From Henricia sp. BOLD:AAB3569 (taxonomy: Eukaryota > Echinodermata > Asteroidea > Spinulosida > Echinasteridae), in NCBI GenBank assembly GCA_037783545.1, contig JBBELK010001111.1, positions 1 to 64,000 of the forward strand: a DNA stretch of 64,000 nucleotides, given 5' to 3'. Each line of letters starts with the position of its first letter. Position 1 is the first letter of the stretch. Made by a program: the position numbers and the translations under genes. This document shows, piece after piece, positions 1 through 64,000 of this stretch. The notes under the pieces were generated by a model that worked only from the letters and a program-made list of their open reading frames with translations, did not search any database and was not told the origin of the DNA.

Positions 1-809
1 TGAGGGCGCTGTTCAACAAATGCATACTGTCATGGCCGTTAATATCGATGGGAATTTGGGTCGCCGATCGATAGATTTGCGTGGTAAATGACCGATAATG
101 ACACCAGTGACTACCGAATCACGCTAGGTGAATATACTTTCATAGTGTTTTGGAGGAGAAAATTATATTTTTTTTTGTCCGGGCGGCACAATGTTTTGTC
201 CGGGCGGCAAATTTTTGGTCCGGGCGCTAACGGTACCTCTGATGATTTTGTCCGGGCGGCGCGCCCAGACAAAACCGGTAGTGGAGATCACTGCCCCCAT
301 CCCGCTGCCCCACCGAGGGCTGCCCCACTCTCCGTTTGGTCACGTTTTTCGTGAAATGAACATTTCTGTGCATCTGTAATACAAGATGCGCATGTTTTGC
401 ACCTGTGGGTGGGGATTTTATTGTCACCTAAATTTTGCCCCAGGAGTGGGGATCTTGTCACAAGAAAAGTGACAATCCCCACCTCTTAGGTGGGGTAACC
501 TTGGGGGAGGGGGTGGGGGGAACAATTGATAGGTGCATTAATAATTCTGGCAATGACAAAACTTTGTTGCATTGAGACAATTCCAATGAATATTGCCAAC
601 CTGAGAGAAAAAAAGGGCACAATGTAGAAGGATCGTGTACTCCGATCTATTGAAACGTCATTCATTTAAACCTCAAGGGGACGAAGAACAAAGTTATTAC
701 ATTTGTGAGAGAAGATAAAAGTAATTGCAGGAAAATATTATCTTGATCTCCAAAATGGGCTCTAGACCAAAGAAATACCCATAAATATTGTGACTTTTTC
801 CCCCATCAG
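1..809 (+). other. intron of the V-ATPase subunit d gene (5' exons off-window)
   Basis: Intronic sequence ending in the acceptor TTCCCCCATCAG at 798-809. It holds short direct repeats of the word TTTTGTCCGGGCGGC (174-262) and one copy of a G-rich dispersed repeat (437-540). No coding exon was recognised, so the preceding exon lies before base 1. Confidence 0.7.
437..540. repeat. G-rich dispersed repeat, copy 1
   Basis: About 100 bases nearly identical to 12898-13000: both run from an AGGxGTGGGGAT start through GTGACAATCCCCA, a CTCTTAGGTGGGGTA block and a GGGGGAGG tract to AACAATTGATAGGTGCATTA. The CCCC and GGGG blocks are self-complementary, so a hairpin can form. Confidence 0.8.
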
Positions 810-3800
810 CTACAGCTACATGATAGACAACATCATTCTACTCATCACCGGTACCTTGCATCAACGATCCATCTCGGAGCTCATACCAAAGTGTCATCCA
901 CTAGGCAGCTTTGAGCAGATGGAAGCAGTTAACGTGGCCACCACACCGGCCGATCTGTACAATGCTATCATTGTAGACACTCCACTTGGTAAGGAATGGG
1001 TGTTTTCTGTCTTTGGCTATCCGTTTAAATAAATGTACATATGGGCTATTTCACAATAAGTGGTCATTTGAGTAAATTACAGTATAACCCATCCTGGATA
1101 ACTTTATCAGTGCAAATACATGTTATGAGTGATTTTATATGATGGGTAATGTGAAGGACAAGCTACAGAACTATTTTTACATAATTCTACGAGTTATTCG
1201 TTTTGAATTTCTCTATTTACATGCACTTTTAACACCATTTTGGAGTCTCATTTCAAGTTTTACATTAGTTTAAGTGGAATCATTTGTTGATGATGCATTA
1301 TTGTGGTGAATTTGGTGATCAATCATGTATATATAGTGTTCAACAATATTGTGAAACTTGGGTTGGTGTAATTCGGTCGAAAAATTTTAATGTTATGAAC
1401 ATTTCAAAATAAAGTGGATTTCCCGTTAAATAAAATATGGTAATGTCCTCTCCAGGACAAGGTTATAATGACAATGGAATAGTTTGGAAATATGTACTCA
1501 CAAGTATGTTTGTATCATCTACAGGACACATTTGATGGAGTAAATATGACAATTTGATCGTGGGAGAGATTTGAGTAAATATTATCAAGATCATATTCAG
1601 GGTTGTGGAAAATCCGTTAAAAATTTGTCCTCTCCAGGACAGCAGTTAATTGTAATATAACATGTCAACCATGATTGAAATATTTTATGTTATGTTTGTA
1701 AAATTAACAGTACCATTCCTTCTAACAGGACATAGCATGGCATTACCATTTCAACATTTAGTCTGGCCATTATATTGTGATATTCTGTGTTTAACAAAAT
1801 GTCCTCTCCAGACAACCCATTGCAAATCATTACTTCATTGGAAAAAATAAACATGTTAATCATAATGCCACGCTCTGATATTTTAGGAATTATTAGTATA
1901 CATCCTGAATTTTTCAGATCAACAGTTTTTTTGTGAGTTGGACAAGTTTGAAATTTGACCCCCATTTGCCAGTGAGACTGAAAGTGTACACTTATTGTGA
2001 AATAGCCCTAATGTATGTTTCATTCATTTTGTGCAGTTGAGCTGTGTATTTACATATTTTAATAAGCCTGGATCCACTAACTTACATTGTATTTGTAGTT
2101 TTGGTCGCAAAATACACAACCCAGATAAAATTTAAGCAAACTGTCAACAATACTTAACCCATTAGAGCATTTGCACTTGAGTGCATTTTGGCAACACAGA
2201 CCATATTTTCCAGAAAATACCTTTGTCTGGTCTCAAAAAAAAAGAAATAAGTTTCAGTTGTTCTGAAGAGATAACTTAGGCCCAAAAAGGGTTACAAATA
2301 GTGTGACAACATGCCTTTCTAAAAACCCTGTGTACAAATTTCCAATATACGCTCGTACCCAGGACGGCCTAAAATGTAACACAAGTGTCCGTCCCGGTTA
2401 CGAGCATATATTGGACATTTTTACACAGGGTTTTTAGAAAGGCATGTTGTCGCACTATTTGTAACCCTTTTTTGGGCCTACATGTAAGTTATCTCTTCAG
2501 ATAAACTTAAACATATTTCTTTCATTTTGTGACCAGGCAAAGGTATTTTCTGGAAAATATGGTCTGTGTTGCCAAAATGCCCCCTTTACTGTGGTAAAAG
2601 CATCATGATTTAAATAATTATTTTTATTCTGTTTGGCAGCCCCATTCTTCCAAGAGTGCATCTCAGAGCAAGACTTAGACGAGATGAACATTGAGATAAT
2701 CCGTAACACGCTCTACAAGGCCTATCTGGAAGCCTTCTATAAGTTCTGTGAAGACTTGGGCGGGGCCACGGCAGACGTTATGTGCACTATCCTTGGGGTA
2801 AGACTTGTATGTATACTATTAATGCAGACCTTGCCATAAACCGAGGCCACCAAGGCTAATGGCCGCATTACCAAGCTGAGTTGGCCCTGATGCCCCTTTA
2901 AGATACACACTATCTGAGGCCAACTTAGCCACCATGCCCTATTCTGTTAAATTTCATGAGGCTTGAATACACTAATAACCAGTAAATATTTCTCAATTTG
3001 TAGAAAAGAACTTTGTCAAAGGGCAATTCCATAAATTCAGATTTGCATTTCAGAGACTTTGAGGGCTTGTAATGCTTCACATATTCAAGTTGTTTAATTT
3101 TAAACACATGTTCTTTAAGCATCGTTGATGGAAGTGTAATTCTCAATAAGCGAGGTACGTTTAAAAAAAACTCGGTTTTGGACGTACTCATTGAGTACGT
3201 CCGAAACAGAGGTTTTTTTGGACCTATTATGCTTGTTGAGAATGGGATCACAATGGGATTTTCAGGAATTACACTTCCATCAAGGATGCTTGAAGAACAT
3301 GTGTTTAAAATCAAACAACTTGAATACGTAAAGCATTACAAGCCCTCAAAGTCTTGAAATGCAAATCTGAATTTATGGAATTGCCCCAAATTGTAATCGA
3401 CAATTATGAAATTCTCGCACGTTTACTGTATCTTAGCTCATGCTTGTATTAGACATTTGACTAAATGTTCTTTTCTGAACAATACTAAAACCAGAATGCT
3501 TAATGGACCAAAGAATGCTTAATGGACCAAAGATTGTGGACATTCGTTGATAAAATTATTAAATAAATATTATCCAAATTTATTTATTTATTATTTATTT
3601 ATTTATTTTACGATTTTTAGTTTGAAGCCGACCGGCGTGCATTCATCATCACCATCAACTCCTTTGGCACCGAGTTGACCAAGGAAGACAGGTCTAAGCT
3701 CTACCCTCGCTGCGGCCAGCTATACCCCGATGGCCTCGCTGCACTCGCTACATGTGATGACTATGATCAAGTTCGGTCTGTCGCTGACAACTACGTAGTA

Positions 3801-6023
3801 TGTATCATTCGGTTAATAGTTCCTCACAAGTAGTTACTTCCTGTGGGTTGGTCCTCGAAGTTGGGTCTTTGAGAAATGAGCAAAACACTTATTTTTCGTC
3901 TCGCGAGACGTAAAATAATTTCGCCCTAAAACCACCTCGCCCTGCACCACTTCTCCCTGAAGCACTTCACCCAAAAGCCATTTCACCCCAAAACCACTTC
4001 GTCCAAACACTACTTCGCCCAAAAGCAACTTCACCCCAAAACCACTTCGTGCACAGGCCATGGTTCAGGGCGAAGTGGTTTTGGGGGAGAAATGACTGTA
4101 AACCATTTTTTGACTGTTTTCTTACAAGTTAGCGTAGTACGGGGCTGATTTTTGCTCAGGTTGGTTTTAATCATGCATACCTTCAATCACACAGGGGGAT
4201 GTTATGTGCCAGTACTAGAATGTGGGTTCGATTCCAGGCCGTGACGGGTGCAAGGCACTTAATCACACTTGTTTCGTCCTTTGGAAGGGATGTAAAGATG
4301 TTGGTCCAGTGTGTTAGGTTTCGGTAACGCACTTTAAAGATCCCAGAGCATTCTTTCGTGAAGAGCAAGGGGCGGGATTCCCCGGTGTCTCTGGCCGTTT
4401 CTAATTCAACTTAGAAGTTGATAGTTATTCTAATATCTATGTTAATTGATCCCATTCCTGTAATTGGCGGTCTTTCCGCTGTTGGTTGTGGTGAATAAAT
4501 AAAACTATTTGTAACGGTTTACCAATCATGTACATGTATACTGCCTTTAACCAGTGAGAGATTGCCCAATAAAAACGTGATTGAATATAGCAGGACTTTA
4601 TACCATATTCACTGCAACGAAACTTTGAAGGTTTTTAAAGTTTTCTAAAGTATTACTGCATCTATGTGGCTGAAATTTTTACAAGGCAGTTTATCAACAT
4701 CATGTAATCTGTCTTTAGGATAAGACAGGATGGACCACATTGAACGCATCTTAACTTTGGTCCCAAAATACGACGGGTAACCCTTCCTAGGATGAAATTA
4801 GTATTTTGTGAAATTGACCTCTGGGCCCTTAAAGTATTCCAGTTAATGATATGCATTTGTTCGTTTTCAGGAATACAAGCAACTCTTTGATACTGCAGGA
4901 ACCAACCCCGGAGAAAAGACATTGGAAGACAGGTTCTTTGAACATGAGGTAGGTTTTTTTTTTAATTTAAAAAGAAAGAAAAAAATTTCTGCAATTGAGC
5001 CTATGCATAGGACTTGCATTGTCTCCAATTACATGGGTGTCTTCATGTGAATGAAACTAGGCCCCTGACTACCGTGGTATTACAGCTCTGTTTTCCATAC
5101 AGTAAAGTCAGGAAACCAGTCTAAATAGGATGGTGGCTTTGCAAAATTTCTTGAAAGCGTGGGCTCTTTTTTTTGTTGGAAGGTCAATGAGGTACTAAGC
5201 TGACTTATACACAGATTGGTTTATATCACACACATCCTCAATCATGCATGGAGATAATGCCATTTGGGCCGTTCCACGAAGTTGGGACACAAAGTGTTTT
5301 ATTTCTTCATTTCCACAAAATGGCCAATAAGTGAGCAGCAAATCGTCATCCATGTAATGATGTTGCACGATATGGTTGCTTTGCCTGTTCTGGGATATGT
5401 TTTGATTCTTCAGTCTTGATGGAATTTATAAATGTTGAATTATTTGACAAAATGATGATCACTGATGTTACGGGGACGCCAAGCTAATTTATCCCATTTT
5501 ACTCCGACCCTGAAAGTGATCTTGTTGAATTTGACATTAGCACACAGTTCTCGATCTAAACAATCATTTGTAATTTAAATTTGGAGAATTCTAATTAGAA
5601 TGTTCATGTGGTTTAAGGAAATCTGTTGAAAAACACCAAATGTTGGTTCCATATTTTGTTGCAAGTAATAGAGGTTTTTAATTTATATCATTTAAGTGCT
5701 GGTATTTCTGAGTACTAGTGACTAAAATATAGGGTAAACAGGGCTCCGACGTAACGGGGGACACCGTATCCCAACTTCATGGAATGGTCCATTTGTAACA
5801 GTTTTTTAATCCTATTGTGATTAAAGTTTGACTTATTATGATTTCACTGTATTTCACACAGGTTAAACTAAACGTTAACAGCTTCATGCAGCAATTTCAG
5901 TACGGAGTCTTCTACTCATTCGTCAAACTGAAGGAGCAAGAATGCCGAAACATCGTATGGATTGCTGAGTGCGTTGCCCAGAGACAACGAGGCAAGATTG
6001 ATAACTACATCCCCATTCTGTAA
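810..6023 (+). CDS. ATP6V0D1: V-type proton ATPase subunit d (V0 sector), 3' five exons
   Basis: Subunit d is the peripheral cap of the membrane V0 sector of the vacuolar H+-ATPase, coupling the central rotor stalk to the c-ring during acidification of endomembrane compartments. Coding exons: 810-988, 2640-2797, 3621-3797, 4871-4948 and 5862-6023. Every intron is GT-AG and the frame is continuous, giving 250 residues after the split first codon, with TAA at 6021-6023. Recognisable stretches are [69 protein letters not shown] and the C-terminus AKIDNYIPI-like (here [10 protein letters not shown]), all near identical to the animal family as I remember it. The family is about 350 aa, so roughly 100 N-terminal residues must be encoded before base 1. 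Nothing is broken. The introns hold MITEs (1043-2008, 2183-2593, 3021-3386) and a SINE. I cannot tell whether the species has separate d1 and d2 paralogues. Confidence 0.96.
1043..2008. mobile_element. MITE-like element with 20-bp terminal inverted repeats, in an intron
   Basis: Starts with GGGCTATTTCACAATAAGTG and ends with the reverse complement CACTTATTGTGAAATAGCCC, about 966 bp in all. The interior contains three spaced copies of the self-complementary word GTCCTCTCCAGGAC (near 1445, 1629 and a diverged one near 1800) separated by A/T-rich sequence, so the body looks built from degenerate subrepeats of roughly 170-190 bp. No coding capacity seen. Confidence 0.75.
2183..2593. mobile_element. 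Foldback MITE with ~200-bp arms (family A), copy 1
   Basis: The left half (GCATTTTGGCAACACAGACC onward) is repeated in reverse complement at the right end (…GTTGCCAAAATGCCCCCTTT). The arms meet near 2370-2390 around a word of the type TACGCTCGTA. A second complete copy lies at 36549-36968 and a one-armed copy at 23376-23620. The element lies directly upstream of the acceptor of the second visible V-ATPase exon. Confidence 0.85.
3021..3386. mobile_element. Palindromic MITE (family B), copy 1
   Basis: Begins GGGCAATTCC and ends GGAATTGCCC. Arms of about 165 bp read through CAGATTTGCATTTC, GAGGGCTTGTAATGC and AATTACACTTCCATCA and meet at the near-perfect hairpin GGACGTACTCATTGAGTACG around 3180-3212. 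A related copy is at 57040-57297 and a solo end at about 16530-16577. Confidence 0.85.
3868..4205. mobile_element. Truncated TTAA-type MITE (family C) with 'cacttcgccc' tandem core
   Basis: Inverted partial copy of the element seen complete at 31450-31930. It shows the CGTCTCGCGAGACG palindrome, a run of 16-20 bp degenerate units such as ACTTCGCCCAAAAGC, and the flank TTTAATCATGCATACCTTCAATCACACAGGGGG in pieces. Both TTAA ends are missing. The right edge abuts a SINE-like sequence. Confidence 0.75.
4205..4500 (+). mobile_element. tRNA-derived SINE-like sequence
   Basis: Contains a B-box-like GGGTTCGATTCC at about 4227, then GTGCAAGGCACTTAATCAC and TCCTTTGGAAGGGATG, a layout typical of tRNA-headed SINEs in deuterostomes. 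The A-box side is degenerate. A similar arrangement (GAGCAAGGCACTTTGCCCC) occurs at 63665-63850. Confidence 0.5.
5265..5791. mobile_element. MITE with ~25-bp inverted ends, in the last V-ATPase intron
   Basis: The left end TGGGCCGTTCCACGAAGTTG is matched by the right end CAACTTCATGGAATGGTCCA with two to three mismatches; both continue with TGGGACAC / GTATCCCA. The interior is A/T-rich with no ORF. Confidence 0.7.
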
Positions 6024-6400
6024 AATCCATCCATCTGCAGGTGATGCTGCGGTCATCTTAGTCGGGTTACTGTATGCTGTGTTGTGTACAACAGTCAGGG
6101 TATCAGACAGTGATATCCTTGTGCTGCATGTATTTATAAAAAGTGTATAGAGTGTATTGTCAGTCCAATTTATCACCAGTATACAACCATAAAATACACA
6201 TACCCAAATGTATCATACAGCAAAGTAGCATCCTGTCTCTGTGATGCCTAATTGCACATGGTACAAATGTATATACTCTGTATGGGCATACATGACCTAA
6301 TTCTATTTAAAAGATACATGTATGTATGTATGTATGTATATGTATAATGTCTGTGCTCAGTCCATGAATTCCACCATTGCAAATAAAATAGAATACAAAT
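6024..6400 (+). other. 3' UTR and polyadenylation signal of the V-ATPase subunit d gene
   Basis: Sequence after the TAA stop has no ORF continuation and contains a canonical AATAAA at 6382-6387. An ATGT-rich microsatellite sits just upstream (about 6316-6342). The 3' end is inferred from the hexamer only; cleavage would be expected 10-30 bases downstream. Confidence 0.6.
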
Positions 6401-6739
6401 GAATAATTTCTTTGGTAAAGTCAATTTTTTCTTCATATAGATATCTAATTTCTTCCTATTTCATTTTTTTCTAGAAAGCTCATAGGTTTATTCATTTGAA
6501 AGGTAATGAGAAAATTATTTATTTTGAAAACTGAGAAAATTATTTATTTTATATTTTCAACTTTTAAAGGGTATTGGCTCTGAGCACAGACAATAATCGT
6601 TGAGTGAATACTCGCAGTTGATTTGTTGTTCAGGAGACCCTATTTACATGTTTCAATCGTGTCTCCTGAACTAGTTCTATAGAATGCAAACTGCTGACTG
6701 GAAAGGTGCCAGACTATTTGTGTTCCAAGCCTCGTGTTC

Positions 6740-7015
6740 TGGGCCCAATTTCATAAAGCTGCTTAAGCGCGAGCTGAAAACGGTGCTTACTGTAGCAGAA
6801 AAGTTGTGCTAACGTTAAGGCTATTTCATGGCCGCGGCGTGCTTAAGCATGCGCGCGCTTGGAAACCGCAATTGTTGCGTCACTATCTTAAGCAAAATTT
6901 GGCTCTGCAGTTAAGGAAGGTTTTCAGTTGCTTACCGTTAACGATGTCTATGAAATAGCCTGACGCTCAGTTAACGGAAAATGGGCTGTTAAACAGCTCT
7001 ATGAAATTGGGCCCA
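6740..7015. mobile_element. MITE with 'TGGGCCCAATTTCAT' ends
   Basis: Inverted ends TGGGCCCAATTTCATAAAGC and GCTCTATGAAATTGGGCCCA delimit 276 bp. Inside is a second inverted pair (GCTATTTCATGGC / TCTATGAAATAGCC), suggesting either two-step ends or nesting. CpG-rich core with GCATGCGCGCGC near 6848. Confidence 0.75.
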
Positions 7016-7452
7016 GATCAAGGATTTGAATGCATATGTAACTGGCACCTTTTCAATGGACAGTTTGCACTCTATAGAAATGATTCAGTGAACATGATTA
7101 AACCGTTCAAACGCGTGAATAGACCTCTCTTTTGCCACGTCACAGCTCGAGTTTGGTTGGCAAAAGTATGGAAAACACTCAGGCAAAACCAAAACAATAT
7201 TTTAAACATTTGTACAAATGTTACAAAAATATTTAAAACAGTGCTCCATCTATTAGGAATAAACAAATCAATAACAGGATGCATTTGTCTTTTTAAAGAA
7301 TTGTCTAACAGTTTTGATTTGGATCACAAATTATTTCAACAAATTGAAAGTTTTTTGTAACTTGTGGCCGCTCATGCCAACCAGCGCGGTTTGTTTATCA
7401 ACAAAAGAAAGGTCTATAGGGTCTATACTAAATTTTGGAGGGAAAGTATATA

Positions 7453-8144
7453 TGGGTAATTCCCAAAATTAGGGGTCCAAAAGTGTGACATGCTTTTAAA
7501 GATTTTCAAGTGTGTTTAGTGATATGAAAGTGGTTTTCCAGTACAAAATATTTATTTTTATTTCCATAAATGGCACTTAAATTCAACGTTTATGTGTGGA
7601 TATACATGTAAGGCATTAAGGTTAATGCAAACTCAATCTACAGCTAATTTTCATTGGCGTAGGTAACCCTGCACACCAAATTCCTATTCAATATAATGGA
7701 ACAAATTATGAGCCATTGCGGTCTTTTCGTATCGAATAGTTGTCGGTAATCACAGAACAAAATATTCAAGAGAATGATGCTGTCCCCTATAATCACAGGT
7801 GGGTCATTCTATAAATTTGGGGTCCAACGTGCGACATTTTTCTGTCCCCGTTACACCTGACATACTGCTATTTGCCATACAAGTATCATTAAAAATGCCT
7901 TCAAACCATATTTTTATGAATTGTATTTTATGTAATCACTCTTTGAAATAGAAGGCATTTAAAGAATATGTCCTGAATTTACAAAATACAACAGAAAACG
8001 GGGACAGAAAAAGTGGACCCCAAAATTATATAATGACCCATGTCGCAGTCTATTACTAAGAATCTGTGATCGTGAGTGGCAATTTTTTTATGCACAGGGT
8101 GCCGTACATAACTGGGACACACCCCAAATTTTGGGAATTACCCA
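7453..8144. mobile_element. MITE with 'TGGGTAATTCCCAAAATT' ends, host of a nested MITE
   Basis: The left end TGGGTAATTCCCAAAATTAG is mirrored by AATTTTGGGAATTACCCA at the right. A second inverted-repeat element fills 7800-8040 inside it. Confidence 0.8.
7800..8040. mobile_element. Nested 241-bp MITE with 'TGGGTCATTCTATAAATTTG' ends
   Basis: Inverted ends TGGGTCATTCTATAAATTTG and AAAATTATATAATGACCCA, each followed by a GGGGTCCA word and, further in, GTCCCCGTT/AACGGGGAC. Its ends resemble those of the surrounding element (TGGGT…, then GGGGTCC), so the two may be related families. Confidence 0.8.
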
Positions 8145-8749
8145 TTTAGGTTATAATTTAGAGAGTTCTACATTATGTATTTTTATCCTATTAATTTGAT
8201 CATTTAAAGGTGCATTCCAGGATTTATTTTGGAACATTCCACAAAAATTATCTTTACCAAACAGGAAATGAGTCAAATATGTACATGTATTAAAGCAAAT
8301 GACTGCCTGTTTATAGTTTTTGTTTTTCCTGTACTGAGCACTTGATGTTGTCAGCTTTCAGCACAATAGCACTGAAAAGCATCACACTCTTAAACGTTTG
8401 ATAAAATGACATTTTTTCCTAACCCAACTTTACACATGAAGGAACCTTATTCTATTGCATGTACATAAAAATTGGCAAACTAAAGATTAAAAACATCCGC
8501 AAGACCTCAAATGTCACAAACTTTTGTGCACAAGTCTGTGGAGAAGACAAACCAGTAGCTTTGCTTATAAATATGGAAATTTGCATTAGCAAATTGTCAC
8601 GTGCATCAGGATCTTGAGCGTAAATTTTGACGCACATCGGCTGCGCTGTGTTTCGAACAAATTTCGAGCAACACGTACGCGTTTGGAACATTTTCCAGGA
8701 TTTGCGTGCACGTACTAGATGGTGTTTAATACGCAGTAGCATTTTATTC

Positions 8750-8962
8750 CTACAAAGATGGCATCTGCGAGAGTGGTCAATAGAAGGGTGCAATTCGATG
8801 TTGGTATAAATTTGAATTGAGTGCAAACAAGTTTCATTTTTCACTTTGCACTTTATTTTATTTATGTCAATCAAGTTTTTGGAAATAAATACAATTGTTA
8901 AAAAAATCCATACACAAATAAAATTGCGCCCTCTCCTTTTGTTCCGCCATACTTTTAAAACA
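8750..8962. mobile_element. Diverged copy of the 'GCGCCCTCTCC' MITE (family D)
   Basis: The right end TTGCGCCCTCTCCTTTTGTT followed by CCGCCATACTT is nearly identical to the copies at 45768-46003, 50815-51058 and 61975-62210. The left end is eroded. The interior shares CACTTTGCACTT and GTCAATCAAGTTTTTGGAAA. Confidence 0.75.
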
Positions 8963-9840
8963 AGCCACCGATGATGGTTTTTCGGCATGGCCACAAAGTG
9001 TGGAAAGTTGGTCTTGTTTACATGTCTATATCAATCCTGAAGTACTTGTGAAATTTGGTTTTAGTTTTGAAGGACATCAGTACTTGTGTTTTGACTGTAG
9101 CCGAATAATGCTCAGTGTGTTGTAATGCAGAATATACCATAGGCTGTCTTTACTTCCTGCGTAACTTTTGTGATACAATAAAACTTCCCCATAAAAATGG
9201 GATAAATAAAGGCATTTATTATAGAGAAACAAATACCTGTACATGTATATTATATTTTAGTAGTTTGGGAGCCAAGAATAATTATTCCATATAGCAACGT
9301 TTCACTGGGTATAATTTAATATCTGTACGGTCAAATAATTATTTGTAAAGTAAATTGATGTAAAACATTTCAACCACCACTAAAATAAACATGCAATTTT
9401 TCCTTTGAAAGATTGTACGAAACATTTTTGTTTCCCCTAAAAATCTTGTCACAAAAATGTTTATTTGAATATTTAGCCTTTTTGCTTGTAACCTTCCACT
9501 ATGGCTTGTGCCCCGAATTCTTCACTTTCAAATGGAGGTGCAGTTTAGAAAGTCCACATACTATGTTATTGTTGCTATGTGGTGCATGCCATTGCCTTGA
9601 AACCAACAGTCTGGTTACTTAATGCCATTCTCTCCACTAGGGTGAACACGGTATTGATTCTGTACCTCTCACCTGCTGGGTGCACCCATCACATTACATG
9701 GCAACAAAAATTTAGTCTGGTCATCTAGATACTATATGTGAAAGGAAGAGAGTCGGCACATCAGACGTCATAAGTGAGAAATAAATAAAAGGTTAATTGT
9801 AAACAGTTTTAATCGTAAGTCTACATGAATAAGTAATTAT

Positions 9841-9992
9841 TTTTAGGGATTATGACCAGGGACCGCCGGGGTGAATAAATGTCTGAGTTTGGAAAATGTG
9901 GATGCAGTGAAAAGCAACTTGTCTCCACCGGGATTTGAACCGCAGACCTTCTGATTAACGTGCAGACGCTCTACCAATTGAGCTATAAAGCC
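9841..9992 (-). mobile_element. tRNA-derived SINE (copy 1)
   Basis: On the minus strand, 9992-9921 forms a tRNA-like head: TAGCTCAATTGGTAGAGCG (A box) and GGTTCAAATCCC (B box), 72 bases long, with a weak anticodon stem. It is followed by a tRNA-unrelated tail beginning CAAGTTGCTTTTCACTGCAT. The same head-tail junction recurs at 53620-53796, so it is a SINE and not a tRNA gene. The T stem does not pair well and the base before the candidate GTT anticodon is C and not T. Confidence 0.75.
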
Positions 9993-10377
9993 AACTGCAG
10001 GTGGTCTCGAATACACGGTAGTGCAGTTGATCCTCATTGATTGGGATTGGCTATCACGTGAGCTTAGCAAGCCATGTTTAAATCGTCTGAACTAAAAAGG
10101 TTGTTAATTAGGGAAAGCATGAGGCATGTTATCACAATATGTGTGGTACATAAAATGTTTTAGCAGTGAACCAGTGGTGATTCATTTGTGTCAGTGGGAA
10201 TCAGTGCTGCTTTCAAACAGGAAATATTCCGGTCCCTGCTACATGTATGCTTGACAACATTTGTTCGGTATGAGTCCATTGATTTGTATTGAGTCACAGG
10301 AAGTTATACAGCCTGAAAAGGATTGGTGAAATGAAGTTAGTACATGTACTACTACAAGAAATTGACAAAGTACATAC

Positions 10378-10996
10378 TACACTCGACCAAAAAGGTTCTG
10401 TCACCAGTAAGACATTTATAGATATTTATTATTAAATTGGATTTAATGTAGGAAAATAATATATCAAATTTTAGCTGAACATATCCCTCAAAGGAATAGA
10501 GCTCAAGAGAGATCATGATGGCAAGCTTCACTAAACAGGAATGCAACAAAGGAGTGTGGGGTCAGAATGAAAAACACCAAAGGACAATGCAACTTGTGAT
10601 TTGGGCAATTTGTGTGTAGACAATTAGAAAATTTTTAAGTGAGTTTGGATTTATCAATGTCTTGTCAAAAACATCCAAATCAAAATGGTTAAATTGTCCA
10701 ATCTGAATCGTGCCATTGCATTTATAGGTATGGTGAAAGCAAAATACTGAACTGTAACTCCCGTTGCTTGAGTGCAATAAAGTTGACATCGTTGTTTTTT
10801 GGTGTTTTTCATTCTGACCCCACACTCCTTTGTTGCATTCCTGTTCAGTGAAGCTTGCCATCATGGACTGTTGAGCTCTATTCCTTTGAGTGATATGTTC
10901 AGCTAAAATTTGATATATTTTCCTACATTAAATCCAATTTCATAATAAATATCTACAAATGTCTTACTGGTGACAGAACTTTTTTGGTCCAGTGTA
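10378..10996. mobile_element. Foldback element with ~205-bp arms
   Basis: The left arm 10378-10584 (TACACTCGACCAAAAAGG, GTTCTGTCACCAGTAAGACA) is the reverse complement of the right arm 10792-10996 with few mismatches. A unique spacer of about 207 bp lies between. The ORFs on the minus strand here (10352-10549, 10562-10864) are products of the arms and are not genes. Confidence 0.85.
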
Positions 10997-11039
10997 TATA
11001 TGTAATGTTTTTCTTGACTTGTGAGGGCGCTCTTCAAGT

Positions 11040-11580
11040 TATCATATCAATTTAAAGGCCATTGTATCATTTGCAATGACCCAATTTTGTTTTTCATGAG
11101 TTGACAATAAAACCTTACTCAAAGTGCTGATAGCAATTATTTCTGTCCAAAATGGTATTTCAGGCTGGAAATTGACAACCGAAGGTGGTTTTCTAAAAAA
11201 AAGTCCCGTGCACAGGACTTTTTTTACCATTCACTTGTACACAAAATCCAATATAGATTTTCAAGGTTTTCTGAAGCACTGATGCATCTAAGTAGCTAAA
11301 ATGTCTTCAGGCTAGTTTACCAACATTCTTCCTTAGATACGTTACACTCTTATTCCACGAATCTGTAAAAAGTTTTATCTTGCAAATGATACATAGGCCT
11401 TTAAGTTCTTATCACCCCAAAAAATTACAAACATGTCAGAATGAAAAAAAAAACGGGCAGCTTAAAGATAAATTACATGATTAAAAAACTTTTTAAAACA
11501 GTAACATTACATAAACAAAGAATGTTGATAAATTGCCTTGAAAAATTCCAGCTACATGTAGATGCAGTAATACATGTACT
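11040..11580. repeat. Dispersed intronic/intergenic repeat, copy 1
   Basis: Shares CATCATTTGCA-type, GAGTTGACAA, AATGGTA and ACATTTCTACAAGGCAGTTTA words in the same order with 28215-28520 and 32790-33090; a short fragment is at 4620-4710. The boundaries are not defined by inverted repeats that I could see. Confidence 0.5.
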
Positions 11581-12016
11581 TCAGAAAACCTGAGAAAAAT
11601 CCCCGGGAAAAATCAATGCATGGTTTTTGTGTTGAATGAATGATTTTGCAAGTTGCCACTTGTAATACACAGGGGGAAAATGTGCATTTGTTGCCATTGA
11701 CCACTCCTATCAATAATTTCAGTCGGGATTTTCTTGTTAACTCGTGAGGTAAAATTTTGGGCAACTACAAATACTGGGGCTTCAAAACATAATTATAACA
11801 AAACTTGGAAACCATAAGTTCTTTTTAATACCTATTTACAAGGACGTGTTTTATTAGGCCGAATCATTAACACATAAAACAATATCAACAATCGGTCAAC
11901 AGGGAAATGGATTTTATACACAGGGCAAGTTGAACATGGGCACTCTCTCCCCTACGCAAGAAACGATCAAATCTAATTACATGTACATGTATATGCTAAC
12001 CAATTAAATATTTAAC

Positions 12017-12233
12017 AAGGCCAATTTCATAAAACTGTTTAGCAGAATAATTAGCTTAATCCAAATTTTTTAAAGTCAAAATTGTAGGTCAACTAGTATT
12101 CTTAGCAAGAATAGCAGAACACCAGTCAATTGTACTACACATAAGATTTTCAATCATGCTAACATTTTTATAAAGCAAACAAATTTTGTATTAAGCAAAT
12201 TTTTCTGCTTAACAGCTTTATGAAATATGCCCC
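12017..12233. mobile_element. 'GGCCAATTTCATAAA' MITE (family E), copy 1
   Basis: Ends AAGGCCAATTTCATAAAACTG and CAGCTTTATGAAATATGCCCC form imperfect inverted repeats. The interior has TTAGCAAGAATAGCAGA, also present at 42712-42942. Confidence 0.7.
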
Positions 12234-12897
12234 AGGTCATTAATATAATGCTTTGCAATAAAATCGAAAATTCCTCAAAAGTAAAATTTGAAATGCCTCA
12301 CGACCCTTATTTACAAAATACATCAGAAATGTTCTCGCCGACAATTTTTCAGACTGAAATGGTTTGTCAACATGCCTATATCACATTTGCCACAATAAAT
12401 TGGATTTTCAGAGTTTGTGTGTGTGTGTGTAAACCACTGGGTTACAAATGCATAAAAGGTGACAAAACCCAAACCAGAGAAATGCTTTTAAAATTGCATA
12501 TGAAAACCCGTAGACTAACATTTACAAAACTAGTTTCAGCATTAATATTTACAGTATCTTTAACGTGGAAGGATCAAAATAATGAAGAATGTACATGGTA
12601 TCCTACCAACATGGAAAGCGGGTCTCACTATTGTAGTCTGTGCATGTTTTCTCAATCTTGCGTCTTTTTATTAACAAGTATGTGGTCAAATTTTGCCACA
12701 TTCATTTTTTTTCTGTGATGCAATCTCGAGATATATATGCATCACGACATGTGAAGATAAACCACCGTTCCCAACCATACACATTGTATGGTCTTTGCCA
12801 CTGGTTCCCTGTTGCATCAAAACCAGCGGATTGACGTAGTCTCTTCTTCGTGCCGTTTGCGGTTTACAACCTTGTCTCAGAGGCGGTCCTGTGTGCA

Positions 12898-13000
12898 TGC
12901 CCCAGGGGTGGGGATTTTGTCACAAAAAAGGTGACAATCCCCATCTCTTAGGTGGGGTAGCCCGGGGGAGGGGTGGGGGAAACAATTGATAGGTGCATTA
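12898..13000. repeat. G-rich dispersed repeat, copy 2
   Basis: Near-identical partner of 437-540, ending in the same AACAATTGATAGGTGCATTA. The region just upstream (12720-12900) and downstream (13140-13190) is itself an inverted pair around ATCACGACATGTGAAGATAA / TTATCTTCAGACGTCGTGAT, so this repeat sits inside a larger inverted structure. Confidence 0.75.
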
Positions 13001-13832
13001 AATACAAGGACGCACATAAATTAAATCGGTTCGATTTAGATGTTATTGAAGTCCGATCATGGAGGCAGGACCTCGTCCAATGGTCCGATGTACAAATGTA
13101 CACAAAAGAGTGTGTTACGACGACTGAAAACAGACTAGTTTTGGAGCACAACCACCGTGGTTTATCTTCAGACGTCGTGATGCATATATGCCTCGCAATT
13201 TCAGTGTATTTCAGTACAAATAATCAGGACAGGTTTGAGGTGTGCTAATGTTTAAAAACTCTGCATGGCCTTTTTTGGGTCGTATTTATGTTTCTCATGT
13301 GCTCAGTGGAAAAAAAACCTAAAATATTAAAGTACAAACAGCTAAATCCTGACCAGAATCTGGATATAGACCTTTTGCACAGGTGGCAGTCACATTGTCA
13401 CCATGTGTCGTGCACTTTGTGAATCACCCGTCACATCATTGTCATGGTCCAGTGCAAAGGGTCTATAGACCGTATCAAATAGCTGCCATCTTGCAGGGCA
13501 ACGTTTAATATTTAAATTAGCCAACAAGCACAAACTGTGCACCCATGCATGTTCTGAAGGTATATGCTGCAAGATATGAGACCGAGTGACTCCCCCTATA
13601 CCTCAACACACTCTTCCCTTTTGTTAACGCGTGCCTCCCCTAAAACCCGAATGGAAATTCCTTGGATGTTTTACACACAATAGGGAACAACGGACGGGGG
13701 AGTCACTCGGTCTAATATCTTGCACCAAATGTATAAACAAAGAAACTGTCCTACAAGATGGCAGCTACTCTCTCTAGTCTATACACGAGGTGTAATGGAA
13801 CTTTCATATTACAAAACACCATAATAACATGC

Positions 13833-14224
13833 CAATAGACCTATGACATAGTGATGCCATGCAATGTTTACCGCAGTGTTTTATGGGTGAAATGTGGGGA
13901 CGAAATCTCTGCACAATTATTGCAGGGCCATTTTCACCGCCTTTTGAGGCCTTAAAAGTTAAAACCATAGTTCCGTCGTGGGCTTAAAACTCACGCAGGC
14001 ACACCAACTAAGTTGACACGAACCATTTTATAAATTTACGATATTTGTTTGACGTTTTTTTGCCAGCGAAGCGGTTAGTAAAGTTCACAAAGTTACGTGC
14101 ACAATACGCTAGACGCTATGCATGCAACGCACGCAAACTAGAGATGCAGAGATTTCGTCGCCACTTTCACCCATTATGTACCCCGGTAAACATTGCGTGA
14201 CGTCATTATGTTTCAGGTCTATTG
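13833..14224. mobile_element. MITE with ~80-bp inverted ends starting CAATAGACC
   Basis: The left end CAATAGACCTATGACATAGT and the right end (read inward) CAATAGACCTGAAACATAAT continue as inverted repeats through CAATGTTTACC, ATGGGTGAAA and GACGAAATCTCTGCA. The 392-bp element has a CpG-rich centre. The first nine bases are shared with the unrelated-looking 600-bp element at 49811. Confidence 0.85.
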
Positions 14225-14840
14225 AAAATTTGATACACAGTAAAGCACATGTACATTTGCTGTAACTCAACTTGTAATATGATGGAGAACATTCTACAAA
14301 AGCATTTCATTTCACCGTCCCGAGTTCTCCACTATTTACACAAAGGTATGCTAAATAGAATTTGCAGTGTCCACCTTTTGAACACATTACAAGTACTAGT
14401 AACATGTCTTACGTTAATCTCATAGTTTATCTGATAACGACTGATTTTAGAATGCTCCGGGCTTTAGAGTCGCTTTTAGTACCAATACATGTACCCCATG
14501 AATCCACATTATACCTCATTATGTGTGTATTATTAGTTATGTTACAACCAAATGAAGCAAAATGGTCACACCACTTCTGTCAATAAATTTAAATTCATAA
14601 ATACCTTAGACAGTTTACGTATCCCTATTGGCTGGGAGCACGTCACGTGAGCAGTTTTATAGACAACAAAACTACACTTGGGATATTTGTATAAACGCCA
14701 CAAGTACGCACATACATATATGACGCAATATTCACAAAAGTCGTCATTTTGCCTAACCGTGTGCGACCGAAACCTCGCTTATATCGCTAACTAGCGATAA
14801 TGACCAGTGATAATGCCCGGCCGGCTGGCCCGCGTTTGTG

Positions 14841-15100
14841 CCCTAGTCAGCGCGTATGGAACATGCATATGCACATAGAAACTTCACGCGCCCGAAGCCA
14901 AATTCCGGTCGTGTGCGTGCGCGCACAACTCCCAAAAAAAGCTTGACGCACAACTAGTAGCAGTTGTACGAACACAGTGGTGTAGGAAAGTGAATGCAAA
15001 ACATGGCAAAACGACAAGTTAATTTTGGTGAGTTTTACCGATTTACACAAAAAGGTATTTATGAATGGGATTAAAAGTAGGTTTGGCTAATCTTAAACAA
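14841..15100 (-). mobile_element. Truncated copy of the 'CAATAGACCGATCCAG' element (family F)
   Basis: Shares with 49811-50410 and 34993-35494 the blocks GTCAGCGCGTAT, CCGGTCGTGTGCGTGC, AATTTTGGTGAGTTTT and TTTACACAAAAA. Both terminal repeats are absent. In the plus direction it carries ATGGCAAAACGACAAGTTAA followed by a GGTGAGTTTT splice-donor-like word. Confidence 0.7.
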
Positions 15101-15233
15101 CCCTCGCCTGGCGGCTCAGGCATTATCAGTTCCCAGGACCCCTAGCAGGTTTTAACACCGACTTCAGGTCCCAGCAAAACCATTCACAGAAAATGGCATT
15201 ATATTTGATATGGATCAATATGGAAGTTGTCAT

Positions 15234-15920
15234 TCAAATGTCTTGGTTAGTTGAATACATGTTAAAGGACCGACAGAGGAATTTCAAATTGTCAATGAAA
15301 ACGAAGGTCTCCGTGCTTTTTTTGTGATATGGCATGTGACGTAATACAAAATTGCAACAGGTAGTAGATTTCGAATGATATGTATGTGCTATATTGATTG
15401 CTTTCGATGACGTAGAACATCCCACGCGCGCGCCAATAGGCGCACATGAACACGCGTAAAAAATACTAACCAGCGTATTTTCCCTCGAAGATGCCGCACG
15501 CGGGCTTTGTGATATGTTCAAATTATTGAGCATGCACTCTGCTTGTAAAATGGAAAGTGCTTTTACTTGATCGCGATTTTTAGCCTGAAGAAATGCGTTT
15601 TTATCTTTCTCGATACAACAGCCATGGGGGAACAACATAAAGCAAGTTCAAGCAACAGAGGTAAGTGCAACCAATGCGCTTTTCTTGCTTTTTTGCCGGT
15701 TATTTCTCGAGCCACGTGGGTCATGAAAAATGCCCACCAAAATGGTGGATGGAAGGGGTGACGTCACCGGAAAGCAATCAATAGGAAATTTTAAAAAGAG
15801 AACAAAACATATAGCATCGATTGGAAGTTATGTAGCAAAGAAGTACAATTGTTTTTGCTGTGGTTTTAGAAATTGCATCTTTTGTTCCATACCTGCCAAA
15901 AGGATTTTTTTTACCTAAAT
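15234..15920. other. CpG-rich stretch with an exon-like ATG and splice donor; no gene recognised
   Basis: Around 15410-15500 the sequence is rich in CpG (CCCACGCGCGCGCC). At 15622 an ATG in good context (AACAGCCATGG) opens 12 codons (MGEQHKASSSNR) that end at AGAG followed by GTAAGTGC. This could be a first coding exon of an unannotated transcript or chance. No downstream exon could be identified. Confidence 0.25.
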
Positions 15921-16036
15921 GCCTCAAAAAAAATTGGGAAACTCAAGTTTGACTGACAATTTCTATCTTGTTTACCAAGTCATTTTCCTTGAATTTGCTA
16001 TCCCTGTTCCTCTTTACAATAATGTGTCATTTGTTA

Positions 16037-16262
16037 TGATTAAGCAATTGGGGGATGTGCAGCACAGCTGAATACGGAGGCGAGTGTAAAGTGAAATGTC
16101 ACAAAATTCACTGCTATTGTCATGCAGTGCATTCCCCTTTTGCTTGGGGGATGGGAATGTGTCAGTACACTTTTTGACAATAGCAATGTATTTTGTGACA
16201 TTTCACTTTACACCCGCCCCCGTATTCAGCTGTGCTGCACATCCCCAAATTGCTTAATCATT
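16037..16262. mobile_element. Palindromic MITE with ~95-bp arms
   Basis: The left arm ATGATTAAGCAATTGGGGGA… and the right arm …CCCCAAATTGCTTAATCATTG are reverse complements over GTGCAGCACAGCTGAATACG, GTAAAGTGAAATGTCACAAA and TGCTATTGTCA. A short C/G-rich spacer lies between them (about 16130-16160). Confidence 0.85.
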
Positions 16263-16981
16263 GTCAAGATGAATGACAACAGGGCTTTCCAATGATACTA
16301 AATTCAAGGAAAATGATTTTGCAGCAAGAGAAAATTAGATCATACAACAATACACCATTAACATGAAACAGATCGACTTCACAATTAAAAAAATAAGATA
16401 GAATATTGTAAGGGTGCTTAATTTTCCCCGTTTTTATTTTTCCACCGATAGTTTTACTATCTTACTAAAAAATCCCTTGAATGTGGATAAATTTTGAAGG
16501 AAAATAGTGATTCATGTAGACCGTTTTGACCCCTCAAAGTCTCTGAAATGCAAATCTGAATTTTTGGAATTGCCCTAAAATATCTTTATCTAGTAATCCC
16601 TTTGAATGACTAGCTTTGCGGTACAAATTTGGGAAAAAAATTGAATACTTCATCATGGTTTCACACCTTGTGTACAAAACATATGAGACAGGATAAAAAA
16701 TGTGTTTTTCACTCCTAAATGTTGGTTTTTCCATCAAATCTACAGTTACCGATGCTCGAGTCATTATGAAAAAAAAAATTCTGATCAACTTCTCAACTCT
16801 TACCAAGATTTGTACCTGAAATTTGAGTCCTTAAACGTGGGTCATTAGCTCCCTTTGGACTACTCACAAAACTACATTTATAGCAATCATTCATTAATTC
16901 AGCAACCAGCTAAACAAAGTCATGTCAAATGGATTGAAGGTAGTTGTGGTTCAATCAGTGTTGATCTGGATTATACTATAG

Positions 16982-18757
16982 CTACATTAATTTGAGCGAA
17001 GGCTGTAGTAATGTCGTCGCCATGGCCGCTTCTGGGAATATGGCGTGATAGTTGGATAGAGGAACGAAAGCAGCCGTAATCATTTTGCCTGCAAAAAAAA
17101 AAAAGAGGGAAAAAAAGGGATTTTGTTCTAATCTAACAATTCATATAAAATACCTCCCCAAAAAACCCAAAGTCCCGGCCGTTCCCCTATTTTTGTGTAC
17201 ATTTTACTTTGGTTACAGCGCTCTCGGTTACAGTGCTATTACAGATACAGCGCTCAACATTTCAAGTCCCTGGAACGATACATATGTGTAAAATGACTCC
17301 TGTTATAACGCTCCTAACCTGAGAGTTTTACAGAGCAGTCCGATCCTTCGTAAAGCATGTAAAGCATGTTACTTTTTAGCAGCAATTCGCTCTCTCGATC
17401 GCGATCGTCGCACTTATAAAACGATTCATCGAGCGCAGCCAGCATGCATTGCACGTGTCTGGACACAGACCTATATTGGGTTTACAGTCAACTCGGCCGT
17501 TTGCCAATTTAACTCTTTCTGATCTTGTAGCGCGATTTTGTGCCTATCTTCAAGCGAATACGTGCGTACGTACGTTCGTTGTTTTTACTACCGTGCATAC
17601 ATGTACCGTGCATTACGTGTAGATGTATTGTACGTACGTACATGTACTTACATGTATGTGTACATGTAGGCCTACGTGTACATGTACAGGTATATGCATC
17701 GCTTACTGCGCTATCATGGCTATCTGGATATAACGCTAACAAAAGTTCGGTCCCTCGAAGAGCGCTATAAAGAGAGTTTACTGTAGAAGCAAAAAGGCTG
17801 GTGTAATTACTGCACTGCTTCATGACACGGACAAATTAGTTTACAAAACATTGGTGTTTTTTTGTGATATGCTGGAAAATACATGAATTGATAGCGCGAA
17901 ATTTCAGAATGGTAATGAGAAAAATATGACAAATGATATGGTGTAAAAAACTCAACACCCATCATAGGAAAATGTGATCTGGACTAGGCTTGGGCGACTC
18001 CATCATTGTCGGAGTCGACTCCGATTCCAAAAAAGAATCGCGATTCCATTTTTCGCGTGAAAACATTAAATATACTGAGCGTGTTTAATAGGTACATGAG
18101 CGTGTTTATGTACATGTACCTCAGCGATACTACTTATTGTGGCGACAACGAACCAATTATTGGCACCGAGTGGCACTAAACGTCCACGAAATGATGTCGG
18201 CCTGTACCACACACACTTTCTTAATAATGTGTAAATGATCAGAGGCTAAATATTCGTACAAAAGTTGGAGTTTTGCCTTCGGAATTGCTAGGTAATTTCT
18301 GGAATCGGCAAGCTATCACTGGGAAGGGAATCTAAATGAAAGGGAATCTATTTCTACTGGGAATCGATTCCTCAAATCTGGAATCACGATTCCGATTCTT
18401 AAAGTGAAATCAATTCTACTCGATTCCGGCGTGGAATCGCCCAAGCCTAGTTTGGAAACCTACCCATAATCACGGTCACAAGCATCAAGTGTCTACAGAG
18501 CTCCAGTTGCGTTTTATGTGCTTAGTAGCCAAGAGCAAACAGATAGAAATCAACCTGTGGATTACAACATACCTGCAAACCACCTCCCATGCAGGCTGTT
18601 GACCGCTGCTATCGCAATCTGCGAATTGGGACATTTGACGTAGCAGTGGCCCTGCGGTGACGACCTGTCTACGTGGATGTGAAGAACTCCGCCGTGTTTG
18701 TTGCATTCTTCAATCACGTCGTCACGAATTTCAGTCTCCCAGTTAGCCGAGGTTTCA
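16982..18757 (-). CDS. RBM39: RBM39 C-terminal UHM exons
   Basis: Exon 18757-18573 encodes NWETEIRDDVIEECNKHGGV, then HIHVD and NSLHGRWFAG. Exon 17088-16982 encodes GKMITAAFVPLSNYHAIFPE and AAMATTLLQPSLKLM with a TAG stop at 16984-16982. The RWF and acidic helix features mark a U2AF-homology motif, which binds tryptophan-containing ULM peptides of SF3B1 and U2AF65. The last exon was found because its acceptor (TTTTTTTTGCAG) and the GKMITAA motif keep the frame. Confidence 0.9.
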
Positions 18758-21700
18758 CTGGAAAAACATTTGACAGTACATGATGTTTATCCCATTCAGT
18801 CATAGGAAAAAGAAGTCCCCTTCAACAAATGTACACACGTCATTGAAGGGGATAGGAATGGGACTTTTAACCGGAAAAAAAATTGAAAAACCGGTTTTGC
18901 TGAACGTTTAAACGAAACCCTTTGCTATGGAGCTGCGTATTTCGTGGCACGAATTTGGCGCGCGCGCATTGCTGACGAGCCTGTGCCAATCAATGGACAG
19001 TTTGATAACATGTGACCTGGCTTTGAGTGGCCACATGGGCTGCTTTCGAGCGCGGCACCAGGGATCCCTGGTGTTCCATGGTGCTCGCCCGAAAGCGCGT
19101 TGGTGCACCAGATGGTGGCACCAACTGCTCCGAGTCGTCGGAACAACTGGGAGACATGCGCAGTTGCGCGTACTTACGCATGACTCGCAAAAATGGCTGG
19201 CACGTCGTTGAATAATTCTGGAAATTTGGGTTGATATTTTGAATGTTCAAGCTTCCACATCGAAACCAAACATTGTAAATATTTTCAGATATGTGTGATT
19301 TATTTTGTGGAAAACCAAGATTTTATTAGCGGGGATGTAATTTCTAATGACCGTGGTGCACCAGGGATCCCGATAACGCTTTTGAGCGCAATCGTGTGTA
19401 CGCATGTGTGTGTGACGTAACGTTCCAAACGCCTGGGAGCACCAGGGACGAGCGCTCGAAAGCAGCCCTAATTGAACAAAATAATCAAACATCAGACTTG
19501 TCCAAGTGTGGACAAATCCTTCAGACAATGTCAAACAACATACAAACAATTGTCTGTCAGACAAAAATCTCATAGTGTAGACAGGCCATTAAGAACAAGT
19601 TGAAATACATTCTTGGCTGGTAACCCATTTTTGCAAAATACATTTTGTGATGAGCAAATTTCTGTGCTTAGCAGTGCCATGAAATTGGCCTCAGTAAAGC
19701 CAGAGAGACTAGACTGAATCTTGACTTACGATGTTGGGTCAAACATGTTGGAGAGCAGGAAACATGGTGGGTTAGGTGGTGGTGCTGCTGCTGGGGCTGC
19801 GGCTAGAGCTGGACCAGCCAAGCCTGTTGCTGTTGGTGCTACCTGATTGGCTAAGGCTACGGCTTGCTGTTGGGCTGCTGCAAGCTGTGCCTAGTGCAAA
19901 TCAAAACAGATGGTCATGGGTCTTTCCATAAGGCCTGATTCACACGGGAACATTTTCGTAATTACTCGATTGTGATATGATTATGATACCATTGTAATAT
20001 TTGCGACGACTGGGTTCACACGACATACTTGTAACCAAATCAAACAATTGTAACCATATTGTAATCGTATTGTAATCGTATTGTAATAAAGTGGGGTACT
20101 ACGCGCACGCAAGTCGATTACGAGGTCGTAATCGACTTGTGGCCTGGACAAACGTCCCTTGTCGAGCGCCGCGTGTCAAGTGCCTGATGCTCTAATGCTG
20201 TGTGGTGTGAGCGGCGCGTTAAAAACGACGCTTGCCACACACAACATCCGAGCATCATTTTCAAGCATGGGCTTATGGGATGGATTGTAATACGATGACG
20301 ACGAGATGGGGTCACATGTTTCTTGCCAATATAATGTAATCCAATTACAATTGAACGATGAGAATTCTCATCGTTGACCGATAATGATTCGACTAGAAAA
20401 AGGGAAACTCATTTTCCAAGTTCACCCGGACAGTTTTCAGGATGGCTAGGAACCCTGGATCGCAAATCCACAGATGCAGTAAATCATTTTTAAATTGGGA
20501 GACTTGTCCGAGTACATTCAAACCTCGATAACCTGTTTATAACAAGGAATATTTTAGGTCCTATGTTTTTGTTCATTATTTTTATACCTGATAATACAAG
20601 GTTTCTGTTGTGACAAGGTAAACTGCAAAGTCTCTTATTTAACGGGGTTCGACTGTAATTACCTGCAGAGACACCTGGGTGACGCTTGGTAGTACGCCAG
20701 GTGCTGCACCAGGGACATTGCTGAGGGGATGGAGTGCTTCCACTACGGCATTTGGCAGCTGGAAACCAGTACCTATCAAGAGAGAAAAACAAATGGAAAA
20801 GGTAATCTCTTACTGCACAGATTTTGCTTTAAAGGCAGTATACATGATTGGTATCTCGAAAATCAGAAATGTTCAGATTTACGCCCAACTTACACAATAT
20901 AAACATGATGACCGTAGAAAACTTCCCCTGAAATGGTTTTGTCTGAAGTGCTATAGTCTCATGAGACGAAAATTCAATTCAAACTTGCAACGGTCGAGTT
21001 GGTACATTGGTCAAGTTGACCTGGTACTGCAACGTTTTCATGTACACAACACATGCAGCGCGCGCAGAGAGTCGGGTCAAGTCGACCGTTACGATTTTCA
21101 ACACTTTTAACACTTAAAAATCGTAACAAATACTAGTTGGCAGGTATGTTGATGTGGTCAGTGATTCGGAACTTGTGAAGAATATGTATGAAGCATGGTA
21201 AAAGAAATATAACCTGCTTTATTAGCTCGTGTCGATATTGGAAGTTGACAAATAAGTTCCCGAGGAGAAAGCGAAGGGAACTACTTTGTCAAATTTCAAT
21301 ACCGAGGGGAGCTAATATCGATTATATACCTCATGCGTAGATTCCAGTCATCTGATTGGTTAAAAGTGGGGGCATTGAATCGGCTAGACCCGGCGCGTAT
21401 ATGCCCACCGGGCAATAGTCTTTGCCATGCCCCGGGCATAGTCATTTAGCGGGTTCCGGACGCGCGCATTACATGTGTTAGCATAGCTATAGCTGTGCAC
21501 CAACTATGCAGCTGTGCGCTTCACGTAAACATTCATCAGGACGGTAATGGCGGAATTTCGACGTCATTTTGTCGTCTGTCGTAGATGATGAAGTCCTTAA
21601 GAAAGTAAGAGAAGTGGCCTACAGTGAAAACTGTGTCCGGTGAAATGTGCTACTAAAGTGCCAGGTGATTATGCTACAATGTTTGCTGTAAATATACAAC

Positions 21701-24700
21701 TTTTCCGCCGTAGACCAGCTTCCGAAATCGAAACGCGAAGGACCACTGTCATGACTGTATGATGTTTCGTTACTTTTAACCAACCAGATGACAAAAATCT
21801 ACACATTCGGTATATAAAACAAATATTGACTGCTGTTTATTCGGGTCATGGTTAAGATTATAGGCCCTCGGTGATCTCGAAGCCATGACTATGCCCCTCG
21901 GCTTCCGCCTCGGGGCATAGTCATGGCTTCGAGATCCCCTTGGGCCTATAATCTTAACCATGCCCCTCATTGCAGTCAATATTTGTATACTATCAACCCG
22001 ACAGAAACCATGTTATATTTGTTTTACCATACCTCTCACATAATCTTCAGCAATTCAGAGACGCTGAGCGCAGAAAAACGATGAGAAAGAATTTGCTTGT
22101 GCAGCCATATTTACATTCAACTTTCGTGCGTATTTTACCCGTGCGTACTGTTGCGTATTCTGCATGCTGTACGCACTACACCCGGTTTCCTTGCGAAGTA
22201 AACTATTCTTACGTCACAAACTATTCTTACGTCACAAAGCGAGTACGTAGTAAACTGCTTACCTGGGTAGCTGGAGGATAGTTAACTACGCTCGCTGGTA
22301 AAAATAACCACTGGCACGTGATGGTGAATGGGCCAATGAGAATGGGACTTTTGTTTATTAATATGTTTGAGGTATGGTAAACCGTACGTGAACATTTTCA
22401 TACCTTCAGCCAGTTTGGCCATGAGCTGCAGCCTTCCTGTCGTCGTCAGTTCAATACCAGTCCTCTCCAGCTCATCATTGTCCAGCATGGACGTGGCCTG
22501 GGCATTGTCCGACCTCTCCGTCACGTGGTTGACTTTCATTGGACGACCGGCCAGCTCAAAACCGTTCAGCTGGTCTAGCGCCCTCTTGGCATCGTCAGCA
22601 TCGTGGAACTACGAGAATAAATGTATCATAAGATAGCCTAGCCCAGCATTTCGTATGAGGCTTCAAAATGGCCACTCACCAAACGAAGCACAAGCCTAGC
22701 CTCTAGCCCCGTTTCATAAAGCTTTATAGTATGTGGACTTCTAAACTGCACCTCCATTTTAAAAGTGAATTTGGGGCACCAGCCTAAAGCAGCGTTCACA
22801 TTTTATGCTGCACTTAGCGCAATGCATGAGCTCCGAGTCACCCATCTTTTTCCAAAATAGATGCGTCCACTCCGGTTACTCGGTTCTTTAATATCTCATT
22901 GGCTGCGCGTTGGATAGGTCAGCACACTGTTTTTGACCCAGCTCAAAACGTTTTGCGCGTCACGATAAGCTGCACACAAGCAGAAAATCAGTTGCTGTAA
23001 AAATCAATGGCACAGGCAAGTGCAAAACCATTTTTCCGCTAGGGTGAATGCCGCTCAAGCGTAAAGGTTACATTCACAAAGCTAATGTCACCTGATACCT
23101 TTAGCGATCACATAACATTTTGTCCAGCTTTGTTTTGTCCTATGCTTTGTGTACATATTCAAACTCAAAAACATTTTTCTCAGGGAGAGAGATGTTTGTA
23201 AATAGACGACTCCATGAAGTGTCAAACATCAAACTTACTGTAATGAATCCATAGCCTTTGGAACGTTTCAATTCACTGTCCGTCATCAGCTGTATAGAGT
23301 CAATCTGCAAATAGTAAATAATGGTCAAAGATACAAGAGCTCAAATTACCTAAACACACATTCATCTGCAATTGAGTCTTTCCACGGTAAAGGGGGCATT
23401 TTGGCAACACTGACCATATTTTTCAGAAAATACCTTTGTCTCGTCTCAAAATTTAAAAAATGAGTTTCAGTTGTTCTGAAGAGATAACTTGGGCCCAAAA
23501 AGGGTTACAAATAGTGTGACAACATGCCTTATTAAAAACCATGTGTACAAATTTCCAATATACGCTCGTAATTGGGACGGCCTGAAATGTGGCAAAATGC
23601 CCTCTTTATCGTGGAAAGACCCATTTGCACATTTTTGAACCTTTTCTTCCTTAACCTTATATGCAGCATGATATGTGGCAGAGGGTATCATTGATCCATT
23701 GTTCCCCTATTGTGTCTCAAACATCCAAGGAATTTCCAAGTTTTTAGGGGGAGGGGGTTGGGGGGGTTGGGGGGGTGGAGGGTGGAGTTGGGGGAGGGGG
23801 GGGGGGAGGGGTTGGTTGGTACGTTAACAAAAGGGAAGAGTGTGTTGAGGTATAGGGGCGTTAGGGGAGAGCAGGAGGTCCTTAATTGCCATTTGTATCT
23901 GTAGGCGGTGTATCCTCAGACATGGCAGACATCAAAACATGAGGGGTGTGGCTATTGCTGGGCACATGTATTATGCTGTGCATCAATTTGGATTAGGAAT
24001 CTAGGCAACATCGATCGTTGAAGACGGGCCAGCGAAAGCGGCCAGTAAAAATCAGTTCGTTGCCCGCTGCATGCCACATCAATCGCGCGTCCCATGCATG
24101 CAGCCTACATGGCCAAGCACACAATTTACGCAATGCATGTATGCACGGCCGCTGCCAGTTTGCGATGCAGGCAAAGATGGCGCTTGCTTAGGGATTAGAC
24201 TTGTACAAGTCTGCTTCGGCACTCATTGCAGTCGAGGTCTGCACGCTGCACGGCACCGCATTAAGCATCTGCAGTACACCAGCGCTGTATGCCATGGCAC
24301 TTGTTTGGCGACAACTTGCACAAGTTTGCTTAGCGAAATTACTGAATCAATTGAGGGTGCTCTTTTTATGCTCGATAAAAAAATACAGGGATGTGATTGG
24401 ATGTTTGAAAAAACCCCGAAATTTAACTTTTAATGAAGGTTCTGAATTAGTAGCAATTTGTTTTCTCAGAGTTTTTTACCTGACCAAAAGGCTCAAAGAT
24501 CCCCCTGAGCATCTCCTCTGTGATGTTATAATGCAGTGAGCCAACGTACAACCTCATGGGGCCTGCCCCACCCTTCTGTAACGTCTGGTTGCTCTGGGCG
24601 AGGCGATTCTTCTCTGCCTGGGATGGTTGGACGATGATGGGAACACCCATCAGTTTTTGATTGTTTAAACCAAGGGCCTGAAACAGCAATGACAAGAAAC

Positions 24701-27700
24701 AAGAGGTTTTAGACCATTAGATTCAGTTATTGCTGGCTTAATCCCAGTTGTGTGGTAAAGTCAAACCTGTGTGGAAGGCCGCGCGCATTTCCGGAAGAAA
24801 ACAAATCGGAAGGGGCGTGGCTTCCTTGGGGGAGGGGGCAGGGCATGGGAGAGACGTAGAGACCACGAAGACTTCAACTTTTGGAAATGTGTCACTAAAA
24901 GTGGGAAATTTGACATTTGTGTTTCAATGAAGGGCACCGACGGCAGTTGAATAAAAAGTGCACGGCAATTTATTGTCGTGAAATAGTCATGATTTTGAGG
25001 GCATAGCGGCAATTAGACTGGTCCCCTGTCCTCATATTTACTCCCCCTTCGTCGTATATGAGGACAGGTACACGCCGCCATGTTTGGCATAAATATCCAG
25101 GAATACCTGGAGGTTTATGCAAATTAACGGGGCTGTGTCACAGTTTGCGCAAGCCATTGTCTAAGCGGCAATGGCACAGGGCACCAACTGCAATTGCCGT
25201 CGGTTATTTCAAGGCCTGTGTACAGTATACAAACATCCTACTACAGTACATTACTCAACAAAATTGAAGGTTCTACCTTAATATGACTGTGTAAAAACCG
25301 ACTTGGGACCTAACAACTGTATAACTGTATGTGTGCAAATGGACTAACGCATGTCAAAATACAACATTTTGTTACTGACCAGGGGAACCGTTTCATCCGA
25401 CATGAACTCCACGTAGCCAATGCCTTTGGAGCGTCTGGAGTTGCGATCCGAGATGATTTTCACGTCGCGCACCTGTCAAAATAAAAGTAATGTAGAATCA
25501 AGGACACTCAATTACATTGGAAACTGTCAAAAATAGCATTATCTCCATGCGTGATTAAAGATGACTGTTCGATTTTAGGGCGATTTGAGCATCAACAGTT
25601 TTTTCTAAAAGTTAAATTGTTATTTTTCTAGAATAGACAAAGTTATCAGCTTTCATTTGGTACCAAGAACGTAAAAATCCGTCAAGGATTAATGCCACCC
25701 AATTAAAAACAAGAAATAGTAAAAGACAGGCCCTGTCTTTGATTTGACAGGGTTATGACATAAATGTATGTGTGTACGAGCGTGTAGTACACTATACGAA
25801 CCAGCAGACAAAAGAGGTCCGCATAAACCAGGTAGCACCGTAACTGTGTGGACTTGCACAAGTTCGCAGACGTCTTAGCATTTGAAAAAGGATAAGGGGA
25901 GGGGGAGGGGGATTCAAAAAAAGGTATAAGGTGTGCAGGGCTTGCCCTTAACTTTTTCTGAGAGTAGCCCACTGGGCTAGTAAATTGTGTTTTTTACTAG
26001 CCCGCAGAAATTTTTACTAGCCCATGAAATGTTTGAAAAAAAACAAAAAAACAAAGCATTAAAATATTGACTAGCACTGTCTACTGAAAAAGTTGATTTT
26101 TGTTCATCCCCCCATGGCTACAAATCACTGTCGCTGGTAGTGGAGTCGGGGTGTTCTTCCTCCTCTTCTTCAGTCCTTCATTTTTAAAAAAGTCAGGAGA
26201 GCCCTAAATTGCTCTTCTGAGATAATCGAGGAGAGCTAATAGCTCTGCTAATAAAAAAAACAGTTCCTTAAAATCTTTGAAAACACACTGTATACATGGA
26301 CTTTTGGGGAAAAATCAAATGTTTAGCCTGTTTGGGCCGAGTCAGTCTGGGGCCGAGTTTGTACACAAGGCAATGGGGGCCGAGTTGGTCTGGGGCCGAG
26401 TTTGTACACAAGGCAATTGGGGCCGAGTTGGTCTGGGGCCGAGTTTGTACACAAGGCAATTGGGGCCGAGTCAGTCTGGGTACGAGTTTGTACACAAGGC
26501 AATTGGGGCCGAGTCAGTCTGGGGCCGAGTTTGTACACAAGGCAATGGGGGCCAAGTTGGTCTGGGGCCGAGTTTGGGGCCGAGCCAGTCTGGGGCCGCA
26601 GTCGGATACCAGATGCATGTATGTCTATGCACGTATATTGCACACAAGCTGTGTTGGACACAATGCTAGCAGACCCAAGCTAGCTGTGGCCGTGTGTTGC
26701 ACGTGGAAAAATGCAATGCGCAATCGTCGTTTGCATGCCGCAAAAGGTAAAGCTTTGAAGAGTTCGTTTTATTTTCAATAATCACATCTGGAAAACAAGG
26801 AACGTGCACATGTTTTAAGTAGCCCGCCGGGCAAGTTGAAAAGTGGATTTTACTTGCCCGCAGCAGTTTTTACTAGACAATGTACGCCGGGCTAGCGTTA
26901 AGGTCGAGCCCTGGGTGTGTAACGATGCCCTTAAATGAATTGTAAAGTTAGGGCGAAATCCTGCGTTTCGTTTTTGAGAGGAAAAAAGTATTTTCAGCCA
27001 AATTTCCTACAGTGCACGAGTACAAAAAGAAGTCCGCATAGTGTATGTGGTAACGGTCTGTGTGCGCGTACGTGTGTACATTGTACACATACTATGTACA
27101 TATGAGCGTACGCACAAATGTACATGTGAAACCCGTTTCAAGAAAAAGGCTTGTATCTCCAATTCCCGACGTCGGAAATTTAAGTCTTGTTTTTTTTTTT
27201 CGTTACAGAGACACGTAAGCTTTCTAAATTCGTTCGCTTGTGTAAATTAATTTTTTAATCCTTTTACCCAAACACGGACAGTGCAACTTTAAGAACGCGT
27301 ATGATAAAAATCAAACTGTGTATAAGCCAGCTAAGTGCCTCATCTACATTCCTAAAAAACAATGAAAACTGCGTCCAAGCTTGCAGGTCCTGTATACAAG
27401 GCTTTAATGCCAAAAGTAAGAAGATTGAAATCAGTTTGTAACAGCTATAAGACGTTACCTTTCCTACAGAAGAGAAGAACTCTTCCAGGTCCTTGGCTCG
27501 GACTCGTTGAGACAACTGCATGACAAACACTGTACGAGCATCTCGTGTTTCTGGCGGTGGCTCAATATCCTTCTTCCTGCTACAGGATAAAAAAATACCA
27601 CACGGTAAAAACAAGGCTATGAAGATTCTTTGTAACTAGACCAACAAAATGCAGGGTTTCATACAATCTTTTGGCCCAAAATTACTACGGGAATAAAGGT

Positions 27701-30700
27701 GTGGGTGGCTTGACTTTATGGGTAGAGAGTTTGGGCGGTCTGTTCTTGACACAGGTATTAAAGTGCAATCTTGGACAAAATAGCTTGGGACACCCCGGCT
27801 AAACCCCGTGCAACCCGAGCTCAATGTTGGGTAGCTGGGGTGCGCGCCACCGTAATCTGCAGCAGTCAGCGTCAACATTAAACGGAAAAGCAGGGGTACA
27901 CACTTCAACTGTCCCAACTATTTTGTCCAGGATTGTAGTTCACCGTGGATAGGTGGCGTGTGATCCTGTCCCGAGTAGTGTTCTTAATTCGTGTTCCCAT
28001 CGTTCGGGCGCAAGAACATTGTTCGCGCATCAAGAACAGACCGCCTGAACTCACCCAAACTGTATGTTTAAGACAAGGCTAGGGGACCTGAATGTTGGCA
28101 ATGGCCCAAGCCATTATCAGCATCCAGGTCCCAAGCCGCTAAAAAATGGATACACCTCGCAGTAAAACTTCTTGAAATTCTCCAAAAGTAAACTTTATCT
28201 TTCCCCATTTTGTGCATTATTTAAAGCCCCAATACATCATTTGCAGTTTATACCCAAAATGTTACTTCACGAGTTGACAAGAAAAACAAATTAAAGCATT
28301 GATAGTAATGGTAACAAACATGATTTTCTTTCCGTGTTAAGTGGTATCTTTGTGGGAGAAATTGCCAACAAAAATGCAGACAACTTTTTTACCATTCATT
28401 TATACACAAAAACCATGCATAGTATTACTGCATCTATGTGGCTGACATTTCTACAAGGCAGTTTATCAACATTATTATTTAATTATGTAATGCTGTTTTT
28501 CAATCATGTAATCTGTCTTTAAAGTGCTGGGGTGTCGGGATGATTTTGCTTTTTTAGACGTCTCACGAAGGAGGGTAACTTTACGGCTGTGCATGCGTGT
28601 ACGTAATATACATGCGCTGAAACTGGCTAGTTAACAGGGAACCATTTAAAACATACCGTACCAGATCACTTGTGTGATGTGACCTTCGCCAATACAAATG
28701 CGTGAACTGTCTAAGGTACCTATTGTTTAGAAATTAAATTTAGCTTGCACATTTATTCCACAAGCTCAAAATAGATATTTAGAGGTACTTACCCAGGACT
28801 TGAACTTCTCTTGCCGTAACGATCGCGACTGCGCGAACGACTCCGTCTCCAATGGAAGGGATCTCTGTTGGGACTACCACGTTCTTTGCTTCGACTTCGC
28901 CGGCCTCGACGAGGGGGGCTAGGGGGGTTCCTAGAAGAATTTATGAATAGTGTTATTTTTTTCGAAATATGAATGTGGGCTTATTTTCATAAAGTGTTTT
29001 GAATACACATCAGTGTGGTAGTACGATAATGATGGCACTGTCCAATCCATTGACTTGAACATGAAAATCTACAGGTTTTACAGTTTTATACAATTTACGA
29101 CAGGGCATACCAACCAAGTTGGTCTCACAGGGGTCTAAATTAACACTGGTCCTGTGGTCAGAGACCAGTGAAAAATCAGAAGGACCAATAGATCTCTCAA
29201 GACGCTGGTCCGATGGACCAGTGAAAACATTTCATGACTCATGGAAACATTCTCTGATGCATAATCCACAGAAAACATTTATTACTCAATACTCAACACA
29301 AATCTGCCACGTTTTATAAGTTTGTAGTGACCGACAGCTCCGCTCTCCAGCAAAATCCCATTCATTTGTACACGATCAAAATTAGCGCTCCAGTGCGATG
29401 TACTAGAATTCTGCCTCATCATGCACTGCACACAGGGGATTGTGGGAGAACCGTAAAAACACATATCTTTCATTCTTCTAACCTTCCATATCGTCCTATT
29501 CCTCGTCCTCTGTCCCTGCCCCGATCCCGATTTCTGAAGCTGTCAAACCGTGGCCGTTCCCTACTCCGGCTGCGCCGTCTCCTCGCATCAGGGCTGCGAC
29601 TGCGACGCTTGCTGCTGCTGCTGCTGGACTTCTTAACACTGCTACGCCTTTCCTTGGAGGGACTAGCGCTACGGCTACGACTTCTGTGTCTGGATGGAGC
29701 ATTAGGGGTTAAGCGTTAGGAAGCCATTTATGATCACGAATGTACTAAACGAAATCTCACAACACATGGGCACCTACATGTGTCCAACACTGGTTCACAA
29801 TGAGCATGTTTCCCCCCAGGTTTTTGTCATTGTCTGGGGTTTTAGCCGTCGCAGTGAAAATGTTATCAGAGCAATTGGCAGAAAAAAACTTGTTTAGCAC
29901 TTTACAAAATAAATGAGTGCTGATAGAAATCTACATGTAGCTAAAAATTCACAATTATTAAAAATTTCAACCCTCAATTTATCTCCATCATGTCCCGAGA
30001 ATCTAAACAATTAACTTTCTTGGGGAAGGGGTGGGAGGTGAGGGGAGAGCATTTTGTACCTTTTGCAGTATCTGCAGTTTCTGCACAAGTCGAAAGGGAC
30101 AATCCGTTTCTTTGTACACTTTAACACTTGTAATAGTCAGCAGCACATATTTTAACAGGTACTTAACAGTGCATGATGATAGTTTGTCTAAAAATCCAAT
30201 CAGATTGCTTCAGTAAAACGAAAAATGGTCTAGATCTTAAATTTTGGACACTACTTTTTAAAACATGACCCTATATGAAACATCCTAATGGCAATAGAGC
30301 ACTAAAGTGAAAACGTCACCCTTTGTGTGTTGCCATGGTTTTTTGGGTCTACACTAAAACCAGTGAACTGTTTCCGTACGCTTTAGCAATGGACGTTTCA
30401 GATTACCAGCGAATGTTTAGACCCAATTACCATGGCAACTGACGTCACACTTTAGTAGTCTATGCATAGTTCCGAGATTGCCCAGTTAACCCCGCCCCTT
30501 AGATATTGTTGCTATGTGCTCACAAGCCATCGCAAAAAAATGGCGACACAAACGTACAAAGCAACGGGACTCGGCATGGAAAGCACAGATTCATTGGAGA
30601 AAACTCAAAGGTATTTATGTTTTAGGGTCGACAGTTACCGTAGCACACACTGAGCGAAGGGCTAGTAATGCAGGGATGACACATTCATAAAAATGCGCTT

Positions 30701-33700
30701 TCCTACCTTTGAACAGCGAATCGCCCGACATTGAAACCAAAATTCACCCGGTCACTGGCGCATACAACATACAAACTGTATGGGCAGAAAATCGCGTGAT
30801 CGTTGTGATGATTGCATCACTTTGATCTATGTGGGCGCCGTCTGCTAGCTCTGTTGTGATTGGTCGGCGGGTTCGGTTGATTGACAGGTCGGAACTATGC
30901 ATTAGGTCACCACATTCTTATTCTCACACTAGTCACACTTTCACGTCTGCTTACTCCGCGGCAAGCATAACCACACCCATTTTAAACACATAAAACTGCT
31001 TCAGATATGAGTTTTCATGTTGGTCTTAAAACCCCTGACGAGGTTTCAGACCGCCGCAGCAGAGGGTTGCGGGCCAGTCAGAGCATGTCCAGTACCCTTT
31101 ATGAAGACGTCCAACACTGGTTCTGATGTAAGTGGATACTGCTGATCACACGCCATTGGGCTAAGTCACTTTTAATCTGCGACAACAAACATGTAGCCCA
31201 GGTCAGATGTGTTGTGTTGGTAGAAATTACACAATGAAATTTTACAAGTACGCAAAGATAGCCTTGCTAAGCCATAGCTGCTGTGGAAATCTCTGGATCA
31301 ATTTTTTTTTTTTTGTTTTTTTTTTACTGTACACGGAACGACACAAATTTTGTAGCAAGATACAAAACGATTGTAGACACCAATAAGCACTTACCTTTTT
31401 GCAATTTATTTAAATCCAAAATGGCAGTTCACATCAATGAACTGCCACGTTAAAGATAGTATACATGATTGGTAAACTGTTACAAATAGTTTTATCCCCC
31501 TGTGTGATTGAAGATATGCATGATTAAAACCAACCTGAGCAAAAACCAGCTCCTTACTTTGTCTAACTTTTGAGAAAAAGGGTTTACAGTCATTTCGTCC
31601 TAAAACCACTTCGCCCTGAACCACGGCCTGTGCACAAAGTGGATTTTGGGCGACGTGCCATTTGGGCGATGTAGTGTTTGGACGAAGTAATTTTGGGCGA
31701 AATGACACTCGGGCGAAGTGGTTTGGGGCGAAATGGCACTTGGGCGAATTGAATTTTCGTCTCATGAGACGAAAACTAATTGTTTTACTCATTTCTCAAA
31801 GACTATAGCACTTCAGACAGAACCATTTCAGGGGAAGTTTTCTACGGTCATGTTTATATTGTGTAAGTAAGGCAAAAATCTGTGAACATTTCTGATTTTC
31901 GAGATTACCAATGATGTATACTGCCTTTAAATTTTGAGCCATGCAACTTGAAACAATTCAATCTGTTACAGCATTGGTATCCTTATGTGCAATTCATGAA
32001 TACATGTACTCCTACATTACCCCACAAGCACCATACAGTCACAGCTTAGCAAGGCATCAACACAGACAACATTACGTGGCTACTCACCGTTTGGAGGACA
32101 ATTCCTTCTTCTCTGTTTCGCCATTTTTGCCGGACGCCTCTCCCTAAGATCATTCCAAAATACAACAGCATTATGGGATGCAACCAGCCGACAGCAGAAT
32201 TGGTTGAGTTGGGTCGTTTTAGGAATTGGGGGGAAGCAAGAGTGGACACAAATGGAGGAGGGAAAAGAAAGAATTACAAAAAATGAATCAAAATAGTACG
32301 AGCACAAATGTCATTAGCCACATATTTCATTTTCCGGTTTTTGGGCAGACATTTTGTGAATCCGGAAAGACTCAACTTATCCAGACGTTTCTTATCCAAT
32401 TTTGTTTTTTTGTTTCACCATGCAACATGTACTACATGTAGTGAATGGACCAATACGTAATTGCTAACAGGTCTAGCCATTAGCAACTTACCGTTCAATA
32501 AAGCCATGCCATTCATCACTTGAATGTTATCAATCTAAAACAGTAAAATGAAAACTTTGAGGACATGGGACAAGGGCCGTTTGTTTGTAATGCTGGTTTT
32601 GGGGAAAATATTTTGTTTTTGTATGACAAACTTATTCAAAATTACATGCACTTTGAGCACTTGCTTTGTCCAGAACCATGTTATTTTCAACTGAACGAAA
32701 ATTCAGAAAAATTGTGTTAACCCTTTGATCGTCATTTTTTCTAATGCATGGAGTTATGGAACAAATTTGTAGTTTGATGGTTGAGAAATTAAAGCCCCGT
32801 TACATCATTTGCAGTGACCCAAGAGTTGACAAGAAAAGTCCGTCTAAAATGTTGACAGCAATGGTAACAAACACCACATGATTTTTCCTGTGCAAAATGG
32901 TACCTTTGTGGGACAAATTGCCAACTGAAGGTGCTTTTTTTTTTAAAACAAAAATCATTTGCAAGCTTTTTTTGCTATTCATTCAACACAAAAACCATGC
33001 ATGGATTTTATGGTTTTCTGCAACTTGTATCACTGCATCTACGATGAGGTTGAAATTTCTACAAGGCAATTTATTAACATTCTTTAGCTTTAATATGCAG
33101 ACTCCCGAATTTTCCGCTTTGTTTTTGCTCGATTTCGTTTTTTAAATTACAAATTCTGTTTTTGCAGGTGTAAATTTTTGCCAAATTCTGTGAAAACAAC
33201 GGTGGTATAAAACTACAAAAAAACACATGTCTGCTATGTTCAACTTATTCTGGTTTATTAAAAACCAAGAATTTAATAACACATTACCAACACTGCCATT
33301 CTAGTTTTCGAAAACACCATTGCTGTGCCTCTGATCAAACGATTGTGTTTATGTGACACAAACTTCATCACTGGTATCCGGTCCTACGACGAGTTGCAAC
33401 ACTGGAGACTGGCAACGGAGTATCGTCCAACTCCATGTACGTCATGCACCTAGCGCCCAAGCCTGCAGCACGAGCGCTATTATTGCGTGTGCATAGGCAG
33501 TGCAGTAGTAAAGCACAGGAGGTTGAGGCTACGCTGCAGGAACACTTCTTTTGGTAATTTGAACAGCTGTTTTTTGCAAATCAGATTGATTATTGTTCTG
33601 GGAAGGGTTCCCAATGACTGAATTTGAAATGATTTTGGAAGAAAATTTTAATTATTTTCTTTACTTCCGTTTTATTTCCCCGATTCCGTGTTTTAAACCA

Positions 33701-36700
33701 AATTCCATTTTTCCGTCAGTGTTCTCCGTTAATGCAGAAAATTCGGGAGTCTGAATACATGTATGTACCGGTACTGCTGTTGTTCCTGGAATTCGTAAAA
33801 ATATTCATCTGCAAGTGATATAATGGGCCTTTAAGAAGCATGTGAAAGTGGGGCTGGTTTTATTAGAGAGGTTTCGCACCGTCACGAATACCGGTACGGA
33901 TACGTCATGACTTTATGCGCTTCGTATGACGCGTATAACTTAAGTACACATGTTTTCATACGCGTTGACTACGGTTATCAGCCTTCATATATACATGTAC
34001 GCGTGGCATAAAAAACGGATACCGGTTATGCAGATTTTTCGCTTTGTCTGTGATGGATTAATAAGTTGTATGCAATTTGTTTATTTTGATGTATAATCCG
34101 TGAATATAGATCAAATTTAATGTGTGATGCCCACGTGAAAGCGAGGAAAATCTGTTGAAAACAAAGCCAAGCGCAGAGAAGATTTAGCAGATACACGTAC
34201 ATTCACACAGTGCAAAACCCCGTTCAGTGAGCGCATCGACGTGAACGGTTACCGTTATCATATCCGTATTCGTCACCTTGCGAAACCTCTGTATTATCTC
34301 CAAGTATGGCCTTTTCCTTTTGTGAATAATGTTCTGTACTTATATGATCACCCAAAACTTCATAAAAAAACATCAGTATGAATTTACTAAGAAAAAAACA
34401 ATCCACTTCCAGTTTAGCCTAAAAATGTTATTCAAATATGGAGTTGTGTCGGCAATGGGGTCAGGGTTAATGGGGTCAAGTAAAGACAATTGTGTAAAGA
34501 TGCAGATGGAGGGCTCGATGACGTAGCTGAATGAGCGCCCAGTTTCTCCAAGACCCGTTCACCAGGATGATTTTTCACAAGGCCTATGGCAAGAGGGATG
34601 GGAGATCTTTTTAGTCAAACTGCCAAAAGACTGGGTTCTTTGCATGACCTTTTAATATTAAAACCTACGCTGGTTTTAGAGATTCTACTAAAGACCAGCT
34701 TTATTTAACACCTCAAAACTGGCCTTTTCACATTTTACCACACTGGACTGGTTATACCTACATGTATGTAGCATAAACTGTACATGTACACATTTTACAA
34801 GGGACTACAAATAGAAAACCACTAAGGGCGGGTTCACACTGCACTATTTTCCTCCGTCAGACGTACCGGTACGAAAAATTGACTTACGTATGTTATTGGT
34901 CCGTTTTCAATGTAAACCGTCTCAAAGATCAGCTTTATTCAAGTACCAGTAGGTCGAGTAGAAAAATCAACATATCCAAACATTTCATGCGTCAAATAGA
35001 CCGATCCAGTAAGCTCCGCCCATTTTGGAATTGACCAATCACAGCCTTAGGTTCAGGTAGCCAAAAAGTAGATCGCCATTTTGGCTACCCGAGTCCTTAA
35101 ATTTGTTGTGCACAGAGCTCTGGCAAATGCAGCACGAGTGACGCAAAAACACCATAAACATCATTTTTATCAGCGCAGAGGACCCTAGCCGGTTTAAAAC
35201 GGATTGTATAAGACTATTCAAACCTACTTTTAATCCCTTCATAAATGTGTTTTTGTATAAATCGGTAAAACTCACCAAAATTAGCTTGTCGTTTTGCTAT
35301 GTTGTGCATTCACTGCGTTCTACATGTAGAGATGTGTGTCGAGATGTTTTTGTTCGATCGCGCGCGTTACGCGTAATGCAGGCGTGTTGTACGTGTATGC
35401 ACACGACCGGATACTTAAGTGCACATTTTGCTTTCGAGCATGCAGTTTCTGTGTGCGTGTTTCAATAGGCAGAGCCTACTAATTCGGTCTATTGACAGAT
35501 CACGGAAGGGTTGATCCAAGGTCTACTTGTCTGTTGATTTTTCATCCGTCACGTCCATTGTACGTACAACATCGCGATCAAAATACATCTACCACAGGAT
35601 GATTTACTATAGTTGTTTGTTGGGAAAAAGCCTGTGGTGTGCGAATCCAGGCAGCTGGATTGCCGAGCTAGCTTTGCTCGCAGAAGGCACGGATGAAAAT
35701 GGCGCGATGCTCGATTTCCTGTTTTTTTGTTCAGCTCCATATTCGGTTGGATGCGTCGATAGTGTGAACCACTAGTGAAGACGTACGTAACGGAAAGAAT
35801 CTGGAACAAATTCAACTCATCCGTTTTGACGTGTGGCTACGCGACGGACGGACGCACAATGGATGTAACGTACATCAGACGGACGAAAATAGGGCAGTGT
35901 GAACCCGCCCTTAGGTAAAATGTTAAAAATGACCGAATTCTTCTAATTTCAAAGTAGAGAGAAAACGTACAGCATGTGATCGTGTTCTCCACAGCAACTC
36001 TTAGCAGGGCAGCCAGACTTTTAAAATTTTGCACAAATGTTTATGCCGTTCTTTTTACGGTAATTATGATCATGATTCTTGTTTTACAGACTAAATTGGT
36101 CTCATGCAGAGGGCCAGAAATTTCACCCGTGGAGAACAATGGGTGCACATACTGTATGCATGTACACGTACCAGTACCCGTTACAATTTTATTGATAAAC
36201 ATACATGTACATGTACCAGTATTCCACAAACCTATCACACAATACCTGAAACTGTAAAGGCGTCACTGGGCATGTAGCACCGACTGAGGTCTGTGATTTT
36301 CTTCCTTTTCTATTCCTGTATTAAGTACTTGTACAATTTTTATTTTTTATTTGTTTATTTGACCTCGAGTTAAATGTTTCTGGAAATTGTGTTTAATACT
36401 AATTTACCATTTCATTTCTGGCAATTGTGTATGTGCTCAACAGGCAGTGTTGTAGACCAGACCTTTCAAGTAATTAAGTACTGTAATGATGAAGAAACTA
36501 AGTCCAATTTGTTGTGTTTTGGAAACATTAATACTACACGTACGTGGGTCTTTGCACAGTAAAGGGGGCATTTTGGCAACACAGACAATATTTTTGAGGA
36601 ACTACCTTTGTCTGGTGTCAAAATAAAAGAAATGAGTTTGTCATTCTGAAGAGATAACTTAGGCCCAAAAAGGGTTACAAATAGTTTAACAACATGCCTC

Positions 36701-37346
36701 TCTAAAAACCCTGTGTACAAATTTTGGATATACGCTCGTAACTGACACGGACACTTGTTACATTTTAGGCCTTCCCGGTTACGAGCGTATATTGGAAATT
36801 TGCAGACGTTTTTTTTTTAGAAAGGCATGTTGTCACACTATTTGTAACCCTTTTTGGGCCCAAGTTCTCTTCAGAACTGAAACTTATTTCTTTTATTTTA
36901 AGACCAGACTAAGGTATTTCTGGAAAATACGGTGTGTTGCCAAAATGCCCCCTTTACTGTGGAAAGATTTGCGTACATGTACATGTGTAACATCATTTTG
37001 AAGAATGTCTGCAACCAATGTTGTTAAGGAACAGAGTCTTAAAAGATCTTGGTGAGACATTTAACAGAAAATTGCCTCAATTTAATATGCCTGAATGTGG
37101 ATGTGCTTGAAACAACATTATTGCAAGCCATAATACCAAGTAAACAAAGGTCTCGTTAGGTCTTGACCGAGTTCAGGATGTCTAAAATAATATGCTGAAA
37201 ACTGAGTATTCTCATGCAAAAGCCTATTTTTTTAGCACAATGTTATTTTATCTGAAAAAGATATTGCACATTACCTCACTACCCGTGTTTTTGTAGGGTG
37301 CTTCAAGCAAAGCTTCCACATCAAAATCATCTCCATACAGAGCCAT
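16982..37346 (-). CDS. RBM39: RNA-binding protein 39 (CAPER-alpha), complete coding gene
   Basis: Nuclear SR-like splicing factor that helps 3' splice-site selection with U2AF and SF3B1 and acts as a transcription coactivator. Coding exons in transcript order: 37346-37275, 32143-32088, 29689-29483, 28930-28793, 27579-27459, 25472-25380, 24677-24480, 23304-23239, 22608-22404, 20772-20663, 19890-19730, 18757-18573 and 17088-16982. All are GT-AG and frame-continuous: 1719 nt, 572 aa plus TAG. Order: N-terminal acidic MALYGDDFDVEALLEAPY; RS-rich residues 43-157; RRM1 about 174-250 (ARTVFVMQLS); RRM2 about 271-347 (MRLYVGSLHYNITEEMLRGI); Ala/Gln-rich linker; C-terminal UHM from about 477 with the RWF motif at 534-536 (HGRWFAGKM). 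Human RBM39 is about 530 aa; the extra length is mostly in the linker. The last exon is divergent (ends PSLKLM). A 5' UTR acceptor (TTTTTACAG at about 37376-37368) implies an untranslated upstream exon that I could not place. Confidence 0.95.
17089..18572 (-). other. RBM39 last intron
   Basis: Holds a TAC/ACG-rich simple-sequence stretch (17560-17700), a hairpin-rich region and the 17984-18450 element. The overlapping ORFs on both strands at 17509-17823 come from the TACATGTA/ACGTAC low-complexity tract and are not genes. Confidence 0.6.
17984..18450. mobile_element. DNA element with 'CTAGGCTTGGGCGA' inverted ends
   Basis: The left end CTAGGCTTGGGCGACTCC is mirrored by GGAATCGCCCAAGCCTAG at the right. 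The subterminal sequence is packed with the word GATTCC/GGAATC in both orientations, which looks like a cluster of transposase-binding motifs. 467 bp, no ORF. Confidence 0.75.
20829..20980. mobile_element. Half copy of the TTAA-type MITE (family C)
   Basis: Starts at TTAAAGGCAGTATACATGAT, continues TTGGTATCTCGAAAATCAG and ends after CTCATGAGACGAAAATTCAA. This equals the right third of the 31450-31930 element in reverse orientation; the rest is missing. Confidence 0.75.
21819..21990. repeat. Near-perfect palindrome
   Basis: CATGGTTAAGATTATAGGCC and, further in, ATCTCGAAGCCATGACTATG are mirrored across a GGCTTCCGCC loop at about 21900; only about three mismatches occur in the inner 51-bp arms. 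The outer flanks CAAATATTGACTGC / GCAGTCAATATTTG extend the symmetry. It overlaps an A/T-flanked region of about 21220-21320 with its own smaller inverted repeat. Confidence 0.85.
22404..23304 (-). CDS. RBM39: RBM39 RRM2 core exons
   Basis: Exon 23304-23239 encodes IDSIQLMTDSELKRSKGYGF-IT, containing RNP1 of RRM2. Exon 22608-22404 encodes DAKRALDQLNGFELAGRPMK and then VNHVTERSDNAQATSMLDND, ELERTGIELTTTGRLQLMAK. These match the vertebrate protein closely and leave little doubt about orthology. Confidence 0.95.
22786..23055. mobile_element. Diverged copy of the 'TCACACTATCGCGG' MITE family
   Basis: Shares GCATGAGCTCC, TTCCAAAATAGA, CTCATTGGCTGCGCG and GGTCAGC words in order with the better-preserved element at 40267-40508. 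The ends are eroded. Confidence 0.5.
23376..23620. mobile_element. One-armed copy of foldback MITE family A
   Basis: Opens GTCTTTCCACGGTAAAGGGG, runs through GAGATAACTTGGGCCCAAAA to ATACGCTCGTAA, then jumps directly to GGCAAAATGCCCTCTTTA and a GTGGAAAGAC end. Most of one arm is deleted, leaving the terminal repeats intact. Confidence 0.8.
23640..23905. mobile_element. Repeat with GGGGGTTGGGGG tract, related to 49005-49170
   Basis: The blocks ATATGTGGCAGAGGGTATCA, CATTGTTCCCCTATTGTGTC, AAGGAATTTCC and AGAGTGTGTTGAGGTATAGG are shared with 49005-49170 and, diverged, with 13575-13725. The central G-tract (about 23747-23815) is expanded only here and has many runs of four or more G, so it could form G-quadruplexes on the plus strand (the non-template strand of nothing known; the RBM39 pre-mRNA would be C-rich here). 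Confidence 0.65.
24480..27579 (-). CDS. RBM39: RBM39 RRM1 and start of RRM2 exons
   Basis: Exons 27579-27459, 25472-25380 and 24677-24480. They encode RRM1 (RNP2-like VFVMQLS; RNP1-like KGIGYVEF), the linker GVPIIVQPSQAEKNR and the opening of RRM2 (LYVGSLHYNITEEMLRGIFE). All junctions are phase 0 after the first. The intron between the first two exons carries a hAT-like element with a minisatellite (25936-26913). Confidence 0.95.
25936..26913. mobile_element. hAT-like non-autonomous element containing a minisatellite, in an RBM39 intron
   Basis: The left end CAGGGCTTGCCCTTAAC and the right end GTTAAGGTCGAGCCCTG are imperfect inverted repeats of the hAT type, flanked on both sides by GGTGTG (a probable, short target duplication). 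Subterminal words TAGCCCACTGGGCTAGTAAA / GCCCGCCGGGCAAG recur at both ends. No transposase ORF. Confidence 0.65.
26334..26600. repeat. 43-bp minisatellite (about six units)
   Basis: The unit begins GGGCCGAGTTGGTCTG, continues GGGCCGAGTTTGTACACAAG and ends GCAATTG. Variation is mostly GTTGG versus GTCAG. Because 43 is not a multiple of three and the unit lacks stops, open frames of 112-161 aa appear on both strands; these are repeat artefacts. It lies inside the hAT-like element. Confidence 0.9.
28215..28520. repeat. Dispersed repeat, copy 2 (RBM39 intron)
   Basis: Shares ATCATTTGCAG, GAGTTGACAAGAAAA, ATGGTAACAAACA and TTTCTACAAGGCAGTTTATC with 32790-33090 in the same order and orientation. 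Confidence 0.6.
28793..29689 (-). CDS. RBM39: RBM39 RS-domain exons (two exons with intron)
   Basis: Exons 29689-29483 and 28930-28793. The first encodes RHRSRSRSASPSKERRSS… KRRSRSPDARRRRSRSRERP and a glycine/arginine run; the second encodes NPPSPPRRGRRSRSKERGSP… WRRSRSRSRDRYGKRSSSPG. The alternating Arg-Ser repeats are the substrate type of SR kinases and drive nuclear-speckle localisation and SR-protein contacts. A (GCT)5 tract at about 29611-29625 encodes five serines. Confidence 0.93.
30290..30462. mobile_element. Short MITE with 'ACTAAAGTG…ACGTCA' inverted ends
   Basis: The left side CACTAAAGTGAAAACGTCAC then GTTGCCATGG and TTGGGTCTA is mirrored by TAGACCCAATTACCATGGCA and TGACGTCACACTTTAGTAG. 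It directly abuts the next element (30463). Confidence 0.7.
30463..30901 (+). mobile_element. DNA element with 'TGCATAGTTCCGA' inverted ends (family G), copy 1
   Basis: The ends TGCATAGTTCCGA and TCGGAACTATGCA delimit 439 bp. A second copy, in opposite orientation, is 48178-48609. The interior contains an ATG in good context (AAAAAAATGGCG) and a coding-like stretch that in another frame reads KHRFIGENSKVFMF followed by TAG. The copy at 48 kb has the same peptide intact and longer, so this copy has a frameshift and a stop. Confidence 0.8.
31450..31930. mobile_element. TTAA-type MITE (family C), complete copy
   Basis: TTAA, then AGATAGTATACATGATTGG at the left; CCAATGATGTATACTGCC then TTTAA at the right, so TIRs of about 22 bp and probable TTAA target duplication, as in piggyBac-like transposons. 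The centre is a degenerate tandem of AAATGGCACTTGGGCG-like units in both orientations, ending in a CGTCTCATGAGACG palindrome. Other copies: 53989-54492, 62391-62859, partial at 3868-4205 and 20829-20980. The minus-strand ORF at 31406-31792 is a by-product. Confidence 0.85.
32088..32143 (-). CDS. RBM39: RBM39 second coding exon
   Basis: 56 nt between ATCTTAG and GTGAGTAG, phase 0 in and phase 2 out, encoding GEASGKNGETEKKELSSK. It corresponds to the acidic/lysine-rich start of the vertebrate protein before the RS domain. Confidence 0.85.
32492..32534 (-). other. Candidate 43-nt cassette (poison) exon in RBM39 intron 1
   Basis: Bounded by the acceptor CTGTTTTAG and the strong donor GTAAGTTG. 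It reads IDNIQVMNGMALLN in phase 0. The flanking exons (37275-37346 and 32088-32143) join in frame without it. With it, and the normal acceptor of the next exon, the frame shifts and the exon at 29689-29483 then begins ACA CAG AAG TCG TAG, an immediate stop far upstream of the last junction. An alternative acceptor five bases further in (TTAGGGAG) would instead keep the frame. No transcript evidence is available here. Confidence 0.5.
32790..33090. repeat. Dispersed repeat, copy 3 (RBM39 intron)
   Basis: AAAGCCCCGTTACATCATTT followed by GAGTTGACAAGAAAA, AATGGTAACAAACACC and TTTCTACAAGGCAATTTA. It is parallel to the copies at 11040 and 28215 and is interrupted at its right edge by the 33098 element. 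Confidence 0.6.
33098..33753. mobile_element. MITE with 'CAGACTCCCGAATTTTC' ends
   Basis: CAGACTCCCGAATTTTCCGC at the left and GAAAATTCGGGAGTCTG at the right. CGTTTTT/TTCCG-rich subterminal regions; 656 bp; no ORF of note. Confidence 0.75.
33867..34290. mobile_element. MITE with 'AGAGGTTTCGCA' ends
   Basis: AGAGGTTTCGCACCGTCACG at the left and CGTCACCTTGCGAAACCTCT at the right, each followed inward by GAATACGGATA-type words (GAATACCGGTACGGATACG / CCGTTATCATATCCGTATTC). 424 bp. Confidence 0.8.
34822..35914. mobile_element. 1.1-kb element with 'CTAAGGGCGGGTTCACACTG' ends
   Basis: The left end CTAAGGGCGGGTTCACACTG and the right end CAGTGTGAACCCGCCCTTAG are perfect inverted repeats. Subterminal TCCGTC / GACGGA words are repeated. 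A family F element (34993-35494) is inserted inside it. It sits in RBM39 intron 1. Confidence 0.85.
34993..35494 (+). mobile_element. Family F element nested in the 34822 element
   Basis: Left CAAATAGACCGATCCAGTAA then GCTCCGCCCATTTTGGAATT; right end ATTCGGTCTATTG, partly eroded. The interior matches 49811-50410 in reverse orientation (GCTAGGGTCCTCTGCGC-type block, CGGTCGTGTGCATAC, TCTGTGTGCGTGTTTCAATA). Confidence 0.8.
36549..36968. mobile_element. Foldback MITE family A, complete copy
   Basis: TCTTTGCACAGTAAAGGGGG at the left and CCCCCTTTACTGTGGAAAGA at the right, with arms of about 190 bp running through GAGATAACTTAGGCCCAAAA and ACAACATGCCTCTCT to a TACGCTCGTA centre. It is in RBM39 intron 1, about 300 bp downstream of the start exon. 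Confidence 0.88.
37275..37346 (-). CDS. RBM39: RBM39 first coding exon (N-terminal 24 residues)
   Basis: ATG at 37346-37344, followed by codons for MALYGDDFDVEALLEAPYKN and TGSE, then the donor GTAATGTG. The exon ends in phase 0. The DxDxEAxLEAPYK signature fixes this as the true start. Upstream, ACAG|GATTAAGACGAGCCG reads as an acceptor for a short 5' UTR portion. Confidence 0.92.
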
Positions 37347-37691
37347 GTTGAACGGCTCGTCTTAATCCTGTAAAAATTTGCAATTATTCAAAGCTTGCAT
37401 TTATACTCGGTAAGAGTTGAGAAGTTGATCAGAAATCTTTTTCTTTAAAATGACTCATCAAGCATTTACGGTATTTATACCAAAATTTAAGATTTTTTGA
37501 GGAAACAAGCAATTTTCAGCCTGTCTCATCCATGGGATTTTTCATATCAGGGATGTGATTAGATGTTTGAAAAAAAACCTGAAATTGCAAGTGCGCAGCG
37601 TGAAGCCATTATGGCGTGGGATTCACAGGGGTCATGTTTTTTGGCAAAAAAAAACTGATTTCAGGAAAAAACCTGAAAAATCACATCCCTG

Positions 37692-38040
37692 TCATATACA
37701 TTGAACACGGATTTGGGTGAATTTATATATTGGAACCGATAGCTTATTCAATTCTAAGATATACTTCCCACTGACACTTCCGTCGCAAATGTTGCATTTC
37801 TGAGATAAATAAATGATAAAATTACTGCATAAAGTAATGCACAAAATGACGTGGCGAGCGCGCGCGTGAATGGTTATCTTGTGCACTAACTGAAGGCAAT
37901 TTTTTAAGAAGAAAACGTGATTTTCTTCTACAGAAAAGCAACATTTGCGACAAAAGTGCAAGTGGGAAGTATATTATAAAATTACATTATCTGTTGATTC
38001 CAGGAGGTAATTTCCTTAAAATCTCTGTTCAATGTATACG
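37692..38040. mobile_element. 'TACATTGAACACGGATT' MITE, copy 1
   Basis: Own ends TACATTGAACACGGATTTGG and TCTCTGTTCAATGTATA are inverted repeats; GATATACTTCCCACT / AGTGGGAAGTATAT form inner inverted repeats. Copy 2 at 38688-39067 is in opposite orientation. Confidence 0.8.
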
Positions 38041-38687
38041 AAAAAAAATACCCGTACATGTTTTGCACACAAGGTCTGAAGCCCTGATCAACTACTTACC
38101 GGTAATTCTTTCCTGACACTCCACTTATGAAACGTAGCTATTTTGAGCCTGAAATCCGTTCACTGGTCGCCACCGAGATGCCGTGTGGAAAGTCTATGGG
38201 ACATGGCAGAAAATGTTTAGGTATTTTCAAGGAAATTGTTAAATATTTTTCACTCCTAAATTCACTTCCCTCTAAAGTATTAACACATTTGGTATGTACA
38301 TATGTATGTAAATACCATACACGTTTGCCACTAATTCTTCTTAGTACGACATGATAATGCACCGGAAAGTTCAAATTTGGTGAGGAAACATGATTTTAGG
38401 TTTTTCTTTGGAAACACTTAGGATTTTTATGACAGGTGGATTTTTGGTTTAAAATATATGCATACTTGAGCGACCAGGCGGCCATTGTATGCTAGTACAT
38501 GTACATGTAGCTCAGGAGTCGTGACTCTTTTACTAGTACGTACATTGTATGTGTGCCCTACTTGACCACTAGACAGAATGATTGATTCCGTCCCTACAAA
38601 TTACCGTACACCCTCGTCATGTAGTGGCCGTTTCTCATTTTGCCTCGAAATTGGACTCGCACACAAAATTCGGTATTTTTTTTTTTT

Positions 38688-39067
38688 ACATTGAACAAAG
38701 ATTTTAAGGAAATTACCTCCTGGAATCAACACATAATGTAATTTTAAGAATTAGATATACTTCCCACTTGCACTTTTGTCGCAAATGTTGCTTTTCTGTA
38801 GAAAAATCGCGTTTTCTTCTTCAAAAATTGCCTTCAGTTAGTGCACAAAATAACCATTCACGCGCACGCACAGCGCCCTCTGTTGTCGCGCTTACGCACA
38901 GACCGCTCGCCACGTCATTTTGTGCATTACTTTATGCAGTAATTTTATCATTTATTTATCTCAGAAATGCAACATTTGCGACGGAAGTGTCAGTGGGAAG
39001 TATATCTTAGAATAGAATAAGCTATCAATTCCAACAAATAAATTCACCCGAATCCGTGTTCAATGTA
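38688..39067. mobile_element. 'TACATTGAACACGGATT' MITE, copy 2 (inverted)
   Basis: Reverse-complement match to 37692-38040 over GGAAATTACCTCCTGGAATC, TTGCGACAAAAGTGCAAG-type words and AATCCGTGTTCAATGTA. It has an extra approximately 45-bp insertion, GCGCCCTCTGTTGTCGCGCT onward, absent from copy 1. Confidence 0.8.
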
Positions 39068-39858
39068 GGCCTATATGAAAAAAAATCCAACAATTCCCCG
39101 CTGGTTGGGTGCTCTAGTGGTTTTAGATGTCCTCAAACGGAAAATAATGGAAAAAAATACACCGTTTTTGAAGCAAAGATGTGAAATAGCAATGCTGGTT
39201 TCCGTCTGCAAGGTTTTCCTGAATGGTGAGGGCACTATAGGCCTAGCGCTAAAAGTAGGGTTGTAAATTGCTCGCTTTTCAAATCTGACTTATTACAGTC
39301 GCAAATCACAGCCCTAATTGAGGTCTGTACGACAATACCAAGTCTCAAACTGCTCAAATCTGACAAAGTTTCACTACAAATATCGTCCGAAGCACATCAG
39401 ACCAGAGCACTTTCACATACACCATTGCAATCCCGAGAGTCTAGTGTTTCATAAAATAACAGTAACGCTTACGGAATTATCAATTTGGCCATCTACGATG
39501 TCTGGAAACATTGGACAAAATTCGGACAACGTTGTGACCTGCATCCCTATGGGCAACGCCATCTTAGCTGATATGCTGGACGCGTGGTGGCGCTTCTCGG
39601 TCAAGGAGCCCGGCTGTGCAATATGCGACGTCAATATGAATTATGCATATTGCACAGTTAGCCGGGCTCCTTGACGTCTCATGATCGAGAAGCGCCAGCA
39701 TATCAGCTAAGATGGCGTCGCCCATAGGGATGCAGGTCACAACATTGTCCGAATTTTGTCCAATGTTTCCAGACATCGTAGATGGCCAAATTGACGATTC
39801 CGTAAGCGTTACTGTTATTTTATGAAACACTAGACTCTCAGGATTGCAATGGTGTATG

Positions 39859-40944
39859 CAAGGCTCGAAATAAATTTTTTTCAGGCTGGAGCAATTTTGC
39901 TAATCATTGGTTTCATTTGAATAGCAATTCTGGAAATTGAGGAGCACTTATTTCCTACCGGAAATACGGTGCAATTGGCAGACAGAGAGTGGCAGCCCGC
40001 CCGGCAGGCTTGACGCGACACGGCCGCCGCCGGCCGGTCATTGCCGGTAGTTGGTGACCATTCCACACGAAATTTTCTCATTTCTCAAATACATTTTTGC
40101 ACATTATCCATGGGAGTTGACGATATTTTCCATAAAAATGACGATCAAGCAAAACAAGGTCGCTGCGATGCACGAAAAAACGATCACAACCCAACTACGA
40201 TCGACAACCCAACTACATGTACGTACGTGCAGGGGATTTCACGTGCAGGGGATTTCACGTTCAGAGTAAAGGCGGATACACACTATCGCGGAAAAAATCA
40301 CACTTTCGCGCTGCGCTCACCGCATTGCATGAGCTCCCAATCGCCGATTATTCCAAAATAGAAAATTCCACTCTGGTAACTTGGGGCTTCTCTGATACCT
40401 CATTGGCTGCGCGCTGGAAAGGTCAGCGCACCGCACAAGCGGAAAACCAGTTTGTGTACAAACCAATGGAACAGTGTGATTTTTCCGCGATAGTGTGAAC
40501 TCCCCTTAAGAGGCCAACTCGTGTTGTAAAACGCATGCTGATTGGCTGATAAAAATAATATGACCTGCTGCTAGTAAATTATGGCCAGAGTTGGACTGGT
40601 TACCGCCCCACTAAAGCCGGGAATATTATGGTCCGGAAACCAGACTAGGCACGTTCCGGCGCGCGCCCGGGTCGAACGTAAGCCCATCGTTTGTTTTAAA
40701 TACAGCCTTTTGAGATTTTTTACTTGAAATGTGAGGGAAGGGCAACCTTTTGTGCATTTATTTTTTGCATTTAGTTTTGTAGCATGTACTGTATATGATG
40801 TATGCTGGTGGTGGAAGCAATTCTGGACTAAAGTTGTGCTAAAAAGTTGATTCGCAGTTTTGCTAGGCGATCAAAGTTTATGGTTCGCAAACTGCTGTTT
40901 TTGCATCGCAAACTGCGATGCGATACTGCTTATTTCGAGCACTG
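39859..40944. mobile_element. hAT-like insertion inside the right arm of the foldback
   Basis: The left end CAAGGCTCGAAATAAATT and the right end CTTATTTCGAGCACTG are imperfect inverted repeats. GTATG is present on both sides (39854-39858 and 40945-40949) but once in the intact left arm, which supports a target duplication. 1086 bp; contains GC-rich sequence (39990-40030) and another MITE at 40267-40508. Confidence 0.75.
40267..40508. mobile_element. MITE with 'ACACACTATCGCGGAAAAA' ends, third nesting layer
   Basis: AAAGGCGGATACACACTATC at the left; TCCGCGATAGTGTGAACTCC at the right. Inverted repeats of about 35 bp; diverged relative at 22786-23055. Confidence 0.8.
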
Positions 40945-41334
40945 GTATGTGAAAGTGCTCTGGTCTGATGTGCTTCGGACGATATTTGTAGTGGAACTTT
41001 GTCAGATTTGAGCAGTTTGCGACTTTGGTATTGTCGTACGGACCTCAATTAGGGCTGTGATTTGCGACTGTAATAAGTCAGATTTGAAAAGCGAGCAATT
41101 TACAGCCCTATTTTTAGGGCTACTATAGGCCTAGGTCATAGCCGGCGATCTAGAGCAAGTTCGATCAAGTGACTAGAGTCGACTAGAGTTCGAGGGAGTC
41201 CGATCCCTCGAACAACGGGTATTTCCATAAACTCTAGTCCAGAGTTGGTAGGCCTGTACATGTACAATGGTCGAGTTGGTTCGAGTTGAGTTGGCAGACA
41301 GTCAAGTGGGGCCTACATGTAGGCCTAGTTGACC

Positions 41335-41650
41335 TTGGCAAATGTCCTGACCTTGCATGTCCTGTACAAAACATGAGACAGGCTGAAAAATTGGTGTTTC
41401 CTCAAAAAATCTTCATTTTTTTTAAACGTCTAATAATTTTGGGTTTTTCCATCAAATATGCAATTACCGATGCTCGATGAGTCATTTTAAATTTAAAGAA
41501 AAAAATATCTGACGAAATGATCAGTCTTCTTATCCACCCAGATTGGTCTAAAAATTCGAGACTGAACATATGCCCATCAAAATCCACCCCATCTATAAAA
41601 AAGGAAACGGCACCATGCCCTGTAACTCTTTTCACTGAAATGTAGCACAA
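41335..41650. repeat. Dispersed repeat related to 16620-16800 and 37400-37535
   Basis: Shares AAAACATGAGACAGGCTGAA, TTTTTCCATCAAAT and TTACCGATGCTCGA with 16670-16770. 37400-37535 carries the same in reverse, including AGAGTTGAGAAGTTGATCAG and CAGCCTGTCTCATCC. The family boundaries are not resolved. Confidence 0.55.
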
Positions 41651-42184
41651 TTATCGAATACCAAAACAGTATTATTTTACAAGTTAAAAATCATTGATGA
41701 TAATAAATGCCCAATTTAAACGTAGTCCGTCTCGGCCTTCCCAACGCATCCGACAAATGTCCGACATTTCGAAATTTTATTTCCACCACTCACCATGCAT
41801 GCTCACCAGCGCAAAACAATACAAATTGTATGGTTAACAGGTGAGGTTAACCTTTTTTCTTACCAAGTATCAGAAGGAAAAGGTATTTCTGGTATTGTCG
41901 CTTATTGATGAGTTTCTTCGCTGCAAACGTTCATGTGAATCACGAAGTTAAAACGACGATATGCAGTGCACTGTGTCTATATGCGCATATCATCAGCGCG
42001 GCAACAGTTCGCAAAATGGCAGCAACGGTACTGCGCATGCTCACAAAATTGCCCGCTTATGCCGTGGTGACGTCACGTCAGGAAAGCATGAACGGGTTTC
42101 ACTGTGGCCACAAAGGGATTAAAGGGTAACTCTGGAGACTTTGTTAGGGCACCGTCATCATAATCTATTAAATTGTGAGCTGTG

Positions 42185-42610
42185 AAGATTAAAATAAAAT
42201 AATAGTAGAGGATGTGTTTCACACATTTCGGTCAATTTCTGAGAATTTAATTGTTGCGTTTTGGTGTAATTACAATTTTTCTATTTTCATGCTAATGTCC
42301 ATATTCATGAGCAAAACTGTGATGTCATCTCAGGACAACAGAGGAATTCTTCATAGACTTGTCCACAAACGTTTTTGTCATTTTCAGCGGCTTCTTGATA
42401 TCATGAACTACAGTATCAGTTTACTGAGTTTGTTTAGCATGTCATCTGCAACAATCCTAAAAAGTTTGTTTGAGTCCAAAATGGACCAGTGGGCTACTGT
42501 TACTTTTTGAAATGTAATGTTCTTTCTTTGTTTTTCAACGGTAGGTTCCCTCCATTACTAGCAATACATGTAAACAGCACCCTAGCTTGTCAAGACAGTT
42601 TTTAAGTAGA
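42185..42610. mobile_element. Dispersed element (family H), copy inverted relative to 54489-55060
   Basis: About 420 bp of clear similarity to 54625-55060 in reverse orientation: GATGTGTTTCACACATTTCG, CATATTCATGAGCAAAACTG, GAGGAATTCTTCATAGACTT and AATGTAATGTTCTTTCTTTG. Confidence 0.8.
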
Positions 42611-42711
42611 AAAAAAGGTCACTTCCTTCTGAAATAAAAGCAAATTTGAGCCTGCCCTTTTGTCTGCAGCAGTTTGATATTTTGATTTATGTATAAAACC
42701 AGGGGCCAATT

Positions 42712-42942
42712 TCATAAAGCATGTTAGCAGAAAAATTTGCTTAATCAAAAATTTGTGTGCTTTATAAAAATGGGTTAATAAACAAAATTGTACTTCAACT
42801 TGTGTTTTTAGCAAGAATAGCAGATATTCTTGTAAAAAACACAAGTTGACATGCAATTTCGATTATTGACCCATTTTTATAAAGCAAACAAATTTTTGAT
42901 TAAGCAAAAATTTCTGCTAACATGCTTTATGAAATTGGCCCC
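42712..42942. mobile_element. 'GGGGCCAATTTCATAAAGC' MITE (family E), near-perfect hairpin copy
   Basis: GGGGCCAATTTCATAAAGCA at the left and TGCTTTATGAAATTGGCCCC at the right. The arms extend more than 90 bp through TAGCAGAAAAATTTGCTTAA and meet around GAATAGCAGATATTC. Others: 12017-12233, 51060-51212, half copies at 19612-19692 and from about 63895 to the window end. Confidence 0.88.
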
Positions 42943-43850
42943 AGATGTGCTACTGTACGTAGTCTGTGCTACTTTGTAGAGTTGTGGGCGGAACCAGACC
43001 ACGCTAATGACCTACTCACGTGAGTGATGACGGACAGTCACATGCAACTGATTTGGCCTCGCACTGTAGTACCATACATATCTAATACGTTGAATCCATC
43101 CTATCGGCTGCCTGTACAATACAGTGCGTGCTCGCTGTACTGTACGTATATTCATAGGTTGAAATGTTCTCTGAACAGATCGTAGGGCTTTTTCGCATTT
43201 TCAACTTCAAAAATAATTATTGTTATATAGTGTCCAGGGTGATTAGGGATTTTAAAAATGTAAGTGGTGACGTCATCACTTAAAAGGGTGCCTTCCAGCG
43301 ACGAAATTAAAGTTTTAAAATGACCTTTTTTATAGAAATTTGTGCGCAAATTAGCCGAATATTGTGATTATACAGCATGTCGACTACGAAACATGTCTGT
43401 CTGGTTAAAACATTGATGACGTCATCTATCCTTTAAAGGTAAGTATTAAAGGTAACAATCATTATTTTTTAAGGTATAGTTATATGCTTTTTTACCATTG
43501 ATCACGTTCAACGTTCTCATCATGTTTCTAATATAAAAGTGATGACGTCATCAGTGGTCCTGCTATGGTGGGTAAATTCCAGCCCCTTATAACTATGATC
43601 TTCATTCTTTAAGTAACTGTAACAGCTAACAGAGATCTAATTTTGTACCAGACAATTCAATGATCTTTGATATTGTGCACCACCAATAGATACCGGAAGT
43701 GGATCCATTATTTGAAAGTGGTCAGGAATATTCTAATGGAATAAGTGCTGTTAGTATCCAAGGTAAATGAGCCTGTGATCTGTCATCGGTTAAACTCACG
43801 GAAGGACGCCCTCAATCGACGGAATTAAAAATGTATGCACAAATTAGGGC

Positions 43851-44098
43851 CCTTTTCCAAATCTCGACTTCGTCTCCGTCTCCGGCTCCGGCTTCAACTT
43901 AGGCCTTTTGTAAATACTGCTTGAGTGAACTTGGACAAAAGACAGAGCTGCAATGTGGGAAAGTTGTTGGATCGCTATACTTTCCACATTGCAGTTCTGT
44001 CTTTTGTGCAGGAGTATTTGCGAAAAGGTGTATGGTCACATGGAGCCGGAGACGGAGACGGAGACGGAGACGAAGCCGAGATTTAGAAAAGGCCCTAG
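43851..44098. mobile_element. Foldback element with GGAGAC microsatellite in its inverted ends
   Basis: The left end AGGGCCCTTTTCCAAATCTC continues with (GTCTCC)n and GGCTCCGGCT. The right end AGCCGGAGAC continues with GGAGAC units and ATTTAGAAAAGGCCCTA. An inner inverted pair ACAGAGCTGCAATGTGG / CCACATTGCAGTTCTGT is also present. The two overlapping plus-strand ORFs here are not genes. Confidence 0.8.
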
Positions 44099-44518
44099 AT
44101 CAGTATATGTTGGTGATTATTTAGACCTTGTACACCACCAAACATGCTTATATAATCAAAACCACAATTAATGACTATTATTTGACTATTGATAATCATG
44201 CACTGCAACAGGTTGGGTCAGTGAAGGTTCTGGCCGGGTGTCATCATTCAGTCAGATTTAAACTAGGATAAACACATTCAACAAATAGTAGAAAAGGCTA
44301 ATTCCAGCTTACGCATGTTACCTCGACGCGACCTCATCAGTTCCTAAACAGAGAGGGATTATATATTTTGGCTGGTTGATTTGAGTTTGTCATGAAATGT
44401 TTCCCTCGAATGACGAAGGATATAAAGTTATTTTGGCTGGTTGGTTTGGGCCTGACAAATTGTTTCCTCTAACAACACAAAGGGATTATATTACAGTGGA
44501 TAATTAATAAACAATGTA

Positions 44519-45078
44519 TTAAAGGGCCCCTTATTTGGGATTTTTATCAATGAAATCTATGCTATAAATCCAATATACTCATTTTGAGCTTGTTTGGGAG
44601 GTTAAAACAAAGGTTTTTAGTTTTTATGCTAATGAAAATATGCATATTCATGACCAAGGTCACGATGTCACAAGAGGCAAACACAGGAAAATCACATTCA
44701 ACTGTGCACAAAGTATTTCACTTTTTTCTAAAACTTCTTGGAACTTTTGTTATCCACGAGTGTTTGAGTTTGTTCTACATGTTTCCTGTTGTAAACCTTG
44801 ACCAAACTGGGGTTAGAAACTGCAGCAATTTTGCCACAAGTCCAACTTGAAGTCTTATGTTTTTTCTTAACTTTTTCCTTCTGTCTTCCTTACGTGATGC
44901 ACTCCAAACAGCGCCCTCTGTCTGTGGTTTATTGCAATGAAATCTTCAAAGTTGAAAAAGGCTATCTTTTATTAATTTTACATCCAAACGAACAATAGCA
45001 TGTCTTGCTGAACAAGTAATCCATCATATGAAGCAAAGATTAGGCAAAAAGTTGTTTAGCATGTCACAGGCCCTTTAA
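44519..45078. mobile_element. TTAA-ended element, related to family H
   Basis: TTAAAGGGCCCC at the left and GGCCCTTTAA at the right: short inverted ends with TTAA on each side. The interior shares TTTATGCTAATGAAAATATG and CATATTCATGACCAA-type words with family H. Its right TTAA is the left TTAA of the next element. Confidence 0.65.
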
Positions 45079-45219
45079 AGGCACAGACTCGTCAATGCGC
45101 ACGTGAGGCCAAATTCGTGCCACTAAATTTATACGCAGCTCCATGCTTTTGCTATGGAGCTGCGTATTTCGTGGCACGAATTTGGCCTCACGCGCGCACT
45201 GACGAGCCTCTGCCTTTAA
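45075..45219. mobile_element. 145-bp palindromic TTAA-ended element
   Basis: TTAAAGGCACAGACTCGTCA at the left and TGACGAGCCTCTGCCTTTAA at the right; the arms continue through GAGGCCAAATTCGTGCCAC and meet near ATGCTTTTGCTAT. A half copy with CTATGGAGCTGCGTATTTCG lies at 18924-18990. Confidence 0.85.
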
Positions 45220-45464
45220 GTCAGCATTATTTGTACTGGCGCTTAGGACTAAATATGGGGGATACTCAACCATCACTGTCGTTGACTCACCGTGGGGTGA
45301 TTTTTATCTGCGTCCGGGTAGCTGGCCATGTGATCACGAAGGGTTACCTGTTTTTTCCCCCGCGGCCAGCCATGTAGCGTGGGCGTTCCATGGATCATCG
45401 AGGAGGCCTCGAGACCCGAGTTTTTTTAAGGTACAGTACATGATTGGTAAACTGTTCAATAGGC

Positions 45465-45700
45465 TTCGTGCAAGGTAGCGTCCAAAAAGGGGCTCTGCTC
45501 AGGCTGGCAAACTCCATGTTTGACTTAATGGGGCCCTTGCAAGGTGGCATTCAAAAGGAGGCTCGACATGCAAACGCCGTGTTTGGCTCAATAGGGCCCT
45601 TGCAAGGTATTAAATTCATGAAAGGAGGCACGACATGATTTGACGGGTGCACGGGCTCCTTGCAAAGTAGCATTCAAAAGGAGGCTCTGTCTGCAATTAT
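45465..45700. repeat. Degenerate 62-68 bp tandem repeat
   Basis: Four units, each starting near GCAAGGTxGCATTCAAAAGG at about 45470, 45538, 45601 and 45663. It is preceded by GTACATGATTGGTAAACTGT (45435-45454), which is the end of family C, so the array may have arisen next to a family C relic. The plus ORF at 45444-45638 is repeat-derived. Confidence 0.75.
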
Positions 45701-45767
45701 TGTCGTACGTGTTTTACAATGAATCACTACTATGATCATAACGACGTCACAGCAACCAACACAATAG

Positions 45768-46003
45768 TTTTTTTGAAGTATGGCGGACACAGTGGGAGGG
45801 CGCACTTGAAGTATGTATAATTCTAATAAAATGCAATATAACTGCATTTTTCACTTTGTACTTATTTCTTAAATTTAAAATTCTGTCTCTGTATTATAAT
45901 TGCAAAATGTAAATCACGTTTTGGGAAAGAAATTATAAAAATAAAATCATACCTAAATAAAATTGCGCCCTCTCCTTTTGTTCCGCCTTACTTCTAAAAG
46001 GCT
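45768..46003. mobile_element. 'GCGCCCTCTCC' MITE (family D)
   Basis: GAAGTATGGCGGACACAGTG at the left, and TTGCGCCCTCTCCTTTTGTT then CCGCCTTACTTCTAAAAGG at the right: inverted ends of about 40 bp. A/T-rich interior with CACTTTGTACTTATT. Confidence 0.85.
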
Positions 46004-46389
46004 AATAATAACATGATGATGCCATTGTTTTTGTACATGTACAGCCTCGCCATTTAGCCACTATCATGCTTCGGTGCAAGGAGCGAATTGTCAGTTTGCA
46101 GCAATAACAAAATCAATATGGGGAAATTGTCTGATTACCTTGATAAACAGGCAATCAAGCCCGGGCCAGTTTCAACGACGCTACACATTGGTGCCTCAAT
46201 TCTTTCCTTTTGTTTTGGGTTAGGCCTATTGATTAAATGTTAATTTAGAACCATATTATTCAGCTTTTTTCGTTTTAACCATCCGAAGGCTGAGATTGCA
46301 TGCCCTTATTGTCATCGATGCATATCCGTAATGAGAGGTACTTGTTGCCATGGTAGATGTAATTGACAAAAGGTGATGTCAATTAGCGT

Positions 46390-46759
46390 GGATGCCAGAT
46401 AAATAAGAGTTTTATGTTTATTGACTTCTGGTTGGTTCCACAGCATGAATTGTATTGATCGTTTCCTTTGACGCAACTAATTGGAAGAAATTTAGTTATC
46501 AGAAACATAATATCGGCCTCAAGTTAGGTAGAGTGTGTTATACGGATTACCAAGCGCAGTACTTGAATGCATTTTCAGGCTTAAGGTTTGTCTGTTACTG
46601 AGAGGGTTGCTGAGATTAGCACACTTGCGTCGTTTCCACCTATGCTCACGTCAAGAGCGAATGCTCTGGGCGTTCTTAAGGTTAATACTTCATACAAATA
46701 GAGAACAGTGGCTTGCAATTCCAACCATCTTAAAGACGTCTGCCTCCAAGATTTATGAA
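46390..46759 (+). promoter_or_regulatory. 5' flank of the lectin gene
   Basis: The A/T-rich word CAGATAAATAAGAG at 46396-46409 could be a TATA-like element about 350 bp before the ATG. The open frame continues upstream to 46535 but reads as non-coding (Leu/Arg-rich, no signal). Weak evidence. Confidence 0.25.
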
Positions 46760-47494
46760 ATGTCTGCATTCGTCTTGTGTATGATGTTTGGAGTTTTTCA
46801 ACTGGTTTCTGCAAGCTGTCTACCTGGATGGTTGGCCTGGCGTGACTCATGTTACTACTTGGTACCTCGCCAAGCAAATTGGTTTGACGCCAATACACGT
46901 TGTTCGAGTGTTGGGACCCTAGCTGTGCCCGATTCCAGGGAAGAACATGATTTTATTTGGAATGAAATGTCTGTATGGATCCAAAAATTGGTGCCAAACA
47001 TTAACGGGGACAGTTTCAACATGTGGATTGGCTGTTCTCATCCCGAGGGAGGCGGACCGTTGACGTGCTCGGGGCAAACCGGCAGTTCTGATTTTATCTA
47101 TTGGGGAAATAGCGAGCCCACTAATGGCAGAGATGAAAACTGTGTCAGAATGGCAGCAAAATTCAGCGGCGGATGGGGTGACATGACATGCAGCGTTGAC
47201 TATTACTTTGCCTGTGAAGTAAAGGCTTCGGCTATGCCTTGCCGGCAACCAGCTGGCTTCAAGCACGCACCACATCTTGGATGCATGGTACACCACATCA
47301 TCAAGAGTATGACGGTCCGGCTGCAGGGATTTACACGCTGTAGTCTGGCATGTTGGGCTGAGCCACTCTGTAAGTCATTTAATCTCTGGCTGCAATCTGA
47401 CGACACGGTGAAGTGCGAGCTCAACTGGGCATCCAGATGGGAGGCCGACTTGGGTGATTTCATAGACGATGACAGCTGCTTCTTTTTCGATTAG
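46760..47494 (+). CDS. Secreted C-type lectin with C-terminal PAN/apple-like domain
   Basis: Single-exon ORF, 244 aa, likely an extracellular carbohydrate- or ligand-binding protein. The start chosen at 46760 gives a signal peptide (MSAFVLCMMFGVFQLVSAS, residues 1-19); an upstream ATG at 46535 would add 75 residues that hide it. CTLD about 20-155: CLPGWLAWRDSCYYLV, the WIG motif at 89-91, SEPTNGRDENCV near 118-129, WGDMTC at 139-144 and FACE at 150-153. Cysteines at 20, 31, 48, 92, 103, 128, 144 and 152 fit a long-form CTLD. The Ca2+-site motifs are altered: EPT instead of EPN/QPD and WGD instead of WND, so classical sugar binding may be changed. Residues about 160-244 hold six further cysteines with FTRCSLACWAEPLCKSFNLW, resembling a PAN/apple fold. 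No intron is visible, unlike most CTLD genes. No clear AATAAA within 600 bp. Confidence 0.85.
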   Translation: MSAFVLCMMFGVFQLVSASCLPGWLAWRDSCYYLVPRQANWFDANTRCSSVGTLAVPDSREEHDFIWNEMSVWIQKLVPNINGDSFNMWIGCSHPEGGGPLTCSGQTGSSDFIYWGNSEPTNGRDENCVRMAAKFSGGWGDMTCSVDYYFACEVKASAMPCRQPAGFKHAPHLGCMVHHIIKSMTVRLQGFTRCSLACWAEPLCKSFNLWLQSDDTVKCELNWASRWEADLGDFIDDDSCFFFD

Positions 47495-48177
47495 GCAGTT
47501 GCAGAGATCCCGCATCATGTACTTTGTTCGTCGTATTTAGCTGAAACTCGTCTAGAAAGCTGCAAATATTCTGTAAAGTGTGCATATTAATCTGATTCGT
47601 GAAGTACTGAAATGTAGCTGAAAGTCATCACTTGGTGTGTCAATTTTTAACAAAATGGATGGGTTAGAGATACGTTTGGTGACACTAAAATTTCGACTGT
47701 CGCCAAGATTTGAAAATCTGAGAAACCTGTACCCTTTTCATCCAACCTTTGCAAGGATTTTAGAATCCTGGAAAACTTGGCCCTAATTGGCTACTTGATG
47801 GAATGAGTTCTACATGAACCGAAGAAGACGCCACGTTCGATCCACCTGTTGATCTTCTAGCTGTGTTGGGAACCTCAGTGCGTAACTGGTGCCGAGAATT
47901 CGAAAATTATATGAAAGAAGCCCGTCCGGCCTGGCCACCATTGAGAACTGTTAGAGCCACTGCACCGTTGGACTGGATCATCGGAGTGGATTCCACGGTC
48001 CTGTAACTATCCTCCGATGTACGTACACGAACGCCCTTTTCTTTACAAACGTATATACACTAAAATTGATATAATACTAACCAAAGACCAGACTGCATAA
48101 AGCACACGCTTTGGCCATTGCACTGATAAAATAAGTCATTGCACCCTTTAAGACTTAACGGGGCTACATTTAGACAA
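47495..48177. other. Region downstream of the lectin gene, nothing recognised
   Basis: Includes the lectin 3' UTR presumably. No second ORF, no inverted-repeat element and no canonical polyadenylation hexamer seen. Confidence 0.5.
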
Positions 48178-48609
48178 TGCATAGTTCCGACCTGTCAATC
48201 AACCGAACCCGCCGACCAATCACAACAGGGCTAGCAGACAGCGCCCACATAGGTCAAAGTGCATTGCCTCACAAACCAACATCACGCGATTTTCTGCCCA
48301 TACGTTGTATGTGGTGTTCGGGTGAATTTTTTGTTTTAAGGCCGGGCAATTCGCTGTTCAAAGGTAAGAGAGCGAATTGTTATGAATATATGACAACTCT
48401 GTATCACTGGCCTTTTACTAAGTGCGTGCTATACGGTAACTGTCGACCCTGAAACATGAATACCTTTGGGTTTTCTCCAATGAATCTGTGCTTTCCGTTA
48501 AAAGTCCCATTGGTTTGTGCAGTGTGTGTGGACATTTTGACGATAGCGTGTGAGGCATAGCAACAATATCCAAGGTGGCGGGGTTAATTGGGCAATCTCG
48601 GAACTATGT
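48178..48609 (-). mobile_element. DNA element with 'TGCATAGTTCCGA'-type ends (family G), copy 2
   Basis: The left TGCATAGTTCCGACCTGTCA and the right TCGGAACTATGTA delimit 432 bp, inverted relative to 30463-30901. On the minus strand, 48535-48404 is an uninterrupted 43-codon ORF, MSTHTAQTNGTFNGKHRFIG then ENPKVFMFQGRQLPYSTHLV and KGQ. Confidence 0.8.
48404..48535 (-). CDS. Short ORF carried by the family G element (43 aa)
   Basis: ATG at 48535-48533, TGA at 48406-48404. The peptide core KHRFIGENPKVFMFQ also appears in the other copy (KHRFIGENSKVFMF, then a stop where Gln stands here), after a one-base indel. I do not recognise the family. It could be the start of a lost transposase, a captured host exon, or only shared repeat sequence that happens to be open. 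Confidence 0.3.
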   Translation of the reverse strand: MSTHTAQTNGTFNGKHRFIGENPKVFMFQGRQLPYSTHLVKGQ

Positions 48610-48666
48610 ATTGGCTTGTATTTCGAGGCATAAGTGCTTTTCCAATCATTATTTATTAGACCATCA

Positions 48667-48900
48667 TTAAATTGTACAAAGAAATGTCCACATACAATCC
48701 AGGACACCAGCTGGGATGTCAGATGACGCAGAAACAATTAAAAGAAAAACACTAATTAAAAATAGTAAAAACACTGCACTTAATATAATTATTATCCAGA
48801 TTGGTTGACGTGGCACTGGCTTTGTGTTAAATATATTGTATACGGATTGTGCTAGCGATTCAATCGCACTCTTCACAGCTTGGTACGGTGACCCTGCCAT
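48667..48900 (-). CDS. Putative small single-pass membrane protein (77 aa), hypothetical
   Basis: ORF starting MAGSPYQAVKSAIESLAQSV directly after an acceptor-like CTTCTTGTCAG, so it may be an exon and not a whole gene. Residues about 36-56 (WIIIILSAVFLLFLISVFLL) are a strong membrane span, preceded by KPVPRQP and an amphipathic N-terminal helix. Stop TAA at 48667-48669. The downstream end (GVLDCMWTFLCTI) may be intron read-through if a GT after IPAG is used. I do not recognise the family. It lies just upstream, in transcript direction, of the family G element. Confidence 0.35.
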   Translation of the reverse strand: MAGSPYQAVKSAIESLAQSVYNIFNTKPVPRQPIWIIIILSAVFLLFLISVFLLIVSASSDIPAGVLDCMWTFLCTI

Positions 48901-49004
48901 CTGACAAGAAGTCCAGGTGGACACAACAGCTACCTATTTGGTGATGGCATACAACAATAGTAGGCACGCAAAACTGGTTGTGAACTGTTCGTCTCATATG
49001 CAGC

Positions 49005-49170
49005 ACGATATGTGGCAAACGGACTCTCCCCCTACCATTGTTCCCCTATTGTGTCTCAAACATGGCAAGGAATTTCCAAGGAATTCCTTTTAGTTTTTAG
49101 GGGGGATTGGTGCGTTAAAAAAAGTGAAGAGTGTGTTGAGGTATAGGGGGGAGTCCCTCTGCCACATATC
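49005..49170. mobile_element. Inverted-repeat element related to 23640-23905
   Basis: CAGCACGATATGTGGCAAAC at the left and CTGCCACATATCGCGCTG at the right are imperfect inverted ends; GGACTCTCCCCCTACC and AGGTATAGGGGGGAGTCC mirror each other. The internal CAAGGAATTTCCAAGGAATTCCTT is self-complementary. Confidence 0.75.
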
Positions 49171-49494
49171 GCGCTGGGTATAGTTCGTCTGTTCTGAAAG
49201 ACAACATTGCCACAGCATTTCTTCATGTTGATCGTGTCTAGATTAACAGAGCGGCGCCTGATGTCTACGTCAATAAAACACAAGGAGGGACAGCTTGCAG
49301 TTGCCAACCATTAAGACTTCGGTATACTTCTCTTGTCGCCCTGATGTTGGCCTGTGCGTTTTCATCAAACGTTCACTCAAAATTCTTTCTTACCTTATTC
49401 ATATTTGCATGATCGATTTTTTGGGAGATAAGGCATTAATGGGCCAAGTCGGAATGTGTATAAAGTGAAATCATTACGGTAAAAAGATGGAGCA

Positions 49495-49580
49495 ATTGTG
49501 GTTAAGTGCCTTGCTCAAGGAAAGGGTAACATGACCAGGCATCGAACCCACGCCACTTGATTTGAAAATCTGGTGGTGTG
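49495..49580 (-). mobile_element. SINE-like fragment with B-box word
   Basis: The minus strand reads GGGTTCGATGCC near 49545 and CTTGAGCAAGGCACTT near 49510, matching the head-tail junction of the 63665-63850 sequence. A reverse GGGTTCGATACG at 49580 makes a local inverted repeat. Confidence 0.45.
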
Positions 49581-49810
49581 GGTTCGATACGTATAACCAG
49601 TATGTCATCATACGTATGCGAACTAGTTTACGTCCCTTCGTCTCAGCCACAAAGAAAAAACGGGCCATCATTCCCCCCCATACCAGGTGCTAATCTCATT
49701 AACGTAATTACTACCAGCAGTAAGTAGAGAATAACGGAACTCTGGATAGTAAGAAAGCTACTAAAACTTTATGTTGCTAAATGTCTTAGACATTTAAAGG
49801 GTACTTAAAC

Positions 49811-50410
49811 CAATAGACCGATCCAGTAAGCTCCGCCCATTTAAAAATTGCCTAGCAACATGCCACACATGTGAGGCACGTGCGCAGTAGAGTCGCGTGG
49901 CCGCGCCGTGCGTCAGCGTCCGCGCCCTGGTCAGCGCGTATTGAAACACGCACACGCACACAGAAACTGCACGCTCGAAAGCAAAATGTGTACTTAAGTA
50001 TCCGGTCGTGTGCGTGCACGTACAACACGCCTGCAATACGCGTAACGCGCGCGATCGAACAAAAACATCACGACACACATCTAGAATGCAGTCAATGCAC
50101 AACATAGCAAAACGCCAGCTAATTTTGGTGAGTTTTTCCCGTTTACACAAAAACACATTTATGAAGAGATTAAAATATAGGTTAGGATAGTCTTGTACAA
50201 TCCGTTTTAAACCGGCTAGGGTCCTCTGCGCTGATAACAATGATGTTTATGGTGTTTTTGCGTCACTCGTGCTGCATTTCGCCGTAGCTCTGTGCACAAA
50301 AGTTTGAGGACTCAGGTAACCAAAATGGAGATCCACTTTTTGGTTACCTCAACCTGAGGCTGTGGTTGGTCAATTCCAAAATGGGCGGAGCTTACTGGAT
50401 CGGTCTATTG
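49811..50410. mobile_element. Family F element, complete copy (600 bp)
   Basis: CAATAGACCGATCCAGTAAG then CTCCGCCCATTT at the left; AAATGGGCGGAGC then TTACTGGATCGGTCTATTG at the right. The plus strand has an ATG-started stretch ending AATTTTG|GTGAGTTTT, conserved in the copy at 14841-15100 (AAACGACAAGTTAATTTTGG) and on the minus strand of 34993-35494. ORFs 49794-50240 and 49871-50107 overlap on opposite strands and neither looks like a real protein. Confidence 0.85.
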
Positions 50411-50814
50411 TCCACAGACTGCGACTTCCGTTTCCAGACCTTATATTCCACATAGGAACACGAATACGAGCGAGGGTACTGGATCATCGAGGGTACTGGA
50501 TCATCGAAAGCATCGTTGATTGGCTGAACGATATACGACGCAAAATAAACAAAAGCACACATCCGCGGCGTGCGCCTGCGTGTCGATACACGCACCGCCG
50601 TGTGTGGTGGAGAAAACTATCCAAAATAACGTATGTTTTTACTATGTTTAACAAGGCGATTATGCATATTGTAATCCGGCCAGGCGAACACCGACAACAC
50701 TTCTGAACTGCATTGTCATACATTTTTCGCTCTATTCGCGACCCCTGACACCGGGAGTGGGGACGAAACCTGCGACGACGCATTACTTGTGCACTATAGA
50801 ACTGCTGGTTTCTG

Positions 50815-51058
50815 AGCCTTTTTGAGGTATGGCGGACACAATAGGAGGGCGCACTTTGCAGTGGGTATAAAATCGACTAAAATGCAAAATAACTCAGTTT
50901 TTCACTTTACACTTATTAATTTTATTTATAATTCTGTCTATGTATTATAATTACAACATGTAAATCAAGTTTTTGGAAAGAAATACAATTGATAAAAAAA
51001 TTCATACCCAAATGAAATTGCGCCCTCTCCTTTTGTTCCGCCATACTTCTAAAAGGCT
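50815..51058. mobile_element. 'GCGCCCTCTCC' MITE (family D), complete copy
   Basis: AGCCTTTTTGAGGTATGGCG at the left and CGCCATACTTCTAAAAGGCT at the right, with GACACAATAGGAGGGCGCAC / GCGCCCTCTCCTTTTGTTCC next to them. 244 bp. A family E element begins only a few bases later (51060). Confidence 0.88.
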
Positions 51059-51059
51059 A

Positions 51060-51212
51060 ATGTCGCTGTTTAGCACAAAAATTTGCTTAGCACAGAATTG
51101 GGTCGCAAGCCAAAAACGTAAGTGATTTGTATTATTGTTAACCCATTTTACAGAGCAAAGAAATTCTGTGCTAAACAAATTTGTGCTAAACAGCGCTATG
51201 AAATTGGCCCCT
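51060..51212. mobile_element. Family E MITE fragment
   Basis: TCGCTGTTTAGCACAAAAAT at the left and ATTTGTGCTAAACAGCGCTA then TGAAATTGGCCCC at the right. The left terminal GGGGCCAATTTCA is missing, probably displaced by the neighbouring family D element. Confidence 0.75.
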
Positions 51213-52007
51213 GGTTCTCGTAGTCGTGTTCGTATGTAGAATGATGTGTGCACCAGGAACCATGTGTGAAATTATTGTATTAATTAGGAATATTGACGTA
51301 GGATTGTACGAACTTTTGGCAGACGATAGAAATGGAACAAGAAACTCCCGGGTCTTTGGTTGAGACAGATGGTAGCAAAATTTATATAAAACTTAATATA
51401 AAAAAATGAATGAAGCAATTTTGTGTGTCCTGGCGAATGCAATTGCCACCGACAACATCAAAATATTACACATGCCCATTATAGCATAACAAATCAAATT
51501 CGAACCTTGTCTGCATCATCATAAATAAACATGCAGCGACACGAATTGTACCCGACGATTAACGATAACGTCCGGACGTGCATTCGGTAACTTCGGGAAC
51601 CTTCGGGAACCTTCGGAAACAGGAGGAATTCCTCCTGTTTCAATATGGCGGACTATAACATGTATACTGGCGGCTGCCGGACCTAAAGATCAGTCAGGAA
51701 TATTTTGGTCCGGAAACCAGGCTATAGTTCCTTTCTTGCCTTTTACCTCTGGCGTCCCTCAATTATGATTAAACCGAATTTGTGGGTGACTTTAAGGGGC
51801 TGCCCCCTCCCAACGCACCACACGGGACACTTAAGAAAGCCCGTTTGGGTGATGTCCCAAATACTTCTACCAATCCCACACTTCAAACCTTTTGCACTCA
51901 AAATTATGATGAAATCCTGCTGGGCTCCCGGACTATAAGGTGTGATGAACTTTTTTGTATGGCTTTTTCAAAGACGTTTTGGCTGGATAAATTAATACAT
52001 GTATACA

Positions 52008-52352
52008 ATTTACATCAATGGTTATTTTCTGGATAACTTTGGTTTGCGTGACTTCACGGTTAAGTGACTTGCACTTTGGAGTTGACAATTTCAAAAAGCC
52101 GTCACTACAAGTATTATACATTTAAAATACAACCATTAACGCAAGCGGAACGAACTAGATTTCGCTATTGTCAACCTGTCTAGACTGTACTTACAGTATA
52201 ATTTACATCAAGGGTTATTTTCTGGATAACTTTGGTTTGCGTGACTTCACGGTTAAGAAACTTGCACTTTGGAGTTGACAATTTAAAAAGCCGTCACTAC
52301 AAGGATACACTTAAAATACAACCATTCACGCGAGCGGAACGAAGTGGATTTA
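52008..52352. repeat. Tandem duplication, ~193-bp period
   Basis: Unit 1 begins ATTTACATCAATGGTTATTT at 52008; unit 2 begins ATTTACATCAAGGGTTATTT at 52201. Both contain TGACTTCACGGTTAAG, CACTTTGGAGTTGACAATTT, AAAAAGCCGTCACTAC and GCGGAACGAA, with a few substitutions and small indels. Confidence 0.88.
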
Positions 52353-52539
52353 ACGTGTCACGGTGAGTTATTACAGGCCTTAGGAGAACATTAAAACGTG
52401 TTTACTTGTCCATTGGTTTCGTTATGGTTGGTGCCTTCGTTTTGGGTGCACTTTGGGTGCACTTTGAGTTGAGAGCTGAATGAGCCTGTGGTCTAGTGTT
52501 ACTGAGAAATTGTCCATCATCGTGTTGTGTGTATTTTTT

Positions 52540-52660
52540 GGCTGTTCCGGTCAGGACCGGAACAGCCTTTGTTTTTGTTAAGATTTGTTACGGGCTGTTT
52601 CGGGACATCGTACCCGAAACAGCATTTGTTTTTGTTGAGATATTTTTTTCTTCTTTTATT
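52540..52660. repeat. Two tandem hairpin units followed by TTTGTTTTTGTT
   Basis: Hairpin 1 at 52540-52567: GGCTGTTCCGGTC with its exact complement across a 2-base loop. Hairpin 2 at 52593-52623: GGCTGTTTCGGG / CCCGAAACAGC across ACATCGTA. Each is followed by TTTGTTTTTGTTAAGAT or TTTGTTTTTGTTGAGAT. Tandem 3' units of this style are seen at the ends of some non-LTR retrotransposons and SINEs; that link is only a guess. Confidence 0.7.
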
Positions 52661-53087
52661 TTTTTTTCTTCTTCTTCCACTTCAAATTCCATAAGACTAT
52701 AAAAAACTACACAGTGGACGATAATGCGTTAGGGGTGACAATCGGCACCCCTTGCACACTTGTACATGTAATTTTGTAAAAACCAGTTTGCTAAAATATT
52801 ACTGCACAGTGGACGATAATGCAATATAGGGGTGACAATCGGCGCGACCGAAATTTGGTACCTTGTGAAGACATGGGTTCTAAAGGGAACAAAATAATGT
52901 AAAGGTCTCCACAATGCAATTATAAAGGTCTCCACAAGGATGGCACTAAATAGAAATATGGATTTTACTTTAAAAAGGAGGGATTTTTAATTAAAATATT
53001 CTGGTCGTTACATCTTCTAGTGTATGACATTAGGAGAATTCGGTTGAAATTTTAGCCCCAGAAAAAAATTCTGGTTGAAGTGCTATG

Positions 53088-53205
53088 GAGGGCGACGCGA
53101 AAAGAGCGACGGGCGACAGAGAAAAGGCGACGGGCGACTTTATTTTGCGTCGCCCTTTTCTCTGTCGCGCGTCGATCTTTTTGCGTCGCCCGTCGCTCTT
53201 TTTGA
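53088..53205. repeat. Imperfect palindrome of GCGACGGGCGAC words
   Basis: GCGACGCGAAAAGAGCGACG, GGCGACAGAGAAAAGGCGAC face GTCGCCCTTTTCTCTGTCGC and CGTCGCTCTTTTTG. CpG-dense against an A/T-rich background. It is followed by a second inverted set: GTGGCAAAAATCGCACTAGT (53211) versus CTAGTGCGATTTTTGCCAC (53447) and again at 53560-53595. Confidence 0.75.
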
Positions 53206-53619
53206 AATTCGTGGCAAAAATCGCACTAGTTGGAGGCCTGCTTTACAAGCGACCGGCGACGGAAGAATGGCAGATATGGAATTCCATAAATAAGTGCAAC
53301 AGATGCCGCAGCTGGTAAGCGCTTTGTTTTATCCTCAGCGGGCCGTCTAGAAGACAAGCCCAACACCTTGATCAAGGCTAAGTGAATTACGGGCAGTGTC
53401 GGCGCAGTAATTCTGTTGTCACCACCCCTTGTAAAGCGGGCCTTCAACTAGTGCGATTTTTGCCACGAATTTCCTACGATTGGGTATACGATTTGGTACG
53501 ATTGTGTGTATAGAGTATATAGACAGTCTCTGGTAATCGTACCAAATCAATTCGTAGGAATTTTGTGGCCAAAATCGCACAGTGGGAGGCCAGCTTAAGT
53601 TGAGGGATATAATCAAATT

Positions 53620-53796
53620 ATTAACGTCTGCACGATAAGCAGAAGGTCCGCGGTTCGAATCCCGGTGGAGCCAAGTTGCTTTTCACTGCATCCATATTTC
53701 CCAAACTCATATGGGCGTTTGACCACATTTGTATCAAATTCATTCATCCCGGTGGTCCCTGGGTCATAATCCCTAAAAATAATCACTTAATCATAC
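53620..53796 (+). mobile_element. tRNA-derived SINE (copy 2, 5' truncated)
   Basis: ACGTCTGCACGATAAGCAGA and AGGTCCGCGGTTCGAATCCC (B box) precede the same tail as at 9841-9992: CCAAGTTGCTTTTCACTGCA, TCCCTGGGTCATAATC, CCTAAAAATAATCACTTAA. It has a 30-base tail insertion near 53720-53745 relative to copy 1. The A box is lost. Confidence 0.75.
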
Positions 53797-53988
53797 AAAA
53801 TGTATTAATACACAGACGATTTAGGCCTACATGTCATGTACGAGTTCACGCTTTGGTTTCCTTTTAATGATTAAGTAAACTGATCATCAGGAACACTCGA
53901 TCCATATACTCCTAACAGAGTTTCACGGAAACAAACACTACATCCACAAAAACTCGTTAACTATTCACAAAAGTTCAAACAAAAATGC

Positions 53989-54492
53989 TTAAAGATAGTA
54001 TACAACATGATTGGTAAACTGTTACAAATAGTTTTATCCCCCCTGTGTGATTGAAGATATGCATGATTAAAACAAACCTAAGCAAAAATCAGCTCCGTAC
54101 TTCATCTAACATTTGAGAAAAAGGGTTTGCAGTCATTTCGCCCCAAAACCACTTCGCCCTGAACCAAGGCCTGTGCACGAAGTGGCTTTGGGGCGAAGTG
54201 GCATTTGGGCGATGTAGTGTTTGGACGAAGTAATTTGGGGCGAAATGGCACTCGGGCGAAGTGGTTTGGGGCGAAATGGCACTTGGGCGAAATGGTTTTG
54301 GGGCGAATTTAATTTACGTCTCATGAGACGAAAACTAATTGTTTTACTCATTTCTCAAAGACTATATCACTTCGGACAAAACCATTTCAGGGGATGTTTT
54401 CTACGGTCATCATGTTTATATTGTGTAAGTTAGGCGTACATCTGTGAACATTTCTGATTTTCGAGATTACCAATGATGTATACTGCCTTTAA
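53989..54492. mobile_element. TTAA-type MITE (family C), complete copy
   Basis: TTAAAGATAGTATACAACAT at the left, CAATGATGTATACTGCCTTT-AA at the right. The centre has tandem GGCGAAATGGCACTTGGGCG units. Its right TTAA is also the left TTAA of the following family H copy. Confidence 0.85.
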
Positions 54493-55060
54493 AGGTTTTG
54501 TGAGGTGAAAATTATCACCCAGCTGTTTTTATACAGAAATCAAAAGATCAAAGTGTTGCAGACAAAGGGGCAAACTCAAATTTGTTTTCATTTCAAAAAG
54601 AAGTGACATTTTCTCTACTTCAAAAATGTCTTGTCAGGTGAGGGCGCTGTTTGTTGCTGGTCATGGAGGGAACCCACAGTGGAAAAACAAAGAAAGAACA
54701 TTACATTTCAAACAGTAGCAGTAGCCCATTGATCCATTTTTGACCCAAACAAACTTGTTAGGGTTGTTGCAAATGACATACTAAACAAACTCAGCAAACT
54801 TATATAGTTCATGATATCAAGAAGCCACTGAAAATGACATTAACTTTTGTACACAAGTCTATGGAGAATTCCTCTGTTTTTCCTGAGATGACATCACGGC
54901 TTTGCTCATGAATATGGAAATTCTCATTAACATAAAAATAGAAAATGTGCAATTACACCAAAACGCAACTATCAAATTCTCTGAAATTGACCGAAATGTG
55001 TAAAACACATCCTCTACTATTATTTTATGTAATAAAAACCCTATTTCACACGTCCTTTAA
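54489..55060. mobile_element. Family H element, complete copy with TTAA ends
   Basis: TTAAAGGTTTTGTGAGGTG at the left and TTTCACACGTCCTTTAA at the right give short inverted ends with flanking TTAA. The body from 54625 matches 42185-42610 in reverse (CATTACATTTCAAACAGTAG, CACATCCTCTACTATTATTT). Confidence 0.75.
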
Positions 55061-55565
55061 ACAATCTCGGCTGAGTGCTGCATAGAGTTCAGACTAGCCA
55101 TTGTGTTGAAGTGGACACTTCATAATTACATGTAGATCATAATTAGATCATAATTAGTCGGGTTAAAACAATGCAAAATATTCAAATACCTTGTACATTT
55201 AGAATATAAAACAGCGCAGTAAATTTGTCATAAATATGTACATAAGCCTGCAATTTGGGTGTAGGCTTCAGTCGGCTATCAACAATACATAAAACAGTTA
55301 ATTCCAACTCAATGAAAAACTTTTGGTCACACCTGGCTCTAATCTGTATACGTTGGATGAGATATCGTGAGACATGGTCAGAAAAATATGACCTAACTAA
55401 TGATGAGCTGAGACAGTTCAATGATCAAAATCCGTGTTTGTTATGAACGTTCTAAAAGTACTGTCAAGACACACAAAACATCGTTCGCGTTGTCGTTCGC
55501 ACGTCTCATTTTTTCTTCTGTCATCAAAAGTCTTAGCGGTAATTCGAAGCTTTCCGTTGGCGAGT

Positions 55566-57664
55566 CTAGTCCTCGTGATTTTTCACGGTTTTGTTTTTCT
55601 CTTCGATTTCGCCAAACAGATCTTTCCCCTCGAACACTGAGGGCGTTTTGAAGGACCCGCCGATCCGATCCCAGAGGGTGAAGTATTGACCGTAGTTGTA
55701 GTTGTAGTACAGATGGTGGTCTGTGTGGTGGGCGGAGCCATTGATGAAGGGCCGAACGAAGACTGGTACCCGGAAGTCGCCATCGTGGATGCTGATTGTC
55801 CAGATGTTGACAAAGATGAAGAGCACCAAGTAGCTGTACTTGTTAAGCGGGAAAAGAAACGGGTAGACGTGGTAAGGCAGGCTCTGCAGAAAACCGTCCA
55901 TTGGATGGAAGGCGTGGCTAGCGAAGGGGGTGGGAATTTTCCAGAGGTGGTGCAACTTATGAATGTGTCTGTAGACCAGGCTGTGGTGCATGCCGCGATG
56001 GATCCAGTAAATGGCACAATCGGTGAAAATGATGAAGCCCGCGATGTCTATGACATTCATCAACCAACCTAGTAGGAGTAAAATACAACAGAAAGTGTCA
56101 ATTATTGATGTGATGGTGTGATGTAAGCTGGAATGTGCTAAGGTAAGGATAATGTGCTATACGTGGTAAGGCAGACTTTGCAGAAAACCGTCCATTGGAT
56201 GGAAAGTGTAGCCAGCGAAGAGGGACCGGAGGGAATATTCCAGACGGTGGTGCCTTTGAGACGGCTGTGTATAATGTAGACATTAATGCCAGGGCCCAAC
56301 TTTGCCAGTTTTGATCGCATAACTTGTTTTATGGCAAAATTCTTGCTCTATCATTGTGCGAAATACTGCAACGAACTTACGAAGGTACGGAATTTAAACC
56401 ACCGAACTTACGAATTGTAAACCACCGTATACAATACAACATGATATTGTCGGTTAAACATTTTTTCATAGTTTAGAAAACCTCACGTTTAGGGGGTTTC
56501 TCGTATACACAAATTTGGCATATAGATATTCTCCACAGAAATTTCGGTGAACATTTATTCCGGAGCGATGGCATTGAAAACGTCGTTTAGCTTACCCATT
56601 TCTCCCCGGCTGCCATCAAAGAGCTTGCTGTACCCTCTCACTTCCAGGAAGAACACGGCAATTGTAAAGACTGCAATGACTGGCAAACTCTTTAAAGATG
56701 TGGCGATCTCTCGTCGCTTCTGGTTCTAAAAGATTTGTAAAGAAGAAAATACAATACTATTATCGATGAATGATAGTCTGAGGCGTGGTGTGAAATCACG
56801 GTGCATGGTCTGTTGTCATCTTCAAGAAAGGTTGAATTTATGTATCAGATTTACCGATGGTCGACCGATCAATCCTGAACTCCCGATCATTTCCCCCAAA
56901 GTGTCTCAAGGTTAACAAATGTTCAATTTGTTAACCGCTTATCAACTTTTTAAAGTTGATAATGGCGGTTTTACACTGAGCCTTTTCGCGCCATTTTATG
57001 TGGGGAATTTGGAGTGAAACGAAGCACTTGAAAATCACATTCTCAATGCCATTCTCAATATGCGTAGTACATCTAAAAATATCTCGGTTTCGGACGTACT
57101 CATTGAGTACGTCCGAAACCGAGGGTTTTGGGGACCCTACACACTTACTGAGAATGGCAGTGCAATCACTTTTTCAGGAATTACACCCCCATCAATGATG
57201 CTGGAAAAACGTGTTTAAAATTAAACAACTTGAATACGTGAAGCATTACAAGCCCTCAAAGTCTCTGAATTGTAAATTTGAATTTCCGGAATTGCCCTGG
57301 ACAGGAAGTGTTTTTGTGTTTCTGTGATTTTCAGTGCGCCATTTAACTCTAAATTCCCTCCACATCGCTTTTTTTCATCAAATTTACGTGCGAAAGGCTC
57401 AATGTGAATCCACTCTAAGTAGTCACGACAGGATCACTGTTTAGTACGTACCTTCAGAAACAATGGGTGTTTTTCAAGTCTGTGATCGAATATGAAGAAA
57501 TAGTTGAAAGCGGCAGACGTGAGATACACAATCCAGCTTGAGATCACAGTGACGACATAGAGGGAGCAGAGCTGACGAAGCCAATAGCCACGCGGCCAGC
57601 TTGCCGGGTACACCTGGTACCTGTCGCAGAAATAGTCATCCATAACATCTAGCACGATGTCCAT
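55566..57664 (-). CDS. SC5D: Lathosterol oxidase / sterol C5-desaturase, complete coding gene
   Basis: ER-membrane di-iron enzyme that introduces the C5-6 double bond into lathosterol to give 7-dehydrocholesterol, late in cholesterol synthesis, using NADPH and cytochrome b5. Exons: 57664-57452, 56725-56596 and 56068-55566; GT-AG junctions, continuous frame, 281 aa, TAG at 55568-55566. ATG at 57664 gives [12 protein letters not shown]. Membrane spans are at about 33-55 and 85-105. The fatty-acid-hydroxylase histidine boxes are all present: HRGMHH (138-143), HKLHH (151-155) and HHTDHH (228-233), along with the signature [20 protein letters not shown] and [20 protein letters not shown]. The vertebrate enzyme is about 299 aa; the C-terminus here is slightly shorter. 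An acceptor-like CACCGCTGCAG just before the ATG suggests an upstream 5' UTR exon. Echinoderm-type animals are expected to make or convert sterols, so presence of the gene is unsurprising. Confidence 0.95.
56157..56285 (-). pseudogene. Partial duplicate of SC5D exon 3 inside SC5D intron 2
   Basis: Nucleotides match 55864-55980 strongly: ACGTGGTAAGGCAG, TTTGCAGAAAACCGTCCATT, GGATGGAAAGTGTAGCCAGC. In the coding direction part reads [16 protein letters not shown] followed by a TAG stop, and the part equivalent to His box 2 reads RLKGTT in another frame, so it cannot encode a working segment. It is a relic exon copy, not an alternative exon as it stands. Confidence 0.8.
56964..57415. mobile_element. 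MITE with 'TTACACTGAGCCTTTTCGCG' ends, in SC5D intron 1
   Basis: GGTTTTACACTGAGCCTTTT at the left and GAAAGGCTCAATGTGAATCC at the right, with GGAATTTGGAGTGAAACGA / AACTCTAAATTCCCTCC inner inverted repeats. A better-preserved relative is 62882-63126. A family B palindrome (57040-57297) is inserted in it. Confidence 0.75.
57040..57297. mobile_element. Family B palindromic MITE, left-truncated copy with perfect 41-base hairpin
   Basis: 57083-57123 is CTCGGTTTCGGACGTACTCA, a single T, and its exact reverse complement: 20-base arms with no mismatch. The right side matches 3210-3386 (GGAATTACACCCCCATCAAT, GAAGCATTACAAGCCCTCAA, GGAATTGCCC). The left arm is shortened. Confidence 0.85.
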
Positions 57665-58862
57665 GATGATATCCCGTAGCTGCAGCGGTGAGATAAAAGT
57701 AGATACCGGTCACAAAATCTGGAAAAATGTAAAAGAGAATACGATTTATGAGTTAAAGTTGGAAGATTTCAGCAACCCCCAGTCATTACGGTGTTTGTTA
57801 CGGTCTCTCGTTTTTTGTGGTAACAGCCATTGGGTTCAGAAAACGATATCACGGCTGAATATTTTCCAAAATTACCTTCACGAAATGCGACTCGCGTTTC
57901 TCGCAAGCTGTACGTTACTTGCCACTGTTACCGCCACTAGTTGATATTGCTCAACTGTCCGATTTAAGACTTCGATTGTCCTATTTATAAATTGAGTCAT
58001 AAGTTGAACTTAGGACCGTCGTCTAGGGAAGCCCGTGATTAGTTTGTCAGCTGAGCGACGAGTGTCCAATCAAACCTTTGAGCGGAGTGACAATTATTTA
58101 GGACACGCCCACATAGCCCCGTTTCACGTCCACACCGAAAAGTTCTGTACAGTCAGCGCGCAGAGCACTGAAAAGTAAATTTCCAATTTTTGCAGCGCTC
58201 CCTTGTGCATATTAGGCGAGAGATCGTTGGACGTGTTTTAAAATTACTCTTCTGCAAATTTTTCTGTGAAAGTATGAATTTAATTCAAAAGACAGAAAAG
58301 AGACTACATTGTGCGGTCATTTATAAGAAAATGAAAATTATGTATCAATAATTTAAGTGAATAAATTAAAATTTGATTTATTATCGCTGAAAACCCTGCT
58401 TGTTGTGAATACTGTCTCATATGATTCACCTTCATCCATGAGCATTTACAGGCTGAGGTTTGAGCTACATGTACAGGTATAGTTGTGTCCATTCCATGAC
58501 CCGACAACCATTTGTAATTGCAAGTGGAGTATTGGCCTTGGCTAAGGGGATAGATAAGATAAGAAAGGATTTTTCCTTGATTTTTTTACGGCATCTGTGA
58601 AGTATGAACATCAAACCCTTGCGCATATCGGTATATATACAATGTAACAGCGTGAAAGTGTTGATAGAACGATTTCTGAAACGGGAAGAAACTTGCTTTA
58701 TTTGTTGCAGAAAGGAGTAGTAGACTTTTATCGTTAAAGTTTGTAGGGTTTCTACGTGCTGAACTCTGACATTTGAGAGACACAAAATCACGGTTGTCGA
58801 ACAGGAAATGTAAAATAATAATCGAAAAAAGTCACACATTTTCACCGGGCAACACGTAATCT
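57665..58862 (-). other. 5' flank of SC5D; no further exon recognised
   Basis: Probable promoter and 5' UTR region. No TATA box or sterol-response element that I could defend. Minus-strand ORFs at 58304-58884 are low-complexity or overlap the 58863 inverted repeat and have no recognisable family. Confidence 0.4.
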
Positions 58863-59368
58863 TGGGTTTCACTTGGCTTGACAACGGTTGCTGTCCGCCA
58901 TTACTGTGTCCATACTATGGCACGCCAAAGCGGAAATAATTCAACACTGATAATTTAATGTTGACGCATATTTTCGCAAATGTTGCGAAAAGTTGGCATG
59001 ACTTTTAAATGTTGATAGACTGTTTGAAACTGGCATACCGTACTTTTGTTGCAAAGTTTTTAAAAAAGTTGAGACTTGTTTTTCAGGGTTGATGGCAGAA
59101 TTATCATTGTTGATTTGTTTCCGCTTTGTCGTGCCATAGTATGGACACAGTAATGGCGGATATGATAGTTGTTGACGTCACGCGTATGGCACGCCAAAGC
59201 GAAAATAAATCAACACTGATAATTTTGCCATCAACCCTAAAAAACAAGTCTTGACATTTTTAAAAACTTGCCAACAAAAGCACGGTATTATTTCTGCTTT
59301 GCCGTGCCATAGTATGGACACAGTAATGGCGGATATATAGCAACCGGTTGTCAAGAAAGTGAAACCCA
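58863..59368. mobile_element. Compound inverted-repeat element with 'ATCCGCCATTACTGTGTCCA' ends
   Basis: GGGTTTCACTTGGCTTGACA and GTCCGCCATTACTGTGTCCA at the left mirror TGGACACAGTAATGGCGGAT and TTGTCAAGAAAGTGAAACCC at the right. A third copy of the same end (59120-59160) followed by GCACGCCAAAGCGAAAATAA shows that two related units, 58894-59160 and 59185-59333, are joined. Confidence 0.8.
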
Positions 59369-60171
59369 GGAATAGTAGTTGTCTATCATTATACAAACGC
59401 ACAAGCAATGCCTCGAGTAGAAACCACCTGCGAATTTGACTGATACCGTGTGAGAAAGTGCAGGTTTCCTGGTTGGCTCCGAATAAATACTGTGTGTATA
59501 TAGGCATAGGCCTAGTGTACCGTACACTATCATGGAGTCATCCATGTATTTTGTGAAAGGACGGTTCCTTTCAATTGCGTCGCGCACCTGAAATATAGTG
59601 CTTATCACGGAACAATTAGCTCGGTGAATCGCATCGATCTGAGATCGCGATCATGACAGCCAGCAAATGAAACAAAAATACAGTAATGTTTTGAGTGATG
59701 ATTTTAAAATCATTCATCATAAACGTAAATAAAAAGACATGCAGTATGTAGCCTACTCTCAGTTTAGAGGGGAAAACATATTTTAAGTTATCGTTTTAAT
59801 ATAGCTGCTCTTTAACGGCAACCCCTGAATCCATTTAGCATTGATAAAAACGACGACACAGCCAATCATAGCATGTACATTCCTTCTAAACACCGCACAT
59901 ACATGTACTTTCCAGAACAATTTCATTACAAGTTGGTATAGGATAGCCTTAGGGCGAATAGGTTCAAATTGAAAGTGGAGGAATGCAGTTGAACACGAAC
60001 AGTGAACCAGTATATAAAGGACCGACCTCCGAGAGCGACACCAGAGTGCCTTCACCCAGGACATGCTATACGATACGGGCAATGAAAACATTCGGGGTAT
60101 TAGGTGGATCCGAATTCCGAAACAATCTTGACGTTTCGTTTCTTGCGCGGAATAAATGATGTGTCTCATCT

Positions 60172-60345
60172 CCTGCAGTCGATTTCACGAAACATTGCGC
60201 AGCTTGCGCAACTTTCGACAAATGGCGGAAGCCCCATAGCTTGCGTGTTATCTTCGGAAGAATGTTGCGCAACTTACGCAATAAAATGTTGCGCAAGTGC
60301 ACGGGCTTACGCAACTGCGTAAGTTTCGTGAAATCGGCTGCAGGA
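60172..60345. mobile_element. MITE with 'GATTTCACGAAACTTACGCA'-type inverted ends
   Basis: CTCCTGCAGTCGATTTCACG then AAACATTGCGCAGCTTGCGC at the left; GCGTAAGTTTCGTGAAATCG and GCTGCAGGAG at the right. The interior repeats the word TTGCGCAA several times. Confidence 0.75.
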
Positions 60346-60479
60346 GAAGAAAAAAAAGGCATTACGTTCTACAGAAAAACGACGTTTAAAGTAACTGCCG
60401 AAATTCTGCCGCTCTTTTGCCGACTCCAATACATTGCATTAGACATGTCAGAAGTTCGGCGTTTGAAGCGGGCCTGAGT

Positions 60480-61440
60480 GCAACTACATGTAAATTGGCT
60501 ACTGGGTAAGGTTTAACATGCAGTAACCATGAGCAAAGTAACACTCCCTCCCGTCGTCACTATGTCGGTTGCTGTAACGTTGGCTTTTGTCCATTGTAAA
60601 TTGTTACATATGCGTCTCAAGAAATCCTCTAAATAAATCAGAAAAATTAGGTGAAAATGAAGAAATAAAGTCAGACTTGTAAATTTGAACGGAAACTATA
60701 TACGACGCCTTTCTTTAATCACACACAAAGTTGCCTCCATATGAATGTATAAGTGCTCAAACTATACGGAATTGTGTACCACTATCCTAAAGGTATACAA
60801 TATAGATATTGGGCAGCCTTTTTAGAGTCATGCAAATATGTGTTTCAAGGGCGTCTCGACTATACATCTCTGTCTGAACGCAATTGTTGGCATGGTACCA
60901 AACCATAGAAGTTGTATCAAACATGGTTCATTTGGAGTTGGGTGAGGGTCTACGTAATTTGGCAACGAGGAACCAATGTTTTCTTTTTTTGACATTCAAC
61001 AGCACTCGAACATGTCAGATTTTTTAATAACAGGCTTGGCTGCAACTGGCTACTACAAATTGTACATTACAAAATATATAATATAAATCTATAAATTAGA
61101 TGTTTTAAAAATATATTTTATTTATTTTTTAGTAAATAAATACAATGTATTGAAATGCAATACAGTTGGTAATTGTTCAAGCGCATTTCAACTATAGCCT
61201 ACAATACCAATTGTTATTAATAAAACCTATTTGTATAGAACAATTATACTCATGAACTCAATAGGAACTTACCAGCGCTCGCTTGGCGTGCAATCTTTAA
61301 AACCTTATATGGAAATCAGATATCTAGAACTAGCTCAAAAATGCTCAAGCACCGCTGTTTGGTATATCACCGAGTCGGTGCGAACTTTGGCATAGTCTTG
61401 ATGCAAGACCGAATTTACTGTTGGAGTTCGCGATTCCCAC
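60480..61440. other. A/T-rich sequence without recognised features
   Basis: No ORF with family resemblance, no clear inverted-repeat element. 61075-61215 is especially A/T-rich (TATATTTTATTTATTTTTTA). Confidence 0.5.
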
Positions 61441-61446
61441 ATACGC

Positions 61447-61544
61447 ACTATTCATTTCAGCCGCCAGAGGGCGTACTTACACTCGCGACGTGACTCGAAA
61501 ACTCGTATTTCAGGTGTGCCCTCTGGCGGCCAATGGTGAATAGT
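61447..61544. mobile_element. ~98-bp inverted-repeat element with 'CCGCCAGAGGGC'
   Basis: ACTATTCATTTCAGCCGCCA then GAGGGCGT at the left; GTGCCCTCTGGCGGCCAATG then GTGAATAGT at the right. GCCCTCTGGCGGC also resembles the CTCF-type core word, probably by chance. Confidence 0.65.
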
Positions 61545-61974
61545 CTATGTACGCCGTGTATCGCGCGCCAAAAGGCAGTCTTGCCAAAAGACTAACTTTG
61601 GCAGTGCCTGGCCGTTTCAAACTTTGTTAAAAATAAACTCAAGTGGTGATAAGGTAGTAAAAATATAACGCTCATGTATATACAGGGAACACTCGAGCTA
61701 TTTCAGGGAGATTCAAAAGGCTTCGTGAATGTTATCTGCAGACTGGACTGAAGCTTTTAATTGTTAAGTTTATAAATAAATAAGAGGGAGCAATGGGTTA
61801 ATATGGGTGATATATTAATAAATGAGTACATAATATTACAACCAATCCCGGTGTGGCGATGGATGGTACGATCGATTAAATATTTAGCAAGCTGTTTTTT
61901 TTGTGTAGAGACAATGGAGAGGCAATCGAAGCTCAGGGTGTACGGACTCATGTATCAATGTGATTCTTTGCTTT

Positions 61975-62210
61975 AGCCTTTTAGAAGTATGGCGGAACAA
62001 AAGGAGAGGGCGCACTTTTATTTGGGTATGAATTTGTTTAACAATTGTATTTCTGTCCAAAAACATGTTGCAATTATAACACAGAGACAAAATTTTAAAT
62101 AAAATAAATAAGTGCAAAGTGAAAAATGCAGTTAATATATTGCATTTATTCGATTGTATACCTACTTCAAAGTGCGCCCTCTATATTGTGTCCGCCATAC
62201 TTCAAAAAGG
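61975..62210. mobile_element. 'GCGCCCTCTCC' MITE (family D), complete copy
   Basis: AGCCTTTTAGAAGTATGGCG, GAACAAAAGGAGAGGGCGCA at the left; AGTGCGCCCTCTATATTGTG then TCCGCCATACTTCAAAAAGG at the right. Confidence 0.87.
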
Positions 62211-62390
62211 ATAATGGCGGCGGTGTTGTAAACAGGTTTCTGAGTTGAATTCTGAGTTGAATGATTGTGACAAGGGTAACACGAAGTACCCAATCACACC
62301 TTAGGACTGGAGACAAAGCGCTTGCCCATGGGAATAGTGGCAAATTATTGTCTAACGACGACGAAAAGCATTACTTTCGAAGTGTTCATC

Positions 62391-62859
62391 TTAAAAATAG
62401 TATACATGATTGCTAAACTGTTACAAATAGTTTTATCCCCCTCTGTGATTGAAGATATGCATGATTAAAACCAACCTAAACAAAAACTGGCTCCGTACTT
62501 CGTCTAACTTTTGAGAAAACAGTCAAAAAAGGGTTTGCAGTCATTTCGCCCCAAAACCACTTCGCCTTGAACCATTTCGCCCTGAACCACGGCCTGTGTA
62601 CGAAGTGGAATTTGGGCGATGTAGTGTTTGGACAAAGTGATTTGGGGCGAAATGGCACTTGGGCGAAATGGTTTTGGGGCGAATTGAATTTTCGTCTCAT
62701 GAGATGAAAATTACTCATTTCTCAAAGACTATAGCACTTCAGAAAAAAACATTTCAGGGGAAGTTTTCTACGGTCATCATGTTTATATTGTGTAAGTTAG
62801 GCGTAAATCTGAGAACATTTCTGATTTTCGAGATTACCAATGATGTATACTGCCTTTAA
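62391..62859. mobile_element. TTAA-type MITE (family C), complete copy
   Basis: TTAAAAATAGTATACATGAT at the left, AATGATGTATACTGCCTTTA-A at the right. The tandem core is shorter than at 53989, showing unit-number variation. Confidence 0.85.
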
Positions 62860-62881
62860 ATCCCACTTAAAACTATAATAA

Positions 62882-63126
62882 AAGGTGGATTCACACTGAG
62901 CATTTTGCGCGTAATTTCGACGCGCGTCGTTTTGAGAAAAAGTGGCGTGGAGGGAATTCATGTTGGAGTGAAACGACGAATAGACAATCACAGAATCAAC
63001 TGGGCGGAAGGTGCTTTTGTGATTCTGTTGTTTTTAGTGCATCTTTTTAACTCCAAATTTCCTCCTTTTTCTCAAAGCAACGCGCGTCGCATTTACGCGC
63101 GAAAAGCCTCGTTGTGAATCCACCTT
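62882..63126. mobile_element. MITE with 'AAGGTGGATTCACACTGAGC' ends
   Basis: AAGGTGGATTCACACTGAGC at the left and CTCGTTGTGAATCCACCTTA at the right; inner pair GACGCGCGTCGTTTTGAGAA / TTCTCAAAGCAACGCGCGTC. About 245 bp. Confidence 0.82.
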
Positions 63127-63664
63127 AAAATGTTAAACGAACACTATATATAGCTTTTTACCGGGTATAAAGTAAACCACCGGTGAAACCACGGCGCATC
63201 ATGCTCTGTCGTTTCAAATAAAATTCGAACAGGTATACATCAATTTCTAACAACAATTTGCCCACCGTCGAGAATAGCGTCTGTTGGAAATTCATAGTAT
63301 AGCATAAAAACAAAAATGACTACCCCGAGATGAACAGGTATAGTATGAGTGGTTTTCAGTATAATAAAAGTAATTCGAGAAACTCGTCAATCTGACGAAA
63401 AGACAATGAAAACTCCCTTTGCACGAAAGTACGGGATAACGTTTTACAGATATTAAAGAAGTTCTGTGACCTTTTACCTTCTAACCAGGTGATTGTCTGC
63501 CCTACTGTTCCAACATGTTGTAGTAAACATGAAAACGAACACGGTGAACCCTGCCGTGAACGTGCTTAAAGCCGAGTTGTTACCCCGCGGCCGCCGGACG
63601 CCCGTCGCTGGTAACCGCCCATGGTCCATCACTGCAGGTGGTAATTTTTAAGGAAAACATTGCT

Positions 63665-63850
63665 CTTTTACATAAGCTGTGGGGTTCGAATCACGATCCG
63701 GTCCGCCCATGCGACGTGTGCCCTTGAGCAAGGCACTTTGCCCCATATTGCTTCTCTCTACCCACTGAGGTTAAATGGCTACCCGAGAGGGCAGTGAATG
63801 TTCAATGCGTTTGATTGGCCATTAAGCACAGCCGGGGATGTATACTCCCT
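63665..63850 (+). mobile_element. tRNA-derived SINE-like sequence
   Basis: GTGGGGTTCGAATCACGATC (B box) followed by CCTTGAGCAAGGCACTTTGC, TCTCTACCCACTGAGG and a GGCTACCCGAGAGGGCAGTG block. The A-box half is weak. Confidence 0.55.
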
Positions 63851-63894
63851 TGGGACCTGAGATGGTTCATGGTCGTAAGTAATGTGTAATTAAA

Positions 63895-64000
63895 ATTAAC
63901 TGGTGTTCTGCTACTCTTGCTAAAAACATAAGCTGACGTACAATTTTAACTGCTAACCCAATTTTGCAAAGCAAATAAAAATTGTATTAATTAAGCAAAC
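63895..64000. mobile_element. Family E MITE, cut by the window end
   Basis: CTGCTACTCTTGCTAAAAAC, TTTTAACTGCTAACCCA and AAGCAAATAAAAATTGTATT match the second half of family E copies; it runs off the window. Confidence 0.55.

Follow-up and report, generated by a model that had tools for sequence, protein, structure and literature searches.

The closest described system is the poison exon of human RBM39, which is named 2b and for which a minigene spans exons 1 to 4 (PMC10477243; this and the following papers are cited from the parts of their text that were available). The acceptor of this exon is selected by human RBM39 itself via its RRM2, whose binding motif is N(G/U)NUUUG; the one essential copy of the motif immediately precedes the AG, and the donor is hidden by a stem-loop (PMC10477243). 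A poison exon in human RBM39 was also suggested in PMC6547761, with 98.6% identity between human and Xenopus. Nine genes have been tabulated as targets of AS-NMD in each of human, mouse, fly, and worm, RBM39/Rbm39/Caper/rbm-39 being one of them, and no alignment is obtained between the fly poison exons and those of mouse or human (PMC8652244). In the fly, Caper protein was found on its own transcript, PTC-exon reads being higher in the pull-down than in the input, and poison-exon feedback was one of three models proposed (PMC10332324). In the available text of PMC13247117, RBM39 appeared only in the reference list.

The starfish locus described here contains a 43-nt segment that is comparable to human exon 2b (PMC10477243) in lying in an RBM39 gene, as a would-be early cassette that would bring a premature stop, and perhaps also in a stem-loop that might hide the donor. 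The two would also occupy the same place if the exon numbering corresponds, the human position being taken from the exon name (PMC10477243). Unlike human exon 2b, the starfish segment lacks N(G/U)NUUUG at the acceptor and in the exon, and its stop is reached two exons on by frameshift. It is 43 nt long, whereas a length of approximately 70–75 nt is suggested for the human exon by the 98.6% identity in the available text of PMC6547761, and the partner arm of the starfish hairpin lies in the intron, outside the exon. Two invertebrate RBM39 orthologs, caper of Drosophila and rbm-39 of C. elegans, are listed as AS-NMD targets (PMC8652244, PMC10332324). In the available text of those papers, support for the fly exons comes from transcript annotation and from reads in the pull-down, and the worm case from a table row, whereas the starfish segment is a candidate read from genomic sequence.

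On weighing the evidence below, we place the probability that the 43-nt segment is a used RBM39 poison exon at roughly 0.45, i.e., at about even odds against a decoy. The original prediction took a confirmed exon to extend such control far outside vertebrates; as a first case of this, it is out of date, as AS-NMD of fly Caper and worm rbm-39 has been published (PMC8652244, PMC10332324). Because an invertebrate RBM39 poison exon is expected from these fly and worm targets, the prior for the segment was raised and its novelty was lowered. No echinoderm RBM39 poison exon was noticed in the open-licence literature searched, which is no proof of absence. If the exon is real, an echinoderm would join the animals in which unproductive splicing keeps RBM39 in check, and this would help to date the control within deuterostomes.

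The RBM39 gene and the frame outcome of the 43-nt segment

The window, i.e., the whole 64-kb stretch of DNA that was analyzed, carries a gene on its minus strand at 37367–16982, and the 13 coding exons of this gene were spliced to a 572-aa protein. The protein matched the profile TIGR01622 (CC1-like splicing factor) with an E-value of 3.7e-151 and 504.5 bits against a cut-off of 231.65. In a PDB search, its best eight matches were RBM39 chains, with one poly(A)-binding chain further down. By these profile and PDB matches the gene is assigned as an RBM39 ortholog, which agrees with the identity first proposed. As expected, the protein search confirmed no relative in the prokaryote contig collection (46 pattern matches) or in the viral contigs (3), and exact exon-pattern searches for relatives in the prokaryote and virus collections found none. 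Table 1 summarizes the features of the locus.

Table 1. Positions of the RBM39 exons and of the candidate splicing elements in the window
Feature	Position	Strand	Remarks
E2, exon with start codon	37275..37367	minus	Ends in phase 0
Candidate 3' splice site region ttttcattttactgttttag	32535..32554	minus	Score 5.66, exceeding 5 of the 12 modelled acceptors
Candidate poison exon of 43 nt (would-be exon 2b)	32492..32534	minus	Frame open throughout; frameshifts next exon
Donor GTAAGT and hairpin from its first base	32457..32491	minus	14 bp, with the G at +5 bulged out; loop of six bases
E3, next RBM39 exon, 56 nt	32088..32143	minus	Acceptor score 1.86, the gene's lowest on the scale used
E4, RS region exon	29483..29689	minus	Holds premature TAG 29677-29675 upon inclusion of the 43-nt segment
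E5–E14, remaining RBM39 coding exons with RRMs	span 16982..28930	minus	Splicing, TIGR01622, PDB RBM39 chains

The segment falls between E2, which carries the start codon, and the coding exon E3, in an intron of 5131 nt in the window. This had been called the first intron, which holds in so far as it is the first coding intron, but a further intron possibly precedes it in the gene, since an acceptor was read just 5' of the ATG and a GTAAGT resembling a donor after 38100. It is termed intron 2 hereafter.

Reading of the sequence bore out the segment with its two splice sites: the acceptor is CATTTTACTGTTTTAG, followed by the first exon bases ATTG, and the near-consensus donor is GTAAGTTG, preceded by the last exon bases AACG. 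As had been claimed, the flanking exons E2 and E3 join in phase 0, and skipping of the segment gave the full protein. The predicted frameshift and stop were also reproduced, as inclusion gave a 61-aa product that ends at a TAG in the fifth codon of E4. The number of junctions after the stop had been overstated as more than ten; 10 coding-exon junctions were counted downstream of the stop exon. When both haplotypes were spliced in silico, inclusion placed the premature stop upstream of exon junctions in each.

A repeat-like stretch adjoining the segment ends at 32789 and leaves the segment outside it, in a comparison within the window. A 91-base query over the exon found only two places in the genome (740.7 Mb, 2104 contigs), and these are allelic. 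Both results were counted in favor of a used exon. A retrocopy, i.e., a spliced exon copy elsewhere in the genome, would have been a direct sign of use, but none was found beyond the two allelic places by this search, which skips very common words.

Splice-site strength and haplotype identity against chance

The splice sites were scored with generic weight matrices, and the scores were compared with those of the 12 modelled acceptors and 12 modelled donors of the gene. The acceptor of the segment was average on this scale (Table 1), and the donor scored 10.34, exceeding 11 of the 12 modelled donors, with one higher, which was counted in favor of a used exon. A decoy pair was defined as an acceptor and a donor 25–250 nt apart, both at least as strong as the sites of the segment.

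These decoys bear on the explanation that competes best with a used poison exon, namely, that the segment is a pseudoexon, in which an average acceptor and a good donor happen to be paired by chance within 5.1 kb of intron, and is never or hardly spliced. We would grant this the same chance as a used poison exon, somewhat less than even. Among 300 simulated introns of the same length, 20% held at least one equally strong pair, with a mean of 0.33 pairs per intron. Equally strong pairs were present in two of the 11 other introns of the gene, i.e., those after E3 and E10, and the opposite strand of the window contained seven such pairs at five distinct donors. The next intron holds pairs that are even stronger, at 31534–31395 (also 31499–31395) on the minus strand, with a donor score of 12.0. 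However, the 43-nt segment is the only pair reaching both scores in intron 2 of either haplotype, and the orthologs of the gene are AS-NMD targets; both points speak against a pseudoexon.

When the two site scores were summed, a pair as good as that of the segment was held by 86% of the simulated introns. Two pairs within intron 2, 36245–36172 and 34386–34277, had slightly higher summed scores (16.2 and 16.3 vs. 16.0). Splice-site strength was consequently rejected as a test of use, as it did not separate the segment from the decoys.

A second copy of the locus, in contig C209, was taken as the other haplotype from nine collinear blocks over approximately 20 kb. The block containing the segment was 90.9% identical, and the identity was 93–96% in four longer blocks. 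C209 showed no change in the exon, in its two splice sites, or in the premature stop, and inclusion gave an identical 61-aa product; the anatomy of the segment, its outcome for the frame, and its presence in both haplotypes are thus directly established. Intron 2 is 4050 nt long in C209, which is 1081 nt shorter than in the window, and the shared stop despite this difference was counted in favor of a used exon. A block of approximately 1.45 kb at about 34290–32840 of this intron is mostly unmatched in C209 (approximately 0.7 kb there) and ends approximately 300 nt 5' of the segment.

The haplotypes differed by substitutions at 2.4% on average outside the modelled exons, and in intron 2 they amounted to 4.5% (163 of 3626 aligned positions). 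The haplotypes were identical in 46% of the 43-nt windows outside modelled exons, which also favors a pseudoexon. The identical run around the segment extends over 120 nt (32595–32476), and runs of at least this length take up 36% of the aligned noncoding positions, where the aligned region extends up to about 44.7 kb and still includes any exons of neighboring genes. This run is the shortest of 32 runs of at least 120 nt, among 451 runs lying wholly outside modelled RBM39 exons. Haplotype identity was accordingly rejected as a sign of constraint, since runs this long or longer are commonplace in the aligned noncoding sequence. Because equally good site pairs and haplotype identity both match chance, the original prediction is accurate as an observation yet does not constitute evidence of use.

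Cis-elements and the proposed regulation

The RRM2 site N(G/U)NUUUG was absent from the exon and from 100 nt on either side of it, and no human-type site precedes the acceptor AG, which was counted against a used exon. Intron 2 contains 21 copies of the motif (4.1 per kb), so that its absence from these 243 nt is not itself unusual. In a used starfish exon, the lack of the RRM2 site known from human would point to turnover of the cis-elements under a conserved outcome, as proposed for fly vs. mammals in the available text of PMC8652244.

One RRM2-type site in intron 2 abuts the acceptor of another candidate, 34920–34888 on the minus strand, as ATCTTTG/AG. This candidate is 33 nt long, in frame, and without a stop, and has a GTAAGT donor. 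It bears on an unlikely explanation, namely, that the true RBM39 poison exon lies elsewhere in the gene and the 43-nt segment is a bystander: the RBM39-dependent human acceptor has CUCUUUG beside its AG (PMC10477243), and the place and sequence of the exon may move, as fly poison exons fail to align with those of mouse or human (PMC8652244), but the 33-nt candidate has a polypyrimidine tract that is weak by eye and, because it adds no stop, is not a poison exon by itself.

In the case of the donor, the 40 nt from 32491 folded at −12.6 kcal/mol, and the sole haplotype difference inside the hairpin falls in its loop. The frequencies of folds as stable are uncorrected for the choice of this hairpin, which was picked by eye: 4 of 144 GTRAG sites on both strands, with the segment's own donor counted; 8 of 2000 shuffles with GTAAGT fixed; 254 of 7795 GT-starting 40-mers (3.3%), or 130 (1.7%) when five or more of the positions +1 to +6 had to be paired; and none of the 12 modelled donors of the gene, the nearest being −10.2. 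The fold of the 71-nt context of the donor was not unusual (z −0.65). Donor accessibility was rejected as a test, as 58 of the 144 GTRAG sites, own donor included, were as inaccessible or more. Judged from its sequence, the donor hairpin appears reminiscent of the human inhibitory stem-loop and is regarded as a lead rather than a result.

Should the 43-nt segment be a used poison exon, it would be a cassette exon, and productive RBM39 mRNA would be spliced past it. Its inclusion would shift the frame and bring a stop after 61 codons in E4, and the resulting NMD would leave less RBM39. From the biology of RBM39 orthologs, on which the assumed use and NMD also draw, RBM39 itself would be expected to promote inclusion. 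Baseline inclusion may be held down by the hairpin that covers the strong donor, and E3, with its weak acceptor, may leave room for the segment to be included. A more far-reaching version, which we consider improbable, is that sea star RBM39 controls itself via a poison exon that arose independently of the human one but in the same intron, with the donor gated by the hairpin until the stem is opened or stabilized, either by U1 or by RBM39 acting through RRM1, its stem-loop-binding domain. Structure rather than an RRM2 site would then be the main switch, convergent with the human inhibitory stem-loop.

Other observations in the window and the assembly

Contig C955 carries COX1 and ND1 three times each between approximately 5.6 and 41.4 kb, at a spacing of 16,221 bases, the pattern that tandem assembly of a mitochondrial genome would be expected to give. 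COX1 in this contig has 11 TGA codons inside, and ND1 is on the strand opposite COX1, an arrangement that we take to be the sea star mitochondrial gene order. Another copy is present in contig C2104. In the window itself, positions 9920–9992 of the minus strand gave an Rfam tRNA match of 43.8 bits that was uncalled by ARAGORN and is possibly a tRNA-derived repeat.
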